Source of the DNA: Paraburkholderia kururiensis JCM 10599 = LMG 19447 | Lineage (GTDB): Bacteria; Pseudomonadota; Gammaproteobacteria; Burkholderiales; Burkholderiaceae | Assembly: GCF_003986935.1 (NCBI RefSeq) | Contig: NZ_RJZE01000014.1 | Span: forward strand, 62,001-126,000 | Direction of reading: 5' to 3' | Length of the DNA: 64,000 nt | In this document: piece by piece, positions 1 to 64,000 of the stretch | How positions within the stretch are numbered: the first letter of the stretch is position 1 | Layout of the letters: each line of letters begins with the position of its first letter | Translations under genes and position numbers: made by a program | Notes under the pieces: model-generated | Told to the model about the DNA's origin: nothing | The model's database searches: none | Seen by the model: only the letters and a program-made list of their open reading frames with translations

Positions 1-161
1 CGAGCGGTTGAAGTCGCTGCACGCGCAGCATCATCCGCGCGGGTGATTTGCGGTTGAAGTGCGGTTGACGCGCAGCTCACTGCTACGCGCATCCTTCTCC
101 CGCGGTTCCTTCGGCGTTTGCCGCCCGCTCGGCGCGCGGCAAGCGCCGGGCAAAGCGTCCG

Positions 162-1856
162 TCAGACCAGTTCGCGCAGCTTGTGCTTCAGGATCTTGCC
201 CGTGGACGCCGCCGGCAGCGCCGGCATGATGCGGATGTGCGCGGGCCGCTTGTAGGGCGCAAGACGCGCGCTGCACCATTCGTCTAGCGCCTGCGTCGTC
301 ACGGTGGCGCCCGCGGCGAGCTCCACGAAGGCGATGACTTCCTCGTTGCCTTCCACCGGCCGTCCGATCACGGCGGACTGCATCACCGCAGGGTGCGCGT
401 TGAGCACGTGCTCGACTTCGGACGGATACACGTTGAAGCCCGAGCGAATGATGAGTTCCTTGCTGCGGCCCACGATGTGCATGGCGCCGTCCGGATCCTC
501 GCGCGCGAGGTCGCCGGTCTTCAGCCAGCCGTCTACGGTGACCGCGGCGCGCGTGAGTTCCGGGCTGCGGTAGTAGCCGAGCATCACGTTCGGTCCACGC
601 ACCCACAGTTCGCCGATCTCGCCGCGCGGCACGTCGCGGCCCTCGGGCGACACGTAGCGCACTTCGACGCCTGGAATGGCGTGGCCCACGGAGCAGTCCG
701 CGCGGGGTGCGTCGAGCAGAGTCTGCGCCACGGTCGGGCTGCTCTCGGTCATGCCGTAGCCGTTGTGGAGCGTCACGCCATACGCGCTTTCCACACGCGC
801 CTTCAGCGCGGCATCGAGCGGCGAGCCGCCCGAGTAGGCGAAGCGTAGCCGCGGCGCGCGCCATTCGAGATGCTCTGTTTGCAGATAGTCGAGCAGCTTT
901 GCGTGCATCGCTGGCACGCCCTGAAAGATGGAGACGTGCTCGTCGGCCAGCGCGCGGCGCACCGCTTCGGGCACGAAGCGCGGCGCAAGCCGTAGCGTGG
1001 CGCCCGCGTACAGGCTGCCGAGGCACACCGACGCGAGACCGTACACGTGCGAGATGGGCAGCACGGCGTAGACGACGTCGTCGGCGTTCACGCGGCGCAG
1101 CGTGCTGGAGACCGCCGCGATGAACAGCAGGTTGCGATGCGAGAGCATCACGCCCTTCGGCGTGCCGGTGGTGCCTGTCGTGTAGATGAGGGCCGCGCAT
1201 TGGCGGTCGGCTTGCGTTTCTACGGGTTCGGCGAGTGCGCTTTCGGTGTTGTGCGCGTTGTGCGTGTCGCTTGCGTCGCTCTTGTCGGTTTGCCAGTGCC
1301 ACGCGCCGATATCGACCGGTCCGGCGGGCGCGGGCGTGGCGCCGTGTCGTTGCGCGTGGGCGCGCGCATCGGGCGAACTGGCGACGACGTAGGCCGTGAG
1401 CCGAGGCCGCGCATGTGCGCGAATGGCGTCGAGTTCGGCCGCCGAGAGCCGCGCGTTCGAAACGAGGGCCCACGCGTCGAGCCGGGTCGCGGCGAAGAGC
1501 AGCACGATTTGCGCGACGCTGTTTTCGGCGACGATCATTACGCGGTCGCCGCCTCGCACGCCATGCTCGCGCAAGCGTGCGGCCGTGGCGTCCACGGCCT
1601 CGGCGAGCTGCGCGCGCGTGATGACGCGTAGGCGCTCGCGGCCTGCTTCGTCGGCATCGTGCGCATCTTCGATCAGCGCGACGCGGTGCGGGTCGTGCGC
1701 GGCGAGTCGAATGGGAATGTCGGCGATGCGGTCGGGCAGGGTGGCGAGCAGCGCGGCGATGTCGAACGAATGGATGGACACAGGCGCGGTGTGCGAGGGC
1801 TGCGCCTGTGCGTCGCCGTGGTGAGGCGCGGCATGCGGATGCGAGCGGGCGGTCAA
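162..1856 (-). CDS. Class I adenylate-forming acyl-CoA ligase, TTG start
   Basis: Predicted to activate a carboxylic acid with ATP and join it to CoA. The AMP-binding signature YTTGTTGTPKG lies at about residue 225. The motifs GYGMTESSP, WLKTGDLA and GRSKELIIRSGFNVYP follow in the usual order, and the C-terminal STGKILKHKL carries the catalytic lysine. The frame is open to 2015, but the upstream part is low-complexity P/H-rich. A TTG at 1856 is preceded by a perfect AGGAGG seven bases upstream, so that start is preferred (564 aa, normal for the family). The substrate cannot be read from the sequence; medium- or long-chain fatty acids, malonate or an aromatic acid are all possible. The gene stands alone, divergent from ybaK. 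Confidence 0.88.
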   Translation of the reverse strand: MTARSHPHAAPHHGDAQAQPSHTAPVSIHSFDIAALLATLPDRIADIPIRLAAHDPHRVALIEDAHDADEAGRERLRVITRAQLAEAVDATAARLREHGVRGGDRVMIVAENSVAQIVLLFAATRLDAWALVSNARLSAAELDAIRAHARPRLTAYVVASSPDARAHAQRHGATPAPAGPVDIGAWHWQTDKSDASDTHNAHNTESALAEPVETQADRQCAALIYTTGTTGTPKGVMLSHRNLLFIAAVSSTLRRVNADDVVYAVLPISHVYGLASVCLGSLYAGATLRLAPRFVPEAVRRALADEHVSIFQGVPAMHAKLLDYLQTEHLEWRAPRLRFAYSGGSPLDAALKARVESAYGVTLHNGYGMTESSPTVAQTLLDAPRADCSVGHAIPGVEVRYVSPEGRDVPRGEIGELWVRGPNVMLGYYRSPELTRAAVTVDGWLKTGDLAREDPDGAMHIVGRSKELIIRSGFNVYPSEVEHVLNAHPAVMQSAVIGRPVEGNEEVIAFVELAAGATVTTQALDEWCSARLAPYKRPAHIRIMPALPAASTGKILKHKLRELV

Positions 1857-1945
1857 AGCGGTCTCCTCCTGTGCTTCGCCGCGATTGTACGGGCGCGGCG
1901 CGAAGCTGGCTGTGTGCGGCATGTGGAGCGTGGACGGCGGGTGAG

Positions 1946-1972
1946 GCCTGTGCGGCCTGTGCGGCATGTGCG
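1946..1972. repeat. Three tandem 9-bp units
   Basis: The unit GCCTGTGCG occurs twice and is followed by GCATGTGCG, upstream of the acyl-CoA ligase start. This small array falls in the part of the frame judged untranslated. No function is visible. Confidence 0.6.
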
Positions 1973-2092
1973 ACGGACAGATGCGCCGCCGGCAGATTGC
2001 GAACGATCGTGCCATAACTGCTGGGCACGGACAACGGGCGGTTCGTTCATCCCGCTTTGCCTCCCGTCGTACCCTTCGTTCGGACCGGCCAT

Positions 2093-2098
2093 TACAAT
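2093..2098 (+). promoter_or_regulatory. Candidate -10 box of ybaK, close to the start codon
   Basis: TACAAT ends seven bases before the ATG at 2105, so transcription would begin at or next to the start codon. No good -35 hexamer is seen at 16-18 bp, and there is no Shine-Dalgarno sequence between the box and the ATG. Confidence 0.4.
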
Positions 2099-2104
2099 GC
2101 GCCG

Positions 2105-2596
2105 ATGAGCAAGAACCGACACGTTTCCGAAACCCCCGCCACGCAGTTCCTCAGGCGCCATGGCGTGCCCTTTGACGAGTATCCGTACGAGTACGTCGAG
2201 CATGGCGGCACGGCCGAATCGGCGCGTCAGCTGGGCGTCGACGAGCATCTCGTCGTCAAGACGCTCGTTATGGAAGACGAGCACGCGAAGCCGTTGATCG
2301 TGCTCATGCATGGCGACTGCAAGGTCTCGACCAAGAATCTGGCGCGGCAGATCGGCGCAAAGCGCGTGGAGCCCTGCAAGCCCGAGGTGGCGAACCGGCA
2401 TTCCGGGTATCTGGTGGGCGGTACGTCGCCGTTCGGCACGCGCAAGGCCATGCCGGTGTATGTGGAGTCGAGCATCCTCGAACTCGAGCGGATCTATCTG
2501 AATGGCGGACGGCGGGGCTTTCTGGTGAGTATCGAGCCGTCGGTGCTGACTGCGCTGCTGGAGGCCAAACCGGTGCAGTGCGCAAGCGTCGATTGA
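2105..2596 (+). CDS. ybaK: YbaK/EbsC-family aminoacyl-tRNA deacylase
   Basis: A trans-editing enzyme expected to hydrolyse Cys-tRNA(Pro), protecting translation from mischarged proline tRNA. At 163 aa it is the usual single-domain length. Family features are visible: the early HGVPF..Y segment, the LVVKTLVME strand with the conserved lysine, DCKVSTKNLARQIG, and the glycine-rich YLVGGTSPFGTRKAMPVYV loop. The ATG at 2105 is chosen over in-frame codons from 2057 because homology begins at MSKNRH and a -10-like TACAAT lies just upstream. Closely related ProX and INS deacylases share the fold, so the exact tRNA substrate is inferred from the family. Confidence 0.9.
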   Translation: MSKNRHVSETPATQFLRRHGVPFDEYPYEYVEHGGTAESARQLGVDEHLVVKTLVMEDEHAKPLIVLMHGDCKVSTKNLARQIGAKRVEPCKPEVANRHSGYLVGGTSPFGTRKAMPVYVESSILELERIYLNGGRRGFLVSIEPSVLTALLEAKPVQCASVD

Positions 2597-2891
2597 GTAG
2601 AGGTCTCAGCGCGGCCTTTGCCCGGCAGCGCTTTCCTCAAAGCAGTGTACCAGGGGCGTTTGAGTTGACCGGTGCCGCGCGGGCCGCGCGACGAAAGGGC
2701 TCCGGTAGAATGAGCGCCTTTGCGGGGCGGCGCGGCCGTGGGGCGCGTGGGTCCGGCGTCAGGGTTTTTCCGGCTCGCGCTTGCACGGATGCTGCCTGAC
2801 CATGCGCGCGGATGCCGGCGATGGTCCCGCTGTTCGCGCCGTCCCAGCCGTTCATCCAGTCTTCCGATTCATTACAAGAAGAGTTACCTGC

Positions 2892-3524
2892 ATGTACAAC
2901 CTGATCGTTGCCGTCCTGGCCTATCTGATCGGCTCGGTGTCGTTTGCCGTGGTCGTCAGCGCCGCAATGGGTCTCGCCGACCCGCGCTCGTACGGCTCAG
3001 GCAACCCCGGGGCGACCAACGTGCTGCGCAGCGGAAACAAGACCGCCGCGATCCTCACGCTGCTCGGCGATGCGTTCAAGGGCTGGCTTGCCGTGTGGCT
3101 CACGGCGCATTTCGCATCGCGCTTCGGCCTGGACGACGATGCGATTGCGCTGGCCGCCATTGCCGTGTTTCTCGGCCACCTGTACCCGGTGTTCTTCCGC
3201 TTCAAGGGTGGCAAGGGCGTGGCGACGGCGGCGGGCGTGCTGCTCGCGATCAATCCGGTGCTGGGCATCGCCACGGCGCTCACGTGGCTCATCATTGCGT
3301 TCTTCTTTCGCTATTCGTCGCTGGCGGCGCTCGTGGCCGCCGTGTTCGCCCCGCTCTTCGACGGTTTCCTGTTCGGCGCAAACGTGATCACGCTGGCGGT
3401 CTTCGCGATGAGCGCGCTGCTCATCTGGCGTCACCGCTCGAACATTGCCAAGCTGATGGCGGGCAAGGAAAGCCGCATTGGCGAGAAGAAGGGCGCGACG
3501 CCGCCGGCGGGTAGCCGGCATTGA
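2892..3524 (+). CDS. plsY: Acyl-phosphate:glycerol-3-phosphate acyltransferase PlsY
   Basis: An inner-membrane enzyme that transfers an acyl group from acyl-phosphate to glycerol-3-phosphate, the first committed step of phospholipid synthesis. The three PlsY cytoplasmic motifs are visible: [12 protein letters not shown] near residue 37, [17 protein letters not shown] near residue 95, and the later SSLAAL segment. About five hydrophobic spans are present and the length (210 aa) is typical. The frame opens at 2781, but homology begins at [15 protein letters not shown], so the ATG at 2892 is used. A TAGAAT at 2706-2711 could be a promoter with a leader of about 175 nt. The gene converges on yajQ. 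Confidence 0.95.
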
Positions 3525-3579
3525 CGTGATGCTGGAGTGGGGCGGTGCCGGCTGCGGCTGCCGTTGTGAGGAGGCGGGG

Positions 3580-3599
3580 CCCGGCCGCGCTGGGCCGGG
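3580..3599 (+). terminator. GC-rich hairpin between plsY and yajQ
   Basis: Seven-base arms CCCGGCC and GGCCGGG flank a six-base loop in the 106-bp convergent gap. No T-run follows, so it may be a weak or Rho-assisted stop. Confidence 0.35.
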
Positions 3600-3630
3600 T
3601 GCCGTTTGATCGCTTGATCGCTTGAATCGA

Positions 3631-4116
3631 TCAGTCGCGGAAGTTGTTGAAATCGAGCGGCGTGTCGCTCACTTCCTTGCGCAGCATTGCGATTACGCTT
3701 TGCAGGTCGTCGCGCTTGGCGCCTGAAACGCGCACTGCGTCGCCCTGAATGCTGGCCTGCACCTTGATTTTGCTGTCCTTCACGAGCCTGACGATCTTCT
3801 TGGCCAGATCGCCGGACACGCCCTTCTTCACGGTGATGACCTGCTTCACCTTGTCGCCGCCGATCTTCTCGATCTTGCCGTGCTCGAGGAAGCGCACGTC
3901 CACGTTGCGCTTCGCCATTTTCGACACCAGCACGTCTTTGACCTGCCCGAGCTTGAAGTCGTCGTCGGCATAGGCGGTGAGTTCGTGCTCTTTCTGCTCG
4001 ACACGCGCGTCGGAGCCCTTGAAGTCGAAGCGCGTCGAAATTTCCTTGTTGGATTGCTCGATCGCGTTCTTCACCTCGATCATGTTGGCTTCGCAAACCA
4101 CGTCAAACGATGGCAT
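3631..4116 (-). CDS. yajQ: YajQ family nucleotide-binding protein (UPF0234)
   Basis: A small cytosolic protein of 161 aa with two ferredoxin-like halves. It starts [19 protein letters not shown] and ends DFNNFRD, both family hallmarks. Family members bind RNA or nucleotides, and the Xanthomonas homologue binds cyclic di-GMP and acts with a LysR-type regulator; transfer of that role here is inference. The ATG at 4116 is preceded by GGGAG at good spacing, whereas the extra 21 residues upstream do not look like the family. Confidence 0.93.
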
Positions 4117-4170
4117 TGGTTTCTCCCAGTAGTGCAGTGGAGGCGGCGCAAAGCCGCCGTTCGCACTCGC

Positions 4171-4176
4171 TATAAT
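4171..4176 (+). promoter_or_regulatory. Candidate -10 box of murB
   Basis: A consensus TATAAT in the yajQ-murB divergent gap, about 95 bases before the murB ATG. The -35 region is weak (GCAAAG-like at 17-18 bp). Confidence 0.45.
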
Positions 4177-4270
4177 CACGGACCGGCCGTCATTTTACCG
4201 ACGCCGTCCCCTTTTGCCCAAGGCTCGCGCGCGCTGCGCGGCCGCATGTGTGAAGACACGCCGCCCCCCG

Positions 4271-5332
4271 ATGTCCGTTCCCTCCGTTCCCGCTGTTTCT
4301 CTGGCCGACCCCGTCTGGTTTGCCGCCGACTATCCCTTGCGCGAGCACAACACCTTCGGGTTCGACGTGCGTGCGCACTTGCTGTGCCGCATCGAAAGCG
4401 AAGCGCAGTTCGCGGCTGCGTTGACCGATCCGCGCGCAAAGGGGCTGCGTACGCTGGTGTTGGGCGGCGGCAGCAACGTCGTGTTGACGCGCGATTTCGA
4501 TGGACTGGTGCTGTTCGTCGCTTTGCGCGGACGCGAAGTGGTGCGCGAAGATCGCGACGCCTGGTATGTGCAAGCGGCGGCAGGCGAGACCTGGCACGAG
4601 TTCGTGGCCTGGACGCTCGAGCAGGGCATGCCGGGCCTCGAAAATCTCGCGCTGATTCCGGGTACCGTGGGCGCGGCGCCCATCCAGAACATCGGTGCGT
4701 ATGGGCTCGAGATGGGCGAGCGCTTCGCGTCGCTGCGGGCCATCGAGCTGGCGACGGGCACGGCGCACGAGTTCGATGCCGCGGCCTGCCGGTTCGGCTA
4801 TCGAGACAGCTTCTTCAAGCGCGAAGGCCGCGGCCGGTTTGCGATTACGTCGGTCACCTTCAGGTTGCCGAAGGCGTGGCAGTCGCACGCCGATTACGCC
4901 GATATCGCGCGCGAATTGACGGCGCAGGGCAAAGCGGACAATCCCGATGCCCAGGCGATCTTCGATGCGGTGGTAGCGGTGCGGCGCGCGAAGCTGCCCG
5001 ATCCGCGCGAACTGGGCAACGCAGGCAGCTTCTTCAAGAATCCTGTGATCGACGCGGTGCAGTTCGAGGCGTTGCGGGCGCGCGAGCCGGAGGTGGTGTC
5101 GTATCCGCAGCCCGACGGACGCGTGAAGCTTGCGGCGGGCTGGCTGATCGACCGTTGCGGCTGGAAGGGCCGCGCGTTGGGGCACGCCGCGGTGCACGAG
5201 CGCCAGGCGCTGGTGCTTGTCAATCGGGGCGGCGCGACGGGGGCCGAGGTGCTCGCGCTCGCGCAGCGCATTCAGCAGGATGTGATGCTGCGTTTTGGCG
5301 TGGCACTGGAACCCGAGCCGGTCGTGCTCTGA
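4271..5332 (+). CDS. murB: UDP-N-acetylenolpyruvoylglucosamine reductase MurB
   Basis: A flavoenzyme that reduces UDP-GlcNAc-enolpyruvate to UDP-MurNAc in peptidoglycan precursor synthesis. FAD-domain motifs are seen in order: [37 protein letters not shown] and [10 protein letters not shown], whose serine is the catalytic proton donor. At 353 aa it fits type I MurB as in E. coli. The frame is open from 4214, but the ATG at 4271 gives the expected short N-terminus before [11 protein letters not shown]; no clear ribosome-binding site decides it. The gene converges on argF. Confidence 0.94.
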
Positions 5333-5375
5333 GTGCTGCTCTGCGAGCCCGCGTTTCACGGCGCCAGGAGATCGT

Positions 5376-5407
5376 GAAACGAAAACCGGCGGTCTTCACC
5401 ACCGGTT
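5376..5407 (-). terminator. Terminator of argF
   Basis: A hairpin with arms AACCGG (5384-5389) and CCGGTT (5402-5407), an inner GGT/ACC pairing and a CTTC loop. Read on the minus strand it is followed by TTTTCGTTT. It lies about 40 bp beyond the argF stop. Confidence 0.65.
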
Positions 5408-5446
5408 GGTCTGCGTCTGCTACGGTCCCGCGCCAGCGTTTGCCGC

Positions 5447-6376
5447 TCAGTGATTCAGCCGGCCGAGCAGCAGAAATTCCATCAGCGCTTTCTGGACGTG
5501 CAGGCGGTTTTCCGCTTCGTCCCAGACCACGCTTTGCGGTCCGTCGATCACTTCCGCGCTCACTTCCTCGCCGCGGTGCGCCGGCAGGCAGTGCATGAAG
5601 AGGGCGTCGGGCTTCGCGCGGGCCATCATGTCGGCATCCACGCACCAGTCCGCGAATGCCTTTTTGCGGGCTTCGTTTTCCGCCTCGAAACCCATACTGG
5701 TCCAGACGTCTGTCGTGACGAGGTCGGCGCCGGCGCACGCTTCGTTCGGGTCGTCGAACTCTTCGACGAACGGCGCGCTTTCGGGCGCCACGAGCGCGCA
5801 GTCGAGCCGGTAGCCGGGCGGCGTGGAAAGCCGCAGCGTGAAGCCCAGAATCTGCGCGGCCTGGATCCACGTGTACAGCATGTTGTTCGCGTCGCCCACC
5901 CAGGCCACGGTCTTGCCGCGAATCGGGCCGCGATGTTCGTAGTACGTGAACACGTCCGCGAGCACCTGGCACGGGTGGTACTCGTTCGTGAGACCGTTGA
6001 TGACCGGTACGCGCGAGTTTTCCGCGAAGCGTTGGATGATGTCCTGCCCGAACGTGCGGATCATGATGATGTCCACCATGCGCGAAATGACCTGTGCTGC
6101 GTCTTCGATCGGTTCGCCGCGCCCAAGCTGCGTGTCGCGCGTGCTCATGAAGACGGCGTGGCCGCCAAGCTGGAAAATGCCGGCTTCGAACGACAGACGC
6201 GTGCGCGTTGAGTTCTTCTCGAAGATCATCGCGAGCGTGCGGTCGTGCAGCGGATGGTACGTCTCGTAGTTCTTGAATTTGCGTTTGAGAATACGGGCGC
6301 GCTCCAGCACGTACTCGTAGTCTTCCAGCGAGAAATCCTTGAACTGCAGGTAGTGGCGAATGTTCCGGGAGGTCAT
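5447..6376 (-). CDS. argF: Ornithine carbamoyltransferase, anabolic
   Basis: Converts ornithine and carbamoyl phosphate to citrulline in arginine synthesis. The diagnostic motifs are all present: FEKNSTRTRLSFE for carbamoyl phosphate, EYHPCQVLAD, the SMG loop (WTSMGFE) for ornithine, and HCLPAHRGEEV with the active-site cysteine. The length (309 aa) matches the family. It starts MTSRNIRHYLQFKDFS, and no strong Shine-Dalgarno sequence precedes the ATG. A TATGCT on the minus strand (rc of 6459-6464) could serve as a -10 box. It is divergent from the DUF3579 gene, with a 476-bp gap. Confidence 0.96.
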   Translation of the reverse strand: MTSRNIRHYLQFKDFSLEDYEYVLERARILKRKFKNYETYHPLHDRTLAMIFEKNSTRTRLSFEAGIFQLGGHAVFMSTRDTQLGRGEPIEDAAQVISRMVDIIMIRTFGQDIIQRFAENSRVPVINGLTNEYHPCQVLADVFTYYEHRGPIRGKTVAWVGDANNMLYTWIQAAQILGFTLRLSTPPGYRLDCALVAPESAPFVEEFDDPNEACAGADLVTTDVWTSMGFEAENEARKKAFADWCVDADMMARAKPDALFMHCLPAHRGEEVSAEVIDGPQSVVWDEAENRLHVQKALMEFLLLGRLNH

Positions 6377-6852
6377 GAAAGGAATACGGCGGTTAGCCTG
6401 ACCGGCACGGTGGATGTGTACCGGGAAACGCCGCTGTGATTGGTGGTAAGTCGATGCAGCATAAAGGATTTTGCCGCGTTTGACGAGTCGGCCGGAAGGC
6501 CGGTGGAGCCTGCCCGAACGGCCCGGTGGTGGCTTGGTTGCAGTGCGGAAAAAAGCGGCGTGCGCTATAATGCTCCGGTTTTTTCAGGCCCAGCGAGCAG
6601 GTCTCGCGCTTGCGGGTGAACCCTGCGCACGCCCCCGCGGTGTGCGGTTGCGGGCTATCCGCAGAATAAGGTCGGGACGATGCCGGGCAGGCCTGTCCGC
6701 ATGTCCCGCCGCACGCCTCACGGGTCTTCGATGCATCGGGCCGGCTACGCCGGCAGCGCATGGAAGGGTCGCGAAGGTGGGGCGTCAGCCCGGCCACGCG
6801 TCACGGCGGGCACGCCAGGTGTAACGCAGCGCAGTCACTCAGGTATTCCTAC
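6377..6852 (+). other. Long divergent gap with a strong -10 box and long leader
   Basis: This 476-bp gap has no convincing reading frame. A consensus TATAAT at 6566-6571 reads toward the DUF3579 gene but lies about 280 bases before its ATG; TTGCAG at 6538-6543 is too far (22 bp) to be a standard -35. The transcript would carry a leader of about 275 nt with several GC-rich inverted repeats. It does not match the conserved cores of the SRP RNA, cobalamin or FMN riboswitches as far as can be seen by eye. Confidence 0.4.
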
Positions 6853-7200
6853 ATGGCCGAAACACCCCCAACCGAGTATTTCATCCAGGGCATTACCAAA
6901 AGCGGGAGAAAGTTTCGACCCAGCGACTGGTCCGAACGCCTCGCCGGCGTCATGTCATGCTTCGGTCCTAGTGCGCGGGAGTTGCGGGGACCGAACGCCC
7001 GTCTGCAGTATTCGCGCTACGTGCGGCCCACCATGATCGGCGACCTCAAGTGCGTGATTCTCGATTCCCGGTTGCGTGACATCGAACCCATGGCGTTCGA
7101 TTTCGTCATGAACTTCGCGAAAGACAACGATCTGGTTGTGACCGAGGCCTGCGAATTGCCGCCGGAACACGGCACGCAGCAAAAAGCCAAAGACCGCTAA
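6853..7200 (+). CDS. DUF3579 domain protein
   Basis: A 115-aa cytosolic protein of unknown function. It begins MAETPPTEYFIQGITKSGRKFRPSDWSERLAG and contains the family's LQYSRYVRPTMIGDLKCVILDSRL stretch, split here by position near residues 50-75, then a short acidic core and a polar tail. As I recall, betaproteobacteria often carry it next to argF and rpsT, as here. The ATG at 6853 is preferred over upstream frame codons because homology starts there. No enzyme motif is visible. Confidence 0.85.
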   Translation: MAETPPTEYFIQGITKSGRKFRPSDWSERLAGVMSCFGPSARELRGPNARLQYSRYVRPTMIGDLKCVILDSRLRDIEPMAFDFVMNFAKDNDLVVTEACELPPEHGTQQKAKDR

Positions 7201-7280
7201 CGACGCTCTACGCGCGGCCCATCTCGGCGCGGTGCCTTGCTTGCACCGCTTGCTTGTACCGTTTGCGAGACGGGCAAGCG

Positions 7281-7320
7281 GCAACAAAAAAAGCCCGCCG
7301 AAGCGGGCTTTTTTTGTTGC
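7281..7320. terminator. Bidirectional terminator between the DUF3579 gene and rpsT
   Basis: A perfect 18-base inverted repeat with a four-base CGAA loop. The stem contains an A-run on one arm and a T-run on the other, so it can end transcription from both sides. Confidence 0.92.
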
Positions 7321-7363
7321 GCAGTGGAAACAGGAGGCGGCCCGCTGTGCGGGCCTGCCGGAT

Positions 7364-7639
7364 TTACTGCGCGCTTGCCTGCAGCGCCTTGACGGCGGCA
7401 GCGAGGCGGCTCTTGTGACGAGCGGCCTTGTTCTTGTGAACGATCTTCTTGTCGGCAATGATGTCCATCGTCTTTGCCGATGCCTGGAAGATCTCGGCGG
7501 CCTTGGCCTTGTCGCCGGCTTCGATTGCCTTGCGAACGGCCTTGATGGCGGTACGGAACTTCGAGCGCAGCGCCGAGTTGTGCGAATTGGCTTTGGCGGC
7601 CTGACGGGCGCGCTTGCGTGCTTGTGCGGTGTTAGCCAT
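7364..7639 (-). CDS. rpsT: 30S ribosomal protein bS20
   Basis: A basic 91-aa primary-binding protein of the small ribosomal subunit. It starts [21 protein letters not shown] and carries the conserved [24 protein letters not shown] segment across its second half. The ATG at 7639 fixes the usual N-terminus; the longer open frame is not conserved. A strong promoter lies about 110 bp upstream, leaving a leader in which bS20 autoregulation, known in E. coli, could act. Confidence 0.97.
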
Positions 7640-7751
7640 GACGGTTCCCTTGTCCTGTTTCCTGCTGTGATCGCGGCGAAAGGCCCGGAGATTTACCGCC
7701 GGTTCCCTTGCTTTCAGTGCCCGGCAAGCCGGACGAGCTTCGAAACCGGCG

Positions 7752-7781
7752 ATTATAGCAACAAAATCAGGGCTGTGGCAA
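7752..7781 (-). promoter_or_regulatory. rpsT promoter
   Basis: On the minus strand TTGCCA is followed after 18 bases by TATAAT, a near-consensus housekeeping promoter. The predicted leader is about 105 nt. Confidence 0.75.
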
Positions 7782-7987
7782 ATGAAGACTGCGGCCAAGC
7801 TTGGGCGGGCTGAGGGGACGGCTGACAGGCCATTTCCGCCTGATGTTGCCGATCAGCGAACGTTTGTACGCGCGACCGGTCCGATCTCGCTTGTGCCCTG
7901 GCCTCGCTGCCGCGCGCTGCGCCGCGTGCACGAGCGTCCGCTGCGCGGGCCGGCCAGCGGGCTGTCGAGCCCATCACCCGGCTTCCG

Positions 7988-7993
7988 TATAAT
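7988..7993 (+). promoter_or_regulatory. Candidate -10 box of murJ, close to the start codon
   Basis: A consensus TATAAT ends nine bases before the murJ ATG, with no Shine-Dalgarno sequence between. The -35 region is weak. Confidence 0.45.
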
Positions 7994-8002
7994 AAGCGCC
8001 CC

Positions 8003-9553
8003 ATGAATCTATTCCGAGCCCTGCTGACGGTCAGCGGCTTCACGCTGCTGTCGCGCGTGACCGGACTGGCCCGCGAAACGCTGATTGCCCGCGCGTTCGG
8101 CGCGAGCCAGTTCACCGACGCTTTCTACGTCGCTTTCCGCATTCCGAACCTGTTGCGCCGCATTTCCGCCGAAGGCGCGTTTTCGCAGGCATTCGTCCCC
8201 ATCCTCGCCGAGTTCAAGAACCAGAAGGGCCACGATGCAACCCGCGCGCTCGTGGACGCGATGTCCACCGTACTCGCGTGGACGCTGGCCGTGCTTTCGC
8301 TGCTCGGCATCGTGGGCGCGTCGTGGGTCGTGCTGGTGGTTGCGTCCGGTCTGCAGGCCGAGGGCGAGGCGTTCAGGCTGGCCGTCGTGATGACGCGGAT
8401 CATGTTCCCGTACATCGTGTTCATCTCGCTCACGTCGCTTGCGTCGGGCGTGCTCAACACCTACAAGCTCTTCTCGCTGCCCGCCTTCGCGCCGGTGCTG
8501 CTCAACGTGTCGTTCATCGCCGCGGCAGTATTCGTGGCGCCGCATATGAAGCAGCCCGTCTATGCACTCGCATGGGCCGTGATCGTGGGCGGGGTGTTGC
8601 AGTTCATCGTGCAACTGCCGGGGCTGAAGAAAATCGACATGATGCCGCGCATCACCATGCGGCCCGTCGCGGCGCTCGCCCACCGGGGCGTGAAGCGTGT
8701 GCTTGCGAAGATGGTGCCCGCGATGTTCGCGGTGTCGGTCGCACAGATCAGCCTCATCATCAATACCAACATCGCATCGCGCCTGGGCGCCGGCGCGGTT
8801 TCGTGGATCAACTACGCGGACCGCCTGATGGAGTTCCCCACCGCGCTGCTCGGCGTTGCCTTGGGTACGATCCTGCTGCCCAGCCTCTCGAAGGCGCACG
8901 TGGACGCGGACACGCACGAATATTCCGCGCTGCTCGACTGGGGCCTGCGCGTGACGTTCCTGCTCGCTGCGCCCAGCGCCATTGCGCTCTTCTTCTTCGC
9001 CGAGCCGCTCACGGCCACGCTGTTCCACTACGGGCTCTTCAACGGCCGCTCCGTCGTCATGGTGGGCCGCGCGCTCTCGGCTTACGGCGTGGGGCTGGTC
9101 GGACTCATTCTCATCAAGATTCTCGCGCCCGGTTTTTACGCGCGCCAGGATATCAAGACGCCGGTGAAGATCGGCGTTGCGGTGCTTGTCGCGACCCAGG
9201 TCGGCAACTACGTGTTCGTGCCCATCTTCGCGCACGCCGGGCTGACCTTGTCGGTCGGGCTCGGCGCTTGCATGAACGCGCTGCTGCTGTTCATCGGTTT
9301 GCGCCGACGCGGCATCTATTCGCCGCTGCCGGGTTGGACGGCATTTTTCGTGCAACTGCTCGGGGCATGCCTCGTGCTGGCAGGCACCATGCACTGGTTC
9401 GCGATCAACTTCGACTGGATCGGCATGCACCGCCAACCCTTCATGCGCATCGCGTTGCTGGGTGCCTGTCTCGTGCTGTTCGCGGCGCTATATTTCGGTA
9501 TGCTTTGGCTGATGGGTTTCAAGTACGCGTACTTCAAGAGGCGGGCGAAGTGA
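8003..9553 (+). CDS. murJ: Lipid II flippase MurJ (MviN)
   Basis: A polytopic inner-membrane protein of 516 aa in the MOP exporter superfamily that moves lipid II across the membrane for peptidoglycan assembly. About 14 hydrophobic spans can be counted. The N-terminus MNLFRALLTVSGFTLLSRVTG and the RIPNLLRRISAEGAFSQAFVP segment are highly conserved in MurJ. It is divergent from rpsT, and its stop codon touches the start region of the next gene, so the two are likely cotranscribed. Confidence 0.96.
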   Translation: MNLFRALLTVSGFTLLSRVTGLARETLIARAFGASQFTDAFYVAFRIPNLLRRISAEGAFSQAFVPILAEFKNQKGHDATRALVDAMSTVLAWTLAVLSLLGIVGASWVVLVVASGLQAEGEAFRLAVVMTRIMFPYIVFISLTSLASGVLNTYKLFSLPAFAPVLLNVSFIAAAVFVAPHMKQPVYALAWAVIVGGVLQFIVQLPGLKKIDMMPRITMRPVAALAHRGVKRVLAKMVPAMFAVSVAQISLIINTNIASRLGAGAVSWINYADRLMEFPTALLGVALGTILLPSLSKAHVDADTHEYSALLDWGLRVTFLLAAPSAIALFFFAEPLTATLFHYGLFNGRSVVMVGRALSAYGVGLVGLILIKILAPGFYARQDIKTPVKIGVAVLVATQVGNYVFVPIFAHAGLTLSVGLGACMNALLLFIGLRRRGIYSPLPGWTAFFVQLLGACLVLAGTMHWFAINFDWIGMHRQPFMRIALLGACLVLFAALYFGMLWLMGFKYAYFKRRAK

Positions 9554-9558
9554 CCACC

Positions 9559-10401
9559 ATGACGCGGGTTCTCGATTATTTCAGCGCGCTCGTTGCCGAG
9601 GACGACAGCCTGCCGCTCACCGAGGCAGCACTCGCGATCGCGCAGGACGCCTACCCGGACGTCGACCTGCAAGGCACGCTCGCGGAGATCGACGAACTCG
9701 TCCTGCGCGTGAAGCGCCGCCTGCCGGAGGGCGCCGACGTGCGGCAGAAAGTGGGCATCCTGAACCGCTTCTTCTTTCGCGAACTCGGCTTCGCCTGCAA
9801 TCTCAACGACTACTACGACCCCGATAACAGCCACCTGAACGTCGTGCTCAAACGCCGGCGCGGCATTCCCATCTCGCTAGCCATTCTGTATCTGGAGATG
9901 GCGTCCCAGCTCGATCTGCCTGTGCGCGGCGTATCGTTTCCCGGCCACTTTCTGCTGCGTGTTTCCACGCCCGAAGGCGACGTGATGCTGGACCCGACCA
10001 ACGGACACTCGCTGTCCGAATCGGAGATGGTCGAGATGCTGGAGCCGTACGTCGCGAAGGCCGGCGAGTCGGTGGGGCGTGCGCTGCGCATGTTGCTGCA
10101 GCCGGCCACGCGGCGCGAGATCGTGGCGCGCATGCTGCACAACCTGAAGTCGACGTATCTGCAGACGGAGCGCTGGCAGCGCCTGCTCGGCATACAGCAG
10201 CGGCTTGTGATCCTGCTGCCGGAGAGTCTCGAGGAAGTGCGCGACCGTGGCTTTGCCTACGCGCGGCTCGATTACCTGCGGCCCGCGCTCGAAGACCTCG
10301 AACGCTACCTGGGCGAGCGGCCCGATGCAGAGGACGCTACCGTCGTGGAATCGCAACTGCACGAATTGCGGCAGCGTACGGAGAACCACGGCGGTAATTG
10401 A
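9559..10401 (+). CDS. SirB1/transglutaminase-like tetratricopeptide protein
   Basis: A 280-aa protein of the SirB1 (YchA-like, Transglut_core2) family. The conserved core is HLNVVLKRRRGIPISLAIL at about residues 93-112, followed by GVSFPGHFLLR. A helical C-terminal third resembling TPR repeats ends in QLHELRQRTEN. No catalytic cysteine is evident at the transglutaminase position, so it may be non-enzymatic. The ATG at 9559 is used; an in-frame GTG at 9550 would overlap the murJ stop as GTGA and is a real alternative implying translational coupling. A terminator follows. Confidence 0.85.
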   Translation: MTRVLDYFSALVAEDDSLPLTEAALAIAQDAYPDVDLQGTLAEIDELVLRVKRRLPEGADVRQKVGILNRFFFRELGFACNLNDYYDPDNSHLNVVLKRRRGIPISLAILYLEMASQLDLPVRGVSFPGHFLLRVSTPEGDVMLDPTNGHSLSESEMVEMLEPYVAKAGESVGRALRMLLQPATRREIVARMLHNLKSTYLQTERWQRLLGIQQRLVILLPESLEEVRDRGFAYARLDYLRPALEDLERYLGERPDAEDATVVESQLHELRQRTENHGGN

Positions 10402-10445
10402 GCGAAGCCAGAGCCGCGCTTGCGAGCCGCAGGCGCTTGCAGCAA

Positions 10446-10489
10446 GAAAAAATCCCTCGACAAGGGCGCGCCCCATCGAGGGATTTTTT
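10446..10489. terminator. Bidirectional terminator after the SirB1-like gene
   Basis: Arms AAAAAATCCCTCGA and TCGAGGGATTTTTT pair across a 15-base GC-rich loop. It serves both the plus-strand gene and the converging dehydrogenase gene. Confidence 0.9.
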
Positions 10490-10522
10490 ATGCCGCAGCG
10501 AAGGCGGCGCTACGCCCTGCGC

Positions 10523-11281
10523 TTACTTCGGTTGCATCCGGATCGCGCCGTCGAGGCGAATCACTTCGCCGTTGAGCATCGGATTGTCGAAGATCTGCTT
10601 GACGAGCATCGCGTACTCGGCGGGTTTGCCGAGTCGCGAGGGGAACGGCACCATCGCACCGAGCGCGTCCTGCACTTCCTTGGGCATGCCCAGCAGCATC
10701 GGCGTTTCGAAGATGCCTGGTGCGATGGTCATGACGCGGATGGCATTGCGCGACAGGTCGCGCGCCACGGGCAGCGTCATGGCCACCACGCCGCCTTTCG
10801 ATGCCGCATAGGCGGCCTGGCCGATCTGGCCGTCGTACGCGGCCACCGAGGCCGTATTCACGATTACTCCGCGTTCGCCCGCGGCATTCGGCTCGTTCTT
10901 CGCCATCGCCGAGGCGGCGAGACGAATCATGTTGAAGGTGCCGATGAGGTTGACCGAAAGGGTCTTCGTGAAGATGTCGAGCGGATGCGGACCTTCCTTG
11001 CCGACTGTCTTCGCGGCCGGCGCAATGCCCGCGCAGTTCACGAGCCCGCGCAGCGAGCCCAGCGCGAGCGCGGCGGCAACGGCGCGCTCGCCGTCCTCCT
11101 CGCTCGCCACATTGCACCGGACGAACACGCCGCCCAGCTCTTTCGCCAGCGCGTGGCCGGCTTCTTCATTGAGATCGGCGAGAACGGTTTTGCCGCCCTC
11201 GTTGGCGATCAGGCGCGCCGTGGCTGCGCCCAGACCCGATGCTGCGCCGGTGATCAGAAAAACGTTGTCGCGAATTTCCAT
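10523..11281 (-). CDS. Short-chain dehydrogenase, 3-hydroxyacyl-CoA dehydrogenase type 2-like
   Basis: A 252-aa classical SDR. The NAD-binding [10 protein letters not shown] motif is at residues 11-20, NCAGIAP near 85, the catalytic serine in [11 protein letters not shown], and the YAASK tyrosine/lysine pair after it. The run [21 protein letters not shown] and the downstream [15 protein letters not shown] closely recall HSD17B10-type 3-hydroxyacyl-CoA dehydrogenases of fatty acid beta-oxidation. The ATG at 11281 has AGGAGG about 11 bases upstream. It lies 173 bp downstream of adk on the same strand. The physiological substrate is inferred. Confidence 0.88.
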
Positions 11282-11454
11282 CGTTGCTGCTCCTCCTGGG
11301 TTTTCCTGGATGTGTCCAGGTTCTTTGTCCCCGGCCTCGCGGCACGGCGCGCGGGGCCGGGGACAATCGGAGAAAGCAGCCGGAAAGTCGCCGTGCCGCG
11401 GTGCCGCCGTACCGATGCGGCGGGGCGCTTGTTTTGTGAACGGCGAGTGGCGGC

Positions 11455-12132
<678 letters not shown>

Positions 12133-12411
12133 CTATGTGAATTCTTGCGGCGCGATGCGGGCAGCCTGCCTTGCGCATGCCGTTCCTGCATTTGCCTCGT
12201 TTTTCTGCTGTTCCTTCGTGCGGGTCTCGCGCTCCGTTACGACACCTGCGACACCGGCGGTGCTGCCGCCTCGCGCAGCAACGTCTTGAAGACGGCGCAG
12301 CAAGGCTGGCGCATCACGCATGGGCGTCGGCATTGGCATCGGGAAACACGGGGAAACCCTGGCGCACAAAGGCTTGGGAAGGCGCGCGCGAACGTCCGAT
12401 TATGCCATGGC

Positions 12412-13212
12412 TTACTGCGTTGTCAGCCCGAAAAGCGCCTGAACGCGGGCAAGATCGGCGGGTGTATCGACACCGGGCGCCGGCGCATCGGCGGCCACGA
12501 GCACTGCGATGCGCTCGCCATGCCACATCGCGCGCAGTTGTTCGAGCGCCTCGACTTCTTCGATCGGCGAGCGGGCAAGCGTAGGGTAGGCGCGCAGGAA
12601 TCGCGCACGATACGCATAGAGGCCGATGTGCCGATACACCGTTGCCGGCGCGGGCGGCGCGGGCATGGCCGCGACGTTGGGCCAGTGGGGCTGCCATGCA
12701 TCGCGCGCCCACGGAATGGGTGCGCGCGAGAAGTAGAGCGCGAGGCTGCGCGCATCGAGCACGACCTTCACGACGTTCGGGTTGAAGATCTCGGCGGGAT
12801 CGGTGATGCGGTGTGCCGCCGTCGCGATGGCGCAGTCCGGATTCGCTGCGAGGTGCGACGCAACGTCGCACACCAGCGCGGGGTCGATCAACGGCTCGTC
12901 GCCCTGCACGTTGACGACGATCGTGTCGTCGCTCCAGCCGAAGGTCGTCGCGACTTCCGCGAGGCGGTCGGTGCCCGAGGGATGATCGGCGCGCGTCATC
13001 ACCGCTTCGAAGCCGTGGTTGCGCGCGGCATCGAGCACGGCCTGCGCGTCGGAGGCGATCAGCACCTGGCTTGCGCCCGACGCCTGCGCGCGCTCGGCCA
13101 CGCGCACCACCATGGGCTTGCCGCCGATGTCGGCGAGCGGCTTGTTGGGCAGACGTGTCGACGCGAGGCGCGCCGGGACGACGGCAATGAACGGATGGGC
13201 GGGAGCGGTCAT
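12412..13212 (-). CDS. kdsB: 3-deoxy-manno-octulosonate cytidylyltransferase
   Basis: Activates Kdo as CMP-Kdo for lipopolysaccharide core synthesis. Family motifs are visible: [24 protein letters not shown] near the N-terminus (nucleotide-binding, read in overlapping parts), [11 protein letters not shown], and NVQGDEPLI with the metal-binding aspartate. The length is 266 aa with the ATG at 13212; the frame is open 37 codons further but the extension is not family-like. It sits downstream of lpxK and the Trm112-like gene, forming a lipid A/LPS cluster. Confidence 0.95.
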
Positions 13213-13401
13213 CGGTGCAACGGGCGGTGAAAGAAGGACGGTGAGGGATGCGTGCGCCGCACGCTGTGCGAAGACGTTTGCATCGGGCGATGCCTGCGCG
13301 GCGGGCGACGTGTCAGCGCGCAATCAACCTGCCTGCCGATAGCCGCCGTGCGCTCGTTCTGATTTCAGCAGGTCGAAAGCGCAGCGCCCAGCATCACGAT
13401 G

Positions 13402-13429
13402 ACAAAGCCCAACGGCACAAAGCCCAACG
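13402..13429. repeat. Two 13-bp direct repeats upstream of kdsB
   Basis: ACAAAGCCCAACG occurs at 13402-13414 and again at 13417-13429, just beyond the Trm112-like stop codon. No function is visible. Confidence 0.6.
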
Positions 13430-13442
13430 CAACGTCAGCGCG

Positions 13443-13643
13443 TCAGACGCCGGGACCCGCGGGATCGACGGGCGTGCCTTCAACCGTCTGACGTGCTTCG
13501 TCGACGAGCATGACGGGGATGCCGTCGCGAATCGGGTAGGCGAGCTTGTCCGCGTGGCAGATAAGCTCCTGTGCGGCGCGGTCGTAGCTGAGCGGGCCCT
13601 TGCAGATCGGGCAGACGAGGATTTCAAGCAGGCGGGCGTCCAC
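13443..13643 (-). CDS. Trm112-family zinc-ribbon protein
   Basis: A 66-aa protein of the Trm112/YcaR family, small partners or stabilisers of methyltransferases in other organisms. Only part of the zinc ribbon is clear: CPICKGPL near residue 10 and [18 protein letters not shown] following. The GTG at 13643 gives the conserved start [11 protein letters not shown] and has GGAG upstream; a TTG at 13658 would add five residues. It overlaps the end of lpxK by 20 bases, so translation is probably coupled. This order (lpxK, Trm112-like, kdsB) is common in proteobacteria. Confidence 0.9.
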
Positions 13644-14643
13644 GGAGTTTCTCCACAACCAGTGCGATGAGGCGGTGATCGAGCGCAGCCTGGACAGGTA
13701 CCACCCAGATGCGCGCGTCGTGCCAGGCCGCCAATTTTACCGCATCCTTTTCGGTGATCAGGATCGCGTCGGCCTCCACATCCTCGAACGGATTCGTCGC
13801 GAACGCGTAGTGATCGGGCAGCGCGCGCGTCTCGGGCGAAAGCCCGGCCGCGCGCAGCGTGGCGAAGAAGCGCTCGGGCGCGCCGATGCCTGCCGCGGCG
13901 AGCACGCGCTGCCCGGCGAACTGCGCGAGCGGCCGGCGCAGGGCAGGGTTATCGAGATGCCACGCGTCGCCGGGCGCGAGGTCGAGGGCGAACGTGTTCG
14001 GCCAGGCCGGGAGCGAGCGCGCGTAGGGATCGTTGACGAGCGTTGCGTCGCGGTGCCGCGAAAGCGGTTCACGCAGCGGGCCGGCCGGCAGCAGAAAGCC
14101 GTTGCCACCCAGGCGATGATCGAACACGACAAGTTCCACGTCGCGCGCGAGGCGATAGTGCTGGAGACCGTCGTCGCTCACGATCACGTCCACGTCGCGG
14201 TGCGCCGCGCACAGCGCCTGCGCGGCGGCCACGCGGTCCGGACAAACCCAGACCGGCGCACCAGTGCGCCGCGCGAGGAGGAGCGGCTCGTCGCCCGCCA
14301 CGTCCGGTGTGCTCGCCGAGGTGACGGCCGTCGGCCGTTCGATTCGCGCGCCATAACCGCGCGACACGATGCCCGGCGAGAAGCCCGCCGCGCGCAGCGC
14401 TTCCACGAGCGCGATCACGGTTGGCGTCTTGCCCGTGCCGCCCACGGTCACGTTGCCCACCACGACGACCGGCACCGGCGTGCGCACGCTTTTCAGCCAG
14501 CCCGCGGAAAAGGCCGCGCGCCGCAGGGCTGCCACGGCGCCGAAGACACACGCGAACGGCGTCAACGCCCACGCGAACGGACCGCGGCGCTGCCATTCGT
14601 GGCTGACGCGGCTTTCAAGGCGCGAACGCAGGGCGTCGATCAT
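13624..14643 (-). CDS. lpxK: Tetraacyldisaccharide 4'-kinase LpxK
   Basis: Phosphorylates the lipid A disaccharide at the 4' position at the inner membrane. The Walker A-like [12 protein letters not shown] is at about residues 63-74, followed by SRGYGAR and [14 protein letters not shown]. One hydrophobic N-terminal segment ([18 protein letters not shown]) anchors the protein. The length is 339 aa with the ATG at 14643. The frame continues upstream through a repeat-rich stretch that is not family-like. It is the first gene of the minus-strand LPS set. Confidence 0.95.
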
Positions 14644-15253
14644 CGGGGCAAGGCGGTGCGGATGGCACGAGGTGCACGAAGCGAACGAGGTGCACGAGGG
14701 GCACGAGGGGCGAGGCAAAGCGCGCGGTCAGACGATTGCGGCTCGGAGAGGGCCGGCGCGCTGAGGTGAGACGCGAGGGGCTGGGCTGCGGGCATCGGCG
14801 AGATTTCTCCGGGCGGCTAGGGCGTGCAGTGATGCGGGCGAGGCGCGAAGGCGTTCTGCATCCGGCCCCGCAAAGCCGGCACTCTAGCGCGCGAGGGCCT
14901 TGTGCGGCAAGTCGGGGACGGTTGCCAGCGCGGTGCTCAGGACCTCGCGAGGCGCTTCGAGCGCCTGTGGACAACTTTGTGGAGAACCAGCCATCGATCG
15001 CCCCGGAAAGCCCGTTCGAAAAGCCTTCCATCGGCGCCCTCCCACGTGGAAGCACGCGCAAATCCTTGTAGATCAAGGGTTTGCGCCGAATTCATTGGCG
15101 TTGCAACGGTATTGGGCGGCACTCGCGCGCGCCCGCCTGGAATGTGGACACATTGCGCTTCGCATACAGCCCGCTGGACGCAGCAAGCCCGATCGGTCTA
15201 TTGTCTGGGCGGCCAGTCAAACGCAAACTGCTGCAAAACCGCTCATTCATCGC
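14644..15253 (+). other. 610-bp gap between lpxK and xseA
   Basis: No convincing gene. Next to lpxK a 13-bp sequence, ACGAGGTGCACGA, is repeated at 14667-14679 and 14685-14697. Around 14966-14986 two TGTGGA-cores resemble weak DnaA boxes. The final 200 bp is less GC-rich and probably holds the xseA promoter, but no clear -35/-10 pair could be chosen. In several relatives I recall exbB/exbD-like genes between lpxK and xseA; no trace of them is readable here. Confidence 0.5.
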
Positions 15254-16654
15254 ATGAACTCCGACAGCTTCGACCGTTCCTCCGATCGTTCATTCACCTC
15301 GTCGATTTCGGCGGGTGGCGAGGCCGTGGTGCCGGTTTCGGCGCTCAACCGCGCCATCGGCACGCTGCTCGAACGGTCGTTTCCTCTGGTGTGGGTGTCG
15401 GGCGAGGTGTCGAACTTCACGCGCGCCGCGAGCGGCCACTGGTACTTCTCGATCAAGGACGCGCAGGCGCAGATGCGCTGCGTCATGTTCCGTGGACGCG
15501 CCCAGTACGCCGAGTTCACGCCGCGCGAAGGCGATCGCATCGAAGTGCGCGCGCTCGTCACGATGTACGAGCCGCGCGGCGAATTGCAGCTCAACGTGGA
15601 AGCGGTACGCCGTACCGGCCAGGGGCGTCTCTACGAGGCCTTTCTGAAGCTGAAGGCAAAGCTCGAAGCCGAAGGGCTCTTCGATGCCGAACGCAAGCGG
15701 CCGCTGCCCGCGCATCCGCGCGCCATCGGTGTGGTGACGTCAATGCAGGCGGCCGCCTTGCGCGACGTGCTCACCACCTTGTGCCGGCGCGCGCCGCATG
15801 TGCCGGTGATCGTCTACCCCGCGCCGGTGCAGGGCGCAGGCGCCGCCGACAAGCTCGCCGCGATGGTGGGTGCCGCGAACGCGCGCAACGAAGTGGATGT
15901 GCTGATCGTCTGCCGCGGAGGTGGCTCGATTGAAGATTTGTGGGCGTTCAACGAGGAGGTGCTGGCCCGCGCGATTGCGGGCAGCGCGCTGCCCGTGGTG
16001 AGCGGCGTGGGTCACGAAACCGACTTCACCATTGCCGATTTCGCTGCCGACGTGCGTGCGCCGACGCCCACCGGCGCGGCGGAACTCGTGAGTCCGCAGC
16101 GTGTGCTGCTGCTGCGCGATCTCGATCATCGGCATGCGATGCTCGCGCGCGGCTTCGGCCGCATGATGGAGCGACGGGCGCAGCAGCTCGACTGGCTGGC
16201 GCGGCGGCTCGTGTCGCCCGCGGAGCGGCTCGAGCGGCAGCGCACGCATTTGCAGCAGCTGGCGGTGCGGCTCGTGTCGGCCGGCGCGCGTCCGGTGCGC
16301 GATGCGAAGTCGCGCTTTGCGCTCGTGCAGATGCGGTGGCAGCGTTGCCGTCCTGACCCCGCGCGGCACCGGCTGGCGCTCGATGCGCTGGCCCAGCGGC
16401 TTCACGGCGCCCTCGCGCGCCGGCACGAGCGCGCGTCGGCGCGCGTGGCCTCACTTGCTGCGCGGCTCGAGGTGTTGAGCCCGCAGCGCACGCTGGAGCG
16501 CGGATACGCTGCGCTGCTCGACGTGCAAAGCGGCGAAGCACTGCGCTCGCCCGCTCAACTCAAGCCCGGCAAGCGGCTCACGGTACATCTCGCCCAGGGC
16601 GCGGCGGACATTGCGCTTGCCGACGTCCAGCCGCGTTTGACGGAAGGCTTTTGA
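15254..16654 (+). CDS. xseA: Exodeoxyribonuclease VII large subunit
   Basis: The large subunit of ExoVII, which degrades single-stranded DNA in both directions. An N-terminal OB fold lies at about residues 25-125 ([22 protein letters not shown], read in overlapping parts). The catalytic domain follows with [30 protein letters not shown] and [17 protein letters not shown] basic, arginine-rich helical region at about 310-400 fits the coiled coil that binds XseB. The length is 466 aa with the ATG at 15254. The small subunit gene is not in the window. Codon usage resembles its neighbours. Confidence 0.95.
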
Positions 16655-16710
16655 ATTGCCGGGGGCGAGCGACGAAAGCGCAGGGCGTATGAGAAGTCGA
16701 GACGAGAAAT

Positions 16711-16764
16711 CAACGCAAATAATCAACGCAAACGCTGGACGCAAACGCCCGACGCAAACGCCCC
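16711..16764. repeat. Imperfect 13-bp repeats after xseA
   Basis: Four copies around the core CGCAAA: two in CAACGCAAA context, then GACGCAAACGCC at 16738-16749 and 16751-16762. They lie in the 451-bp gap between xseA and sodB, which otherwise holds a hairpin and the sodB promoter but no credible gene. Confidence 0.5.
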
Positions 16765-16946
16765 ATCCGAGAAACGCCCGTCAAACCATCGCGGCGCGCT
16801 TCTTGCGGCACCGTGCAAAGCGGATCGCTCACGCGACGATACCCGCTGCCGTCCCGCCATCCAGCACGCTGCTGAATGACGTCCCGATGACAGTCCGCGT
16901 CGCGACAGCCTGACGCCGGGCGGCACGCACTTTTAACCTTGCCCTT

Positions 16947-16975
16947 GCTGGCGTAAAGGCAGCTTTTACGCCAGC
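16947..16975. repeat. 11-bp perfect inverted repeat upstream of sodB
   Basis: GCTGGCGTAAA and TTTACGCCAGC are separated by seven bases. It could be an xseA-side terminator without a T-run or a regulator site upstream of the sodB promoter. The sequence is not Fur-box-like. Confidence 0.6.
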
Positions 16976-17018
16976 CACGCCGTTTGTCAGCATGAAGTTC
17001 GACAAAAAGGCGCGTGGT

Positions 17019-17047
17019 TTGCGGGGTTATTCCAAGTCGCCTACAAT
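17019..17047 (+). promoter_or_regulatory. sodB promoter
   Basis: TTGCGG at 17019-17024 and TACAAT at 17042-17047 are spaced 17 bp. The leader would be about 50 nt and contains AAGGA before the start codon. Confidence 0.6.
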
Positions 17048-17105
17048 CCAGTGCTCCACAGCGTCATCCGCAGACTCCCCCATAAACGACAGAAGGATCA
17101 GCACC

Positions 17106-17687
17106 ATGGCACAACATACGCTCCCGCCGCTGCCGTACGCGAAGAACGCGCTCGCTCCGCACATGTCCGAAGAGACGCTCGAGTTCCACTACGGCAAGCA
17201 TCACCAGGCCTACGTCACGAACCTGAACAACCTGATTCCGGGCACCGAATTCGAGAACCTGCCGCTGGAAGAAATCATCAAGAAGGCGTCGGGCGGTATC
17301 TTCAACAACGCCGCGCAAATCTGGAATCACACGTTCTTCTGGAACGGCCTTTCGCCGCAAGGCGGCGGTGCGCCGGCCGGCGCGCTGGGCGACGCAATCA
17401 ACGCGAAGTGGGGCTCCTACGACGCGTTCAAGGAAGCCTTCTCGAAAGCAGCCGTCGCGAACTTCGGTTCGGGCTGGACGTGGCTCGTGAAGAAGGCCGA
17501 CGGTTCGCTCGACATCGTTTCGACGAGCAACGCCGCCACGCCGCTCACCACGGACGCCAAGCCGCTCCTCACCATCGACGTGTGGGAGCACGCGTACTAC
17601 ATCGACTACCGCAATGCGCGTCCGAAGTTCGTGGAAGCGTTCTGGAACATCGTGAACTGGGACTTCGCCGCGAAGAACTTCGCATAA
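17106..17687 (+). CDS. sodB: Superoxide dismutase, iron type
   Basis: Dismutates superoxide in the cytosol. The four metal ligands are visible in their usual settings: the first histidine in [10 protein letters not shown] (about residue 27), the second in [11 protein letters not shown] (about 74), and the aspartate and third histidine in [11 protein letters not shown] (about 157 and 161). The adjacent [11 protein letters not shown] and GGGAPAG elements favour the iron form over the manganese form. The length is 193 aa. The ATG at 17106 has AAGGA upstream; the longer open frame is not homologous. Confidence 0.96.
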
Positions 17688-17728
17688 GGCGTTTGCCGTT
17701 CCGTTGCAGCGTTGCTGTAGCGTCGCAG

Positions 17729-17754
17729 AAAGCCCTCCGGTTCCGGAGGGCTTT
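17729..17754 (+). terminator. sodB terminator
   Basis: Perfect 12-base arms AAAGCCCTCCGG and CCGGAGGGCTTT with a two-base loop, ending in a short T-run. It can also act for the converging clpP paralog. Confidence 0.85.
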
Positions 17755-17793
17755 GTCGTTTACGGCGTCCGGCGATCTCAGCCGAGCCACGCT

Positions 17794-18474
17794 TCACACA
17801 GGCGAATCGTCTCTCGCCGGCCCAGTCGCGCCGATTGTGCCCATCGTGCCGATCGCGTCGCGCGAACTCAGCACATCGTCGATGAGACCATATGCTTTCG
17901 CCGCGCTCGCCGACATGAAGTTGTCGCGGTCGGTGTCTTTGCGGATCTGCTCGAGCGTCTGCCCCGTGCGTGCCGCCAGTACGCCGTCGAGCTGATCGCG
18001 CAGATACAGCACTTCCTTCGCCTGGATCTCCACGTCCGCGGCCGTGCCCTGGCTGCCGCCCGACGGCTGGTGGATCATGATGCGTGCGTTCGGCAGCGCG
18101 TAGCGCTTGCCCGGATGCCCCGCGGCGAGCAGAAAGGTGCCCATGCTGGCGGCAAAGCCAGTGCAGAGCGTGGATACGTCGGGCTTGATGAACTGCATCG
18201 TGTCGTAGATGGCGAGGCCGTCGTAGACCGAACCGCCCGGCGAGTTGATGTAAAAGCAAATATCCTTGTCGGGGTTCTCGGACTCGAGAAAGAGCAGTTG
18301 CGCCACGATCAGGCTGGCCGACTGCTCGTTCACGGGCCCGACGAGGAACACGATGCGCTCGCGCAGCAGTCGCGAATAGATGTCGTAGGCGCGCTCGCCG
18401 CGGCCGGATTGCTCGATGACGGTGGGCACGAGTCCGAGCCCGGACGACACAACGAAGGGATAACGCGTGTGCAT
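17794..18474 (-). CDS. ClpP-like serine protease, second paralog
   Basis: A 226-aa ClpP-family peptidase. The catalytic triad is intact: Ser110 in GFAASMGT, His135 in IMIHQPSGG and Asp184 in [24 protein letters not shown] precedes the serine, as in ClpP. Unlike the standard locus it is not followed by clpX or lon and not preceded by tig. The GFAAS sequence and the low-complexity tail [15 protein letters not shown] also differ from the usual ClpP. The ATG at 18474 has GAGGAA upstream. It is probably a secondary ClpP that assembles with itself or the main ClpP; its unfoldase partner is unknown. The gene is divergent from an ECF sigma factor gene. Confidence 0.9.
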
Positions 18475-18670
18475 GGATTCCTCGCCAAAACGGGACGTGA
18501 TCTGCCCTGTTGACGCCCCGGCGCCGCGCCGCGTGACAGAAAAATTTTTCGCGGGAAGGCGCCGCACGGTGTCACACGCCGGGCACGCCGAACGTCATCG
18601 GAAAGAAGGGCAGCAAGAAGTCATCGAGGCGGCGCGCAGAAGCCCGCGCGATCATCGAGGAGCGAGACGA

Positions 18671-19744
18671 ATGACGCAGTCTTCCAGCAACAACGGCATC
18701 ACGGCCTTCGAGGCATTGCGCGCGCGGCTGGAGTCGCTCGCGTACCGGCTGCTGCGCAGCCGCGCGGAGGCCGAAGACGTGGTGCAGGATGCCTGGCTCA
18801 AGTGGCACGCCGCCGACGCTAACGCGTTGCGCGAGCCCGCTGCGTGGCTCGCGACCATCACGACGCGCCTCGCCATTGATCGTCTGCGGCGGCTGCGAAG
18901 AGAGCGGATGCCGCGCGCGCACGGCGCGCTGCCGCAGACGTGGCCGGGTGATGCGGGCGACGCGGGCGATTCGGGCAACTCGGGCCACGCCGCGGATTGG
19001 GCGCCCTCCGCGGAAGACCTCGCGCTGCGGGCCGCCGAGATGTCGCATGGCCTGTTGTTGCTGCTCGAACGGCTCTCGCCCGTCGAGCGAGCAGCCTTCG
19101 TGCTGCACGAAGGCTTCGACTGCGACTATGCCGAGATCGCGCGCATCGTTGGCAAGACGCCGGCGAACTGCCGGCAGATCGTGCACCGTGCCCGCGAGAG
19201 GCTGCAGCGGCCCGGCATGCCGTCCGCACCCGACGATCCAGCGCGGCACAGGCAGGTGGTCGACCGTCTGCGCGAGGCGATTGCCTTGCAGGACCGGGCG
19301 GGTGTTATGGCGCTGGTAGAGGCGACTACGGCGGTGGGGTATGAGGCGGGTGTGCCCCGCGACAGCGCGCGGCTTGTGGAGCGCGACGAGGCGAGCGCGC
19401 TTGCCCCCACCTCACAGCGGTTCAGCGACGCCTCTATGCCGGCGCAAGCGCGTGATGGCGTGCTCCGCGCCGAGTCCATCACCACAATCGAAGGCGAACC
19501 GCGCGTGGCGCTGCTCGATGCCGAGGGCGAGATCGTCGCGCTTGTCGCCGTATCGGTTGGGCTGGAAGAAAGCGAGGGTGCGCCCGTCGCCCGCATGGCG
19601 ATCGTCACGGACGCGGCCTTCTTGCGCGCCGCCAATCGGCTGTATGGCGCGCAAGCGATCAAACGGCTGCTTCAGCGGATATTCGAGCAGCCGGCGCGCA
19701 GCGGCGCCGTGCGTTGCAGTGCGGAGGAAGCGATCGTCGCGTGA
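18671..19744 (+). CDS. ECF RNA polymerase sigma factor with C-terminal extension (SigJ/ECF41-like)
   Basis: A 357-aa sigma-70-family factor. Region 2 spans about residues 10-75 (YRLLRSRAEAEDVVQDAWLK, read in parts) and region 4 about 125-190 (LSPVERAAFVLHEGFDCDY, then the HTH EIARIVGKTPANCRQIVHRARERL). A Gly/Asp-rich linker separates them. A C-terminal domain of about 150 residues follows, as in ECF41/SigJ factors where a SnoaL-like domain controls activity instead of an anti-sigma factor. Here the expected DGGG-type and NPDKL motifs are not recognisable, although EGEPRVALLDAEGEIVALVAV resembles the SnoaL core. The ATG at 18671 has GGAG upstream. No anti-sigma gene is adjacent. Confidence 0.85.
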   Translation: MTQSSSNNGITAFEALRARLESLAYRLLRSRAEAEDVVQDAWLKWHAADANALREPAAWLATITTRLAIDRLRRLRRERMPRAHGALPQTWPGDAGDAGDSGNSGHAADWAPSAEDLALRAAEMSHGLLLLLERLSPVERAAFVLHEGFDCDYAEIARIVGKTPANCRQIVHRARERLQRPGMPSAPDDPARHRQVVDRLREAIALQDRAGVMALVEATTAVGYEAGVPRDSARLVERDEASALAPTSQRFSDASMPAQARDGVLRAESITTIEGEPRVALLDAEGEIVALVAVSVGLEESEGAPVARMAIVTDAAFLRAANRLYGAQAIKRLLQRIFEQPARSGAVRCSAEEAIVA

Positions 19745-19807
19745 CGTGACGGCTATTCACGCAAGCGCACACATAAGCGAGTATCGAGTGGGTATCAAGC
19801 GGGCATT

Positions 19808-19829
19808 AAAAAAGCGCCCATCACGCGCT
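19808..19829 (-). terminator. Terminator overlapping the stop of the EAL-like gene
   Basis: On the minus strand arms AGCGC and GCGCT with a seven-base loop are followed by a T-run. The hairpin starts inside the last codons of the gene. Confidence 0.55.
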
Positions 19830-21101
19830 GCGCCGCGCCGCCATGTCCCAGTTGATATCGACGCACAGCACCTGCATGCCGCGCGACGTGTGCGCCGCGA
19901 TGGACGCCGTCACGCATAGGTGCGCCTCGTTGATCGAGAGATATGGCGGCGTGAGATGCACGTGGCCGGGCGCGCGCACGGCCTCGATGAAATAAGGGCG
20001 ACGCTCCCAGCTTGCGCCTTCGGAGTGCAGCAGCGGACTGAAGCGCTTGGCACGCTGCGACGTACGGCCTGTGGGCAGCACGTTGTCGCCGATCTGCCGG
20101 CCCGAGCCGTCCAGCAGGAAGCAGCGCGCGGTTTCGCCGAGCTTGAGCAGCGGCGCCGTGGCTTCGGCCATCGAAACGCCGGCCGCCAACTGCTTCGCGG
20201 CGCCTTCCAGCGCACGCACGTAGGGCGCGAGGCGCGCCGTCTGGTCGCGTTCGCGGGCCGCCACGCGTTCGCGCAACCGCGCCGAGAGCGCGTCCATGAG
20301 TTCCGCCGCAACCTGCGGCTTCACGGGCTCCACATCCGGCCCGGCGAAATACGCGCCCTGCACGAAATCGACGTTGCATTCCAGCGCGATCAGCGCGTCG
20401 CGCTCGGTGGCGAGCCCGCCCATCAGCACCAGCTGGCCGGACTCGTGGAGCATCGAAACGAGTCCGGGCAACACACGTTCGATGTGCGAATGGCGCGTGG
20501 CCTGCGCAAGGATGCCGCGGTCCAGCGTGACGATGTCGGGCCGCAGGTGCCACACACGGTCGATGTTCGAATGCTTTGCGCCGAAGCCGTCCAGCGCGAT
20601 CAGGAAGCCCGACTTGCGCAGGCCGTCGATGATCTCGGCAAAGCGCGTCGTCTCGCCGCCCGTTTGTTCCGAAAGCTCCAGCACCACGCGTTGCGGCGGC
20701 AGACCGAGCGCCTTCAGGCGCGCGAGCAGCGCGTCGCCGTAGCTCGTATCCATGAGCGCCGCAGGGTGCAGGTTCAGGAAGAGCCACTCGTCGTGGCTGT
20801 CGAAGGCGTTGAAGTTGCCCAGATGCAGCGACTCCGTGAGCCGCCCCAGTTCGAGCAGGTCGCCGCGCCGGGCTGCCTGCGTGAACACCTCGTGCGACGA
20901 AACCTGCTGCCCCTGTTCGTCATGCGCGCGCAGCGAGGCGTGATAACCGATGGCACGCCGGTGCGCCACCGAAAACACCGGCTGGAACACGCTGAACACG
21001 GTGTAACCGCCGTACAGCACGGTGCGCCGGGAGCCTTCGTCGCCGGCCACAGGGCGCGGCGGCTGAAAGCCGGGGGGATCGAGGTCGAGCATGCTCATCA
21101 T
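19821..21101 (-). CDS. Degenerate EAL-domain protein with C-terminal sensor-like domain
   Basis: A 426-aa cytosolic protein with an EAL fold at about residues 35-270 and a separate C-terminal domain at about 300-420. The cyclic di-GMP phosphodiesterase residues are mostly lost: the EAL motif reads HAS (54-56), the DDFG pair reads DGFG (171-174), the catalytic lysine position is Thr192, and the EGVE glutamate is replaced in MGGLATE. Asn110, the ELSE glutamates (142-145) and QGAYF (248-252) remain. Enzyme activity is therefore unlikely, and a c-di-GMP-binding or protein-binding regulator is more plausible. The C-terminal part resembles a Cache/PDC sensor (weak inference). The start is uncertain: ATGs at 21101, 21098 and 21092 are in frame and no clear ribosome-binding site distinguishes them. 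Confidence 0.82.
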   Translation of the reverse strand: MMSMLDLDPPGFQPPRPVAGDEGSRRTVLYGGYTVFSVFQPVFSVAHRRAIGYHASLRAHDEQGQQVSSHEVFTQAARRGDLLELGRLTESLHLGNFNAFDSHDEWLFLNLHPAALMDTSYGDALLARLKALGLPPQRVVLELSEQTGGETTRFAEIIDGLRKSGFLIALDGFGAKHSNIDRVWHLRPDIVTLDRGILAQATRHSHIERVLPGLVSMLHESGQLVLMGGLATERDALIALECNVDFVQGAYFAGPDVEPVKPQVAAELMDALSARLRERVAARERDQTARLAPYVRALEGAAKQLAAGVSMAEATAPLLKLGETARCFLLDGSGRQIGDNVLPTGRTSQRAKRFSPLLHSEGASWERRPYFIEAVRAPGHVHLTPPYLSINEAHLCVTASIAAHTSRGMQVLCVDINWDMAARRSA

Positions 21102-21385
21102 GTCAGTGAGGCGGCGTGTGTGCGGGACTGCGCGAACCGCACGAGAAGAGACTTCGAGTCTACAGGATAGGTCAGCAAGAAGCATGCACAGTTCGAAGAC
21201 GCCGCCTTCTTGCCGCCTTTCTGACGTGGAGCAGGACCGGGCGGCGCGGTCTCGTGGCATCTGCACACGAACGGTGCGCGGGCTGCCCCGCAGCGGGTCG
21301 CAAGCGTGCAGCCGGCGCCCCGGCGGGCGCTCGGGCCGAGGCGAGAATCAATCGAAAGAGGCACGCAGGAGTGCGATGAACCGGC

Positions 21386-22837
21386 TCAGGCCCGCTCGGA
21401 AGGATCTGTTTTCTTCGCCGTGCCGCGGACGTCCGGCGAGAGCTGCGCGAAGATCCACGACGACCCGGCCGTGATGATGCCCACGCACAGGAACGTGGCG
21501 TGGAAGGCCGGCAGCACGTGCGTGGCGGTGGCGCGCGGCAGGATGCCGGTGAACGTGGTGAGCATGGCGCCGGCCACGGTCACGCCGAGGCTCATCGAGA
21601 GCATCTGCACGAGCGAGAAGAGGCTGTTGCCGCTGCTCGCGCCACCCGTGCCGAGGTCCTTGAGCGTGAGCGTGTTCATCGCGGTGAACTGCATCGAGTT
21701 CACGCAGCCGAAGAGCGCGAGCTGCACGAGGCGCAGCCACAGCGGCTCGTTCGGGCTGGAGAGCGAAAAGCTCGCCATCGCCAGTCCGACCAGCACGGTG
21801 TTGGTCACCAGCACGCGCCGATAACCGTAACGCGTGATGAGTTGCGTGACGAGCCGCTTGGCCGACATGCCGGCCGCCGCGACGGGCAACATCATGAGGC
21901 CCGCTTCGAATGCGCTGTAGCCCAGACCCACCTGGAGCAGCAGCGGAATCAGATACGGCATCGCGCCGCTGCCGATGCGCGCGAACAGATTGCCGAGCAG
22001 CCCCACGCTGAAGGTGTGGATGCGAAAGAGGTCGAGCGGGAAGAGCGGCTGCGGGGCGCGTACCGCGTGCAGCCCGTAGGCCACGAAACAGGCGAGGCTC
22101 AGGATCAGCAGCACGAGCACGGCAGCGTGTTCGAGGCTCAGTTCGGCGCGGCCGTCGAGCGCAACGGAGATCGCGATCATGCCTACCACGAGCAGCAGAT
22201 AGCCGGCGAGGTCGAAGCGCGGCGTATCGGGATTGCGGCTGTCGTGCATGAAGATGAAGGTCGCGATGCAGCCCACGATGCCCACCGGCACGTTGATCAG
22301 AAAGATCCAGTGCCACGAGGCGATCTTGACGAGCCAGCCGCCCAGCGTCGGGCCGATCAGCGGTCCGATCAGCCCGGGAACGGCGACGAACGAGAGCGCC
22401 GGCAGATAGCGCTCGGCAGGAAAGGTGCGCAGCACGGCGAGGCGCCCCACAGGCAGCAGCATCGCGCCGCCCACGCCTTGCACGACGCGCCACACGACGA
22501 GCTGCATCAGCGAATGCGCGTTGGCACACAGCAGCGAGCCGAGCGTGAACACGAGAATCGCGCTGAAGAATACGCGCCGCGTGCCGAGTTTGTCCGCGAG
22601 CCATCCCGACACGGGAATCATCACTGCCATCGTGAGCGAATAGGCGATCACGACGGACTGCATTCTGAGCGGCAACTCGCCGAGGCTGTTCGCCATGGCG
22701 GGCAGCGCGGTGTTCACGATGGTGGAGTCGAGCGTCTGCATGAAGAAGCCCGTCGCGACGAGCCACAACATGACAGTGAGGGAACGGGCAGACGGCGTAG
22801 CGGACGGAGCAGCGGGAGCGGTGGTGGGGACGGGCAT
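21386..22837 (-). CDS. DHA2-family MFS multidrug exporter (MdtD-like)
   Basis: A 483-aa inner-membrane protein with about 14 hydrophobic spans, the DHA2 (EmrB/QacA/MdtD) architecture. It shows LDSTIVNTALPAMANSL in the first span, the motif A loop GWLADKLGTRRVF after the second, and a proline/glycine-rich motif C (GPLIGPTLGGWLV) in the fifth. It probably exports drugs or metabolites by proton antiport; no membrane-fusion partner gene is adjacent, consistent with MdtD-like stand-alone proteins. It lies 157 bp downstream of the MocR-type gene on the same strand. Confidence 0.9.
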   Translation of the reverse strand: MPVPTTAPAAPSATPSARSLTVMLWLVATGFFMQTLDSTIVNTALPAMANSLGELPLRMQSVVIAYSLTMAVMIPVSGWLADKLGTRRVFFSAILVFTLGSLLCANAHSLMQLVVWRVVQGVGGAMLLPVGRLAVLRTFPAERYLPALSFVAVPGLIGPLIGPTLGGWLVKIASWHWIFLINVPVGIVGCIATFIFMHDSRNPDTPRFDLAGYLLLVVGMIAISVALDGRAELSLEHAAVLVLLILSLACFVAYGLHAVRAPQPLFPLDLFRIHTFSVGLLGNLFARIGSGAMPYLIPLLLQVGLGYSAFEAGLMMLPVAAAGMSAKRLVTQLITRYGYRRVLVTNTVLVGLAMASFSLSSPNEPLWLRLVQLALFGCVNSMQFTAMNTLTLKDLGTGGASSGNSLFSLVQMLSMSLGVTVAGAMLTTFTGILPRATATHVLPAFHATFLCVGIITAGSSWIFAQLSPDVRGTAKKTDPSERA

Positions 22838-22875
22838 GGGCGTGCTGGAGGAGCGGGCCGCGGGCAGGTGGAAGG

Positions 22876-22908
22876 CAAGTACCGGACAAGTACAGGACTA
22901 GTACCGGG
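22876..22908. repeat. Three imperfect 11-bp tandem units
   Basis: CAAGTACCGGA, CAAGTACAGGA and CTAGTACCGGG run head to tail just upstream of the exporter start. They could be a regulator target or simple slippage. Confidence 0.55.
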
Positions 22909-22994
22909 CAAATAAGGGGCAGCCGCCATTGTAGGGAAAACAGCGTGTGCCCGCAGTTTGCGCGCCTGCCGATGCAGCGGGCGCGCCCGGGTGG

Positions 22995-24410
22995 TCAGCC
23001 GCTCAGCCGCGCCGCCGCCTCAAAGAACGCACGTGCCCGCGGATCGTTCGCGAATGCGGCATTGATGCGGATCCACGGACTCGGCTGGCCGTCAGGGCGG
23101 AAGTAACTGCCCGGCGTCACCGTCACGCCGAGCGGCTCGCCGCAGGCAACCAGTCGCGCCGAGTCTTCGATGTGCGGCACGCGTGCCCACAGGAACTTGC
23201 CGCCCTGCGGACGGGCGAACAGCTCCCAGCCGCTCGTCGTGAGCGTCTGCGTCGCGCTGCCGAGCGCATCGCGCATGCGGCGCCGCAGGCGTTCCAGATA
23301 CTTGCGGTACGCGCCGCGTTCGAGCAGCGCCACGGCTACGGCTTCAGCAAAACGCGAGCCGCCGATACTCGTGAGCACCTTGATGTCGGCGAGGTCTTTC
23401 ACGATCTGCGGGCTCGCCACCACGTAGCCCACGCGCAGCGAAGACGAAAGCGTCTTCGAAAGCCCACCCACGTAGACCACGTGTTCGAGTTGGTCGAGCG
23501 TGGCGAGGCGGTCGGTGGGATCGGTCTGGAAATCGCCGTAGATGTCGTCTTCCACGATGGTGAAGCGGTGCTCGCGCGCCAGCTGCAACAGCCTGAACGC
23601 GACGGGTGGCGTCACGGTCGTGCCGGTCGGATTGTGGAACACGGAGTTGATGAAGAACGCGCGTGGCCGGTGCTCGATGAGCATGGCTTCGAGCATGTCG
23701 AGATCCGGCCCGTTGGCCGTGCGCGCAATGCCCACCAGCTTCACGCCGTGCAGCTTGAGCAGGCCGTAGAGGTTGTAGTAGCCCGGGTCTTCGACGAACA
23801 CCGTGTCGCCGCCCTTGAGCATGTAGCGCATCAGCAGGTCGAGCGCTTCGCTTGCGCCTTCGGTGATGAGGATCTGCGACGGATCGACGGCAATGCCGAG
23901 CGGCGCGAGGCGCGTTTGCAGATGCTCGCGCAGCTTCACGTTGCCGAGCGGCGTGGCGTAATCGACGAGGCTCGAACCATCGGTGCGCGATACGAGGCGA
24001 ATAGCCTGGCCGAGGCTCTCCATGTCGCGCCAGGCCTGCGGAATGGAGCCGCTGTCGAGTTCCAGCGTCTCGTCCGGCCGGTTCAGGTGCCGCAGGATGT
24101 GAATGGATTCCTCTTCGGCGCGTCGCGGGTCCGAGAGCCCCATGCCGCTCATGCCGAACGTGCCGGGCAGTCCGCGCTCGGACACGTAGAAGCCCGAGCC
24201 GTGACGCGAATCGACGTAGCCGAGCGACACGAGCCGGTCGTATGCCTCGATCACGGGAAAGCGGCTGATGCCGTAGTCGGCGGCAAGCTGGCGGATGGAC
24301 GGCAACTTCGCGCCCGGGTGCGCCGCGCGCGAACGGATCCAGTCCTGCACGCCGGTGACGATCTGTTCGGTGAGCGGCACGCCGCTCGCGCGGTCGAGTT
24401 GGAGCTTCAT
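22995..24410 (-). CDS. MocR/PdxR-type regulator (GntR HTH fused to aminotransferase fold)
   Basis: A 471-aa transcription regulator. The N-terminal winged helix (residues 1-75) carries PGAKLPSIRQLAADYGISR and YVDSRHGSGFYVS, standard for GntR. A fold-type I aminotransferase domain follows at about 110-470, with the PLP lysine in VGGLSKTLSSSLRVGYV and FINSVFHNPTGTTVTPP. MocR proteins sense PLP or amino compounds and usually control a divergent neighbour. Here the neighbour is the DUF2917 gene, and the gap between them holds two exact 10-bp direct repeats. The downstream exporter on the same strand is a second possible target. Confidence 0.92.
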   Translation of the reverse strand: MKLQLDRASGVPLTEQIVTGVQDWIRSRAAHPGAKLPSIRQLAADYGISRFPVIEAYDRLVSLGYVDSRHGSGFYVSERGLPGTFGMSGMGLSDPRRAEEESIHILRHLNRPDETLELDSGSIPQAWRDMESLGQAIRLVSRTDGSSLVDYATPLGNVKLREHLQTRLAPLGIAVDPSQILITEGASEALDLLMRYMLKGGDTVFVEDPGYYNLYGLLKLHGVKLVGIARTANGPDLDMLEAMLIEHRPRAFFINSVFHNPTGTTVTPPVAFRLLQLAREHRFTIVEDDIYGDFQTDPTDRLATLDQLEHVVYVGGLSKTLSSSLRVGYVVASPQIVKDLADIKVLTSIGGSRFAEAVAVALLERGAYRKYLERLRRRMRDALGSATQTLTTSGWELFARPQGGKFLWARVPHIEDSARLVACGEPLGVTVTPGSYFRPDGQPSPWIRINAAFANDPRARAFFEAAARLSG

Positions 24411-24433
24411 GGGGACTCACTGTCAGGTTTTTC

Positions 24434-24471
24434 GACTGTACAGTTCAGACCGAACTGTGCAGAACTGTGCA
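24434..24471. promoter_or_regulatory. Candidate MocR operator: tandem 10-bp repeats
   Basis: GAACTGTGCA occurs at 24452-24461 and 24462-24471 with no spacer. A related half GACTGTACAG lies at 24434-24443. MocR/PdxR regulators are known to bind direct repeats in the gap to their divergent target, which is where these lie. Confidence 0.6.
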
Positions 24472-24535
24472 TGGGCGCAGCAGCGTCGCCTCGCAATAAT
24501 GCTCGAACCGTCAATGCCCTTCAAGGAGCACTGCA

Positions 24536-24901
24536 ATGCGCGAAATCCGTACATTCGAACTCGAACACGGCGAGCCCGCGGCCGCCCTGCACGCCGCGCA
24601 GCCGCTCGTCCTGGAAGTGCGGGCGGGACAGATCTGGTTGACGGTGGAGGGCGACGCCGGCGATTACTGGCTCGCGGCCGGCGAGTCGTTTGCGCTGCCG
24701 CGCGGCGCCCGTACGTGGGTCAGTTCGGGGCGTGCCGGCGCGCGTTTTGTGCTCGCATTCGGTGTGCAAACGACGCGAGGCGGCGCGGCCCAGGCGCCAG
24801 GTCTTGCGCTCGGACGCGTGCTGCGGAATTGGGCGCCGAAGTGGAGCCTGGCTCGCTTTGCTGCGCGCTTTGCCTCGCGTTCTGCCTCGCGCCTCGCGTG
24901 A
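24536..24901 (+). CDS. DUF2917 domain protein
   Basis: A 121-aa protein of unknown function. Its core resembles a small cupin-like beta barrel: LVLEVRAGQIWLTVEGDAGD, then YWLAAGESFALPRGARTWVSS. The C-terminal 30 residues are basic and low in complexity (RFAARFASRSASRLA). AAGGAGCAC precedes the ATG at 24536, a good ribosome-binding site. It is divergent from the MocR regulator and probably its target. No catalytic or metal motif is evident. Confidence 0.8.
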   Translation: MREIRTFELEHGEPAAALHAAQPLVLEVRAGQIWLTVEGDAGDYWLAAGESFALPRGARTWVSSGRAGARFVLAFGVQTTRGGAAQAPGLALGRVLRNWAPKWSLARFAARFASRSASRLA

Positions 24902-24925
24902 CCGGCGGCGCCCCGCAAGTCAACG

Positions 24926-26182
24926 TCATTCACCCGCGACGGTTTCGTATTCCCCCACATACCGTGCGCGCGGACGGATGAGCCGGCCGTCCGCCGCCTG
25001 CTCCATCGCATGCGCGATCCAGCCCACCGTGCGCCCCACGGCGAACAGCGTGAACGCGGCGCCGTGCGGCAACCCCAACACGCGCTCGATAGCGGCAAGC
25101 GCGAAATCCACCGTAGGAAAGACGCCTGTCGTCTCGTGGACGGCGCGCGCCAGTGCGTCCACCTCGCGCATCGATGAGCGCGCGGGCGCGCATTCGGCCA
25201 GCAGTTCGAGCAGCAGCCGCGCACGCGGATCGCCGTCCGGATAGAGCGGGTGCCCGAAGCCCGGCAGGACCGCGGCGGGGCGCTCGGGCGCAGCCGTCGC
25301 GCTGCCGTGCTCATGTGCGGCGAGCCGGGTGGCGAGATAGCGGTTCAGGTCGCCGGCGCGCGCGGCTTCGTCGAAGAGGGCGGCGACGCGCGCTGTCTCG
25401 CCGCCGTGACGCGGCCCGGCCAGCGCCGCGAGCCCGCCCGCCACGGCGCCGAACAGATGCGTGCCCGTGGACGTAATGCAGCGCACCGTGAACGTGGACG
25501 CGTTGAGTTCGTGATCGGTGCAGAGCACGAGCGCTGCACGCAGCAGATCGGCTTGCTGGCGATTGCGCACGCCCCAGGCCGCGGCAAGCTGGCGATGCAG
25601 CGGATCGGCCGACGGCGCCGCCGAGATCATCGCCGCCGCCACGAAGCGCAGCACGAGCGCTGCCGTATCGAGCTGCGCGTCGCGGCCAAGTGCCCAGACG
25701 CGCGGCATCTGCGCGGCTGCAGCCGGCAACAGCACGAGCGCGCGATCGAGCGGCGTGCTGTCGGCCCATAGCTTGAGCCACGCCGCCCATTGCGCGGCGG
25801 CGAGCGGAGCGGCGGGCGCCTCTGCAATGCGGTGCGGCGTGCATTCCCAAAGCAGCGCGGCGACGTCTTCGAGCGTCGCGGTGCGCGCGAGCGCGGTGGC
25901 GTCGCGGCCGCGATAGAAGAGCCGGCCGTCGGCGATCAGCGAGATCGACGATTCGAGCACCGGCACGCCCCAGTCCAGCACCTTCTGCGCGACCTTGCCG
26001 GCGCGCTTGCCGTCGGCCTTGCGCCGCGCGAGACGGCGCACGTCGGTTGCGGCGTAGCGGCGCCGTTTGCTCGCCGGGTCGGGCGCGGATTGCAGCATGC
26101 CGCGGCTCACGTAGGCGTAGAGCGTGGCAAGGCTCACGCCGAGCGCGTCGGCGGCTTCGGATGCGGTCATATAGCTGGACAT
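24926..26182 (-). CDS. HTH-citrate synthase fusion protein
   Basis: A 418-aa protein with an N-terminal MerR/excisionase-type helix-turn-helix (TASEAADALGVSLATLYAYV, residues 6-25) and a citrate synthase-fold domain from about residue 70. The catalytic residues appear intact: His259 in GPRHGGE, His311 in GFGHPLYPDGDPR and Asp359 in PTVDFALAAIERVLG. DHELNASTFTVR (223-234) is also conserved. It may therefore be an enzyme, a DNA-binding sensor of acyl-CoA or oxoacids, or both. It is divergent from a CoA transferase gene across a 158-bp gap with a perfect palindrome. It is not the housekeeping gltA, which lacks the HTH. No strong ribosome-binding site is seen. Confidence 0.88.
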   Translation of the reverse strand: MSSYMTASEAADALGVSLATLYAYVSRGMLQSAPDPASKRRRYAATDVRRLARRKADGKRAGKVAQKVLDWGVPVLESSISLIADGRLFYRGRDATALARTATLEDVAALLWECTPHRIAEAPAAPLAAAQWAAWLKLWADSTPLDRALVLLPAAAAQMPRVWALGRDAQLDTAALVLRFVAAAMISAAPSADPLHRQLAAAWGVRNRQQADLLRAALVLCTDHELNASTFTVRCITSTGTHLFGAVAGGLAALAGPRHGGETARVAALFDEAARAGDLNRYLATRLAAHEHGSATAAPERPAAVLPGFGHPLYPDGDPRARLLLELLAECAPARSSMREVDALARAVHETTGVFPTVDFALAAIERVLGLPHGAAFTLFAVGRTVGWIAHAMEQAADGRLIRPRARYVGEYETVAGE

Positions 26183-26220
26183 GGCGGCCTGGGCGGAAAA
26201 ACCGGAGAAATCGATATATG

Positions 26221-26237
26221 TTGATTATCTTAATCAA
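26221..26237. promoter_or_regulatory. Palindromic operator candidate between the HTH-citrate synthase and CoA transferase genes
   Basis: TTGATTA and TAATCAA are separated by three bases, in a short AT-rich island within GC-rich DNA. It lies 39 bp from the regulator-like start and 104 bp from the CoA transferase start, well placed to control both. Confidence 0.55.
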
Positions 26238-26340
26238 GATTGATCGGTGTGGTCGGGAAATCTAGACTCGTTTCACTTCGGTTGTTTCGCCTCACCTTTT
26301 TCGACCCACTCACACCGCCGGATCCGCCCGGCTGCCGATC

Positions 26341-27759
26341 ATGACGCCTCGTCTCGCTCTGGAACATCTGTGGTCTCTTGCCGGATGCGATCCTGCTGCG
26401 CTCGATTCGATCCATCTGGACGGCAACGACCCGGGCTTGCCTTCGGTTTATCGCGTGGGCACGCTGGCCGCCTCCACGATCGGTGCCGCGGGGCTTGCCG
26501 CAGCGGAATGCTTCCGGCTGCGCACAGGTTGCCGCCAACGCGTGGAGGTGGACGTGCGACGCGCGCTCGTCGCATTTCGCAGCGAGCGCTATCTGCGCGT
26601 GAACGATGAGTTGCCACGCGAGCTGCGTCACCCTGTGACCGGCTTTTACGCCACGCGCGATGGCCGCTGGATTCAGCTGCACACGAACTTCCCGCACCAT
26701 CTGCACGGTGTGCTCTCGGTTCTGGGCTGCGAAAACAGCCGCGAGGCGGTGGCCGAAGCGATTCGCGGCTGGGATGGCGCCGCGCTCGATACCGCGCTGG
26801 CAGACGCCGGCCTCTGCGCGGCGCTGGTTCGCTCGCCGCGCGAATGGGCCGCGTTGCCGCAGGCGAGAGCCATCGCGGACCTGCCGCTCATCGAGATCGA
26901 ACGCATTGGCGATGCGCCGCCGCAGCCGCCGGGCCGCGGTGGCGCCGACCGGCCGCTTGCAGGCGTGCGCGTGCTGGACCTGTCGCGGATCATTGCCGGA
27001 CCGGTGGCGGGCCGCGCGCTCGCGCATCACGGAGCGGACGTGCTGCTCGTCAACGGTCCGCATCTGCCGAACATCGAACCGCTCGTGATCGACAACGGTC
27101 GCGGCAAGCGCTCGGCCACGCTCGATCTGCGCGAAGCGGCGGCGCGCGATACGTTGCTCGCACTCGCTTCGGAGGCCGACGTGTTTCTTGAGGCGTATCG
27201 CCCCGGCGCGCTCACGGCGCGGGGTTTCGGGCCGCAGGCGCTCGCGCAGCAGCGGCCCGGCATCGTGTACGTGTCGATCTGCGCTTACGGACACACCGGG
27301 CCGTGGGCCAACCGGCGCGGGTTCGACAGCCTCGTGCAATCGGCGAGCGGCATCGTGTGGACGGAAAGCGGCGCGGTGAGTTCGCATCGTGCGGGCGGCA
27401 ACCAGCCGTTCGACGCGCCCCGGCATCTGCCGTGTCAGGCTTTGGATCACGGCACCGGCTATCTTGCTGCGTTCGGCGCGATGGCCGCGCTCGCGCGGCG
27501 CGCGAAGGAGGGCGGCAGCTGGCACGTGCGCGTTTCGCTTGCGCAGACGGGGCGCTGGCTACAGTCGCTGGGGCAGATTGAAGACGGTTGGCGCACGCCC
27601 GACGTGACGTTCAGCGACGTGGCCGACTGTCTCGAAACGACGGACTCGCCGTTCGGGCGTGTGTGCGCGGCGGCGCCTGCGGAGCGGTTGTCGGAGACGC
27701 CGCCGTTCTATGCCCGCCCGCCTGTGCCTATCGGGACAGACGAACCGCGCTGGAGCTGA
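26341..27759 (+). CDS. CaiB/BaiF-family CoA transferase, circularly permuted
   Basis: A 472-aa family III CoA transferase with its parts in swapped order. Residues 36-180 resemble the usual C-terminal portion (RVGTLAAS, QRVEVDVRRAL, GRWIQLHTNFP, EWAALPQARAI). RPLAGVRVLDLSRIIAGPVAG, normally the N-terminus, starts near residue 204. The sequence then runs through YGHTGPW and RRGFDSLVQSASGI to ALDHGTGYLAAFG, where Asp369 matches the catalytic aspartate, and VSLAQTG. It would move CoA between carboxylic acids; the substrates are unknown. It is divergent from the HTH-citrate synthase fusion, which may regulate it or supply a CoA thioester. The ATG at 26341 follows a weak ribosome-binding site. Confidence 0.85.
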   Translation: MTPRLALEHLWSLAGCDPAALDSIHLDGNDPGLPSVYRVGTLAASTIGAAGLAAAECFRLRTGCRQRVEVDVRRALVAFRSERYLRVNDELPRELRHPVTGFYATRDGRWIQLHTNFPHHLHGVLSVLGCENSREAVAEAIRGWDGAALDTALADAGLCAALVRSPREWAALPQARAIADLPLIEIERIGDAPPQPPGRGGADRPLAGVRVLDLSRIIAGPVAGRALAHHGADVLLVNGPHLPNIEPLVIDNGRGKRSATLDLREAAARDTLLALASEADVFLEAYRPGALTARGFGPQALAQQRPGIVYVSICAYGHTGPWANRRGFDSLVQSASGIVWTESGAVSSHRAGGNQPFDAPRHLPCQALDHGTGYLAAFGAMAALARRAKEGGSWHVRVSLAQTGRWLQSLGQIEDGWRTPDVTFSDVADCLETTDSPFGRVCAAAPAERLSETPPFYARPPVPIGTDEPRWS

Positions 27760-27791
27760 TTCACGCTCAACTGCGACGCCGGCTTGCGAGG

Positions 27792-28538
27792 CTACTTGCG
27801 CAGCTCCGCGACGAAGTCGTAATAGTCGTTGCGGCAATACGTGTCGGTGAGTTCGATGGCGCGCTGATCCGCCGTGTAGCCCACGCGCGTGATGAGCAGC
27901 AGCGCTTCGTTCGGCGCAATGCTCATTTGCCGCGCAATCTCTTCGCTCGCGTTGACCGCGCGGAAATGCTGAAGCGCGCGCACGATCGCAAGGCCACGTT
28001 GTTCCAGGAAGCTGTACAGCGAATCGCCGATCGCCTGCGGATCGGGAATCAGCGCGGCAGGAAAGGTGGAATTCTCGACGGCCATCACGATGCCGTCCGC
28101 GAGGCGCAGCCGCTTGAGGCGCGTGACGGCAGCCGCCGGCGAGAGCCCCAACTGGATCACTTCTTCGCGGCTTGCGGGCTGAATCTCGCGTGAGAGCCAC
28201 TTCGAGCTGGGCGTGAAGCCGCGGCGCCGCAGCATCTCGCTGAAACTCGTGAGCCGCGAGAGCGGATCTTCGTAGCGCGGCGTGATGAAGCTGCCCGCGC
28301 CTTGCGTGCGGCGAATCAAGCCCTGTTCGACCAGCAGCGCAATCGCCTTGCGCGCCGTGATGCGCGACACGCCGAGCGCTTCCGAGAGCACGCGTTCCGA
28401 GGGCAGCGCCTCGCCGGCGTTCCAGCGATTCTCGTGAATCGCGTGGCCCAGTTTGCGGGCGAGCTGCAGATAGAGCGGCGTGTCGTTGTCCGGGTCCGGG
28501 CGCAGGTCGTGCCAGCGGTCTTCCGAGGGAGCGTTCAT
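27792..28538 (-). CDS. GntR-family regulator, HutC subfamily (UTRA domain)
   Basis: A 248-aa transcription factor. The winged helix at about residues 20-90 contains ALPSERVLSEALGVSRITARKA (read in parts) and GAGSFITPRY. The UTRA ligand-binding domain covers about 105-245, with RRRGFTPSSKWLSREIQPA and ENSTFPAALIPD typical of NagR/DasR-like proteins. Sugar phosphates or histidine-pathway compounds are usual ligands of the subfamily; the ligand here is unknown. The ATG at 28538 gives the normal length, though no good ribosome-binding site is seen. It is convergent with the CoA transferase gene and divergent from the aldo/keto reductase gene. Confidence 0.88.
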   Translation of the reverse strand: MNAPSEDRWHDLRPDPDNDTPLYLQLARKLGHAIHENRWNAGEALPSERVLSEALGVSRITARKAIALLVEQGLIRRTQGAGSFITPRYEDPLSRLTSFSEMLRRRGFTPSSKWLSREIQPASREEVIQLGLSPAAAVTRLKRLRLADGIVMAVENSTFPAALIPDPQAIGDSLYSFLEQRGLAIVRALQHFRAVNASEEIARQMSIAPNEALLLITRVGYTADQRAIELTDTYCRNDYYDFVAELRK

Positions 28539-28775
28539 AAGGGAGCGGGCGTGAAAGGCGATTGTCGATTTTAAGTCATCGCGTGCGGCCGTTATAGCGA
28601 GGTTTCGTGAGGCGGGCGGTGACGCGGCTCGCAAAGGGCTAAACTGGCCCGCTCCGGTTCGCGCCTCGCGTGATCTCGCGTGATGTGCACGCCGCGAGGG
28701 TGGTCTCGAGGGTAGTCCTGAAGGAACATGAGGCCCACGCGAAGCAACCGGAATCGAAGCCTTTGAGGAGCGTTC

Positions 28776-29621
28776 ATGGTCACCGAGATTGCAAGTGTCG
28801 CGCTGCCCGACGGCGAGCGCATTCCGAAGCTGGGGCAGGGCACGTGGGAGATGGGCGAGCGGCCGGCGCGCCGTGCCGACGAGATCGCGGCGCTGCGGGA
28901 AGGCATCGCGCTCGGCATGACGTTGATCGATACCGCGGAGATGTACGGCGAGGGCGCGACCGAAACGCTGCTCGCCGAGGCGCTGCACGGGCTGCGCGAC
29001 GAGGTGTTCCTGGTGAGCAAGGTGTATCCGCACAACGCGAGCCGGCGCGGCGTGCAAGCAGCCTGCGAGGCGAGCCTCAAGCGCCTGAAGACCGATCGCA
29101 TCGATCTCTATCTGCTGCACTGGCGCGGCACGGTGCCGCTCGAAGAGACCGTGGCGGGTTTCGAGGCGCTGCGCGAGGCGGGCAAGATTCGCCACTGGGG
29201 CGTGAGCAACTTCGACACCGACGATATGGAAGAGCTCTTCTCCGTTCCCGGTGGCGACGCGTGTGCGACCAATCAGATTCTCTACAACGTTGCGCGCCGC
29301 GGTCCGGAGTTCGATTTGCTGCCGTGGCTTGCCGAACGGCGCTTGCCCGCGATGGCCTACAGCCCCGTGGACCACGCACGCTTGCCGAAGCGCTCGGCGC
29401 TCGACGACATCGCGCACGCGCGCGGCGTGTCCGTGTTTCAGGTCGCGCTCGCGTGGGTGCTGCGACAACCTGGCGTGTTCGCCATTCCGAAGGCGGCGCG
29501 CGTGGAACACGTGCGCGACAATCGCCGCGCGCTGGACTTGAACCTCACGGCCGAAGAATGTGCTGCGGTGGACGCGTACTTCAGGCCGCCGCGCGGCAAG
29601 CGGTCGCTGGAAATGCTGTAA
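28776..29621 (+). CDS. Aldo/keto reductase
   Basis: A 281-aa NADPH-dependent oxidoreductase with a TIM-barrel fold. The catalytic tetrad is visible: aspartate and tyrosine in LIDTAEMYGEGATE (about residues 50-63), lysine in LVSKVYPHN (about 80) and histidine in LYLLHWRG (about 113). IPKAARVEHVRDN near residue 240 fits the cofactor-phosphate site. GAGGAGC before the ATG at 28776 is a good ribosome-binding site. It is divergent from the GntR gene with a 237-bp gap. The substrate is unknown; these enzymes reduce diverse aldehydes. Confidence 0.92.
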   Translation: MVTEIASVALPDGERIPKLGQGTWEMGERPARRADEIAALREGIALGMTLIDTAEMYGEGATETLLAEALHGLRDEVFLVSKVYPHNASRRGVQAACEASLKRLKTDRIDLYLLHWRGTVPLEETVAGFEALREAGKIRHWGVSNFDTDDMEELFSVPGGDACATNQILYNVARRGPEFDLLPWLAERRLPAMAYSPVDHARLPKRSALDDIAHARGVSVFQVALAWVLRQPGVFAIPKAARVEHVRDNRRALDLNLTAEECAAVDAYFRPPRGKRSLEML

Positions 29622-29750
29622 CGGCGGGGAAGGGAACGAAGGAGAGACGGATGCGGCGGCCTTGCGTTTCAGTGATGCGCGAGGCCGCCGCTCTATGTTG
29701 CGATTGAATGCGTCACGCGAGACTCGCGTTGCGGCGAGACACGCCGATTC

Positions 29751-30188
29751 TTACTCGCACGCGTGGTGCATGTGCACCGAGCCCAGCACCGCGACTTCGG
29801 CGGGCGTGCGCTTGAGGGCGTCGGCATCGACCTGGCGCGTGTCGGCGACGAACTCGTCCACGATGGCCGGCACCGGCGTGTTACGCAGGCAGAGCGATAC
29901 GCGTTGCGTCTCGCCGGTGGGCAACGTTCCACGTTGGCCGAGGAACAGCACGCCGTACTGATAGCCGTGAATGATGCCGCGAATGGCGCTTACGCACTGG
30001 CCGCGCGAGACGTTGTCCGATGAAGGCTGCTGACACAGCTGCGAGAGCCAGTAAGCCGAGAATGACGGGTCCACCGGTGGAGGCGCCGTGGACGCCTGGG
30101 TCTGCGCGCTGGCCGCCGACGCGAGGCCAAACGCGAATGCCGCTGCGAGCGTGAGGCGCGCGGCGCCGTGCGGGAAGTATTGCTTCAT
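29751..30188 (-). CDS. Secreted Rap1a/Tai-like protein
   Basis: A 145-aa exported protein. Signal peptide residues 1-28 end in ASAASAQ. The mature part has four cysteines (QLCQQ, GQCVSA, SLCLRN, HHACE) and the family-like stretch AIRGIIHGYQYGVLFLGQRG, matching the Rap1a/Tai fold used by immunity proteins against type VI amidase effectors. No effector or T6SS gene is nearby, so an immunity role is only a possibility. AGGAGG precedes the ATG at 30188. It lies 348 bp downstream of the polyglycine gene on the same strand. Confidence 0.78.
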   Translation of the reverse strand: MKQYFPHGAARLTLAAAFAFGLASAASAQTQASTAPPPVDPSFSAYWLSQLCQQPSSDNVSRGQCVSAIRGIIHGYQYGVLFLGQRGTLPTGETQRVSLCLRNTPVPAIVDEFVADTRQVDADALKRTPAEVAVLGSVHMHHACE

Positions 30189-30536
30189 GTTGTTGTCCTC
30201 CTGCCAGTTTGTCGAAAGGGCTTCGAATGCACTGTAGGAGACTGCGCCGCGCGATTGGTTCCCTGGGTTCGGCTGATCGCTTGCGATCGATGTGGGGCTT
30301 TCGCGCGGTTTGTTGGTCGCCGTCAAATGCCGGGCCATGCGCTTCATGTGCGTCAACTGACTCGCTCGGTACGCGACATCCGCAGAAGGGCAAACGGACC
30401 GCAGTGCGGTCCGGGCCGCGGCGGTGACGCGCCGACCGGGGGATCGGAGCGCCACCGCCGTCACCACAGAAAGGCGTGACTGGGATGTCATGCCGTTTCG
30501 GGGCAGTGTGCGGTGCGGGGGCACCGCCGCGCGGGT

Positions 30537-31397
<861 letters not shown>

Positions 31398-31754
31398 AGC
31401 TTATCTCCCTGGAGTCCCGGCGCCTCGTCACCGGAACTCTTCACTGTCTCATGCAGGGCGTGCCCGTTATCTCCAGGTTTTGCCGACCCCGTGTCGTGCC
31501 GCGCGCAGCGCTCCGCCGTCGCGCGGCTCGACCTGCATGAGACCCGCGTCTTGTGGTTCATCCGTCGCGTGCGAAGGGCATTCGCCAGTCTCTGCCACGA
31601 TGCGACTCACGGGCCGGATGTGCCTCGTGTTTAGCGATAAATGTGCCACCGGCCGCGAAGGCACGTCGCAGATGGGAGCCGCCGCGGCAGCGGCTCAGCG
31701 CCGCACGTGAATTGCGGAAAAACGTTTCGGCGGTGAAACGCGAAGCGCGCGGTC
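31398..31754. other. 357-bp gap between the polyglycine and ABC transporter genes
   Basis: No supported gene, hairpin terminator or clear promoter was recognised. It must contain the polyglycine gene promoter and the 3' end of the ABC operon transcript. Confidence 0.5.
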
Positions 31755-33983
31755 TTATCGCTCGCGCGTAACGTTTTGAAGCGCGCGCAGTTCGGCGACA
31801 GGGATGTGGCAGCGAATGCGATGACCGTCGCCGGCATCGGTGAACGGCGGGTCTTCCTGCTCGCAGAGGGCGCCGATCTTGCGCGGGCAACGCGTGTGGA
31901 ACACGCAGCCCGACGGCGGCGAGGCAGCGCTGGGCGGGTCGCCCGAGAGGCGGATGCGCTTGCCCTGGGAGCGACCGTCGAGTGCGGGCACCGACGAGAT
32001 CAGCGCTTCTGTGTAGGGATGATGCGGCCCGTCGAACACGGCCGCCGCAGGACCGACCTCGAGCAGGCGGCCCACGTAGAGCACCGCGATGCGATCGGAG
32101 AGATAGCGCACCACGTGCAGGTCGTGAGAGATGAAGACGTAGCTCACGCCGTGCTCGCGTTGAAGGTCGGCGAGCAGGTTGAGAATGGCGGCCTGCACGG
32201 AGACGTCGAGCGCCGAGGTGGGTTCGTCGCAGACCACGATGCGCGGATTGCCCGCGAACGCTTGCGCAATGGCGACACGCTGCTTGAGCCCCCCCGAAAG
32301 CTGCCGCGTGCGGGCGTCGAGATAGCGGTCCGGCAGGCGCACCGCCTCGATGAGTGCATTGAGCCGCGCCTCGCGCGCGGGACCGTGCAGCGAGCCGAGC
32401 CGCGACAGCGCGCGGCCGATCAGCCGCTTCACCGGATGCGCCCGGTTCAGTGCCGAATCGGGGTTCTGAAACACGATCTGCAGCGATTTCACCTGGTCGT
32501 CGTTGCGTGCGGTGACGCGCGGCGGCAGCGGCGCGCCGTCGAGTTCGATGACGCTGCCTTCGTCGGGCGCGATGAGGCCGAGCAGCAGCTTCGCGAGCGT
32601 CGTCTTGCCGCTGCCCGACTCGCCGACGAGCCCCAGCGTTTCGCCGGCCGCGAGATCGAGCGAGACCGCGTCCACCGCGCGCACCGTCGTGCCGCCCACG
32701 TGGAACGTCTTCGAGATGCGCTCGGCGCGCAGGATCAGCGTGTCGTCGCGTGGGCGCTCGAGCGTGCCGTCGCCGTTTGCGTTCGCCGCCGTGCCGCTTG
32801 TGTCATTCGTGCCGTTCATGCCACGCGTGCCGTCTGCTCCGTTTGCGTCCGTCACGCGCGTGGTCGCACGAGGCAGCTCGATGGCCCGCTCGTGATAGTG
32901 GCAGCGCGCCATCTGCTCGCCGTGCGGCGCGTTCACGCGCCAGGGCGGCGGGGCTTCGCGGCGGCAGCGCTCGTCGGCGAGGCGGCAGCGGTCCGCATAG
33001 ATGCAGCCGGGCGGCGCTTCGCCTGGCGAAGGCAGTTGTCCCGCAATGGTATCGAGCCGGTCGAGGTCCTTGCTGCGGCCGGAAGCGGGCAGGCAACGCA
33101 GCAGACCCACCGTGTACGGATGCCGCGGGCGTGTGAACACGTCGCGTGTGGCGCCTTCCTCGACGAGCCGGCCCGCGTAGAGCACGCCCACGCGTTCGCA
33201 CATCTGGCCGATCACCGCGAGGTTGTGGCTGATGAAGAGCACCGCCATGTCGAGTTCCGCGCGCAGTTGCGCGATGAGGTCGAGCACTTCGGCTTCCACG
33301 GTGGCGTCGAGCCCGGTGGTGGGTTCGTCGAGAATCAGCAGGGCGGGGTTCGACGCCAGCGCCATCGCGATCACGATGCGTTGCTGCATGCCGCCCGAGA
33401 GCTGGTGTGGAAAGCTCTCCATCACGCGCTCGGGCTCCGCAATGCGCACGCGGCGTAGCAGGTCCGGTGTGCGCGCGAGCGCATCGGTGCGCGAGGCGCC
33501 CGCGGCCTCGAACGCTTCGGCCACCTGGCGCGCGACCGTGAGCGACGGGTTCAGCGCGCGTGCCGGGTCCTGATACACCATCGAGATCGCATTGGCGCGC
33601 ATGACGCGCAGCCGGTCGGCATCGAGCGCGTGCACGTCTTCACCGCCAATCGAGATGCGTCCCGCCTTCACCTTGCCGTTGCGCGGCAGATAGCGCAGCG
33701 TCGCCATCGCGACCGTGGATTTGCCGCAGCCCGACTCGCCCACGAGCCCATAGGCTTCGCCGCGACGTACGCGCAGCGAGACGTCGTGCAGCACTTCGCG
33801 ATCGCGTCCGCGAATACGGTAGGTGACGGTCAGGCCAACAATGGCGAGCGCGTCGGCGCGATCGTTTTTCGCGGCGCCGAAGGTGGGGAACGGCGCGGGC
33901 GGCGGCGTGGACGGCGAGGCTTGCGCATCGTTCTGCAAGCTGCCGCGCGAGCCTGTCGGCGTGCCACTCGTCGGGCCATTCAT
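31755..33983 (-). CDS. Peptide-type ABC transporter, fused double ATPase
   Basis: A 742-aa protein combining DppD- and DppF-like ATPases. The first half has Walker A GESGCGKST (82-90), signature LSGGMQQR and Walker B LLILDEPTTGLD. The second half has GESGSGKTT (454-462), LSGGLKQR and IVVCDEPTSALD. Each half ends in the cysteine-bearing oligopeptide C-terminal motif (GCIYADRC and GCVFHTRC). A Gly/Thr/Asn-rich linker at about 372-412 joins them. It energises uptake through the two permeases encoded just upstream. Its ATG at 33983 overlaps the permease stop as ATGA, so translation is coupled. Confidence 0.93.
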   Translation of the reverse strand: MNGPTSGTPTGSRGSLQNDAQASPSTPPPAPFPTFGAAKNDRADALAIVGLTVTYRIRGRDREVLHDVSLRVRRGEAYGLVGESGCGKSTVAMATLRYLPRNGKVKAGRISIGGEDVHALDADRLRVMRANAISMVYQDPARALNPSLTVARQVAEAFEAAGASRTDALARTPDLLRRVRIAEPERVMESFPHQLSGGMQQRIVIAMALASNPALLILDEPTTGLDATVEAEVLDLIAQLRAELDMAVLFISHNLAVIGQMCERVGVLYAGRLVEEGATRDVFTRPRHPYTVGLLRCLPASGRSKDLDRLDTIAGQLPSPGEAPPGCIYADRCRLADERCRREAPPPWRVNAPHGEQMARCHYHERAIELPRATTRVTDANGADGTRGMNGTNDTSGTAANANGDGTLERPRDDTLILRAERISKTFHVGGTTVRAVDAVSLDLAAGETLGLVGESGSGKTTLAKLLLGLIAPDEGSVIELDGAPLPPRVTARNDDQVKSLQIVFQNPDSALNRAHPVKRLIGRALSRLGSLHGPAREARLNALIEAVRLPDRYLDARTRQLSGGLKQRVAIAQAFAGNPRIVVCDEPTSALDVSVQAAILNLLADLQREHGVSYVFISHDLHVVRYLSDRIAVLYVGRLLEVGPAAAVFDGPHHPYTEALISSVPALDGRSQGKRIRLSGDPPSAASPPSGCVFHTRCPRKIGALCEQEDPPFTDAGDGHRIRCHIPVAELRALQNVTRER

Positions 33984-34855
33984 CGGTCGAGCACTCCCTG
34001 CACGCCGTCCGCCATGAGGTTCACGCCGACGACGAGCGAGGCGATGGCGAGCGCGTCGAATACGACAGTCCACCAGGCACCGCCCGCCATCAACGTGTAC
34101 GACTCGGAGAGTGCGAGGCCCCAGTCGGCTGACGGAGGCTGGATGCCGAAGCCGAGGAACGACAGCGTGGCGACGGCGAAGATCGCGTAGCCGAGCCGCA
34201 CCGTGGCCTCGACGACGATGGGCGGCAGCACGTTCGGCAGAATCTCCACGAACATGATGTAGGGCGCGCGTTCGCCGCGAAGTTGCGCCGCGGCCACGTA
34301 GTCGAGGTGGCGTTCCGCGAACACGGCGGCGCGCACCGTGCGAGCCGTGATGGGCGTGAAGGTGATGCCAATCACGAGGATCACGGTGAAGTTCGACGCG
34401 CCCACCGCCGCGAGCGCGAGCAGCGCGACGATGACGAGCGGCAGCGCGAGCACGGCGTCGATCACGCGGCCAATCACGTTGTCGACCCAGCCGTCGAAGT
34501 AGCCCACCACGAGACCAAGCGCGGTGCCCGCGAGCGTGCCCGCCAGCGTGGCGAGCGGCGCGATCGTGAGGATGTCGCGCGCACCGGCGATCACGCGCGA
34601 GAACACGTCGCGGCCCAACTGGTCGGTGCCGAACCAGTGGACGCCGTCCGGTGCAGCGAGCGAGTTGAGCGGGTCTGACGCATAGGGATCGTGCGGCGCG
34701 AACCACGGTCCCGCCACGGCGCAGACGATCCACCACAGCACGATAGCGAGCCCCACCACGAACGACGGCGAACGCAGCAGCACGCGCAGACGCTCGAAAC
34801 GCGGTTCGGCCGCGGCGCGCGTTGTGGAAGACGAAGACGGCGTGAGTGTGCTCAC
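33980..34855 (-). CDS. Peptide-type ABC transporter permease (DppC-like)
   Basis: A 291-aa inner-membrane permease with about six hydrophobic spans. The N-terminal region contains HWFGTDQLGRDVFSRVIAGAR, the hallmark of the DppC/OppC family (read in parts), and the coupling helix is in YVAAAQLRGERAPYIMFVEILPN. The start is GTG at 34855, which overlaps the stop of the preceding permease as GTGA. It forms the channel with the DppB-like partner. Confidence 0.93.
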   Translation of the reverse strand: MSTLTPSSSSTTRAAAEPRFERLRVLLRSPSFVVGLAIVLWWIVCAVAGPWFAPHDPYASDPLNSLAAPDGVHWFGTDQLGRDVFSRVIAGARDILTIAPLATLAGTLAGTALGLVVGYFDGWVDNVIGRVIDAVLALPLVIVALLALAAVGASNFTVILVIGITFTPITARTVRAAVFAERHLDYVAAAQLRGERAPYIMFVEILPNVLPPIVVEATVRLGYAIFAVATLSFLGFGIQPPSADWGLALSESYTLMAGGAWWTVVFDALAIASLVVGVNLMADGVQGVLDR

Positions 34856-35871
34856 TGCGCGCTCCTCACGCGCAGGCGCGGATTGAGCAGCACGTTGAGC
34901 GCGTCGGCCACGAGATTGGCCACGGTGTAGACCACGCCGATGGTGAGCACGCCGGCTTCGAGCATCGGAAAGTCTTTTGCCTTCGCGGCGTTGTAGATGA
35001 GCGAGCCGATGCCCTGGTAGTGGAACAGCGTTTCCACCACCACGAGGCCGCCGATCATGTAGCCGAGCTGCGTGGCGGCCACGGTGATGGTGGGCAGGAG
35101 CGCGTTGCGCAGCACGTGCCGCCAGATCACCACGCGCTGCGGCAGACCTTTGAGCACGGCGGTGCGCGTGTAGTCGGCGTCGAGCGCTTCCACCGTGCCC
35201 ACGCGCGCCATGCGCGCGATGTAGCCGAAGAACACGAAGACGAGCGGCAGCACGGGCAGCACGAGGTGCCGCAACTGTTCGAGCACGCCGGCATCGGGCG
35301 GCCATGACGCTTCGATGGGCAGCCACCGCAGCCACACGCCGAAGATCAGGATCAGCGCGATCGACGAAACGAACTCGGGCACCACCGTGGCCGACAGCCC
35401 CGTAATGCTGATGACGCGGTCGAGCCAGCGCCCGGCGTGCATCGCGGCCCAGACGCCGCCTGCAATGCCGAGCGGCACGACCACGACGAAGGCGAGCAGC
35501 CCGAGCTTCGCCGAATGCGCGAGCGCGTCGCCGATGAAAGGCCCCACCGGTTCACGGTAGGCATACGAGAGGCCCATGTCGCCGCGCACGAAATGCGTGA
35601 TCCACTCGACGTACTGCGTGACAAGCGGGCGGTCCACGCCGAGTTGATGATCGAGTGCGGCCACCGCGCGCGCATCGGCGAGCGGGCCCAGAATCGCGCG
35701 TCCGATGTCGCCCGGCAGCAACTGGCCGCCCGCGAACACGATCACGGAAAGCAGCCACAACGTGATGGCCGACAGCACGAGGCGCGTCGCCAGAAAACGC
35801 GCGATGCGCGCGGCGTTGCCGCTGGCTGCGCGCCGGGCGCGAGGAGTAGGAGAGAAGACCGAGGTCGACAT
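34852..35871 (-). CDS. Peptide-type ABC transporter permease (DppB-like)
   Basis: A 339-aa inner-membrane permease with about six spans. LLPGDIGRAILG and the periplasmic region lead to the coupling segment YTRTAVLKGLPQRVVIWRHVLRNALLP (read in parts), conserved in DppB/OppB. The frame is open to 35919, but MSTSVFSP at 35871 is the better start before the first hydrophobic segment. It lies 116 bp after the substrate-binding protein gene. Confidence 0.93.
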   Translation of the reverse strand: MSTSVFSPTPRARRAASGNAARIARFLATRLVLSAITLWLLSVIVFAGGQLLPGDIGRAILGPLADARAVAALDHQLGVDRPLVTQYVEWITHFVRGDMGLSYAYREPVGPFIGDALAHSAKLGLLAFVVVVPLGIAGGVWAAMHAGRWLDRVISITGLSATVVPEFVSSIALILIFGVWLRWLPIEASWPPDAGVLEQLRHLVLPVLPLVFVFFGYIARMARVGTVEALDADYTRTAVLKGLPQRVVIWRHVLRNALLPTITVAATQLGYMIGGLVVVETLFHYQGIGSLIYNAAKAKDFPMLEAGVLTIGVVYTVANLVADALNVLLNPRLRVRSAQ

Positions 35872-35987
35872 CGAAGTTCTCGAGGCACGTTCATGCGGGC
35901 TGCGGCTCACCGCGCACAACCCGCCGCGGGCGTGTCTTCGCGACCGCGGTGGGCTGTGCGCGCCTCATGCGCTGTACGCCCGGCACT

Positions 35988-37643
35988 TCAGGCGGCCAGC
36001 ACCGCGCGGTCGAAATACAGTTGCGCGATGGCCGTGAAATGCACGCCGTTCAATGCAGCGCGGCGTGCGATCAGCTGATCGTAGAAGTACGGAATGATCA
36101 CGGGCGTTTCGTCGAGCAGCAGGGTTTGGATTTGCCCGGCGATCTTCTTCTGCGAGGCGACATCCAGCGCGGCAACGAACTGCGCCACCAGTTGGTCGTA
36201 CTGCGGGTTCTTGAAGTGCGCAGCATTCCATGTGCCACCGCTCGTGAGCGGCGCGTTGAGGAACACGTTGGGCACGCCGCGATGGCCGTAGTCGGTGATG
36301 CCGAGCGGCGAGTCGAGCCAGTCCGATTTGCCGAAGGTGCCTGCGCCGTAATACTGATTCTGGCTCTCCACCTTCAGCGCGAGCTGCACGCCGATCGCTT
36401 TCGCTGCGTTCTGCACGACCACGGCGAGGTCGGGAAGCTCCATGAACTTTTCGGTGGTCAGCGGCGCCTCGAAGCCGTGTCCCGCGCCCGCCTGCGCGAG
36501 CAGCGCCTTCGCCTTCGCGACGTCGAGCTTGCGCTGCGGCACGGAGGTATTCGACGAGGGAAACACCGGCGCGAACGGACTGTCGTTGCCCACCACGGCG
36601 CGGCCGCGGAAGAGCCCGCGCACCATCACCTCGCGGTCGATGGAGAGCGCCAGCGCCTGGCGCACGCGCTTGTCCTTGAACTGCGGGCTGTCGGTGCGCA
36701 TGTGGATCTGGCGATGGGCGCTGGAGCGCACGCCGTCCACCTTGAATTCCGGGTTGTTGAGAATGCCCGTGCCGCCCTGCACGGTGAACGTGCCCATTAC
36801 GTCGGCCTGGCGGCCCTGCAGCGCGAGAATCTGCGACTGCTGGTCTGCATAGAACGAGAACTGCACGCGCTGCGGCAGTGCCTTGTCGCCCCAATAGTCG
36901 GGATTGCGTACGAACGAGGCGCCCACTTTCGGCTGGTATTTTTCGAGCTTGAACGGCCCGGTGCCGATGAAGGTCTTCTCGTAGTTGCCCGTATAGCTCG
37001 CGGGCAGGATCACGGCGTTGTAGTTGTCCGAAGAGACGTAGTACGGGAAGTTGCCGTTCGGCGCGTCGAGATGGAAGGCGACCGTGTGGTCGTCCACGGC
37101 TTTCGCGCCGCCCTTCGAGAGCACACCCTTCAGCACCGAGAGCGCCGCCGATCCGGCTGCGGGATCGGCGAGGCGGTCGAAGGTGGCGACTACGTCTTTC
37201 GCGGTGAACGGTGCGCCGTCGTGGAACTTCACGTTCTGGCGCAGCTTGAAGGTCCACACGTCGCCCTTCGCGTTCGGCTGCCACGAGAGCGCGAGCGCGG
37301 GTTGCAGCGTGCTGTGCTCGTCGTCGTTGACGAGGAATTCGCCGGTCTGGTTCAGCAGGCACAGGCCGCCTGCGTCCGTGACGGTGAGCGGGTCCACGGC
37401 GCCTGCGGGCATCAGATGGGCCACGCGAATCGTCTGATTGCTTGCGGTGCCCTGGGCGCGTGCGCGCGGTGTGGCGAGCAGACCGCCGCCCACGAAGGCG
37501 AGGCCGATCACGCTGGCGTGCCTCAGCAATTCGCGCCGGCTGAGCCGGCCGGCGAGGAATTCGTCGATTGCGTGGTTGCCGAAGCTGTCGGCGTGGCGCC
37601 GGAGCAGTTCGAGGGCGACGCTGGGATCCGCGGGAGTCTTCAT
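35988..37643 (-). CDS. Tat-exported ABC substrate-binding protein, SBP family 5
   Basis: A 551-aa periplasmic solute receptor of the DppA/OppA/NikA family. The twin-arginine motif SRRELLRHA (35-43) precedes a hydrophobic stretch and ARA cleavage signal near residue 63. Domain features include WTFKLRQNVKFHDGAPFTAKDV and GTGPFKLEKY, typical of the family. Ligands in this family are peptides, nickel chelates, opines or glutathione; the ligand here is not evident. Tat export suggests folding before export or a bound cofactor. The ATG at 37643 is chosen because it places the Tat motif as usual. Confidence 0.92.
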   Translation of the reverse strand: MKTPADPSVALELLRRHADSFGNHAIDEFLAGRLSRRELLRHASVIGLAFVGGGLLATPRARAQGTASNQTIRVAHLMPAGAVDPLTVTDAGGLCLLNQTGEFLVNDDEHSTLQPALALSWQPNAKGDVWTFKLRQNVKFHDGAPFTAKDVVATFDRLADPAAGSAALSVLKGVLSKGGAKAVDDHTVAFHLDAPNGNFPYYVSSDNYNAVILPASYTGNYEKTFIGTGPFKLEKYQPKVGASFVRNPDYWGDKALPQRVQFSFYADQQSQILALQGRQADVMGTFTVQGGTGILNNPEFKVDGVRSSAHRQIHMRTDSPQFKDKRVRQALALSIDREVMVRGLFRGRAVVGNDSPFAPVFPSSNTSVPQRKLDVAKAKALLAQAGAGHGFEAPLTTEKFMELPDLAVVVQNAAKAIGVQLALKVESQNQYYGAGTFGKSDWLDSPLGITDYGHRGVPNVFLNAPLTSGGTWNAAHFKNPQYDQLVAQFVAALDVASQKKIAGQIQTLLLDETPVIIPYFYDQLIARRAALNGVHFTAIAQLYFDRAVLAA

Positions 37644-37862
37644 CGATAAGGGTTCCGTTCTGTTCCGTGTTTTGCCGGAGTGCGTGCGCGGATGGCGCGG
37701 GGTGCCTGCCACACGTCATGCGCCGGGTGCGGCGCAGCCTGTGTCAGGAAACGACAGCAGAAGAGCGGTATTGCGATGACGAATGCGGGTTCAGTGTAAG
37801 CGATTGGCCCGCGATGCGGAACGGGCCGCGTCGCGCTGGAAAAACCGATGCCGCAGCGGCGC

Positions 37863-38381
37863 TCAGTGCTCGTGCGGATGCTTGTGGATCGGATCGACCC
37901 AATAGACGGCTTCGGGTTGCTCGACCGCGTCGATGTCGAGGTTCACCACGACCGTCTCGTTGTCGCTGCGCACGAGCACGCATTCGAGCGGCTCGTCGGT
38001 GCTCGCGTTGATCTCCTGGTGCGGCACGAACGGCGGCACGAAGATGAAGTCGCCGGGACCGGCTTCAGCCGTGAATTCGAGATGTTCGCCCCAACGCATG
38101 CGAGCGCGCCCGCGGACCACGTAGATCACGCTTTCGAGCGGACCGTGGTGGTGGGCGCCGGTCTTCGCGTCGGGATGAATTCTCACCGTGCCGGCCCAGA
38201 TCTTCTGCGCGCCCACGCGGGCAGCGTTGATGGCGACCGCGCGGTCCATGCCCGGCGTCTGCGCCGTGTTGACGTCGAGCTGGTCGCCGCGGATCACCTT
38301 GACGCCGTTGTCGCGCCAGTCCGGCGCCGGGGTGTCGCGATGGTCGTGATCGTCGCGATGATCGTCATGGTCATGGCTCAT
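37863..38381 (-). CDS. Cupin-domain protein with histidine-rich ends
   Basis: A 172-aa single-domain cupin. The first metal motif is GAHHHGPLESVIYVVRGRARMRWG (read in parts) and the second is PGDFIFVPPFVPHQEIN. The N-terminus MSHDHDDHRDDHDHRD and the C-terminus HKHPHEH are strongly His-rich and could bind Ni, Zn or Fe. It is the first gene on the minus strand before the ABC importer, with a 219-bp gap and no terminator seen, so cotranscription is possible. Enzymatic function is unknown; small cupins include dioxygenases, isomerases and metal-handling proteins. Confidence 0.87.
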   Translation of the reverse strand: MSHDHDDHRDDHDHRDTPAPDWRDNGVKVIRGDQLDVNTAQTPGMDRAVAINAARVGAQKIWAGTVRIHPDAKTGAHHHGPLESVIYVVRGRARMRWGEHLEFTAEAGPGDFIFVPPFVPHQEINASTDEPLECVLVRSDNETVVVNLDIDAVEQPEAVYWVDPIHKHPHEH

Positions 38382-38484
38382 GCTGTGCTCGCTGGGATGG
38401 GATTCGGGAGAGACGCCGGACGGCGCCGCGCAGTGTGTAACGGTTGCGGGCGTCGTCCGGCTCGAGGTGCTGCTGAAGGCGTTA

Positions 38485-38568
38485 CATGAACAACCGCATG
38501 AACAACCGCATGAACAACCGCATGAACAACCGCATGAACAACCGCATGAACAACCGCATGAACAACCG
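38485..38568. repeat. 12-bp minisatellite, seven perfect copies
   Basis: CATGAACAACCG is repeated seven times without error. The array starts eight bases beyond the fusA stop codon, so it would lie in the 3' untranslated region of fusA. No frame through it belongs to a convincing gene. Confidence 0.97.
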
Positions 38569-38576
38569 GGCGCGGC

Positions 38577-40682
<2,106 letters not shown>

Positions 40683-41189
40683 GTTTATCTCCTTGGAATG
40701 GCGCGCCGGTGGAGTCTCTCTGGCAGGCCGCGGCGCGGGCTGCGGTCTGCACGGCGGGCCGCGAGCCGATCAGGCTCGCGAACCGAGACTACTAGCATAG
40801 CGCGCGGTGCGGGCTTTTGCAGGGTTCTTGCCAGGCCGGCGCGCCCGCTGCGAGCGCGCGTCGAGCGGGGCAGCGGTTCGGGCGGACAGCGCCGGCCGGA
40901 CCAGGTCGCAAATGATCGCAAACGGCTTGCCCGGGGTCGCGTGGTCTGTTGATGCGAGCGGTGCGGGAAGAGTGCGCGACTGACGCCCGGTGGAGAGAGA
41001 ACGCGCCGGCGCAAAAAAGCCGGTGCCATTCACGTCACCGGCCTTGCCCTGGCTGAAGGTTGGATGGCGTCGTCGGCAGAGCGGGCCTGGCATGGTCCGC
41101 TGTAGCCGGTACTCGACGACGCCCATTCGTCCGAACGATGCGGGACGGGCGCAAATCGAGCGCTCCGCCTCCCATCGAGTTACATCGCG
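40683..41189. other. 507-bp gap between fusA and the DUF192 gene
   Basis: It contains a possible fusA -10 box (TATGCT on the minus strand, rc of 40794-40799), a leader hairpin with arms GCGAGCC and GGCTCGC at 40771-40789, and the DUF192 terminator at 41013-41042. No gene is seen. Confidence 0.5.
41013..41042 (-). terminator. Terminator of the DUF192 gene
   Basis: Arms GCCGGTG and CACCGGC with a ten-base loop; on the minus strand the stem is followed by TTTTTT. It lies about 150 bp past the stop codon. Confidence 0.7.
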
Positions 41190-41696
41190 TTATTGCGGCT
41201 GGGGCAGCCCCTGAATCTTCATGCCGGGCTTGATGCCCTTCGACTGAAACCAGCCTTTGCTCATTTCGAGTGCATAGACACCGTTGTTGCGCGGGCAATG
41301 GTTATTCGTGGTTTCCGCCTGCATTTCATCGACGTCGGTGATCGTGCCGTCGGCGCGAATGAACGCGATCGACAACGGGATCAGCGTGTTCTTCATCCAG
41401 AAGCAATGCACCGCGTTTTCGTTGAACACGAACAGCATGCCTTCGTTCGGCGCGAGCTGCGTGCGATACATGAGGCCCTGTTCGCGATCGGCGTCGTTGG
41501 CCGCGACCGCGGCATCGACCACAAACATGCCCACGGTGAGCTTCACGCGTGGGAACTCGCTGGGTTGTTTCGCGCCGGGCGGCATCTGCTGCGCCTCGGC
41601 GTTACCCGCGCCCGCAAGGGCAAGCGACACGGCGGCAACGGGCAGTACAGCGGCCAATGCGAGGCGCGCAATCAGCGAGCGCAGGAAGATTCGCAC
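41190..41696 (-). CDS. Exported DUF192 protein
   Basis: A 168-aa protein. A signal peptide at residues 1-35 (ending GNAEA) is followed by the DUF192 fold, with DREQGLMYRTQLAPNEGMLFVF and WMKNTLIPLSIAFI. These motifs are conserved across bacteria and archaea and no biochemical role is established. It is probably periplasmic. The start is GTG at 41696 with AAGGAG upstream. It stands alone between two terminators. Confidence 0.9.
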   Translation of the reverse strand: MRIFLRSLIARLALAAVLPVAAVSLALAGAGNAEAQQMPPGAKQPSEFPRVKLTVGMFVVDAAVAANDADREQGLMYRTQLAPNEGMLFVFNENAVHCFWMKNTLIPLSIAFIRADGTITDVDEMQAETTNNHCPRNNGVYALEMSKGWFQSKGIKPGMKIQGLPQPQ

Positions 41697-41834
41697 GAGA
41701 GGGCTCCTTGGGCGAGAAAGAGTAACCCGCGCATGTTACGCGAGCGCGTCAAGATGGGTCAAAAGACGGACGGTGCGGCCGGATATCGCGTGGCCCGCTG
41801 GGTGGCCAAAGCGGGTGGCGCAAAGCGTCGCTCC

Positions 41835-41874
41835 AAAAACAAAAGGCAGATCGCCTCGAGGGTGATCTGCCTTT
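41835..41874 (-). terminator. Terminator of the small exported basic protein gene
   Basis: Arms AAAGGCAGATC and GATCTGCCTTT with an 11-base loop. On the minus strand the stem is followed by TTTTGTTTTTGG. Confidence 0.85.
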
Positions 41875-41928
41875 CAACGCCGTAAGAACGGCAGAACTGC
41901 GTGTTCTTGACTGCGTTTTTACAGCAAC

Positions 41929-42126
41929 TTATTCCGAAGCGGCCGAAGCGGCTTCAGCCTTCGCTGCCTTCTTGTGCGACTTCTTTGCCTTGTGGGTCTT
42001 CTTCGCCTTGTGAGCCGACGAAGCAGCAGCAGCCGGAGCAGCCGAAGCAGCTTCCGGAGCCGAAGCTTGTGCGAAAGCAGCCGTTGCGAACAGGCCAGCG
42101 ACCAGAGCGGCGATCAGTTTGTTCAT
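41929..42126 (-). CDS. Small exported Ala/Lys/His-rich protein, acid-shock-like
   Basis: A 65-aa protein. A clear signal peptide ends at AFA|QA (about residue 20). The mature part is alanine-rich with the repeated basic core HKAKKTHKAKKSHKKAAK. Composition and size resemble E. coli Asr, a periplasmic acid-shock protein, but this is a compositional likeness, not proven homology. GAGG precedes the ATG at 42126. A terminator follows the stop. In the leader GTTAATTAAC (42147-42156) is a perfect palindrome and a possible regulator site. Confidence 0.82.
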   Translation of the reverse strand: MNKLIAALVAGLFATAAFAQASAPEAASAAPAAAASSAHKAKKTHKAKKSHKKAAKAEAASAASE

Positions 42127-42416
42127 GTTTTGAATCCTCAGCTTGAGTTAATTAACCAAGTGACCCGGTCATTGAGTCACGACGGTAAACGTGCCATCCA
42201 CCTTTCGGTTGACAGTAGCCGGCGCAAATTTGTCCTTGCTGCTGCCAGCGGTCGGAACCGTCCCGTGCGCCTTATGAGGCAGGCGGGAAGGACCTGAAGG
42301 CTGAATGCCGGATAGCTTCGGGGGCATCTGCGAGCAATAACGCATCGTGTTGCGAGCCGGTTGACGCGTGCTGTTGTAACGAATGTTTGCTCGTCATGAC
42401 ACCGTTATCCGAGCGA

Positions 42417-42983
42417 TCAGACGCCATCCCACGGTGCACGGGGCGGCAGGTCCATGCTTTCGCCGGGCTGCAACCCGAGCGAGAAGATGTCGAGGGCGCC
42501 GATGCCCACGCGCACCAGCCGCAAGGTAGGGAACCCCACGGCCGCGGTCATCCGCCGCACCTGACGGTTCTTGCCTTCTGTGATCGCGAGCTCGATCCAG
42601 GTGGTCGGAATGGCCGCGCGATAGCGGATAGGCGGCGTGCGCGGCCAGAGCGTGCCGGGCGGTTCGACGAATTCGGCGCGACACGGCCGCGTCACGTAAT
42701 CGCCCAGGTCGACGCCGCGCGCGAGCGCTTTGAGCGCGGCGTCGTCCGGTGCGCCTTCCACCTGGGCCCAGTAGCGTTTCACGAGTTTGTGGCGTGGTTC
42801 GGCGATGCGGGTCTGCAGCGCGCCGTCGTCCGTGAGCAGCAACAGGCCTTCGCTGTCGGCATCGAGCCGGCCCGCGGGATACACGCCCGGCACCTTCACC
42901 CAGTCGGCGAGCGACGGGCGGGTTTCGTGAGGCGAGAACTGGCAGATGGTGCCGAACGGCTTGTTGAGGGCGATGAGACGCAT
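42417..42983 (-). CDS. rluE: Pseudouridine synthase, RluE/RsuA family
   Basis: A 188-aa RNA modification enzyme. The catalytic aspartate is in GRLDADSEGLLLLT (about residues 39-52), and KNRQVRRMTAAVGFPTLRLVR is the second family motif. It has no N-terminal S4 domain, as in E. coli RluE, which modifies 23S rRNA U2457. The family assignment is firm; the exact target is inferred from the lack of S4 and the N-terminus MRLIALNKPFGTICQFS. The ATG at 42983 is used; the longer frame runs through AT-rich DNA with palindromes. Confidence 0.88.
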   Translation of the reverse strand: MRLIALNKPFGTICQFSPHETRPSLADWVKVPGVYPAGRLDADSEGLLLLTDDGALQTRIAEPRHKLVKRYWAQVEGAPDDAALKALARGVDLGDYVTRPCRAEFVEPPGTLWPRTPPIRYRAAIPTTWIELAITEGKNRQVRRMTAAVGFPTLRLVRVGIGALDIFSLGLQPGESMDLPPRAPWDGV

Positions 42984-43053
42984 GCGAATGAGGCGCGACC
43001 GAGGGTCGCCGGGATGGAGCCGCCGACGGGCCGGTTCTATGGCAAATGACGAG

Positions 43054-43101
43054 ATATTAATGCATAATATGAAACGCCAACTCTTTTGTCTTATATAAGA
43101 C
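43054..43101. promoter_or_regulatory. AT-rich island with two palindromes between rluE and icd
   Basis: ATATTA/TAATAT with a five-base loop (43054-43070) and the perfect 14-bp palindrome GTCTTATATAAGAC (43088-43101). The island is strikingly AT-rich for this chromosome and probably holds the rluE promoter and a regulator site. Confidence 0.5.
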
Positions 43102-43219
43102 TCAAGACTGAACCGGGCAATACGTGTGGCATGGCGCATCGTGTTCGTGGGTTGCGGTCCCGTCGCGTTGTGGCATGGCGGCATGCGTGCCGGCGCCGCG
43201 TTCTCGCTCCAGCGTGGGC

Positions 43220-43225
43220 TAGAAT
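43220..43225 (+). promoter_or_regulatory. Candidate -10 box of icd
   Basis: TAGAAT in the rluE-icd gap, giving a leader of about 165 nt. The -35 region is weak. Confidence 0.35.
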
Positions 43226-43396
43226 AGCGGCCTGGCCGCGTGAGGCAGACCGGCGCTCTCCACGCGAGAGGCAGCTGTTGCGCTCAGGCTGCCGGCCGCC
43301 AGCAGTCCCGCGCCGCCGGCCCGTTGCCGGCAGGCCGCGCCCCGGTTCCGCAGGCCCAAACCGCTTCCACCAGCACAGCCATCACTGGAGTCGATC

Positions 43397-44653
43397 ATGC
43401 CGTATCAGCACATCAAGGTTCCGACCGGCGGTGACAAGATCACTGTCAACGCGGATTACTCGCTCAATGTTTCCGACCAGCCGATCATTCCGTACATCGA
43501 AGGCGATGGTACGGGTGTCGACATCACGCCGGTGATGATCAAGGTGGTCGACGCGGCGGTCGAAAAGGCGTACGCGGGCAAGAAGAAGATCCACTGGATG
43601 GAAATCTATGCCGGCGAGAAGGCGACCAAGGTCTACGGCCCGGACGTCTGGCTGCCGGAAGAGACGTTCGAAGTGCTCAAGGAATACGTGGTGTCGATCA
43701 AGGGCCCGCTGACCACGCCGGTGGGCGGTGGCATCCGCTCGCTCAACGTCGCGCTGCGCCAGGAACTCGACCTGTACGTCTGCCTGCGCCCCGTGCAGTA
43801 CTTCAAGGGCGTGCCGTCGCCGGTGCGCGAGCCGGAAAAGACCAACATGGTCATCTTCCGCGAGAACTCGGAAGACATTTACGCCGGCATCGAATGGGCC
43901 GCCGAATCCGAGCAGGCGAAGAAGATCATCAAGTTCCTGCGCGAAGAAATGGGCGTGAAGAAGATCCGCTTCCCGGAAACGTCGGGCATCGGCATCAAGC
44001 CGGTTTCGCGCGAAGGCACGGAGCGTCTGGTGCGCAAGGCGATCCAGTATGCGATCGACAACGACCGCCGCTCGGTCACGCTCGTGCACAAGGGCAACAT
44101 CATGAAGTTCACGGAAGGCGCTTTCCGTGACTACGGCTACGCGCTGGCGCAGAAGGAATTCGGCGCGGAGCTCATCGACGGTGGCCCGTGGATGAAGTTC
44201 AAGAACCCGAAGACGGGCAACGAGATCGTCGTGAAGGACGTGATCGCCGACGCGTTCCTGCAACAGATCCTGCTGCGTCCGGCCGAATACGACGTGATCG
44301 CCACGCTGAACCTGAACGGCGACTACGTCTCGGACGCGCTGGCGGCACAGGTGGGCGGCATCGGTATCGCGCCGGGCGCGAACCTGTCGGACTCCGTCGC
44401 CATGTTCGAAGCTACGCACGGCACGGCGCCGAAGTACGCGGGCAAGGACTACGTGAACCCGGGCTCGGAAATTCTCTCGGCTGAAATGATGCTGCGCCAC
44501 CTCGGCTGGACCGAAGCGGCCGACGTCATCATTTCGGCGATGGAAAAGTCGATTCTGCAGAAGCGCGTGACGTACGACTTCGCGCGTCTGATGGAAGGCG
44601 CGACGCAGGTTTCCTGCTCGGGCTTCGGTCAGGTGTTGATCGAAAACATGTAA
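43397..44653 (+). CDS. icd: NADP-dependent isocitrate dehydrogenase
   Basis: Oxidises isocitrate to 2-oxoglutarate in the TCA cycle. At 418 aa it is the E. coli-type homodimer. The substrate loop [21 protein letters not shown] (read in parts) holds the serine phosphorylated by AceK in enteric bacteria. [14 protein letters not shown] and [14 protein letters not shown], the latter with the NADP-binding site, are present. The ATG at 43397 starts [15 protein letters not shown]. Two hairpins follow the gene. Confidence 0.97.
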
Positions 44654-44663
44654 GCGTTGGTGC

Positions 44664-44732
44664 CGGGACGTTCGGCAACGTCCCGCGAGATGTGAAAAAC
44701 CCAGCTAGATCTCTGGTCTAGCTGGGTTTTTT
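44664..44732. terminator. Tandem hairpins after icd, bidirectional
   Basis: A first hairpin GGGACGTT/AACGTCCC (44664-44683) is followed by a strong one with 14-base arms (44696-44709 and 44717-44730) bearing A- and T-runs. The second can stop both icd and the converging flavin reductase gene. Confidence 0.9.
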
Positions 44733-44789
44733 GTTGCCCAGGCCGTAACAGTAGCGCGGCGACAGTTCCCCACCATGCAAGCCGACGCG

Positions 44790-45326
44790 TCAGCTTGCCC
44801 CTGCCAATGTTCTGGCAAGCGTCGTGTATTGCCCTTGCCAGTAGACCAGCGGGCCTGGCGCCGATTCGTCGCGCGCGAGCGCGCGTACGCGGCCGATGAC
44901 GAGAATGTGCCCGTGGCGCACGAGTAACTCCTCCGCCTCGCAGTCCATGGCGACGACGCTGTCCGCAAGGAGCGGCGCGCCGTCTGGCGTCATCTGCACC
45001 CACTCGTCGTTGCCGTAGCGTGCGGCGCCCTGCTCGCCGCGAAAGCCCGTGAAGCGCTCGGCAATCGCGCGATGCTCGGTGCGCAGCAGGTTCACGCCGA
45101 AGCGCCGCGTGCGCGACAGCAGTCCCGCAGAGGAACTGGTGGCTTTCAGCGACGCCACCACCATGGGCGGCTCCGCTGAAAACGAAGTCACCGAGGTCGC
45201 CGTGAAGCCGCTGCGCTCGTCGCCGTCCGCGACCGTCACGACGCAAACCGCCCCCGCAAAACCACGCATGGCTTGCACGAAGCGTTTGCTCAGTGCCGGT
45301 GTATCGTTCAAGGCGTCAGGCTGCAC
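44790..45326 (-). CDS. Flavin reductase (RutF-like)
   Basis: A small FMN/NAD(P)H reductase, about 178 aa, of the flavin reductase-like domain family. Motifs include GAVCVVTVADGDERSGFTATSVTSFSAEPP (read in parts), the flavin-binding N-terminal signature, then GVNLLRTEH and a conserved HGHILVIGRVRAL near the C-terminus. It would supply reduced FMN to the adjacent luciferase-like monooxygenase. The start is uncertain: GTG at 45326 or 45338, TTG at 45311 or ATG at 45269; the chosen one overlaps the monooxygenase stop by 11 bases. Confidence 0.82.
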   Translation of the reverse strand: MQPDALNDTPALSKRFVQAMRGFAGAVCVVTVADGDERSGFTATSVTSFSAEPPMVVASLKATSSSAGLLSRTRRFGVNLLRTEHRAIAERFTGFRGEQGAARYGNDEWVQMTPDGAPLLADSVVAMDCEAEELLVRHGHILVIGRVRALARDESAPGPLVYWQGQYTTLARTLAGAS

Positions 45327-46431
45327 GGCGCGTTTCACGCGGGCTGCGCAGCCCGTGTGCCTCCAGGATGGGCAGTACCGTGTCGCGGAAGTACGGGAAT
45401 TCCTTGACGTAATCCACGAACGACAGCGTCGTGCCTTTGAAGCCGGCTTCTGCAAGCGAAATCAGACCCGCGGCGACCTGCTGCGGGGTCCCGACGAGCG
45501 GAAAGCCGCCATGTCCGGCCGCCATGCGGTCGCGGATCAGTGCGAGCAGGTCGTGGGGGAACGAGTGCGCATTCGCGAACTGGAGCGCGACGAGGTTGTC
45601 GACCGCGCCCCAGTCTGCGTTGTCCTGTGCGAAGTACTGGAGATACTGGCGCGCCTCCTCTTCTGTAGGGCGGCAGACCACGTGCGAGAACGTCAACACG
45701 TTTACCGCCTTGTTCGCTGCGGCAGCCTTCTGCTTGAGGTCGGCCACTTCCGCGCGGGACCGCTCCAGGTCGATTGCCGGCGTGAACAGGAAATTCGCGT
45801 TGCCGATGGCGAAGTCGCGCCCCTCGCCGGAACCCGCGGCGTTCAGGATAGGCGGACGCTCGCCGTTCCACGGGCGAGGCAGGCCGTAGACGTTCTTCAA
45901 CTGGAAGTTCGCGCCATCCCAGTTGAACGGGCCTTCGTGGGTCCAGATCTTCTGCACGATATCGAACCACTCCTGGGCGTACGCGTAGCGCTTGTCGTGA
46001 CCCGTCGCGAGCGGCAGACCGAGCGCTTCGTATTCGGGGCGGTTCCAGCCCGCCACGATGTTGAGTCCGGCGCGTCCCGCGCCGATCTGGTCGAGCGTCG
46101 CGATCTGTTTGGCCACGACCACGGGATGGTTGGCTGCCGTGTGAATGGTCGCGAAGACCGTGAGGTTGCGCGTCTTCGCGAGCAGGCCCGCAGCCCACGT
46201 CATCGTTTCCAGCACGGAGCCGTGGAAGTCGGTCTCGCCGCCGTAGCCGATCCAGCGCGCGATGGGCAGCATAAAGTCGATGCCGGCTTCGTCCAGCATC
46301 ACTGCGAGTTTCTCGTTATTCTCCCAGGAGTTGTCCCAGCGCTCGCCGATCTTCGTCACCGACATCCCGCCCGAGCAGTTCGTCGCGAATGTGCCAAGAA
46401 TGAAATCCCTGGTGTTCAGAATTCGTCTCAT
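45316..46431 (-). CDS. Luciferase-like flavin monooxygenase (RutA-like)
   Basis: A 371-aa FMNH2-dependent monooxygenase (LLM superfamily). ATIHTAANHPVVVAKQIATLD, GRAGLNIVAGWNRPEYEALGL and YAQEWFDIVQKIWTHEG (each read in parts) match the subfamily that includes RutA, which opens the pyrimidine ring, and sulfonate or sulfone monooxygenases. No other rut genes are here, so the substrate is open. The ATG at 46431 has AGGA at good spacing; ATG 46437 is an alternative. It lies next to its reductase and is divergent from a winged-helix regulator. Confidence 0.87.
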   Translation of the reverse strand: MRRILNTRDFILGTFATNCSGGMSVTKIGERWDNSWENNEKLAVMLDEAGIDFMLPIARWIGYGGETDFHGSVLETMTWAAGLLAKTRNLTVFATIHTAANHPVVVAKQIATLDQIGAGRAGLNIVAGWNRPEYEALGLPLATGHDKRYAYAQEWFDIVQKIWTHEGPFNWDGANFQLKNVYGLPRPWNGERPPILNAAGSGEGRDFAIGNANFLFTPAIDLERSRAEVADLKQKAAAANKAVNVLTFSHVVCRPTEEEARQYLQYFAQDNADWGAVDNLVALQFANAHSFPHDLLALIRDRMAAGHGGFPLVGTPQQVAAGLISLAEAGFKGTTLSFVDYVKEFPYFRDTVLPILEAHGLRSPRETRRAA

Positions 46432-46535
46432 ATCCATCCTGTCGCAGTAAAATTTATCCACACGGCGGGTGCCTCGCGGCGGTCCCACCGTCCCAACCCA
46501 GTCGACGGCACAGGCCGCAACCGCGCGATTCCGCA

Positions 46536-47087
46536 ATGACCGAAAGATCACGCAGAACCCCGAAAAACGCTGCTACTGCCGAACATCGCTGGCATCTCGC
46601 GATGGACGATTTCAGCGTCGAGATCACCGATCTCGAATACGCCGTCATGCGGCTCAATCAGTCGTTTTCACGCTGGCAGTCCGAATGCATGGGTGCCGTC
46701 CTCGGCGTCGCGCTGAGCGGACAGGAAAACGCACTGATGCACGTCATTCACATGCACGAACGGCCCAAGACCATTCGCGATTTACTGCATATGACCAATC
46801 GGCAAGACGTCGCTAATATGCAGTACGAACTACGTAAGCTGATCAAGTCCGGCCTGATCGAAAAGAACGGCACGGCACGCACCGGCGTGTACTACTCCAC
46901 GACATCGGAAGGCGCGCGCGTATGCGAAGACTACGCAGCGTTACGCCGCAGCGTGCTGCTCAAGATGGCCCAGTCGACCTCGGGCATCCAGTCCGCGGCT
47001 ACCGCTGCCACGGCCTGCCTCGAACAAATGGAGCGCGTGTACGAAACCGCCACGCGTGAGGTCGCAACGTTCCATCGGCGGCGCTAA
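46536..47087 (+). CDS. MarR-like winged-helix regulator
   Basis: A 183-aa DNA-binding protein. The wHTH core is at about residues 65-125: LSGQENALMHVIHMHERPKTIRDLLHM, then DVANMQYELRKLIKSGLIEKNG and a wing before YYSTTSEGARVCEDY. This matches the COG5631-type predicted regulators. It is divergent from the flavin monooxygenase pair across a 104-bp gap and probably controls it. The effector ligand is unknown. The ATG at 46536 gives a polar N-terminal tail; a start near MDDFSVEITDLEYAV (46602) is also possible. Confidence 0.8.
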   Translation: MTERSRRTPKNAATAEHRWHLAMDDFSVEITDLEYAVMRLNQSFSRWQSECMGAVLGVALSGQENALMHVIHMHERPKTIRDLLHMTNRQDVANMQYELRKLIKSGLIEKNGTARTGVYYSTTSEGARVCEDYAALRRSVLLKMAQSTSGIQSAATAATACLEQMERVYETATREVATFHRRR

Positions 47088-47885
47088 CTCTGGAGTTCTT
47101 GATCGCAGTCTTTCAAATCAAATTTCACATTGAATATTTATTTGATCGAATCCTAGAGCAGCCGATTTTCGGCTGCAACCGATTTCGGCTAGGGGAAAAC
47201 ACCATCCGATGGAGGGGGGGCGGATGAATGTGGTGACCGCGCGATGTTGGCTGCACACGAGCAACTCGCGGACCATCGAATAGCGGGCTCGGGAGAATGC
47301 CGGAGCATCTGCGGTCCACGCGGGCTTCTTGAGCGAATACCGAGCGAGCAACGATGCAGACCATGGCGCGCTGTGCTGGCCGTCGCGGGCACCTGGTCGA
47401 TCAGACGCGGGCATCACCCGGAAGATCAAGCTGTTCCGTAGTTTTGACGGGTGAGGGCGCGGATGTGCAGTCGGGATCGGACCTTGACGATTGATCCTTG
47501 AAGTTTGGCGTTCGGGACGCAGTCGAGCATCCGAGCCTGCCTCAAGCACGGTGCGAGGAGTTGCGCCGTGACATCTGGGCGCCTTGTCGGCGCGTGCTGC
47601 CTTTGTCTATGGACCGGCTGGTGTGTTCTGGCGCCCGCGCGGTCTTCGGATACCACGACTTCGTTTCGTCCGGCCGCGCTGTAGCGACGTCATCATTTAC
47701 ACCCTGCCTGCGTTCCGCGCATGCCAGGTGTTTCATTTCGCGCTCGCCACGATGACGAAGGCGAACGGTATGAAAACGTTTTCGAAGGGAACCCTGCCAG
47801 TTTGCATCCGTCGATACGGGAAGTGTTCCCTACCGACCAGGACTTCGCGGTGCGTTTGACTCGCACTGTGCACCGATCAGGCGCA
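47088..47885. other. About 800-bp gene-poor gap, less GC-rich
   Basis: No convincing gene on either strand. The first 70 bp is AT-rich with imperfect inverted repeats, then a GCAGCCGA/TCGGCTGC-type hairpin at about 47159-47176 that could end the regulator transcript. Short open frames on both strands (for example 47118-47549 minus) lack recognisable domains and have unlike codon use. The stretch may be a decayed gene or mobile-element remnant; no terminal repeats were recognised. Confidence 0.45.
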
Positions 47886-47917
47886 CAAAAAAAGAAACCC
47901 GGCCAAAGCCGGGTTTC
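47886..47917 (-). terminator. Terminator of the cold-shock gene
   Basis: Arms GAAACCCGGC and GCCGGGTTTC with a four-base loop, followed on the minus strand by seven Ts. Confidence 0.92.
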
Positions 47918-47938
47918 GAGGAGCGGGATCGAATCGTC

Positions 47939-48145
47939 TCAGGCAGCTGCCTGGATGTTCGATGCCTGTTTGCCCTTCGGGCCTTGCACGACCTCGAAGC
48001 TTACCTTCTGGCCTTCCTTGAGGGTCTTGAAACCGTTCATCTGGATAGCCGAGAAATGAGCAAACAGATCCTCGCCGCCTTCGTCGGGCGTAATGAATCC
48101 GAAACCTTTCGCGTCGTTAAACCACTTGACCGTACCAGTTGCCAT
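47939..48145 (-). CDS. Cold-shock domain protein, CspA family
   Basis: A 68-aa single-strand nucleic acid chaperone. It is a complete OB fold with both RNA-binding motifs, KGFGFITP (RNP1) and DLFAHFS (RNP2), at about residues 13-20 and 26-32. AGGGGAAG precedes the ATG. The long leader and near-consensus promoter fit the cold-inducible CspA pattern, although similar genes are also expressed at normal temperature. Several paralogs are usual in this family of bacteria. Confidence 0.95.
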
Positions 48146-48280
48146 ACCAACTTCCCCTGTAACTCATGTCACTACCACGAGCACGCTCGAAAAGCTCGAC
48201 GGCCACATATGCGGCCGTCCCCTCCTCACAAGCTCACCAACGGCATTTTTTCGAAAATATGAGGCAGTGAAAAAAGTGCC
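48146..48280 (-). promoter_or_regulatory. Long 5' leader of the cold-shock gene
   Basis: About 135 nt between the predicted start site and the ATG. It contains the hairpin GACGGCC/GGCCGTC (48198-48219) with an eight-base ACATATGC loop. In E. coli the cspA leader is a temperature-responsive structure; a similar role here is inference. Confidence 0.55.
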
Positions 48281-48286
48281 AGCTTG

Positions 48287-48315
48287 ATTGTTGAGGCTCT
48301 TTATTCAAGTGTCAA
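48287..48315 (-). promoter_or_regulatory. Promoter of the cold-shock gene
   Basis: A perfect TTGACA (rc of 48310-48315), a 17-bp spacer and AACAAT (rc of 48287-48292) on the minus strand. Confidence 0.8.
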
Positions 48316-48703
48316 GCACATTTTGTGGGGTGGCCCACAGCGTTGTAAAAGAATCGGTTTCCAGGGTTTCCACGGCTTTTCTTATGTGCGGTGGCGCAAG
48401 GTGCCTGACTTGAAAAACCGCATAATCCTCGCATATGGCATGGGTATGTTCATGGGCGCGCAACTATGTCGCGCGGGCCGCCTCAGTGGCTGCCGCAGCG
48501 GCATTTTTTGTGGCCCACGCCCTGGCGCGGGTTGTGCGATACTCGATTCGAACCTCTCCCGGCGCGGTTATGTGCCGCGGCGAGGGGCGGGAGTATCCCG
48601 GAACGACCGGTGCCGCAGCCGGTCTGGTTACAGGGTGCGCGAGGCCTGGCACGCCGGGTGCGCGTGCATCGGTCGCCGGCCGGCCGGTCGGGTTTCGGCA
48701 GGA
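48316..48703. other. 388-bp gap between the cold-shock promoter and clpS promoter
   Basis: Open frames exist on the plus strand, but their products (Gly/Arg/Cys-rich or a single short hydrophobic stretch) are not credible. A TTGAAA/TATGGC pair with an 18-bp spacer near 48410-48440 could be an extra promoter. Nothing else is seen. Confidence 0.45.
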
Positions 48704-48731
48704 TTGCGGGCCTGCCCGAGTTGTTTAGAAT
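48704..48731 (+). promoter_or_regulatory. clpS promoter, apparently leaderless
   Basis: TTGCGG (48704-48709), a 16-bp spacer and TAGAAT (48726-48731). The -10 box ends six bases before the clpS ATG, so transcription should begin at the start codon itself; no Shine-Dalgarno sequence is present. Confidence 0.55.
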
Positions 48732-48737
48732 GGGTGT

Positions 48738-49052
48738 ATGGCGATTATCCCGGACAAGCAGGACGGCACCGTACTGGAGCGGCAGGAACAAAAGCTGAAA
48801 CCGCCTTCCATGTATAAGGTGGTGCTGCTGAATGACGACTACACGCCAATGGAATTTGTCGTGATGATCGTGCAGGAGTATTTCAATAAGGATCGCGAGA
48901 CCGCGACGCAGATCATGCTCAAGGTCCATCGTGAGGGTCGGGGGGTATGTGGGGTCTATACGCGGGACATTGCGTCGACCAAAGTTGAGCAAGTAGTTAC
49001 CCACGCACGGCAGGCCGGGCATCCGCTGCAGTGTGTGATGGAGGAAGCATGA
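48738..49052 (+). CDS. clpS: ClpS adaptor for ClpAP
   Basis: A 104-aa adaptor that delivers N-degron substrates to ClpA. The conserved core [17 protein letters not shown] (residues 26-42) forms the N-degron pocket, and [21 protein letters not shown] follows (read in parts). The N-terminal 20 residues are the expected flexible extension. The stop overlaps the clpA ATG as ATGA, and GGAGGAAG within its last codons is the clpA ribosome-binding site, so the two are cotranslated. Confidence 0.96.
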
Positions 49053-51346
49053 TTGCCCAGGAACTGGAAGTCAGCCTGCACATGGCGTTCATGGAAGCAC
49101 GCCAGGCACGGCATGAGTTCATCACGGTCGAACACCTGCTGCTGGCCCTGCTGGATAATCCCACGGCCGCAGAAGTGCTGCGCGCGTGTGCAGCCAATAT
49201 TGAAGACCTGCGCCAGAACCTGCGCAACTTCATTCACGACAACACGCCTACCGTGCCAGGCACGGACGACGTCGATACGCAACCTACGCTGGGTTTCCAG
49301 CGTGTGATTCAGCGCGCGATCATGCACGTGCAGTCTACGTCCAACGGCAAGAAGGAAGTGACGGGCGCGAACGTGCTCGTCGCGATCTTCGGCGAGAAAG
49401 ATTCGCACGCCGTCTACTACCTGCAGCAGCAGGGCGTCACGCGCCTCGATGTCGTGAATTTCATTTCGCACGGTATCGCGAAGACGAACAGTAGCGACGC
49501 GGCGAAGGCAAGCGACGCCAATGCCGAGTCCGAAGAGGCGGCCGCGCAGAAGGAAACGCCGCTCGCGCAATTCACGCAGAACCTGAACCAGATGGCCAAA
49601 GACGGCCGCATCGACCCGCTGATCGGGCGCGAGGCGGAAGTCGAGCGTGTGGTGCAGGTGCTGTGCCGCCGGCGCAAGAACAACCCGCTTCTCGTCGGCG
49701 AAGCCGGCGTGGGCAAGACCGCGATTGCCGAAGGGCTTGCATGGCGCATCACGCGCGGCGAAGTGCCCGACATTCTCGCGGACGCGCAGGTGTATTCGCT
49801 CGACATGGGCGCGCTGCTTGCCGGCACCAAGTACCGCGGCGACTTCGAGCAACGTCTCAAGACGGTGCTCAAGGAATTGAAAGAGCGTCCGCACGCCATC
49901 TTGTTCATCGACGAAATTCACACGCTGATCGGCGCGGGTGCCGCATCGGGCGGTACGCTGGACGCGTCGAATCTGCTCAAGCCTGCACTCTCGTCGGGCA
50001 CGCTCAAGTGCATCGGCGCGACGACCTTCACCGAATATCGTGGCATCTTCGAAAAGGATGCGGCGCTGTCGCGGCGCTTCCAGAAGATCGACGTGACGGA
50101 GCCTACCGTCGAGCAGACGGTGGCGATTCTGCGAGGCCTCAAGTCGCGCTTCGAAGAGCATCACGGCGTGAAGTACTCGTCGGGTGCGCTCTCGGCGGCG
50201 GCTGAACTGTCGGCGCGCTTCATCACCGACCGTCATCTGCCGGACAAGGCCATTGACGTGATCGACGAAGCGGGCGCGGCGCAGCGCATTCTGCCGAAGT
50301 CGAAACAGAAGAAGACGATTGGCAAGACCGAGATCGAGGAAATCATCTCCAAGATCGCGCGCGTGCCGGCGCAAAGCGTGTCGCAGGACGACCGCAGCAA
50401 ACTGCAGACGCTCGACCGTGACCTCAAGGCCGTGGTGTTCGGGCAGGATCCGGCCATCGACGCGCTTTCCGCCGCCATCAAGATGGCGCGCGCGGGCCTC
50501 GGCAAGACCGACAAGCCGATCGGCGCGTTCCTGTTCTCGGGCCCGACCGGTGTCGGCAAGACCGAAGTGGCGCGTCAACTCGCGTTCACGCTCGGCATCG
50601 AGCTGATCCGCTTCGACATGTCGGAGTACATGGAGCGCCATGCGGTGAGTCGCCTGATCGGTGCGCCGCCGGGATACGTCGGTTTCGATCAGGGCGGTCT
50701 GCTGACCGAGGCCGTCACCAAGAAGCCGCATTGCGTGCTGCTACTCGACGAAATCGAGAAGGCGCATCCGGACATTTTCAACGTGCTGCTCCAGGTCATG
50801 GACCACGGCACGTTGACCGACAACAACGGTCGCAAGGCTGACTTCCGCAACGTCATCATCATCATGACGACGAATGCGGGCGCCGAAGCAATGCAGAAGT
50901 CGTCCATCGGCTTCACGAATCGTCGCGAAACGGGCGACGAGATGCAGGACATCAAGCGCATGTTCACGCCTGAGTTCCGCAACCGGCTCGACGCGATCAT
51001 CAGCTTCCGCTCGCTCGACGAAGAGATCATCCTGCGCGTGGTCGACAAGTTCCTCATGCAGCTCGAAGACCAACTGCACGAGAAGAAGGTCGATGCGCTC
51101 TTCAGCGACGCACTGCGCAAGCACCTGGCGAAGCACGGCTTCGATCCGCTGATGGGCGCACGCCCGATGCAGCGGCTGATCCAGGACACGATCCGCCGCG
51201 CACTGGCCGACGAACTGCTGTTCGGCAAGCTGCTGAACGGCGGCCGTGTGACGGTCGACGTGGACGAGAACGACAAGGTGACCTTGACGTTCGACGAACA
51301 TCCGGCACCGCGCAATCCGAATCCGGAGGCTGTCGAAGTAGAATAA
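49049..51346 (+). CDS. clpA: ATP-dependent Clp protease ATPase subunit ClpA
   Basis: A 765-aa AAA+ unfoldase that feeds ClpP. The N domain (1-145) begins [20 protein letters not shown]1 has Walker [10 protein letters not shown] and Walker [16 protein letters not shown]2 has GPTGVGKTE and [13 protein letters not shown]. The IGF-type loop needed to bind ClpP is in the region KSSIGFTNR. There is no ClpB-type middle coiled coil, which sets it apart from ClpB. A GGAGG site lies eight bases before the ATG at 49049. A terminator follows. Confidence 0.97.
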
Positions 51347-51374
51347 GCGGTTCGTTTCCGGAACTGTCCATCGC

Positions 51375-51415
51375 GAAACGGCGCGGGCTCTTGGGCCCGC
51401 GCCGTTTCTGTTTGT
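51375..51415 (+). terminator. clpA terminator
   Basis: Arms GAAACGGCGCGGGC and GCCCGCGCCGTTTC with a six-base loop and the T-rich tail TGTTTGT. Confidence 0.85.
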
Positions 51416-51494
51416 GCGCCTGCCTGCGCGAATCTCCTCGCCGGGGGAGATCGGCTATGCGGCCCGCCAGGTACACATTGCAAGGGTTTTAGAG

Positions 51495-52880
51495 TTGTCT
51501 ACACGTGAACGCGATACGTTCGACTCGATTGTCGAGCGCGAAAAAGGCCTGCAACGGGGGTTGGGCGCGGGCCAGATGACGATGATCGCCATTGGCGGCG
51601 CCATCGGAACCGGTCTCTTCCTCGGTAGTGCATTTGCCATTGGATTTGCAGGACCGGCCGTGCTCGTGTCGTATGCAATTGGCGCATTGATCGCGCTGCT
51701 GCTGATGGGCGCGCTTGCCGAGATGACGGTCGCGCATCCCACCTCGGGCTCGTTCGGCGCCTACGCCGGGCATTACATCGGTCCGCTCGCCGGTTTTGTG
51801 GTGCGCTATGCGTACTGGTCCGCCTACGTGCTCGCCGTGGGCACCGAAGTTTCGGCCATCGCGGTCTACATGAAGTACTGGTTTCCGGCGGTGCCCGGCG
51901 CGTGGTGGATCGTCGCTTTCTCGGCGCTCCTGATCGGCGTGAACGCCATGAGCGTGCGCGCGTATGGCGCCATCGAATATGCGTTTTCCAGCTTGAAGAT
52001 TGCTGCGATTGCGGCGTTCATCGTGCTGGGTAGCTGGTTCGTCTGGCGGGCGCCCACAGGGTCGGGCGTGGGCCTGGCCAATTACACGTCGCACGGCGGC
52101 TGGCTACCGAAAGGATGGTGGGGCGTTTGGGTAGGCACCGTCGTGTCGCTCTTCAGCTACCTCGGCGTCGAGACCATTGCTGTGGCCGCCGCCGAGGCGC
52201 GCGACCCGCAGCGTGCCGTGACGCGCGCGTTTCGCGCCACGCTCGTGCGGCTCGTGCTGTTTTACCTCGTGACGCTCGCGCTGATGCTCGCCATCGTTCC
52301 CTGGACTCAGGCCGGCGCGGACCAAAGTCCCTTCGTGAAGGTGATGGCCGCGACGGGCGTGCCGTACGCTGCAGGCGCCATCAACTTCGTGATACTCGTG
52401 GCGGCGCTTTCCGCCATGAACAGCCAGCTCTACATTACGACGCGGATGATGTTCAGCCTCTCGCGCGCAGGCTATGCGCCGGGCCGCTTCGGGCGGCTCA
52501 ACGGGCACGGCGTGCCCACCGCAGCACTCTGGCTCTCGACCATCGGCATTGCGGTTGCCGCCGTGGTGAATGCGCTGTACCCGCAGACCGCGTTTCCGCT
52601 GATGATGTCGATCGCCATGTTCGGCGCGATGTTCACGTGGCTGATGATTTTCGTCACGCACCTCTTTTTCCGGCGCCGCTACGCGGGGCCCGCACCCGCG
52701 TTTCGGATGCGCCTGCATCCGGTCGGCAGCGTGGCCGGTGCCGTGTTGATGGCTGCAGTGCTCATCGCTACGGCGTTCACGCGCGAATTCAGGATGACGC
52801 TCGTGTACGGCTTCGCGTTCCTGGTCGTGCTGATTGCGGCTTACGCACTGTGGTATCGGCGGGGCGCGCCGCAGCAGTAA
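51495..52880 (+). CDS. Amino acid permease (APC family)
   Basis: A 461-aa inner-membrane transporter with 12 predicted spans. The first span carries the APC signature GGAIGTGLFLGS (about residues 33-44), preceded by EREKGLQRGLGAGQMTMIAI. This places it with the amino acid transporter group (GABA, proline, aromatic or lysine-like permeases); the substrate is not determined. The TTG at 51495 with AAGGG upstream is preferred; the open frame begins at 51414 and no good ATG precedes the conserved region. It is convergent with dut. Confidence 0.87.
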   Translation: MSTRERDTFDSIVEREKGLQRGLGAGQMTMIAIGGAIGTGLFLGSAFAIGFAGPAVLVSYAIGALIALLLMGALAEMTVAHPTSGSFGAYAGHYIGPLAGFVVRYAYWSAYVLAVGTEVSAIAVYMKYWFPAVPGAWWIVAFSALLIGVNAMSVRAYGAIEYAFSSLKIAAIAAFIVLGSWFVWRAPTGSGVGLANYTSHGGWLPKGWWGVWVGTVVSLFSYLGVETIAVAAAEARDPQRAVTRAFRATLVRLVLFYLVTLALMLAIVPWTQAGADQSPFVKVMAATGVPYAAGAINFVILVAALSAMNSQLYITTRMMFSLSRAGYAPGRFGRLNGHGVPTAALWLSTIGIAVAAVVNALYPQTAFPLMMSIAMFGAMFTWLMIFVTHLFFRRRYAGPAPAFRMRLHPVGSVAGAVLMAAVLIATAFTREFRMTLVYGFAFLVVLIAAYALWYRRGAPQQ

Positions 52881-52914
52881 CCACGGGCGCAAGGTCCGCC
52901 CACCGTGCACTTCC

Positions 52915-53361
52915 TCAATGCTTGCCGGTGCTGCCGAATCCGCCCGCGCCGCGCTCGCTCGTCTCGAATTCATCGACGATGTTGAACTGCGCCTGCACGA
53001 CCGGCACGATCACGAGCTGCGCGAGCCGTTCCATCGGATTGAGCGTGAACGTGGTGTGGCCGCGGTTCCACGTCGAGATCATCAGTTCGCCCTGGTAGTC
53101 CGAATCGATCAGCCCCACCAGGTTGCCCAGCACGATGCCGTGTTTGTGGCCGAGGCCCGACCGCGGCAGGATGAGCGCCGCGTAGCCTGGATCCGCCAGA
53201 TGAATGGCGAGGCCCGTCGGCACGAGCGCGGTCTGGCCAGGTTCGAGCGAGAGCGGCTTGTCGAGGCAGGCGCGCAGGTCGAGCCCCGCGCTGCCGGGCG
53301 TCGCGTACTGGGGAAGCTGGTCGCGCATGCGCGCATCAAGAATCTTCAGGTCGAGTTTCAT
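52915..53361 (-). CDS. dut: dUTP diphosphatase
   Basis: A homotrimeric enzyme that hydrolyses dUTP to dUMP, keeping uracil out of DNA and feeding dTMP synthesis. All five dUTPase motifs are seen in 148 aa: [10 protein letters not shown] (1), [10 protein letters not shown] (2), [15 protein letters not shown] (3), [10 protein letters not shown] (4) and the C-terminal [12 protein letters not shown] (5). The ATG at 53361 is used; the longer frame overlaps the preceding gene. It is the last gene of the ileS-lspA-coaBC region. Confidence 0.96.
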
Positions 53362-53416
53362 TGACGTTTCTGGTTCGTGGTGGATATCAAAGGCTTCGTC
53401 GGGTGCAACACGTGGG

Positions 53417-54418
53417 TCAGCGCGGCAACTGGAACGCCTGCGCCAGCAGTTCATACGAACGCAGCCGCGCGGCGTAGCTACCGGCGACCGTCAGCACGAT
53501 CAGTTCGTTGGCCTGGAACTGTTCCTGCAGCGCATACAGTCTTTCCGTGACCTTTTCCGGCGTGCCGATGATGCTGCGCGGCTTCTCGCGGTCGATCACA
53601 AGCTGCTCGCGCTCGCCGTACTCCTGCGCGAGACCTTGCTCGGTGCTCGGAATGGGCGCGTTCAGACCATAAGCCATTTGCACGCGGCGCAGATCGACCG
53701 CTTTTTCGAGGTCGGCAGCTTGCTGTTCCGTGTCCGCGCAGATCACGAATACGGCGGCGGCCAGCCAGGGCTGCGCTTCGTGGCCTGCCGTAAAACGCTC
53801 ACGGTAGGCGTTGGCGACCAGATGACCGAAGTGCGCGTTGATGAAGTGCGCGAACGCGAGGCGGATGCCGAGCTGCGCCGCGAGCGCGCCGCCGAACTCG
53901 CTGGAACCCAACATCCAGAGCTGCGGACGCGTGTCGATCTGCGGTTGGAGCACAACGCCGTGAGCCAGGTGGTCGGCAGGCAGCGTGCCGTCCATCAGCC
54001 TCACGAGGTCCGTCACCTGTTGCGCGAACAATTCGCCGCGGTTGTAGTCGCCCGCCGCCACAGCCTGCGCGGTACGCATGTCGCCGCCCGGTGCGCGGCC
54101 CACGCCGAGATCGACGCGATTCGGGAACAGTGCTTCAAGCATGAGGAACTGTTCGGCGACTTTGAACGGGCTGTAGTAAGGCAGCATGATGCCGCCCGAG
54201 CCAATGCGGATGCGCTTCGTCACGCTGCCAATCCGCGCGAGCATCACTTCGGGACAAGGATTCGCGACGCCGAGCAGCCCATGATGCTCCGCGCACCAGT
54301 AGCGCGTATAGCCGAGGTCATCGGCGAGCTGGGCGAGTTCCAGGGTGGCCGCGATAGCGTCCGCCGTTGAATGCCCGGCGATCACGGGCGTTTGATCGAG
54401 CACGGAAAGTAGCGTCAT
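53417..54418 (-). CDS. Luciferase-like oxidoreductase, group 1
   Basis: A 333-aa LLM-superfamily flavoprotein. [37 protein letters not shown] and [13 protein letters not shown] (each read in parts) are the hallmarks of the 'luciferase family oxidoreductase, group 1' type, found widely in bacteria without a defined substrate. AGGAG precedes the ATG at 54418. It sits between coaBC and dut on the same strand. No reductase gene is adjacent. Confidence 0.9.
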
Positions 54419-54599
54419 GGCGTTGCGCTCCTGGGGCTGACTGGGCGGATGAATTCGCGAATGAGCTAACAGACGGGTGGCCGGCAAGCGTGCGGGTGAG
54501 CGTGAGCGGTTGGGCAACGCTGCACGTTCGCGGCCTTGCTGGCGGCGACGACTCCCGGCCTTGACTCTTGGCTCCGACTCGCGACCTTCAACTCGCGCG

Positions 54600-55814
54600 C
54601 TACGAAATGAGGCTCGTGTCGGGCAGCCGTTTCGCAATCTCGGCGATCAGCGTGCTGGCGAGTGCCTGCTTGTCCGCGCGCGGCAGCTTCGTTTGCCCGC
54701 TGGCTTCGAACAACACGACTTCGTTGTCGTCGCGGCCGAACGTGAGCGGCCCGAGGTTGCCGATCAGAAGCGGCACGTTCTTGCGCGCGCGCTTTTCTTC
54801 ACCATGCACGTCGAGGTCGCCGCTTTCCGCCGCGAAGCCGACGCAGAACGGCGGATGCGGCAGCCTCGCCACGGCCGCGAGAATGTCGGGGTTCTCGACG
54901 AACGTGAACGACGGCAGACGGTGGTCGGCCGTCTTCTTGATCTTGTGATCGCTCGCGTGATCGACGCGCCAGTCCGCCACCGCGGCCACGGCGATGAAGA
55001 TGTCGTAGTCGGGCACCGCGCGCATCACGGCGTCGTGCATTTGCTGCGCGGTCTGCACGTCTTCGCGGAAGACGCCCCAAGGCGTATCGAGGGCGACCGG
55101 ACCCGCGACGAGATGCACGTCCGCGCCGGCCTGTTGCGCGGCGCGCGCGAGCGCGAAGCCCATCTTGCCGCTCGAACGGTTGGTGATGCCGCGCACGGGA
55201 TCGATAGGCTCGAACGTGGGGCCCGCGGTGAGCAACACGCGACGTCCGGCCAGCACCTTCGGCGCGAAGAACGAGGCGATGGCCTCATAGACGGCTTCAG
55301 GTTCGAGCATGCGACCGTCGCCCACTTCGCCGCACGCCTGCGGGCCCGAATCCGGCCCGAGCGTTTCGACGCCATCCGCACGCAGTTGCGCCACGTTGCG
55401 TTGCGTCGCCGGATTGGCCCACATCTGCCGGTTCATCGCCGGCACGACCAGCAGCGGACACTCGCGCGCCACACAGAGCGTGGTGAGCAGGTCGTCGGCC
55501 ATGCCGTGTGCGAGCTTCGCGAGAAAGTCGGTGGAGGCAGGGGCGATTACGATGGCGTCCGCTTCACGCGACAGGTCGATGTGCGCCATGTTGTTCGGCA
55601 CGCGCGCGTCCCACTGGCTCGTGTAGACCGGACGGCCCGAGAGCGCCTGCATGGTGACAGGCGTGATGAATTGCGTGGCCGCTTCGGTCATCACGACCTG
55701 CACGGTGGCGCCCGCTTTGACCAGAAGGCGCGTGAGCTCGGCGATCTTGTAGCAGGCGATGCCGCCTGTCATGCCGAGCACGAGATGTTTTCCAGCGAGT
55801 TCAGCGGTTGCCAA
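54600..55814 (-). CDS. coaBC: Bifunctional phosphopantothenoylcysteine decarboxylase/synthetase
   Basis: Catalyses two steps of CoA synthesis. The N-terminal CoaC half has the flavin-site segment GMTGGIACYKIAEL, the catalytic histidine in NNMAHIDLSREAD and PAMNRQMW. The C-terminal CoaB half has GPTFEPIDPVRGITNRSSGKMG (read in parts) and the KIKK motif. The length is 404 aa. A TTG at 55814 with GGAG seven bases upstream is the likely start; the frame is open to 55868 but the extension is not conserved. The gap to lspA is 100 bp. Confidence 0.95.
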   Translation of the reverse strand: MATAELAGKHLVLGMTGGIACYKIAELTRLLVKAGATVQVVMTEAATQFITPVTMQALSGRPVYTSQWDARVPNNMAHIDLSREADAIVIAPASTDFLAKLAHGMADDLLTTLCVARECPLLVVPAMNRQMWANPATQRNVAQLRADGVETLGPDSGPQACGEVGDGRMLEPEAVYEAIASFFAPKVLAGRRVLLTAGPTFEPIDPVRGITNRSSGKMGFALARAAQQAGADVHLVAGPVALDTPWGVFREDVQTAQQMHDAVMRAVPDYDIFIAVAAVADWRVDHASDHKIKKTADHRLPSFTFVENPDILAAVARLPHPPFCVGFAAESGDLDVHGEEKRARKNVPLLIGNLGPLTFGRDDNEVVLFEASGQTKLPRADKQALASTLIAEIAKRLPDTSLIS

Positions 55815-55914
55815 GGCAGGTCTCCGACACTCACGCCACGCCGGCGAGTGCGCCGGCGGCCGTTGCACTGGGGCGCGAACGCCCCACGTTTCTCAGACGC
55901 TCAGCGGCGTGCGC

Positions 55915-56415
55915 CTAGCGCGAGCCGCGTACGCGCCGCAATTCGTCGAACACGAGCAGCGCGGCGCCGATCGTGATCGCGCTGTCGGCGAGGTTGAACG
56001 CCGGCCAGTGCCATGCGCGCACGTGGAAATCGAGGAAGTCGATCACGTGGCCATACGCGAGCCGATCGATCACGTTGCCGAGCGCCCCGCCCAGAATCAG
56101 CGAAAGCGCGGTGCAGAAGAGCCGCTGTGCCGCGTGGCGCTTGAGCAGATAGCAGATCACGAGTGCCGCCACGATGCCGAGCGCGGTGAACGCCCAGCGC
56201 TGCCAGCCGCCGGCCGCCGCGAGGAAGCTGAACGCGGCGCCGCGGTTGTACACCAGCACGAGGTTGAAGAATGGCGTTATCACGCGTCCTTCGCCGTAGG
56301 CGAACACCTTCGCGATGGCGATCTTCGTGAGCTGGTCGCAGAGAATTACGATCAGCGCCACGCCCAGCCAGGGCGCCAGCGAACCGCCGGCTCGCTTCGA
56401 AAGGGTTCTGGCCAT
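55915..56415 (-). CDS. lspA: Lipoprotein signal peptidase (signal peptidase II)
   Basis: An inner-membrane aspartyl protease that removes lipoprotein signal peptides. Four transmembrane spans are visible. The catalytic aspartates are in [15 protein letters not shown] and [11 protein letters not shown]. The length is 166 aa. The start ATG at 56415 overlaps the ileS stop codon by one base (TAATG), so translation is coupled. Confidence 0.96.
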
Positions 56416-59252
56416 TATGCCGCGCTCCTCGTTTCGCCGCCGCCGAACAGGTTTGTCACGCACCGGCCGCACAGCGTCGGGTGCGCCGCGTCCACGCCCA
56501 CGTCGGCGCGGTAGTGCCAGCAGCGCTCGCACTTCAGGTACTTCGAGGTGATCACCTCGACGCCTTCGTCCGCTTCGTTTTCCACCTTCGCGACCGTTGC
56601 CGCCGAGGTGATGAGCACGAACTTGAGGTCGTCGCCGAGGCTCGCGAGCGCGTCGTAGCGCGCGCCGCTCGCGCGAATCTCGACTTCGGCCTGCAGCGAC
56701 GAGCCGATCAGGTTCGCCACGCGCGCTTCTTCGAGCGCCTTGGTGACGTCGCCGCGCACCGCGCGCAGCAGCGTCCATTTTTCGATCAGCACGGCGGCGT
56801 CGGGCACGTCTGGGAACGCGTGGAACGTTTCGGTGAAGATGGTTTCGCTGTTCGGCTGGAACACCTTCCACGCTTCTTCGGCCGTGAACGAGAGGAACGG
56901 CGCCATCACGCGCAGCAGGCTGTGCGTGACGTGATAGAGCGCGGTCTGCGCGACGCGGCGCGCGGTTGAATCCGGCGCGCTCGTGTAGAGGCGGTCCTTC
57001 AGCACGTCGAGGTAGAAGCCGCCCATGTCTTCGGAGCAGAACGTGAGCAGCTTCGCCACCACCGGGTGGAACTCGTAGCGGTCGTAGTGCGCGAGCACGT
57101 CGCCCTGCAAACCGGCCGTGAGTGCGACGGCGTATCGGTCGATCTCGAGCCATTCCGAGACCGGCCGCGCGTGCTTGCCGAAGTCGAAGTCCGAGAGGTT
57201 CGCGAGCAGGAAGCGCAGCGTGTTGCGAATGCGCCGGTAGCTTTCCGTCACGCGCTTCAGGATTTCTTCGGAGATCGCCAGTTCGCCGGAATAGTCCGTC
57301 GACGCGATCCACAAGCGGATGATTTCGGCGCCCAGGCGGTTGGCCACTTCATGCGGGTCCACGCCGTTGCCGAGCGACTTGCTCATCTTGCGGCCTTCGC
57401 CGTCCACGGTGAAGCCGTGGGTGAGCAGCGCGTCATAGGGCGGCCGGCCGTCGAGCATCGACGCCGTGAGCAGCGACGAGTGGAACCAGCCGCGGTGCTG
57501 GTCGGAGCCTTCCAGGTAGAGGTCGGCGGGGAACTGCAGCTCGTTTGCGTGCGAGCCGCGCAGCACGTGCCAGTGCGTCGTGCCGGAGTCGAACCACACG
57601 TCGAGCGTGTCGCGGTTCTTTTCGTAGAGGTTCGCGTCGTCGCCAATCAGCTCGCGCGGATCGAGCGACTGCCACGCCTCGATGCCCGCCACCTCGACGC
57701 GCTTTGCCACTTCTTCGAGCAGCTCCAGCGTGCGCGGATGCAGCTCGCCGGTTTCCTTGTGCACGAAGAACGCCATCGGCACGCCCCATTGGCGCTGGCG
57801 CGAGAGCGTCCAGTCCGGTCGATTCGCGATCATCGCGTAGAGGCGCTGCTTGCCCCAGGAGGGATAGAACGCGGTGGCCTCGATGCCTTCCAGCGCCGTT
57901 TCGCGCAGCGTCTTGCCGCCGCCCTTCGGCGTGACGTCCATGCCGGCGAACCACTGCGAGGTGGCGCGATAGATGATGGGCGTCTTGTGGCGCCAGCAGT
58001 GCATGTAGCTGTGCGTGTACTTTTCGCTGCGCAAAAGCGTGCCTGCGGCCTGCAGCGCTTCGACCACCTTCGGATTCGCGCTCCAGATCGACAGACCACC
58101 GAAGAGCGGCAGCGACTCGATGTAGCGGCCATCGCCCATCACGGGGTTGATGATGTCGGAGTCGGCCATGCCGTGCGCCTTGCACGACACGAAGTCTTCC
58201 ACGCCGTAGGCGGGCGACGAGTGGACGATGCCGGTGCCGGTGTCGGTCGTGACGTAGTCGCCGAGATAGACGGGCGACGTACGCCGGTAGCCCGGATGCG
58301 CCGACGCGAGCGGATGATGGAAACGCAGGCCCGCGAGCTTCGCGCCCGGCGCGGTTGCCAGGGTGCGGCCTTCCAGGCCGAAGTCCTTGAGGCACGCCTC
58401 GACGCGTTCCTCGGCAAAAATCAGCAGCCCGCGCGACGTATCGACGAGCGCGTAGACGATCTCGGGATGCAGGTTTAGCGCCTGGTTGGCGGGAATGGTC
58501 CACGGCGTCGTGGTCCAGATGACGATGCCGCCTTCGGCGCGCGGCAGCGCCGTGAGCCCGAACGCGTGCGCCGTCTTTTCCGGCTCGGCGAAGGGGAAGA
58601 CGACGTCGATGGTCGGGTCGGTCTTGTCCTTGTACTCGACTTCCGCTTCCGCAAGTGCCGAGCCGCAGTCGAAGCACCAGTTCACGGGCTTCAAGCCCCG
58701 GAACACGTAGCCCTTTTCCATGATCTTCGCGAGGGCGCGGATCTCGTTCGCCTCGTTCACGAAGTTCATGGTCTTGTAGGGGTTGTCCCAGTCGCCCAGC
58801 ACGCCGAGACGCCGGAAGCCCTTCTTCTGCGTTTCGATCTGGCCGGCCGCGTATTCGCGCGCCTTCTGCATTACTTCGGTGGCGGGCAGCGACTTGCCGA
58901 ACTGCTTTTCGATCTGGATTTCGATGGGCATGCCGTGGCAGTCCCAGCCCGGCACGTAGACCGCGTCATAGCCCGCCAGGTTGCGCGCCTTGACGATCAT
59001 GTCCTTGAGGATCTTGTTCACCGCGTGGCCGAGGTGAATGTCGCCGTTCGCGTAGGGCGGGCCGTCGTGCAGGATGAATTTCTTGCGGCCTTTGCTGGCG
59101 GCGCGGATCTTTTCGTAGATCTTCCGCTCCTGCCATTCCTTGACCCACTGCGGCTCGCGCCTGGGCAGGTCGCCACGCATGGGAAACGGCGTGTCGAGCA
59201 GGTTGACCGGGTATTTCGCCTCGGCTTTGGAACTGGATTTCTTGTCGCTCAT
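56415..59252 (-). CDS. ileS: Isoleucyl-tRNA synthetase
   Basis: Charges tRNA(Ile). A class Ia synthetase of 945 aa. The HIGH-type motif is [16 protein letters not shown] (about residues 66-81) and KMSKS is in [11 protein letters not shown]. The editing domain lies between about 200 and 420. The C-terminal zinc finger is intact, with [12 protein letters not shown] and CGRCVTNL. It is of the bacterial (IleS1) type. The gene order ribF-ileS-lspA is conserved in many proteobacteria. Confidence 0.97.
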
Positions 59253-59442
59253 GGTCAGATCACGGTGAATTCGGGTGACGCGGTGACGCGTGGTGTTCGG
59301 TGCTTAAGGAGGCGCGGGCGGCCGGACAGAGGTCCGTCATACGCCAGCGGCTGGCTCGCTGCGGGCATGGGGCCCAACGCGGTGGGCGGCACAGGTCGGC
59401 GTGAGCCGGGTTACGTGTGCGAGCCCGGCGTAGGCGCCGCGA

Positions 59443-60438
59443 TCATCTAATTCGGTCGGTGGCCGACGTGGCGAAGCCGGTGGCGCGGCTACCGGGGGCG
59501 TCGGCGCCCGCCGCGGCGAACCACTCGCGCGCATGGACGACGTCGCGTGCAATGGCTGCGGTCAGCGTTTCGAGGTCGACGTACTTTTCCTCGTCGCGCA
59601 GCTTCTTCAGGAATTCGACGCGCACGAGCTTGCCATACGCGTCGCCATGCCAGTCGAGCAGATGCACTTCGAGCAGCACGCGCCCCGAGTCGTCCACGGT
59701 GGGCCGCAGGCCGAGGCTCGCCACGCCCGGCAGCGGCTCGTCTTCGACGCCGTGCACGCGCACGACGAAGATGCCGGCCAGCGCGGGCCGCTTGTGGGCG
59801 ATGGGCAGGTTCAGCGTCGGGAAACCGAGGTCGCGCCCCAGCTTGAGGCCATGCACCACGTGCCCGCTGATGACGTACGGCCGGCCGAGCGCCGCGCGGG
59901 CCGCATCGAGGTCGCCCGCCACGAGCGCGGCGCGCACGCCGGAGCTCGAAATGCGGGCACCCGACGGATCCGCGATGGTGGGCATCTGCTCCACTTCGAA
60001 GCCGTAGCGGTTACCGGCCGCCTTGAGCGACACGAAGTCGCCCGCGCGCTTTGCGCCGTAGCGGAAGTCGTCGCCGATCATCACCCAGCGCGCGTGCAGG
60101 CCGCTCACGATGATGCGTTCCACGAAGGCGTCCGGCGACTGGCTCGCGAAGGTGTGGTTGAAGTGCTCGACGACAACGCGGTCCACGCCGTTCGTGCGCA
60201 GCGCCTCCAGCTTGTCGCGCAGCATGGCGATGCGCGGCGGAGCGCTGGCGGGATTGAAGAATTCGCGGGGATGCGGCTCGAAGGTCATGACGCAGACCGG
60301 CAGGCCGCGCGCGTCGGCTGCGGCGCGCGCACGCGCGAGCAGTTCCTGATGTCCGCGGTGGACACCGTCGAAATTGCCGATGGTGAGTGCGCAGGGCGCG
60401 CGGCTCTCGGCATTGGGAAGACCGCGGAAGACTCTCAC
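59443..60438 (-). CDS. ribF: Bifunctional riboflavin kinase/FAD synthetase
   Basis: Makes FMN and FAD from riboflavin. The N-terminal FAD synthetase domain shows TIGNFDGVHRGHQELL and MIGDDFRYGAKRAGD; the C-terminal kinase domain shows GHVVHGLKLGRDLGFPTLNL (in parts) and the catalytic glutamate region LLEVHLLDWHGD. The length is 331 aa. The start is GTG at 60438. It is divergent from purN and is the first gene of the ileS cluster, with a 190-bp gap to ileS. Confidence 0.96.
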   Translation of the reverse strand: MRVFRGLPNAESRAPCALTIGNFDGVHRGHQELLARARAAADARGLPVCVMTFEPHPREFFNPASAPPRIAMLRDKLEALRTNGVDRVVVEHFNHTFASQSPDAFVERIIVSGLHARWVMIGDDFRYGAKRAGDFVSLKAAGNRYGFEVEQMPTIADPSGARISSSGVRAALVAGDLDAARAALGRPYVISGHVVHGLKLGRDLGFPTLNLPIAHKRPALAGIFVVRVHGVEDEPLPGVASLGLRPTVDDSGRVLLEVHLLDWHGDAYGKLVRVEFLKKLRDEEKYVDLETLTAAIARDVVHAREWFAAAGADAPGSRATGFATSATDRIR

Positions 60439-60576
60439 GATAGCGGGCAGGCAGTTAGCGTGCGAACGGACGGGGGATGAGCACGACGGCCTCAGGGCCG
60501 CACGACGAAACAGGAGATTATAAACGCTCAGGCGCGCCCCCGCCGCCGTGGCACGGTTTTTGGCTGGCCCGGATGA

Positions 60577-60582
60577 TAAAAT
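60577..60582 (+). promoter_or_regulatory. Candidate -10 box of purN, leaderless arrangement
   Basis: TAAAAT ends six bases before the purN ATG. No Shine-Dalgarno sequence separates them; the -35 region is weak. Confidence 0.4.
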
Positions 60583-60588
60583 CCCCGG

Positions 60589-61272
60589 ATGAAAAATCTC
60601 GTGATCCTGATTTCAGGGCGGGGCAGCAACATGGAGGCCATCGTGCGGGCCTCCTCGCGTGAAGCGTGGCCGGCGCGTGTCGTCGCCGTGATTGCCAACC
60701 GCCCGGAGGCCGCCGGCCTCACATTCGCGGCGGCGCACGGCATCGCCACCGCGGTGGTGGACCACCGCCAGTTCCCGGACCGCGAATCGTTCGACGCCGC
60801 GCTTGCGCGCGAAATCGACGGCTTCGCGCCCGACCTCGTCGTGCTGGCCGGCTTCATGCGCGTGCTCACGGCGGGCTTCGTCGATCGCTACGCGGGCCGC
60901 ATGCTCAACGTCCATCCTTCGCTGTTGCCCAGCTTTCCGGGGCTCAAGACCCACCAGCAGGCGCTCGACGCCGGCGTGCGCGTGCACGGCGCGTCGGTGC
61001 ATTTCGTCACCTCGCAACTCGATCACGGGCCGATCGTTGCCCAAGCCGTGGTGCCGGTGCGCACCGGCGACGACCCCGCCGCCCTTGCTGCACGCGTGCT
61101 TGCCGCCGAGCACGTCGTTTATCCGCGCGCCGTGCGCTGGTTCGTCGAAGGGCGCCTCGCGCTCGACGGCCTGCGCGTCACCGTCACGCCGCCCGAGCCG
61201 CAATGGTTCTTTGCCGACGAAGCAGCCGCTGCTTCGGCCGATACACAATCCACCACCGGGGAGGGCACATGA
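60589..61272 (+). CDS. purN: Phosphoribosylglycinamide formyltransferase 1
   Basis: Transfers a formyl group from 10-formyl-THF to GAR in purine synthesis. GRGSNMEAIV at residues 9-18 binds the phosphate; the active-site residues lie in NVHPSLLPSFPGL (about 105-117) and the HxxD-type region GASVHFVTSQLDHGPI. The length is 227 aa, with a short Ala/Thr-rich tail. The stop overlaps the next start as ATGA. Confidence 0.96.
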   Translation: MKNLVILISGRGSNMEAIVRASSREAWPARVVAVIANRPEAAGLTFAAAHGIATAVVDHRQFPDRESFDAALAREIDGFAPDLVVLAGFMRVLTAGFVDRYAGRMLNVHPSLLPSFPGLKTHQQALDAGVRVHGASVHFVTSQLDHGPIVAQAVVPVRTGDDPAALAARVLAAEHVVYPRAVRWFVEGRLALDGLRVTVTPPEPQWFFADEAAAASADTQSTTGEGT

Positions 61273-62582
61273 GGCTCCATGGTTTCCTGATCGGACAGAT
61301 CGAAACGCTGCTGGCCGAAGTGCTCAAATTCGCCGGTCCCGCCGATGCGGTCACGAGCCGCTTCTTCCGTGCGCATCCGAAGCTCGGGCATGCCGAGCGC
61401 GGCATCATCGCCGAAGCGGTGTTCGCGGTTCTGCGACGTCGCATGGAGTTCGCGAACCTGGCTGAAAGCGGCACGGGCAACCCGGCGCGGCGGCTCGCGC
61501 TGCTGGGCCTGATGCAGACCGTGGGGCGCTCGGCGGTGCGTCCGTTCGTCTCGGACGACGAGGCGCAATGGCTCGAGCGTGTGGCGAAGGTCGATCCGGC
61601 CAGTTTGCCGCTGCGTGTGCAGATGAACCTGCCCGAGTGGATCGTGAAGTCGCTGGAAAGCCGCTTCGATGCCGCCGAACTCGGTCAGCTCGCCGCGGCG
61701 CTCAACTACCCGGCGCCGCTCGACCTGCGCGCCAACGTGATGAAGGCGACGCGCGACCAGGTGATCGCCGCACTTGCCTCGGCCGGCATCGAGGCCGGCG
61801 AGACGCCGTTCGCACCGTCCGGCGTGCGCGTGACCGGCAAGCCGGCGCTCACGAAGCTCGACGCCTTCCAGAAGGGCTGGATCGAAGTGCAGGACGAAGG
61901 CAGCCAGCTGCTGTGCTCGCTCGTCGCACCGCGCCGCGGCGAGATGATCGTCGACTTTTGCGCGGGTGCCGGCGGCAAGACGCTCGCGCTCGGCGCGGCG
62001 ATGCGCTCCTCGGGCCGTCTTTACGCCTTCGACGTGTCGGAGCGCCGGCTCGCCAAGCTCAAGCCGCGGCTGGCGCGCAGTGGCTTGTCGAACGTGAATC
62101 CCGTGCTGATCGACAGCGAACACGACGCGAAGATCAAGCGCCTCGCGGGCAAGATCGACCGCGTGCTGGTGGACGCGCCGTGCAGCGGGCTCGGCACGCT
62201 GCGCCGCAATCCCGATCTGAAGTGGCGGCAGACGCCGGAGTCGGTGGCGGAACTCACGCCCAAGCAGGCGTCCATTCTCGCGAGCGCCGCGCGGCTCGTG
62301 AAGAAGGGCGGCCGGCTCGTCTACGCAACGTGCAGCCTGCTCGAAGCGGAGAACGAGGCCATCGTCACGCAGTTCCTCGCCGACCATCCCGACTTTGCGC
62401 TGGTGAGCGCGAAGGACGTACTGGCAGAGCAGCGCATCGATCTGGACACAGGCGACTACCTCTCGCTGTGGCCTCACCGGCACGGCACCGACGGGTTTTT
62501 CGCGGCGGTGCTGGAGCGCCGCGGGGCGGCGGCAGGGACGGCGGCAGGCGTGGCGACAGACGCAGCGGCCGTAAAACAGTAA
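61269..62582 (+). CDS. RsmB/NOP-family RNA m5C methyltransferase
   Basis: A 437-aa SAM-dependent RNA cytosine-5 methyltransferase. The SAM site is DFCAGAGGKTLALGA. The two catalytic cysteine motifs are DAPCSGLGTLRRNPD and VYATCSLLEAEN. An N-terminal helical domain of about 140 residues precedes the core. E. coli RsmB modifies 16S rRNA C967; this protein may do the same or act on another site. The tail GAAAGTAAGVATDAAAV is low in complexity. ATG 61269 overlaps the purN stop. Confidence 0.92.
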   Translation: MRLHGFLIGQIETLLAEVLKFAGPADAVTSRFFRAHPKLGHAERGIIAEAVFAVLRRRMEFANLAESGTGNPARRLALLGLMQTVGRSAVRPFVSDDEAQWLERVAKVDPASLPLRVQMNLPEWIVKSLESRFDAAELGQLAAALNYPAPLDLRANVMKATRDQVIAALASAGIEAGETPFAPSGVRVTGKPALTKLDAFQKGWIEVQDEGSQLLCSLVAPRRGEMIVDFCAGAGGKTLALGAAMRSSGRLYAFDVSERRLAKLKPRLARSGLSNVNPVLIDSEHDAKIKRLAGKIDRVLVDAPCSGLGTLRRNPDLKWRQTPESVAELTPKQASILASAARLVKKGGRLVYATCSLLEAENEAIVTQFLADHPDFALVSAKDVLAEQRIDLDTGDYLSLWPHRHGTDGFFAAVLERRGAAAGTAAGVATDAAAVKQ

Positions 62583-62636
62583 GCGGCGATTGCCGCTCCG
62601 CGGTAATCCCGGGGCGGCGCAGCGAGCAGACAGACC

Positions 62637-64000
62637 ATGCAGAACCGTTTGTTTTCCCACATGCTCGGCGACGTGGTGCGCGACTACGGGCAGCCGGTCA
62701 TCCTCTGGCAGGCCGGGCTGCTGCTCGCGGCGCTCGTCGTTGCCTGGTTCGTTGCGCGGGTAGTGCGGCACGCGCTCGACCTGCGGCGTCAGACGCGCTA
62801 CGAGTCGCTGCGGTTCGGCGCCGAAAGCCTCAACCGGGCGTTCTTTCCGCTCGTGGGTGCGGCGGTGGTGTGGGTTACCTCGGTGGTCGCGAGCCAGTTC
62901 ATCCATACCTCGCTGCTCGACCTCGCACTCGTGCCGCTGTTCGGCATCGGGCTCATCTACATTGCGTTTTTCGTGGCGCGGCGCGTGTTCGGTCGCGACG
63001 GCGAGACGCACGTGTGGCTCGGCATCGTCGAGAAGGTTGTGTCGCTCGTCGTGTGGGTGGGCATGGTGCTTACCGTGATCGGCGTGCAGGACGACGTGAT
63101 GACGTGGATGAGCGCCGTGCGCTTTCGCGTCGGCAACGTGCACCTGACGCTGCTCTCGCTCTGCAGCGGCTTGCTGTGGGTCGCAGTGACGATGATCGTG
63201 GCCGTCTGGGCCGGCGCGGCGCTCGAAGACCGGCTGATGCGGTCCACGACGCTCGACGCGAATCTCAAGGTGGTGCTCGCGCGCGTGGGACGTGCGCTCC
63301 TCATGCTGGCGGCGGTGCTCATGAGCCTGTCGCTCGTGGGCATCGACGTCACGGTGCTGGGCGTATTCGGCGGCGCGCTCGGCGTGGGGCTCGGCTTCGG
63401 CTTGCAGAAGATCGCGAGCAACTATGTGTCGGGCTTCATCATCCTGATCGACCGGTCGCTGCGCATTGGCGACGCGATCACGGTGGGTGGCTTGCAGGGG
63501 CGTGTCACGCAGATCCGCACGCGCTACACCGTTGTGCGCGGCCTCGACGGCACGGAAACGCTCGTGCCGAACGAAAAGCTGATTACCGACGTCGTGCAGA
63601 ACCAGTCGTCGTTCCTCACGCGCGGCCGGGCCGCGCTGCCCGTGCAGGTCGCGTACACGGCGAACATCGAGCAGGCGATGGCGCTGCTTGTGGAGGCGAC
63701 GCGCGACGTGCCGCGCGTGCTCGACGATCCGGCGCCCGCCGCCTATCTCGTGGGCTTCGGCGCGGACGGCATCAACCTGGAAGTGGGTTTCTGGATCGAC
63801 AATGCCGCCGACGGCACGGCTGCGGTGCGTTCTGCCGTGAACCTCAACATCTGGCGGCTCTTCGAGCAGAACGGCATTTCGATCCCCTACGCGCAGCGCG
63901 AGGTGCGCATCGTCGGCAGCGGGGGCAGCGACATAGTGTCGCAAGTCGCGGCCGTTACGGACCGTACGGTCGTCGATGGGTCCGCTGCTGCGGCACCCTG
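62637..64000 (+). CDS. MscS-family mechanosensitive channel, cut off by the window end
   Basis: A membrane channel expected to relieve osmotic downshock. 454 codons are readable and the frame is still open at 64000. About five hydrophobic spans precede the pore-lining helix GALGVGLGFGLQKIASNYV, typical of MscS TM3. The beta domain follows with IDRSLRIGDAITVGGLQGRV and VPNEKLITD. It is longer at the N-terminus than minimal MscS and resembles YjeP/MscK-like or medium-length relatives. The ATG at 62637 follows GAGCAGACAGACC, a weak ribosome-binding site. It lies 54 bp after the methyltransferase gene. Confidence 0.92.
   Translation, partial: MQNRLFSHMLGDVVRDYGQPVILWQAGLLLAALVVAWFVARVVRHALDLRRQTRYESLRFGAESLNRAFFPLVGAAVVWVTSVVASQFIHTSLLDLALVPLFGIGLIYIAFFVARRVFGRDGETHVWLGIVEKVVSLVVWVGMVLTVIGVQDDVMTWMSAVRFRVGNVHLTLLSLCSGLLWVAVTMIVAVWAGAALEDRLMRSTTLDANLKVVLARVGRALLMLAAVLMSLSLVGIDVTVLGVFGGALGVGLGFGLQKIASNYVSGFIILIDRSLRIGDAITVGGLQGRVTQIRTRYTVVRGLDGTETLVPNEKLITDVVQNQSSFLTRGRAALPVQVAYTANIEQAMALLVEATRDVPRVLDDPAPAAYLVGFGADGINLEVGFWIDNAADGTAAVRSAVNLNIWRLFEQNGISIPYAQREVRIVGSGGSDIVSQVAAVTDRTVVDGSAAAAP

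Follow-up and report, generated by a model that had tools for sequence, protein, structure and literature searches.

Metabolic enzymes that also act as regulators are known: PutA, BirA and NadR are trigger enzymes, or moonlighting metabolic regulators. In these proteins, as in Caulobacter CitA (PMC7083601), a metabolic-enzyme fold serves regulation, and the same would hold for the HTH-citrate synthase fusion analysed here (hereafter HTH-CS). However, CitA has no reported DNA-binding head, whereas HTH-CS has a dedicated fused helix-turn-helix (HTH) and a family-wide predicted operator. Compared with PrpC and type II citrate synthases, HTH-CS has the same fold, triad and substrate arginines, but it carries an extra N-terminal HTH, scores under the family cut-offs, is associated with the family-wide predicted operator, and has some relatives that lack the triad. 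It resembles the MerR family by its N-terminal HTH, which passes the gathering scores of PF00376 and PF12728, and by an inverted-repeat predicted operator with a near-local target. In contrast to MerR proteins, its sensor would be a citrate-synthase domain, not a metal or drug domain, and conservation suggests that its half-site array lies upstream of, and over the −35 of, a proposed promoter with a 17-bp spacing, not within a 19–20-bp spacer. With the PrpR regulators (Fis-type in enterics, GntR-type PA0797 in Pseudomonas, and M. tuberculosis PrpR) it shares a position beside prp genes in some Gammaproteobacteria, but it belongs to an unrelated family and its putative sensor derives from the synthase of the pathway. 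The divergent gene encodes a protein (hereafter CoAT) with the Rossmann-like half and the catalytic Asp of family III CoA-transferases (CaiB/BaiF; Rv3272, formyl-CoA transferase, SUGCT), except that its halves are swapped, with an overlapping repeated segment.

The window is the whole 64,000-nt stretch of Paraburkholderia kururiensis DNA that was analysed. The features of the locus are as follows, in window positions.

24926–26182, minus strand: gene of the HTH-citrate synthase, putative regulator (418 aa, P0001; ORF, Pfam, AlphaFold model)
26018–26173, minus strand: HTH_17/MerR DNA-binding head, residues 4–55 (Pfam, family alignment)
24968–25972, minus strand: citrate-synthase domain, residues 71–405 (Pfam)
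25406–25408, 25250–25252 and 25106–25108, minus strand: catalytic triad codons H259, H311 and D359, respectively
Within the citrate-synthase domain, minus strand: arginines R91, R320, R384, R403 and R405
26206–26245, no strand assigned: conserved predicted operator block of alternating TTGAT/ATCAA half-sites (88 distinct intergenic sequences)
26221–26237, no strand assigned: core palindrome TTGATTA-TCT-TAATCAA (family core TTGATT-N5-AATCAA)
26221–26244, plus strand: three-box predicted operator TTGAT-N7-ATCAA-N2-TTGAT (one of two perfect genome copies)
26240–26268, plus strand: proposed CoAT promoter (conservation; −10 kept when boxes decay)
26341–27759, plus strand: gene of the permuted family III CoA-transferase (472 aa, P0002; ORF, Pfam, model pLDDT 84)
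26341–26946, plus strand: CoAT N-terminal half, residues 1–202, the later part of the canonical enzyme (PF02515 160–325)
26947–27756, plus strand: CoAT C-terminal half, residues 203–472, the canonical N-terminal part (PF02515 1–204)
27445–27447, plus strand: codon of the CoAT catalytic Asp369

The first-pass annotation had described the 418-aa protein as a MerR/excisionase-type HTH joined to a citrate synthase whose His259, His311 and Asp359 form the catalytic triad, and both points held. The Citrate_synt match over residues 71–405 had an E value of 4e-67, and the HTH head passed three Pfam cut-offs (28.5 bits for a cut-off of 28.2 with PF00376, 25.8 for 21.6 with PF13411, and 30.7 for 27 with PF12728). 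The three triad residues align with the GPxHGG, GFGH and PxVD motifs of solved citrate synthases. The AlphaFold model (pLDDT 81) has a citrate-synthase fold, predicted fairly confidently, and its nearest solved folds are the 2-methylcitrate/citrate synthases 3o8j, 6s87 and 1iom (E=4.5e-14 and TM 0.76 by target length for 3o8j, Foldseek). The best NCBIfam score, 155.3 bits, is far under the cut-off of 421.3 (TIGR01800).

CoAT had been described as circularly permuted with its catalytic Asp369 retained. The aspartate is indeed invariant: nine permuted relatives all have it, the most distant at 33% identity. As for the permutation, the swapped domain order stood: residues 206–409 match PF02515 1–204, and residues 37–177 match PF02515 160–325. 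A clean rotation did not stand, since the halves overlap and profile positions 160–204 are covered by both. The arrangement looks from its sequence like a tandem duplication followed by loss, which is preferred over clean rotation because the halves are both swapped and overlapping. A weak blastp match was also found between residues 100–188 and canonical residues 267–376. In sequential structural alignments of the model, the best matches covered about 215 residues, about half of it, as expected from the permutation; a PDB search with the N-terminal half alone as query gave no matches. This protein is a structural oddity separate from HTH-CS and merits a crystal structure. More distant permuted CoATs (33–36% identical) were found in L150, L156 and L157, each behind other genes; those of L150, for a 3-hydroxyacyl-CoA dehydrogenase and a beta-propeller-like product, hint at acyl-CoA breakdown. 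In an uncultured Paraburkholderia (Vsou) symbiont (L134) and in the closely matching L040 (G008), a frameshift splits the permuted CoAT gene, and HTH-CS is intact.

The palindrome TTGATTA-3-TAATCAA, reported earlier in an AT-rich gap between the two genes, was found exactly at 26221–26237, and the GC content of the surrounding block (26206–26245) is 25%, versus 66% for the window. This 40-bp block proved almost invariant in 88 distinct intergenic sequences, whereas its flanks vary freely; the consensus is AAATCAATATATATTGATTATCATAATCAAGATTGATT. Judged from these sequences, such near-invariance is far beyond chance. The window holds no second exact copy of the palindrome, and the genome no other copy at one mismatch or less. 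The three-box pattern has two perfect copies in the 7.5-Mb genome, versus 0.0008 expected, and both adjoin HTH-CS genes (here and on contig C63) that are only 35% identical to each other. A conserved predicted operator at its own gene, with few other sites, is the pattern of an autoregulating local factor. The palindrome is not a single operator specific to the pair: it belongs to an array of TTGAT half-sites used family-wide. The proposed CoAT promoter consists of a −35 TTGATC (26240–26245, within the third box), a 17-bp spacer and a −10 TAGACT (26263–26268), and matches the consensus at eight of 12 positions; scanning the gap for consensus promoters detected none.

The divergent pair is conserved. 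In a genome scan of Paraburkholderia, related Burkholderia and Trinickia, it was present in 79 of 80 loci, and in the single exception (L113) the contig end cuts the locus. Among 200 sampled Burkholderiaceae genomes, 39 have the HTH-CS regulator (counted present at E <= 1e-120), and in 38 of these CoAT adjoins it on the same contig. Lack of co-occurrence and lack of palindrome conservation had been named earlier as refuting signs; both checks favoured the first-pass idea. CoAT without the regulator is commoner, however (95 versus 39 of the 200 genomes), and an obligate two-gene module was rejected on this ground. Of the self-regulated module first suggested, self-regulation of the pair is supported, along with its conserved predicted operator. 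Farther afield, pairs were found outside the family but within the order (L211), and also in a different class (L202); most of the distant HTH-CS relatives adjoin genes other than CoAT.

Natural deletions at this locus separate the operator from either gene. In G009 the transferase is lost and the whole operator is kept before the regulator, and in G002 and G015 the regulator is lost and a damaged operator is kept. Over 130 loci, at least two boxes were present in 104 of the 107 with the regulator, versus six of the 23 without it, part of the box loss in the latter being due to the deletion itself and not to point decay. In one genus where both states occur, six regulator-less loci have point-mutated boxes, and the −10-like CTAGACT is unchanged. 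Boxes thus usually decay after loss of HTH-CS, while the −10 of CoAT stays. There were exceptions: L230 and L233 lack the regulator, yet keep most of the block, possibly as a result of recent regulator loss, and in L231 the regulator is present and the boxes are mutated. The tree of loci has 11 changes of regulator state. Phylogenetically independent pairs (4–5 concordant, none discordant) are consistent with a link between regulator and boxes, with a p value (about 0.06–0.125) that taken alone does not reach the usual significance threshold.

The HTH-CS family extends far beyond the HTH-CS/CoAT pair. A profile search found full-length members in alpha-, beta- and gammaproteobacteria, class labels that rest on kinship codes and named loci. 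When one member was kept per 60% identity, 23 lineages were obtained, and boxes were counted within 70 bp upstream of the start. At least two TTGAT boxes were present in 15 of the 23 lineages (mean 2.17 per lineage). By comparison, 244 control upstream regions taken from these loci had a mean of 0.09 boxes, and 1.2% of them had two or more. With dinucleotide shuffles, at most five of 23 lineages attained two boxes. Ranking of all pentamers placed ATCAA/TTGAT first, tied with CTTGA (17 of 23 lineages each), the top-ranked pentamers being mostly overlapping pieces of the same boxes. Plain citrate synthases have almost no TTGAT boxes. In the family alignment, TLYAYVSRG, a helix of the HTH, is almost invariant. 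In L153, L158 and L209, other genes (MFS/SDR type) precede the regulator in an operon, and two copies of TTGATT-N5-AATCAA are found farther upstream, at the operon promoter. The motif is therefore tied to likely targets and not to the start codon.

Nearby searches did not find a TTGAT operator in the distant L204, L207, L223 and L227. One sub-branch (L204, L206, L227 and L228) has lost nearly all catalytic residues and kept the TLYAYVSRG helix; upstream of its genes, too, the TTGAT operator was not found. A cation-efflux gene adjoins HTH-CS in L204, and also in L223.

Residue conservation bears on whether the family senses or catalyses. R91, R320, R384, R403 and R405 are nearly invariant across it; the last four match the substrate-carboxylate arginines of citrate synthase, or their neighbours. 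H259, H311 or D359 is lost in L147, L154, L155, L200, L204, L206, L207, L227 and others, and the arginines are mostly retained in members lacking these residues. Sensing is for this reason better supported as the common function: a carboxylate site kept without catalysis would be the pattern expected of a ligand sensor. The 418-aa protein, with its intact triad, may also be an enzyme.

Gene neighbours suggest what the ligand could be. Some gammaproteobacterial HTH-CS genes face prpB, and in L219 prpC comes next (both confirmed as NCBIfam equivalogs); 2-methylcitrate is for this reason a good candidate for the signal. This compound is reported to act as coactivator of Fis-family PrpR, and in P. 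aeruginosa it was deduced to serve as inducer (PMC9765439). In Alphaproteobacteria, HTH-CS relatives face a plain citrate synthase. Two such synthases, in presumed Alphaproteobacteria (L214:4810–5958 and L218:4097–5182), carry a Glu where the catalytic Asp would stand (TNVEFY) and a Gly following the substrate His. The second HTH-CS of the genome (G000:C63:59002–60252; L147, L159), which carries the other perfect three-box operator, is without catalytic His and Asp and faces a two-cupin gene and a DHDPS-type aldolase operon. About 15 kb from it, a citryl-CoA-lyase-like gene adjoins a canonical family III CoA-transferase (G000:C63:75510–77494; L148).

Our preferred reading, to which we give a probability of about two in three, is that HTH-CS is an autoregulating one-component regulator whose citrate-synthase domain would sense a carboxylate and which probably represses CoAT. 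A methylcitrate or citrate synthase would have gained a MerR-type HTH and so become a one-component transcription regulator. Its dimer would bind the intergenic array of TTGAT half-sites (core TTGATT-N5-AATCAA) and control both its own gene and the divergent CoAT. Since the last box reaches over the −35 proposed for CoAT, the default action would probably be repression, the CoAT promoter and its own promoter both being blocked; it is this position of the box that points to repression of CoAT. The citrate-synthase fold undergoes a known open-to-closed movement. Oxaloacetate, citrate or 2-methylcitrate, bound as the di- or tricarboxylate ligand, would close the citrate-synthase domains, alter the distance between the two HTH heads and free the DNA. 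DNA binding by the 418-aa protein, its ligand, repression and the CoAT substrate are what we infer from the features observed computationally, namely architecture, pairing, predicted operator, family-wide use and decay upon regulator loss.

Other readings share part of this evidence. HTH-CS could be a true trigger enzyme, condensing an acyl-CoA with oxaloacetate and repressing the divergent gene when substrate is lacking, so that flux would be coupled to transcription. Triad and substrate arginines are intact here and in most TTGAT-bearing members, and the model fold matches 2-methylcitrate synthases, but the score far under the NCBIfam cut-off (155 versus 421 bits, TIGR01800) and the several lineages that retain arginines and HTH without the triad make this rather unlikely. 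A possible parallel pointing the same way comes from Caulobacter, where two extra citrate-synthase genes lie side by side: complementation of an E. coli gltA mutant succeeded with CitB but not with CitC, compared here as an extra citrate synthase (PMC7083601). The MerR-type HTH would also suit an activator, with the array recruiting or re-shaping the promoter and the ligand-bound form turning CoAT on. Boxes just upstream of and over the proposed −35 fit the position of a class II activator; the inferred spacer is 17 bp, however, versus 19–20 bp in classical MerR promoters, and regulator-less loci retain an open CoAT gene and its −10, which makes more sense for a gene that functions unaided by the regulator. 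We hold activation, too, to be a doubtful option.

A −35-like hexamer falls on one of the boxes, which might suggest that the TTGAT block only marks a divergent promoter, or is bound by some unrelated global regulator, the fusion protein being a plain enzyme. This is very improbable, given that the motif follows HTH-CS across three classes and beside unrelated neighbours, shifts to operon promoters where HTH-CS lies inside an operon, is nearly missing from plain citrate synthases, and occurs in only two perfect genome copies, both at HTH-CS genes. A carboxylate-sensing, autoregulating repressor stays the reading we prefer for this locus.

Beyond the pair, we lean towards the view that HTH-CS is a so far undescribed transcription factor family spanning the phylum, with the citrate-synthase fold as sensor and with lineage-dependent targets, among them the methylcitrate cycle, citrate synthase isozymes and permuted CoA-transferases. 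On the same balance, most members would share TTGATT-N5-AATCAA, read by TLYAYVSRG, and the signal would probably be 2-methylcitrate or oxaloacetate. Descriptions of HTH-citrate synthase fusions were not found in the literature searched, whose coverage of subscription papers is incomplete. Within the same coverage none was found of permuted family III CoA-transferases, nor of MerR-type propionate regulators. Enzyme-derived regulators are already known; it is the citrate-synthase-derived family and its operator that appear new, within this incomplete coverage.

Enzymes turned sensors have so far been known one at a time. Here, an enzyme of the TCA or methylcitrate cycle seems to have turned into a family of transcription factors, with one DNA code across alpha-, beta- and gammaproteobacteria. 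Databases score the members as citrate synthases. Should our reading hold, many of the "extra citrate synthases" that these genomes carry would be regulators, HTH-CS would be a candidate factor for control of the methylcitrate and related CoA-thioester pathways in many species, and the operator sequence would make HTH-CS regulons directly readable.

Elsewhere in the window, at 30476–31397, lies a long low-complexity stretch that reads as poly-Gly on the minus strand and as His/Arg-rich repeats on the other.
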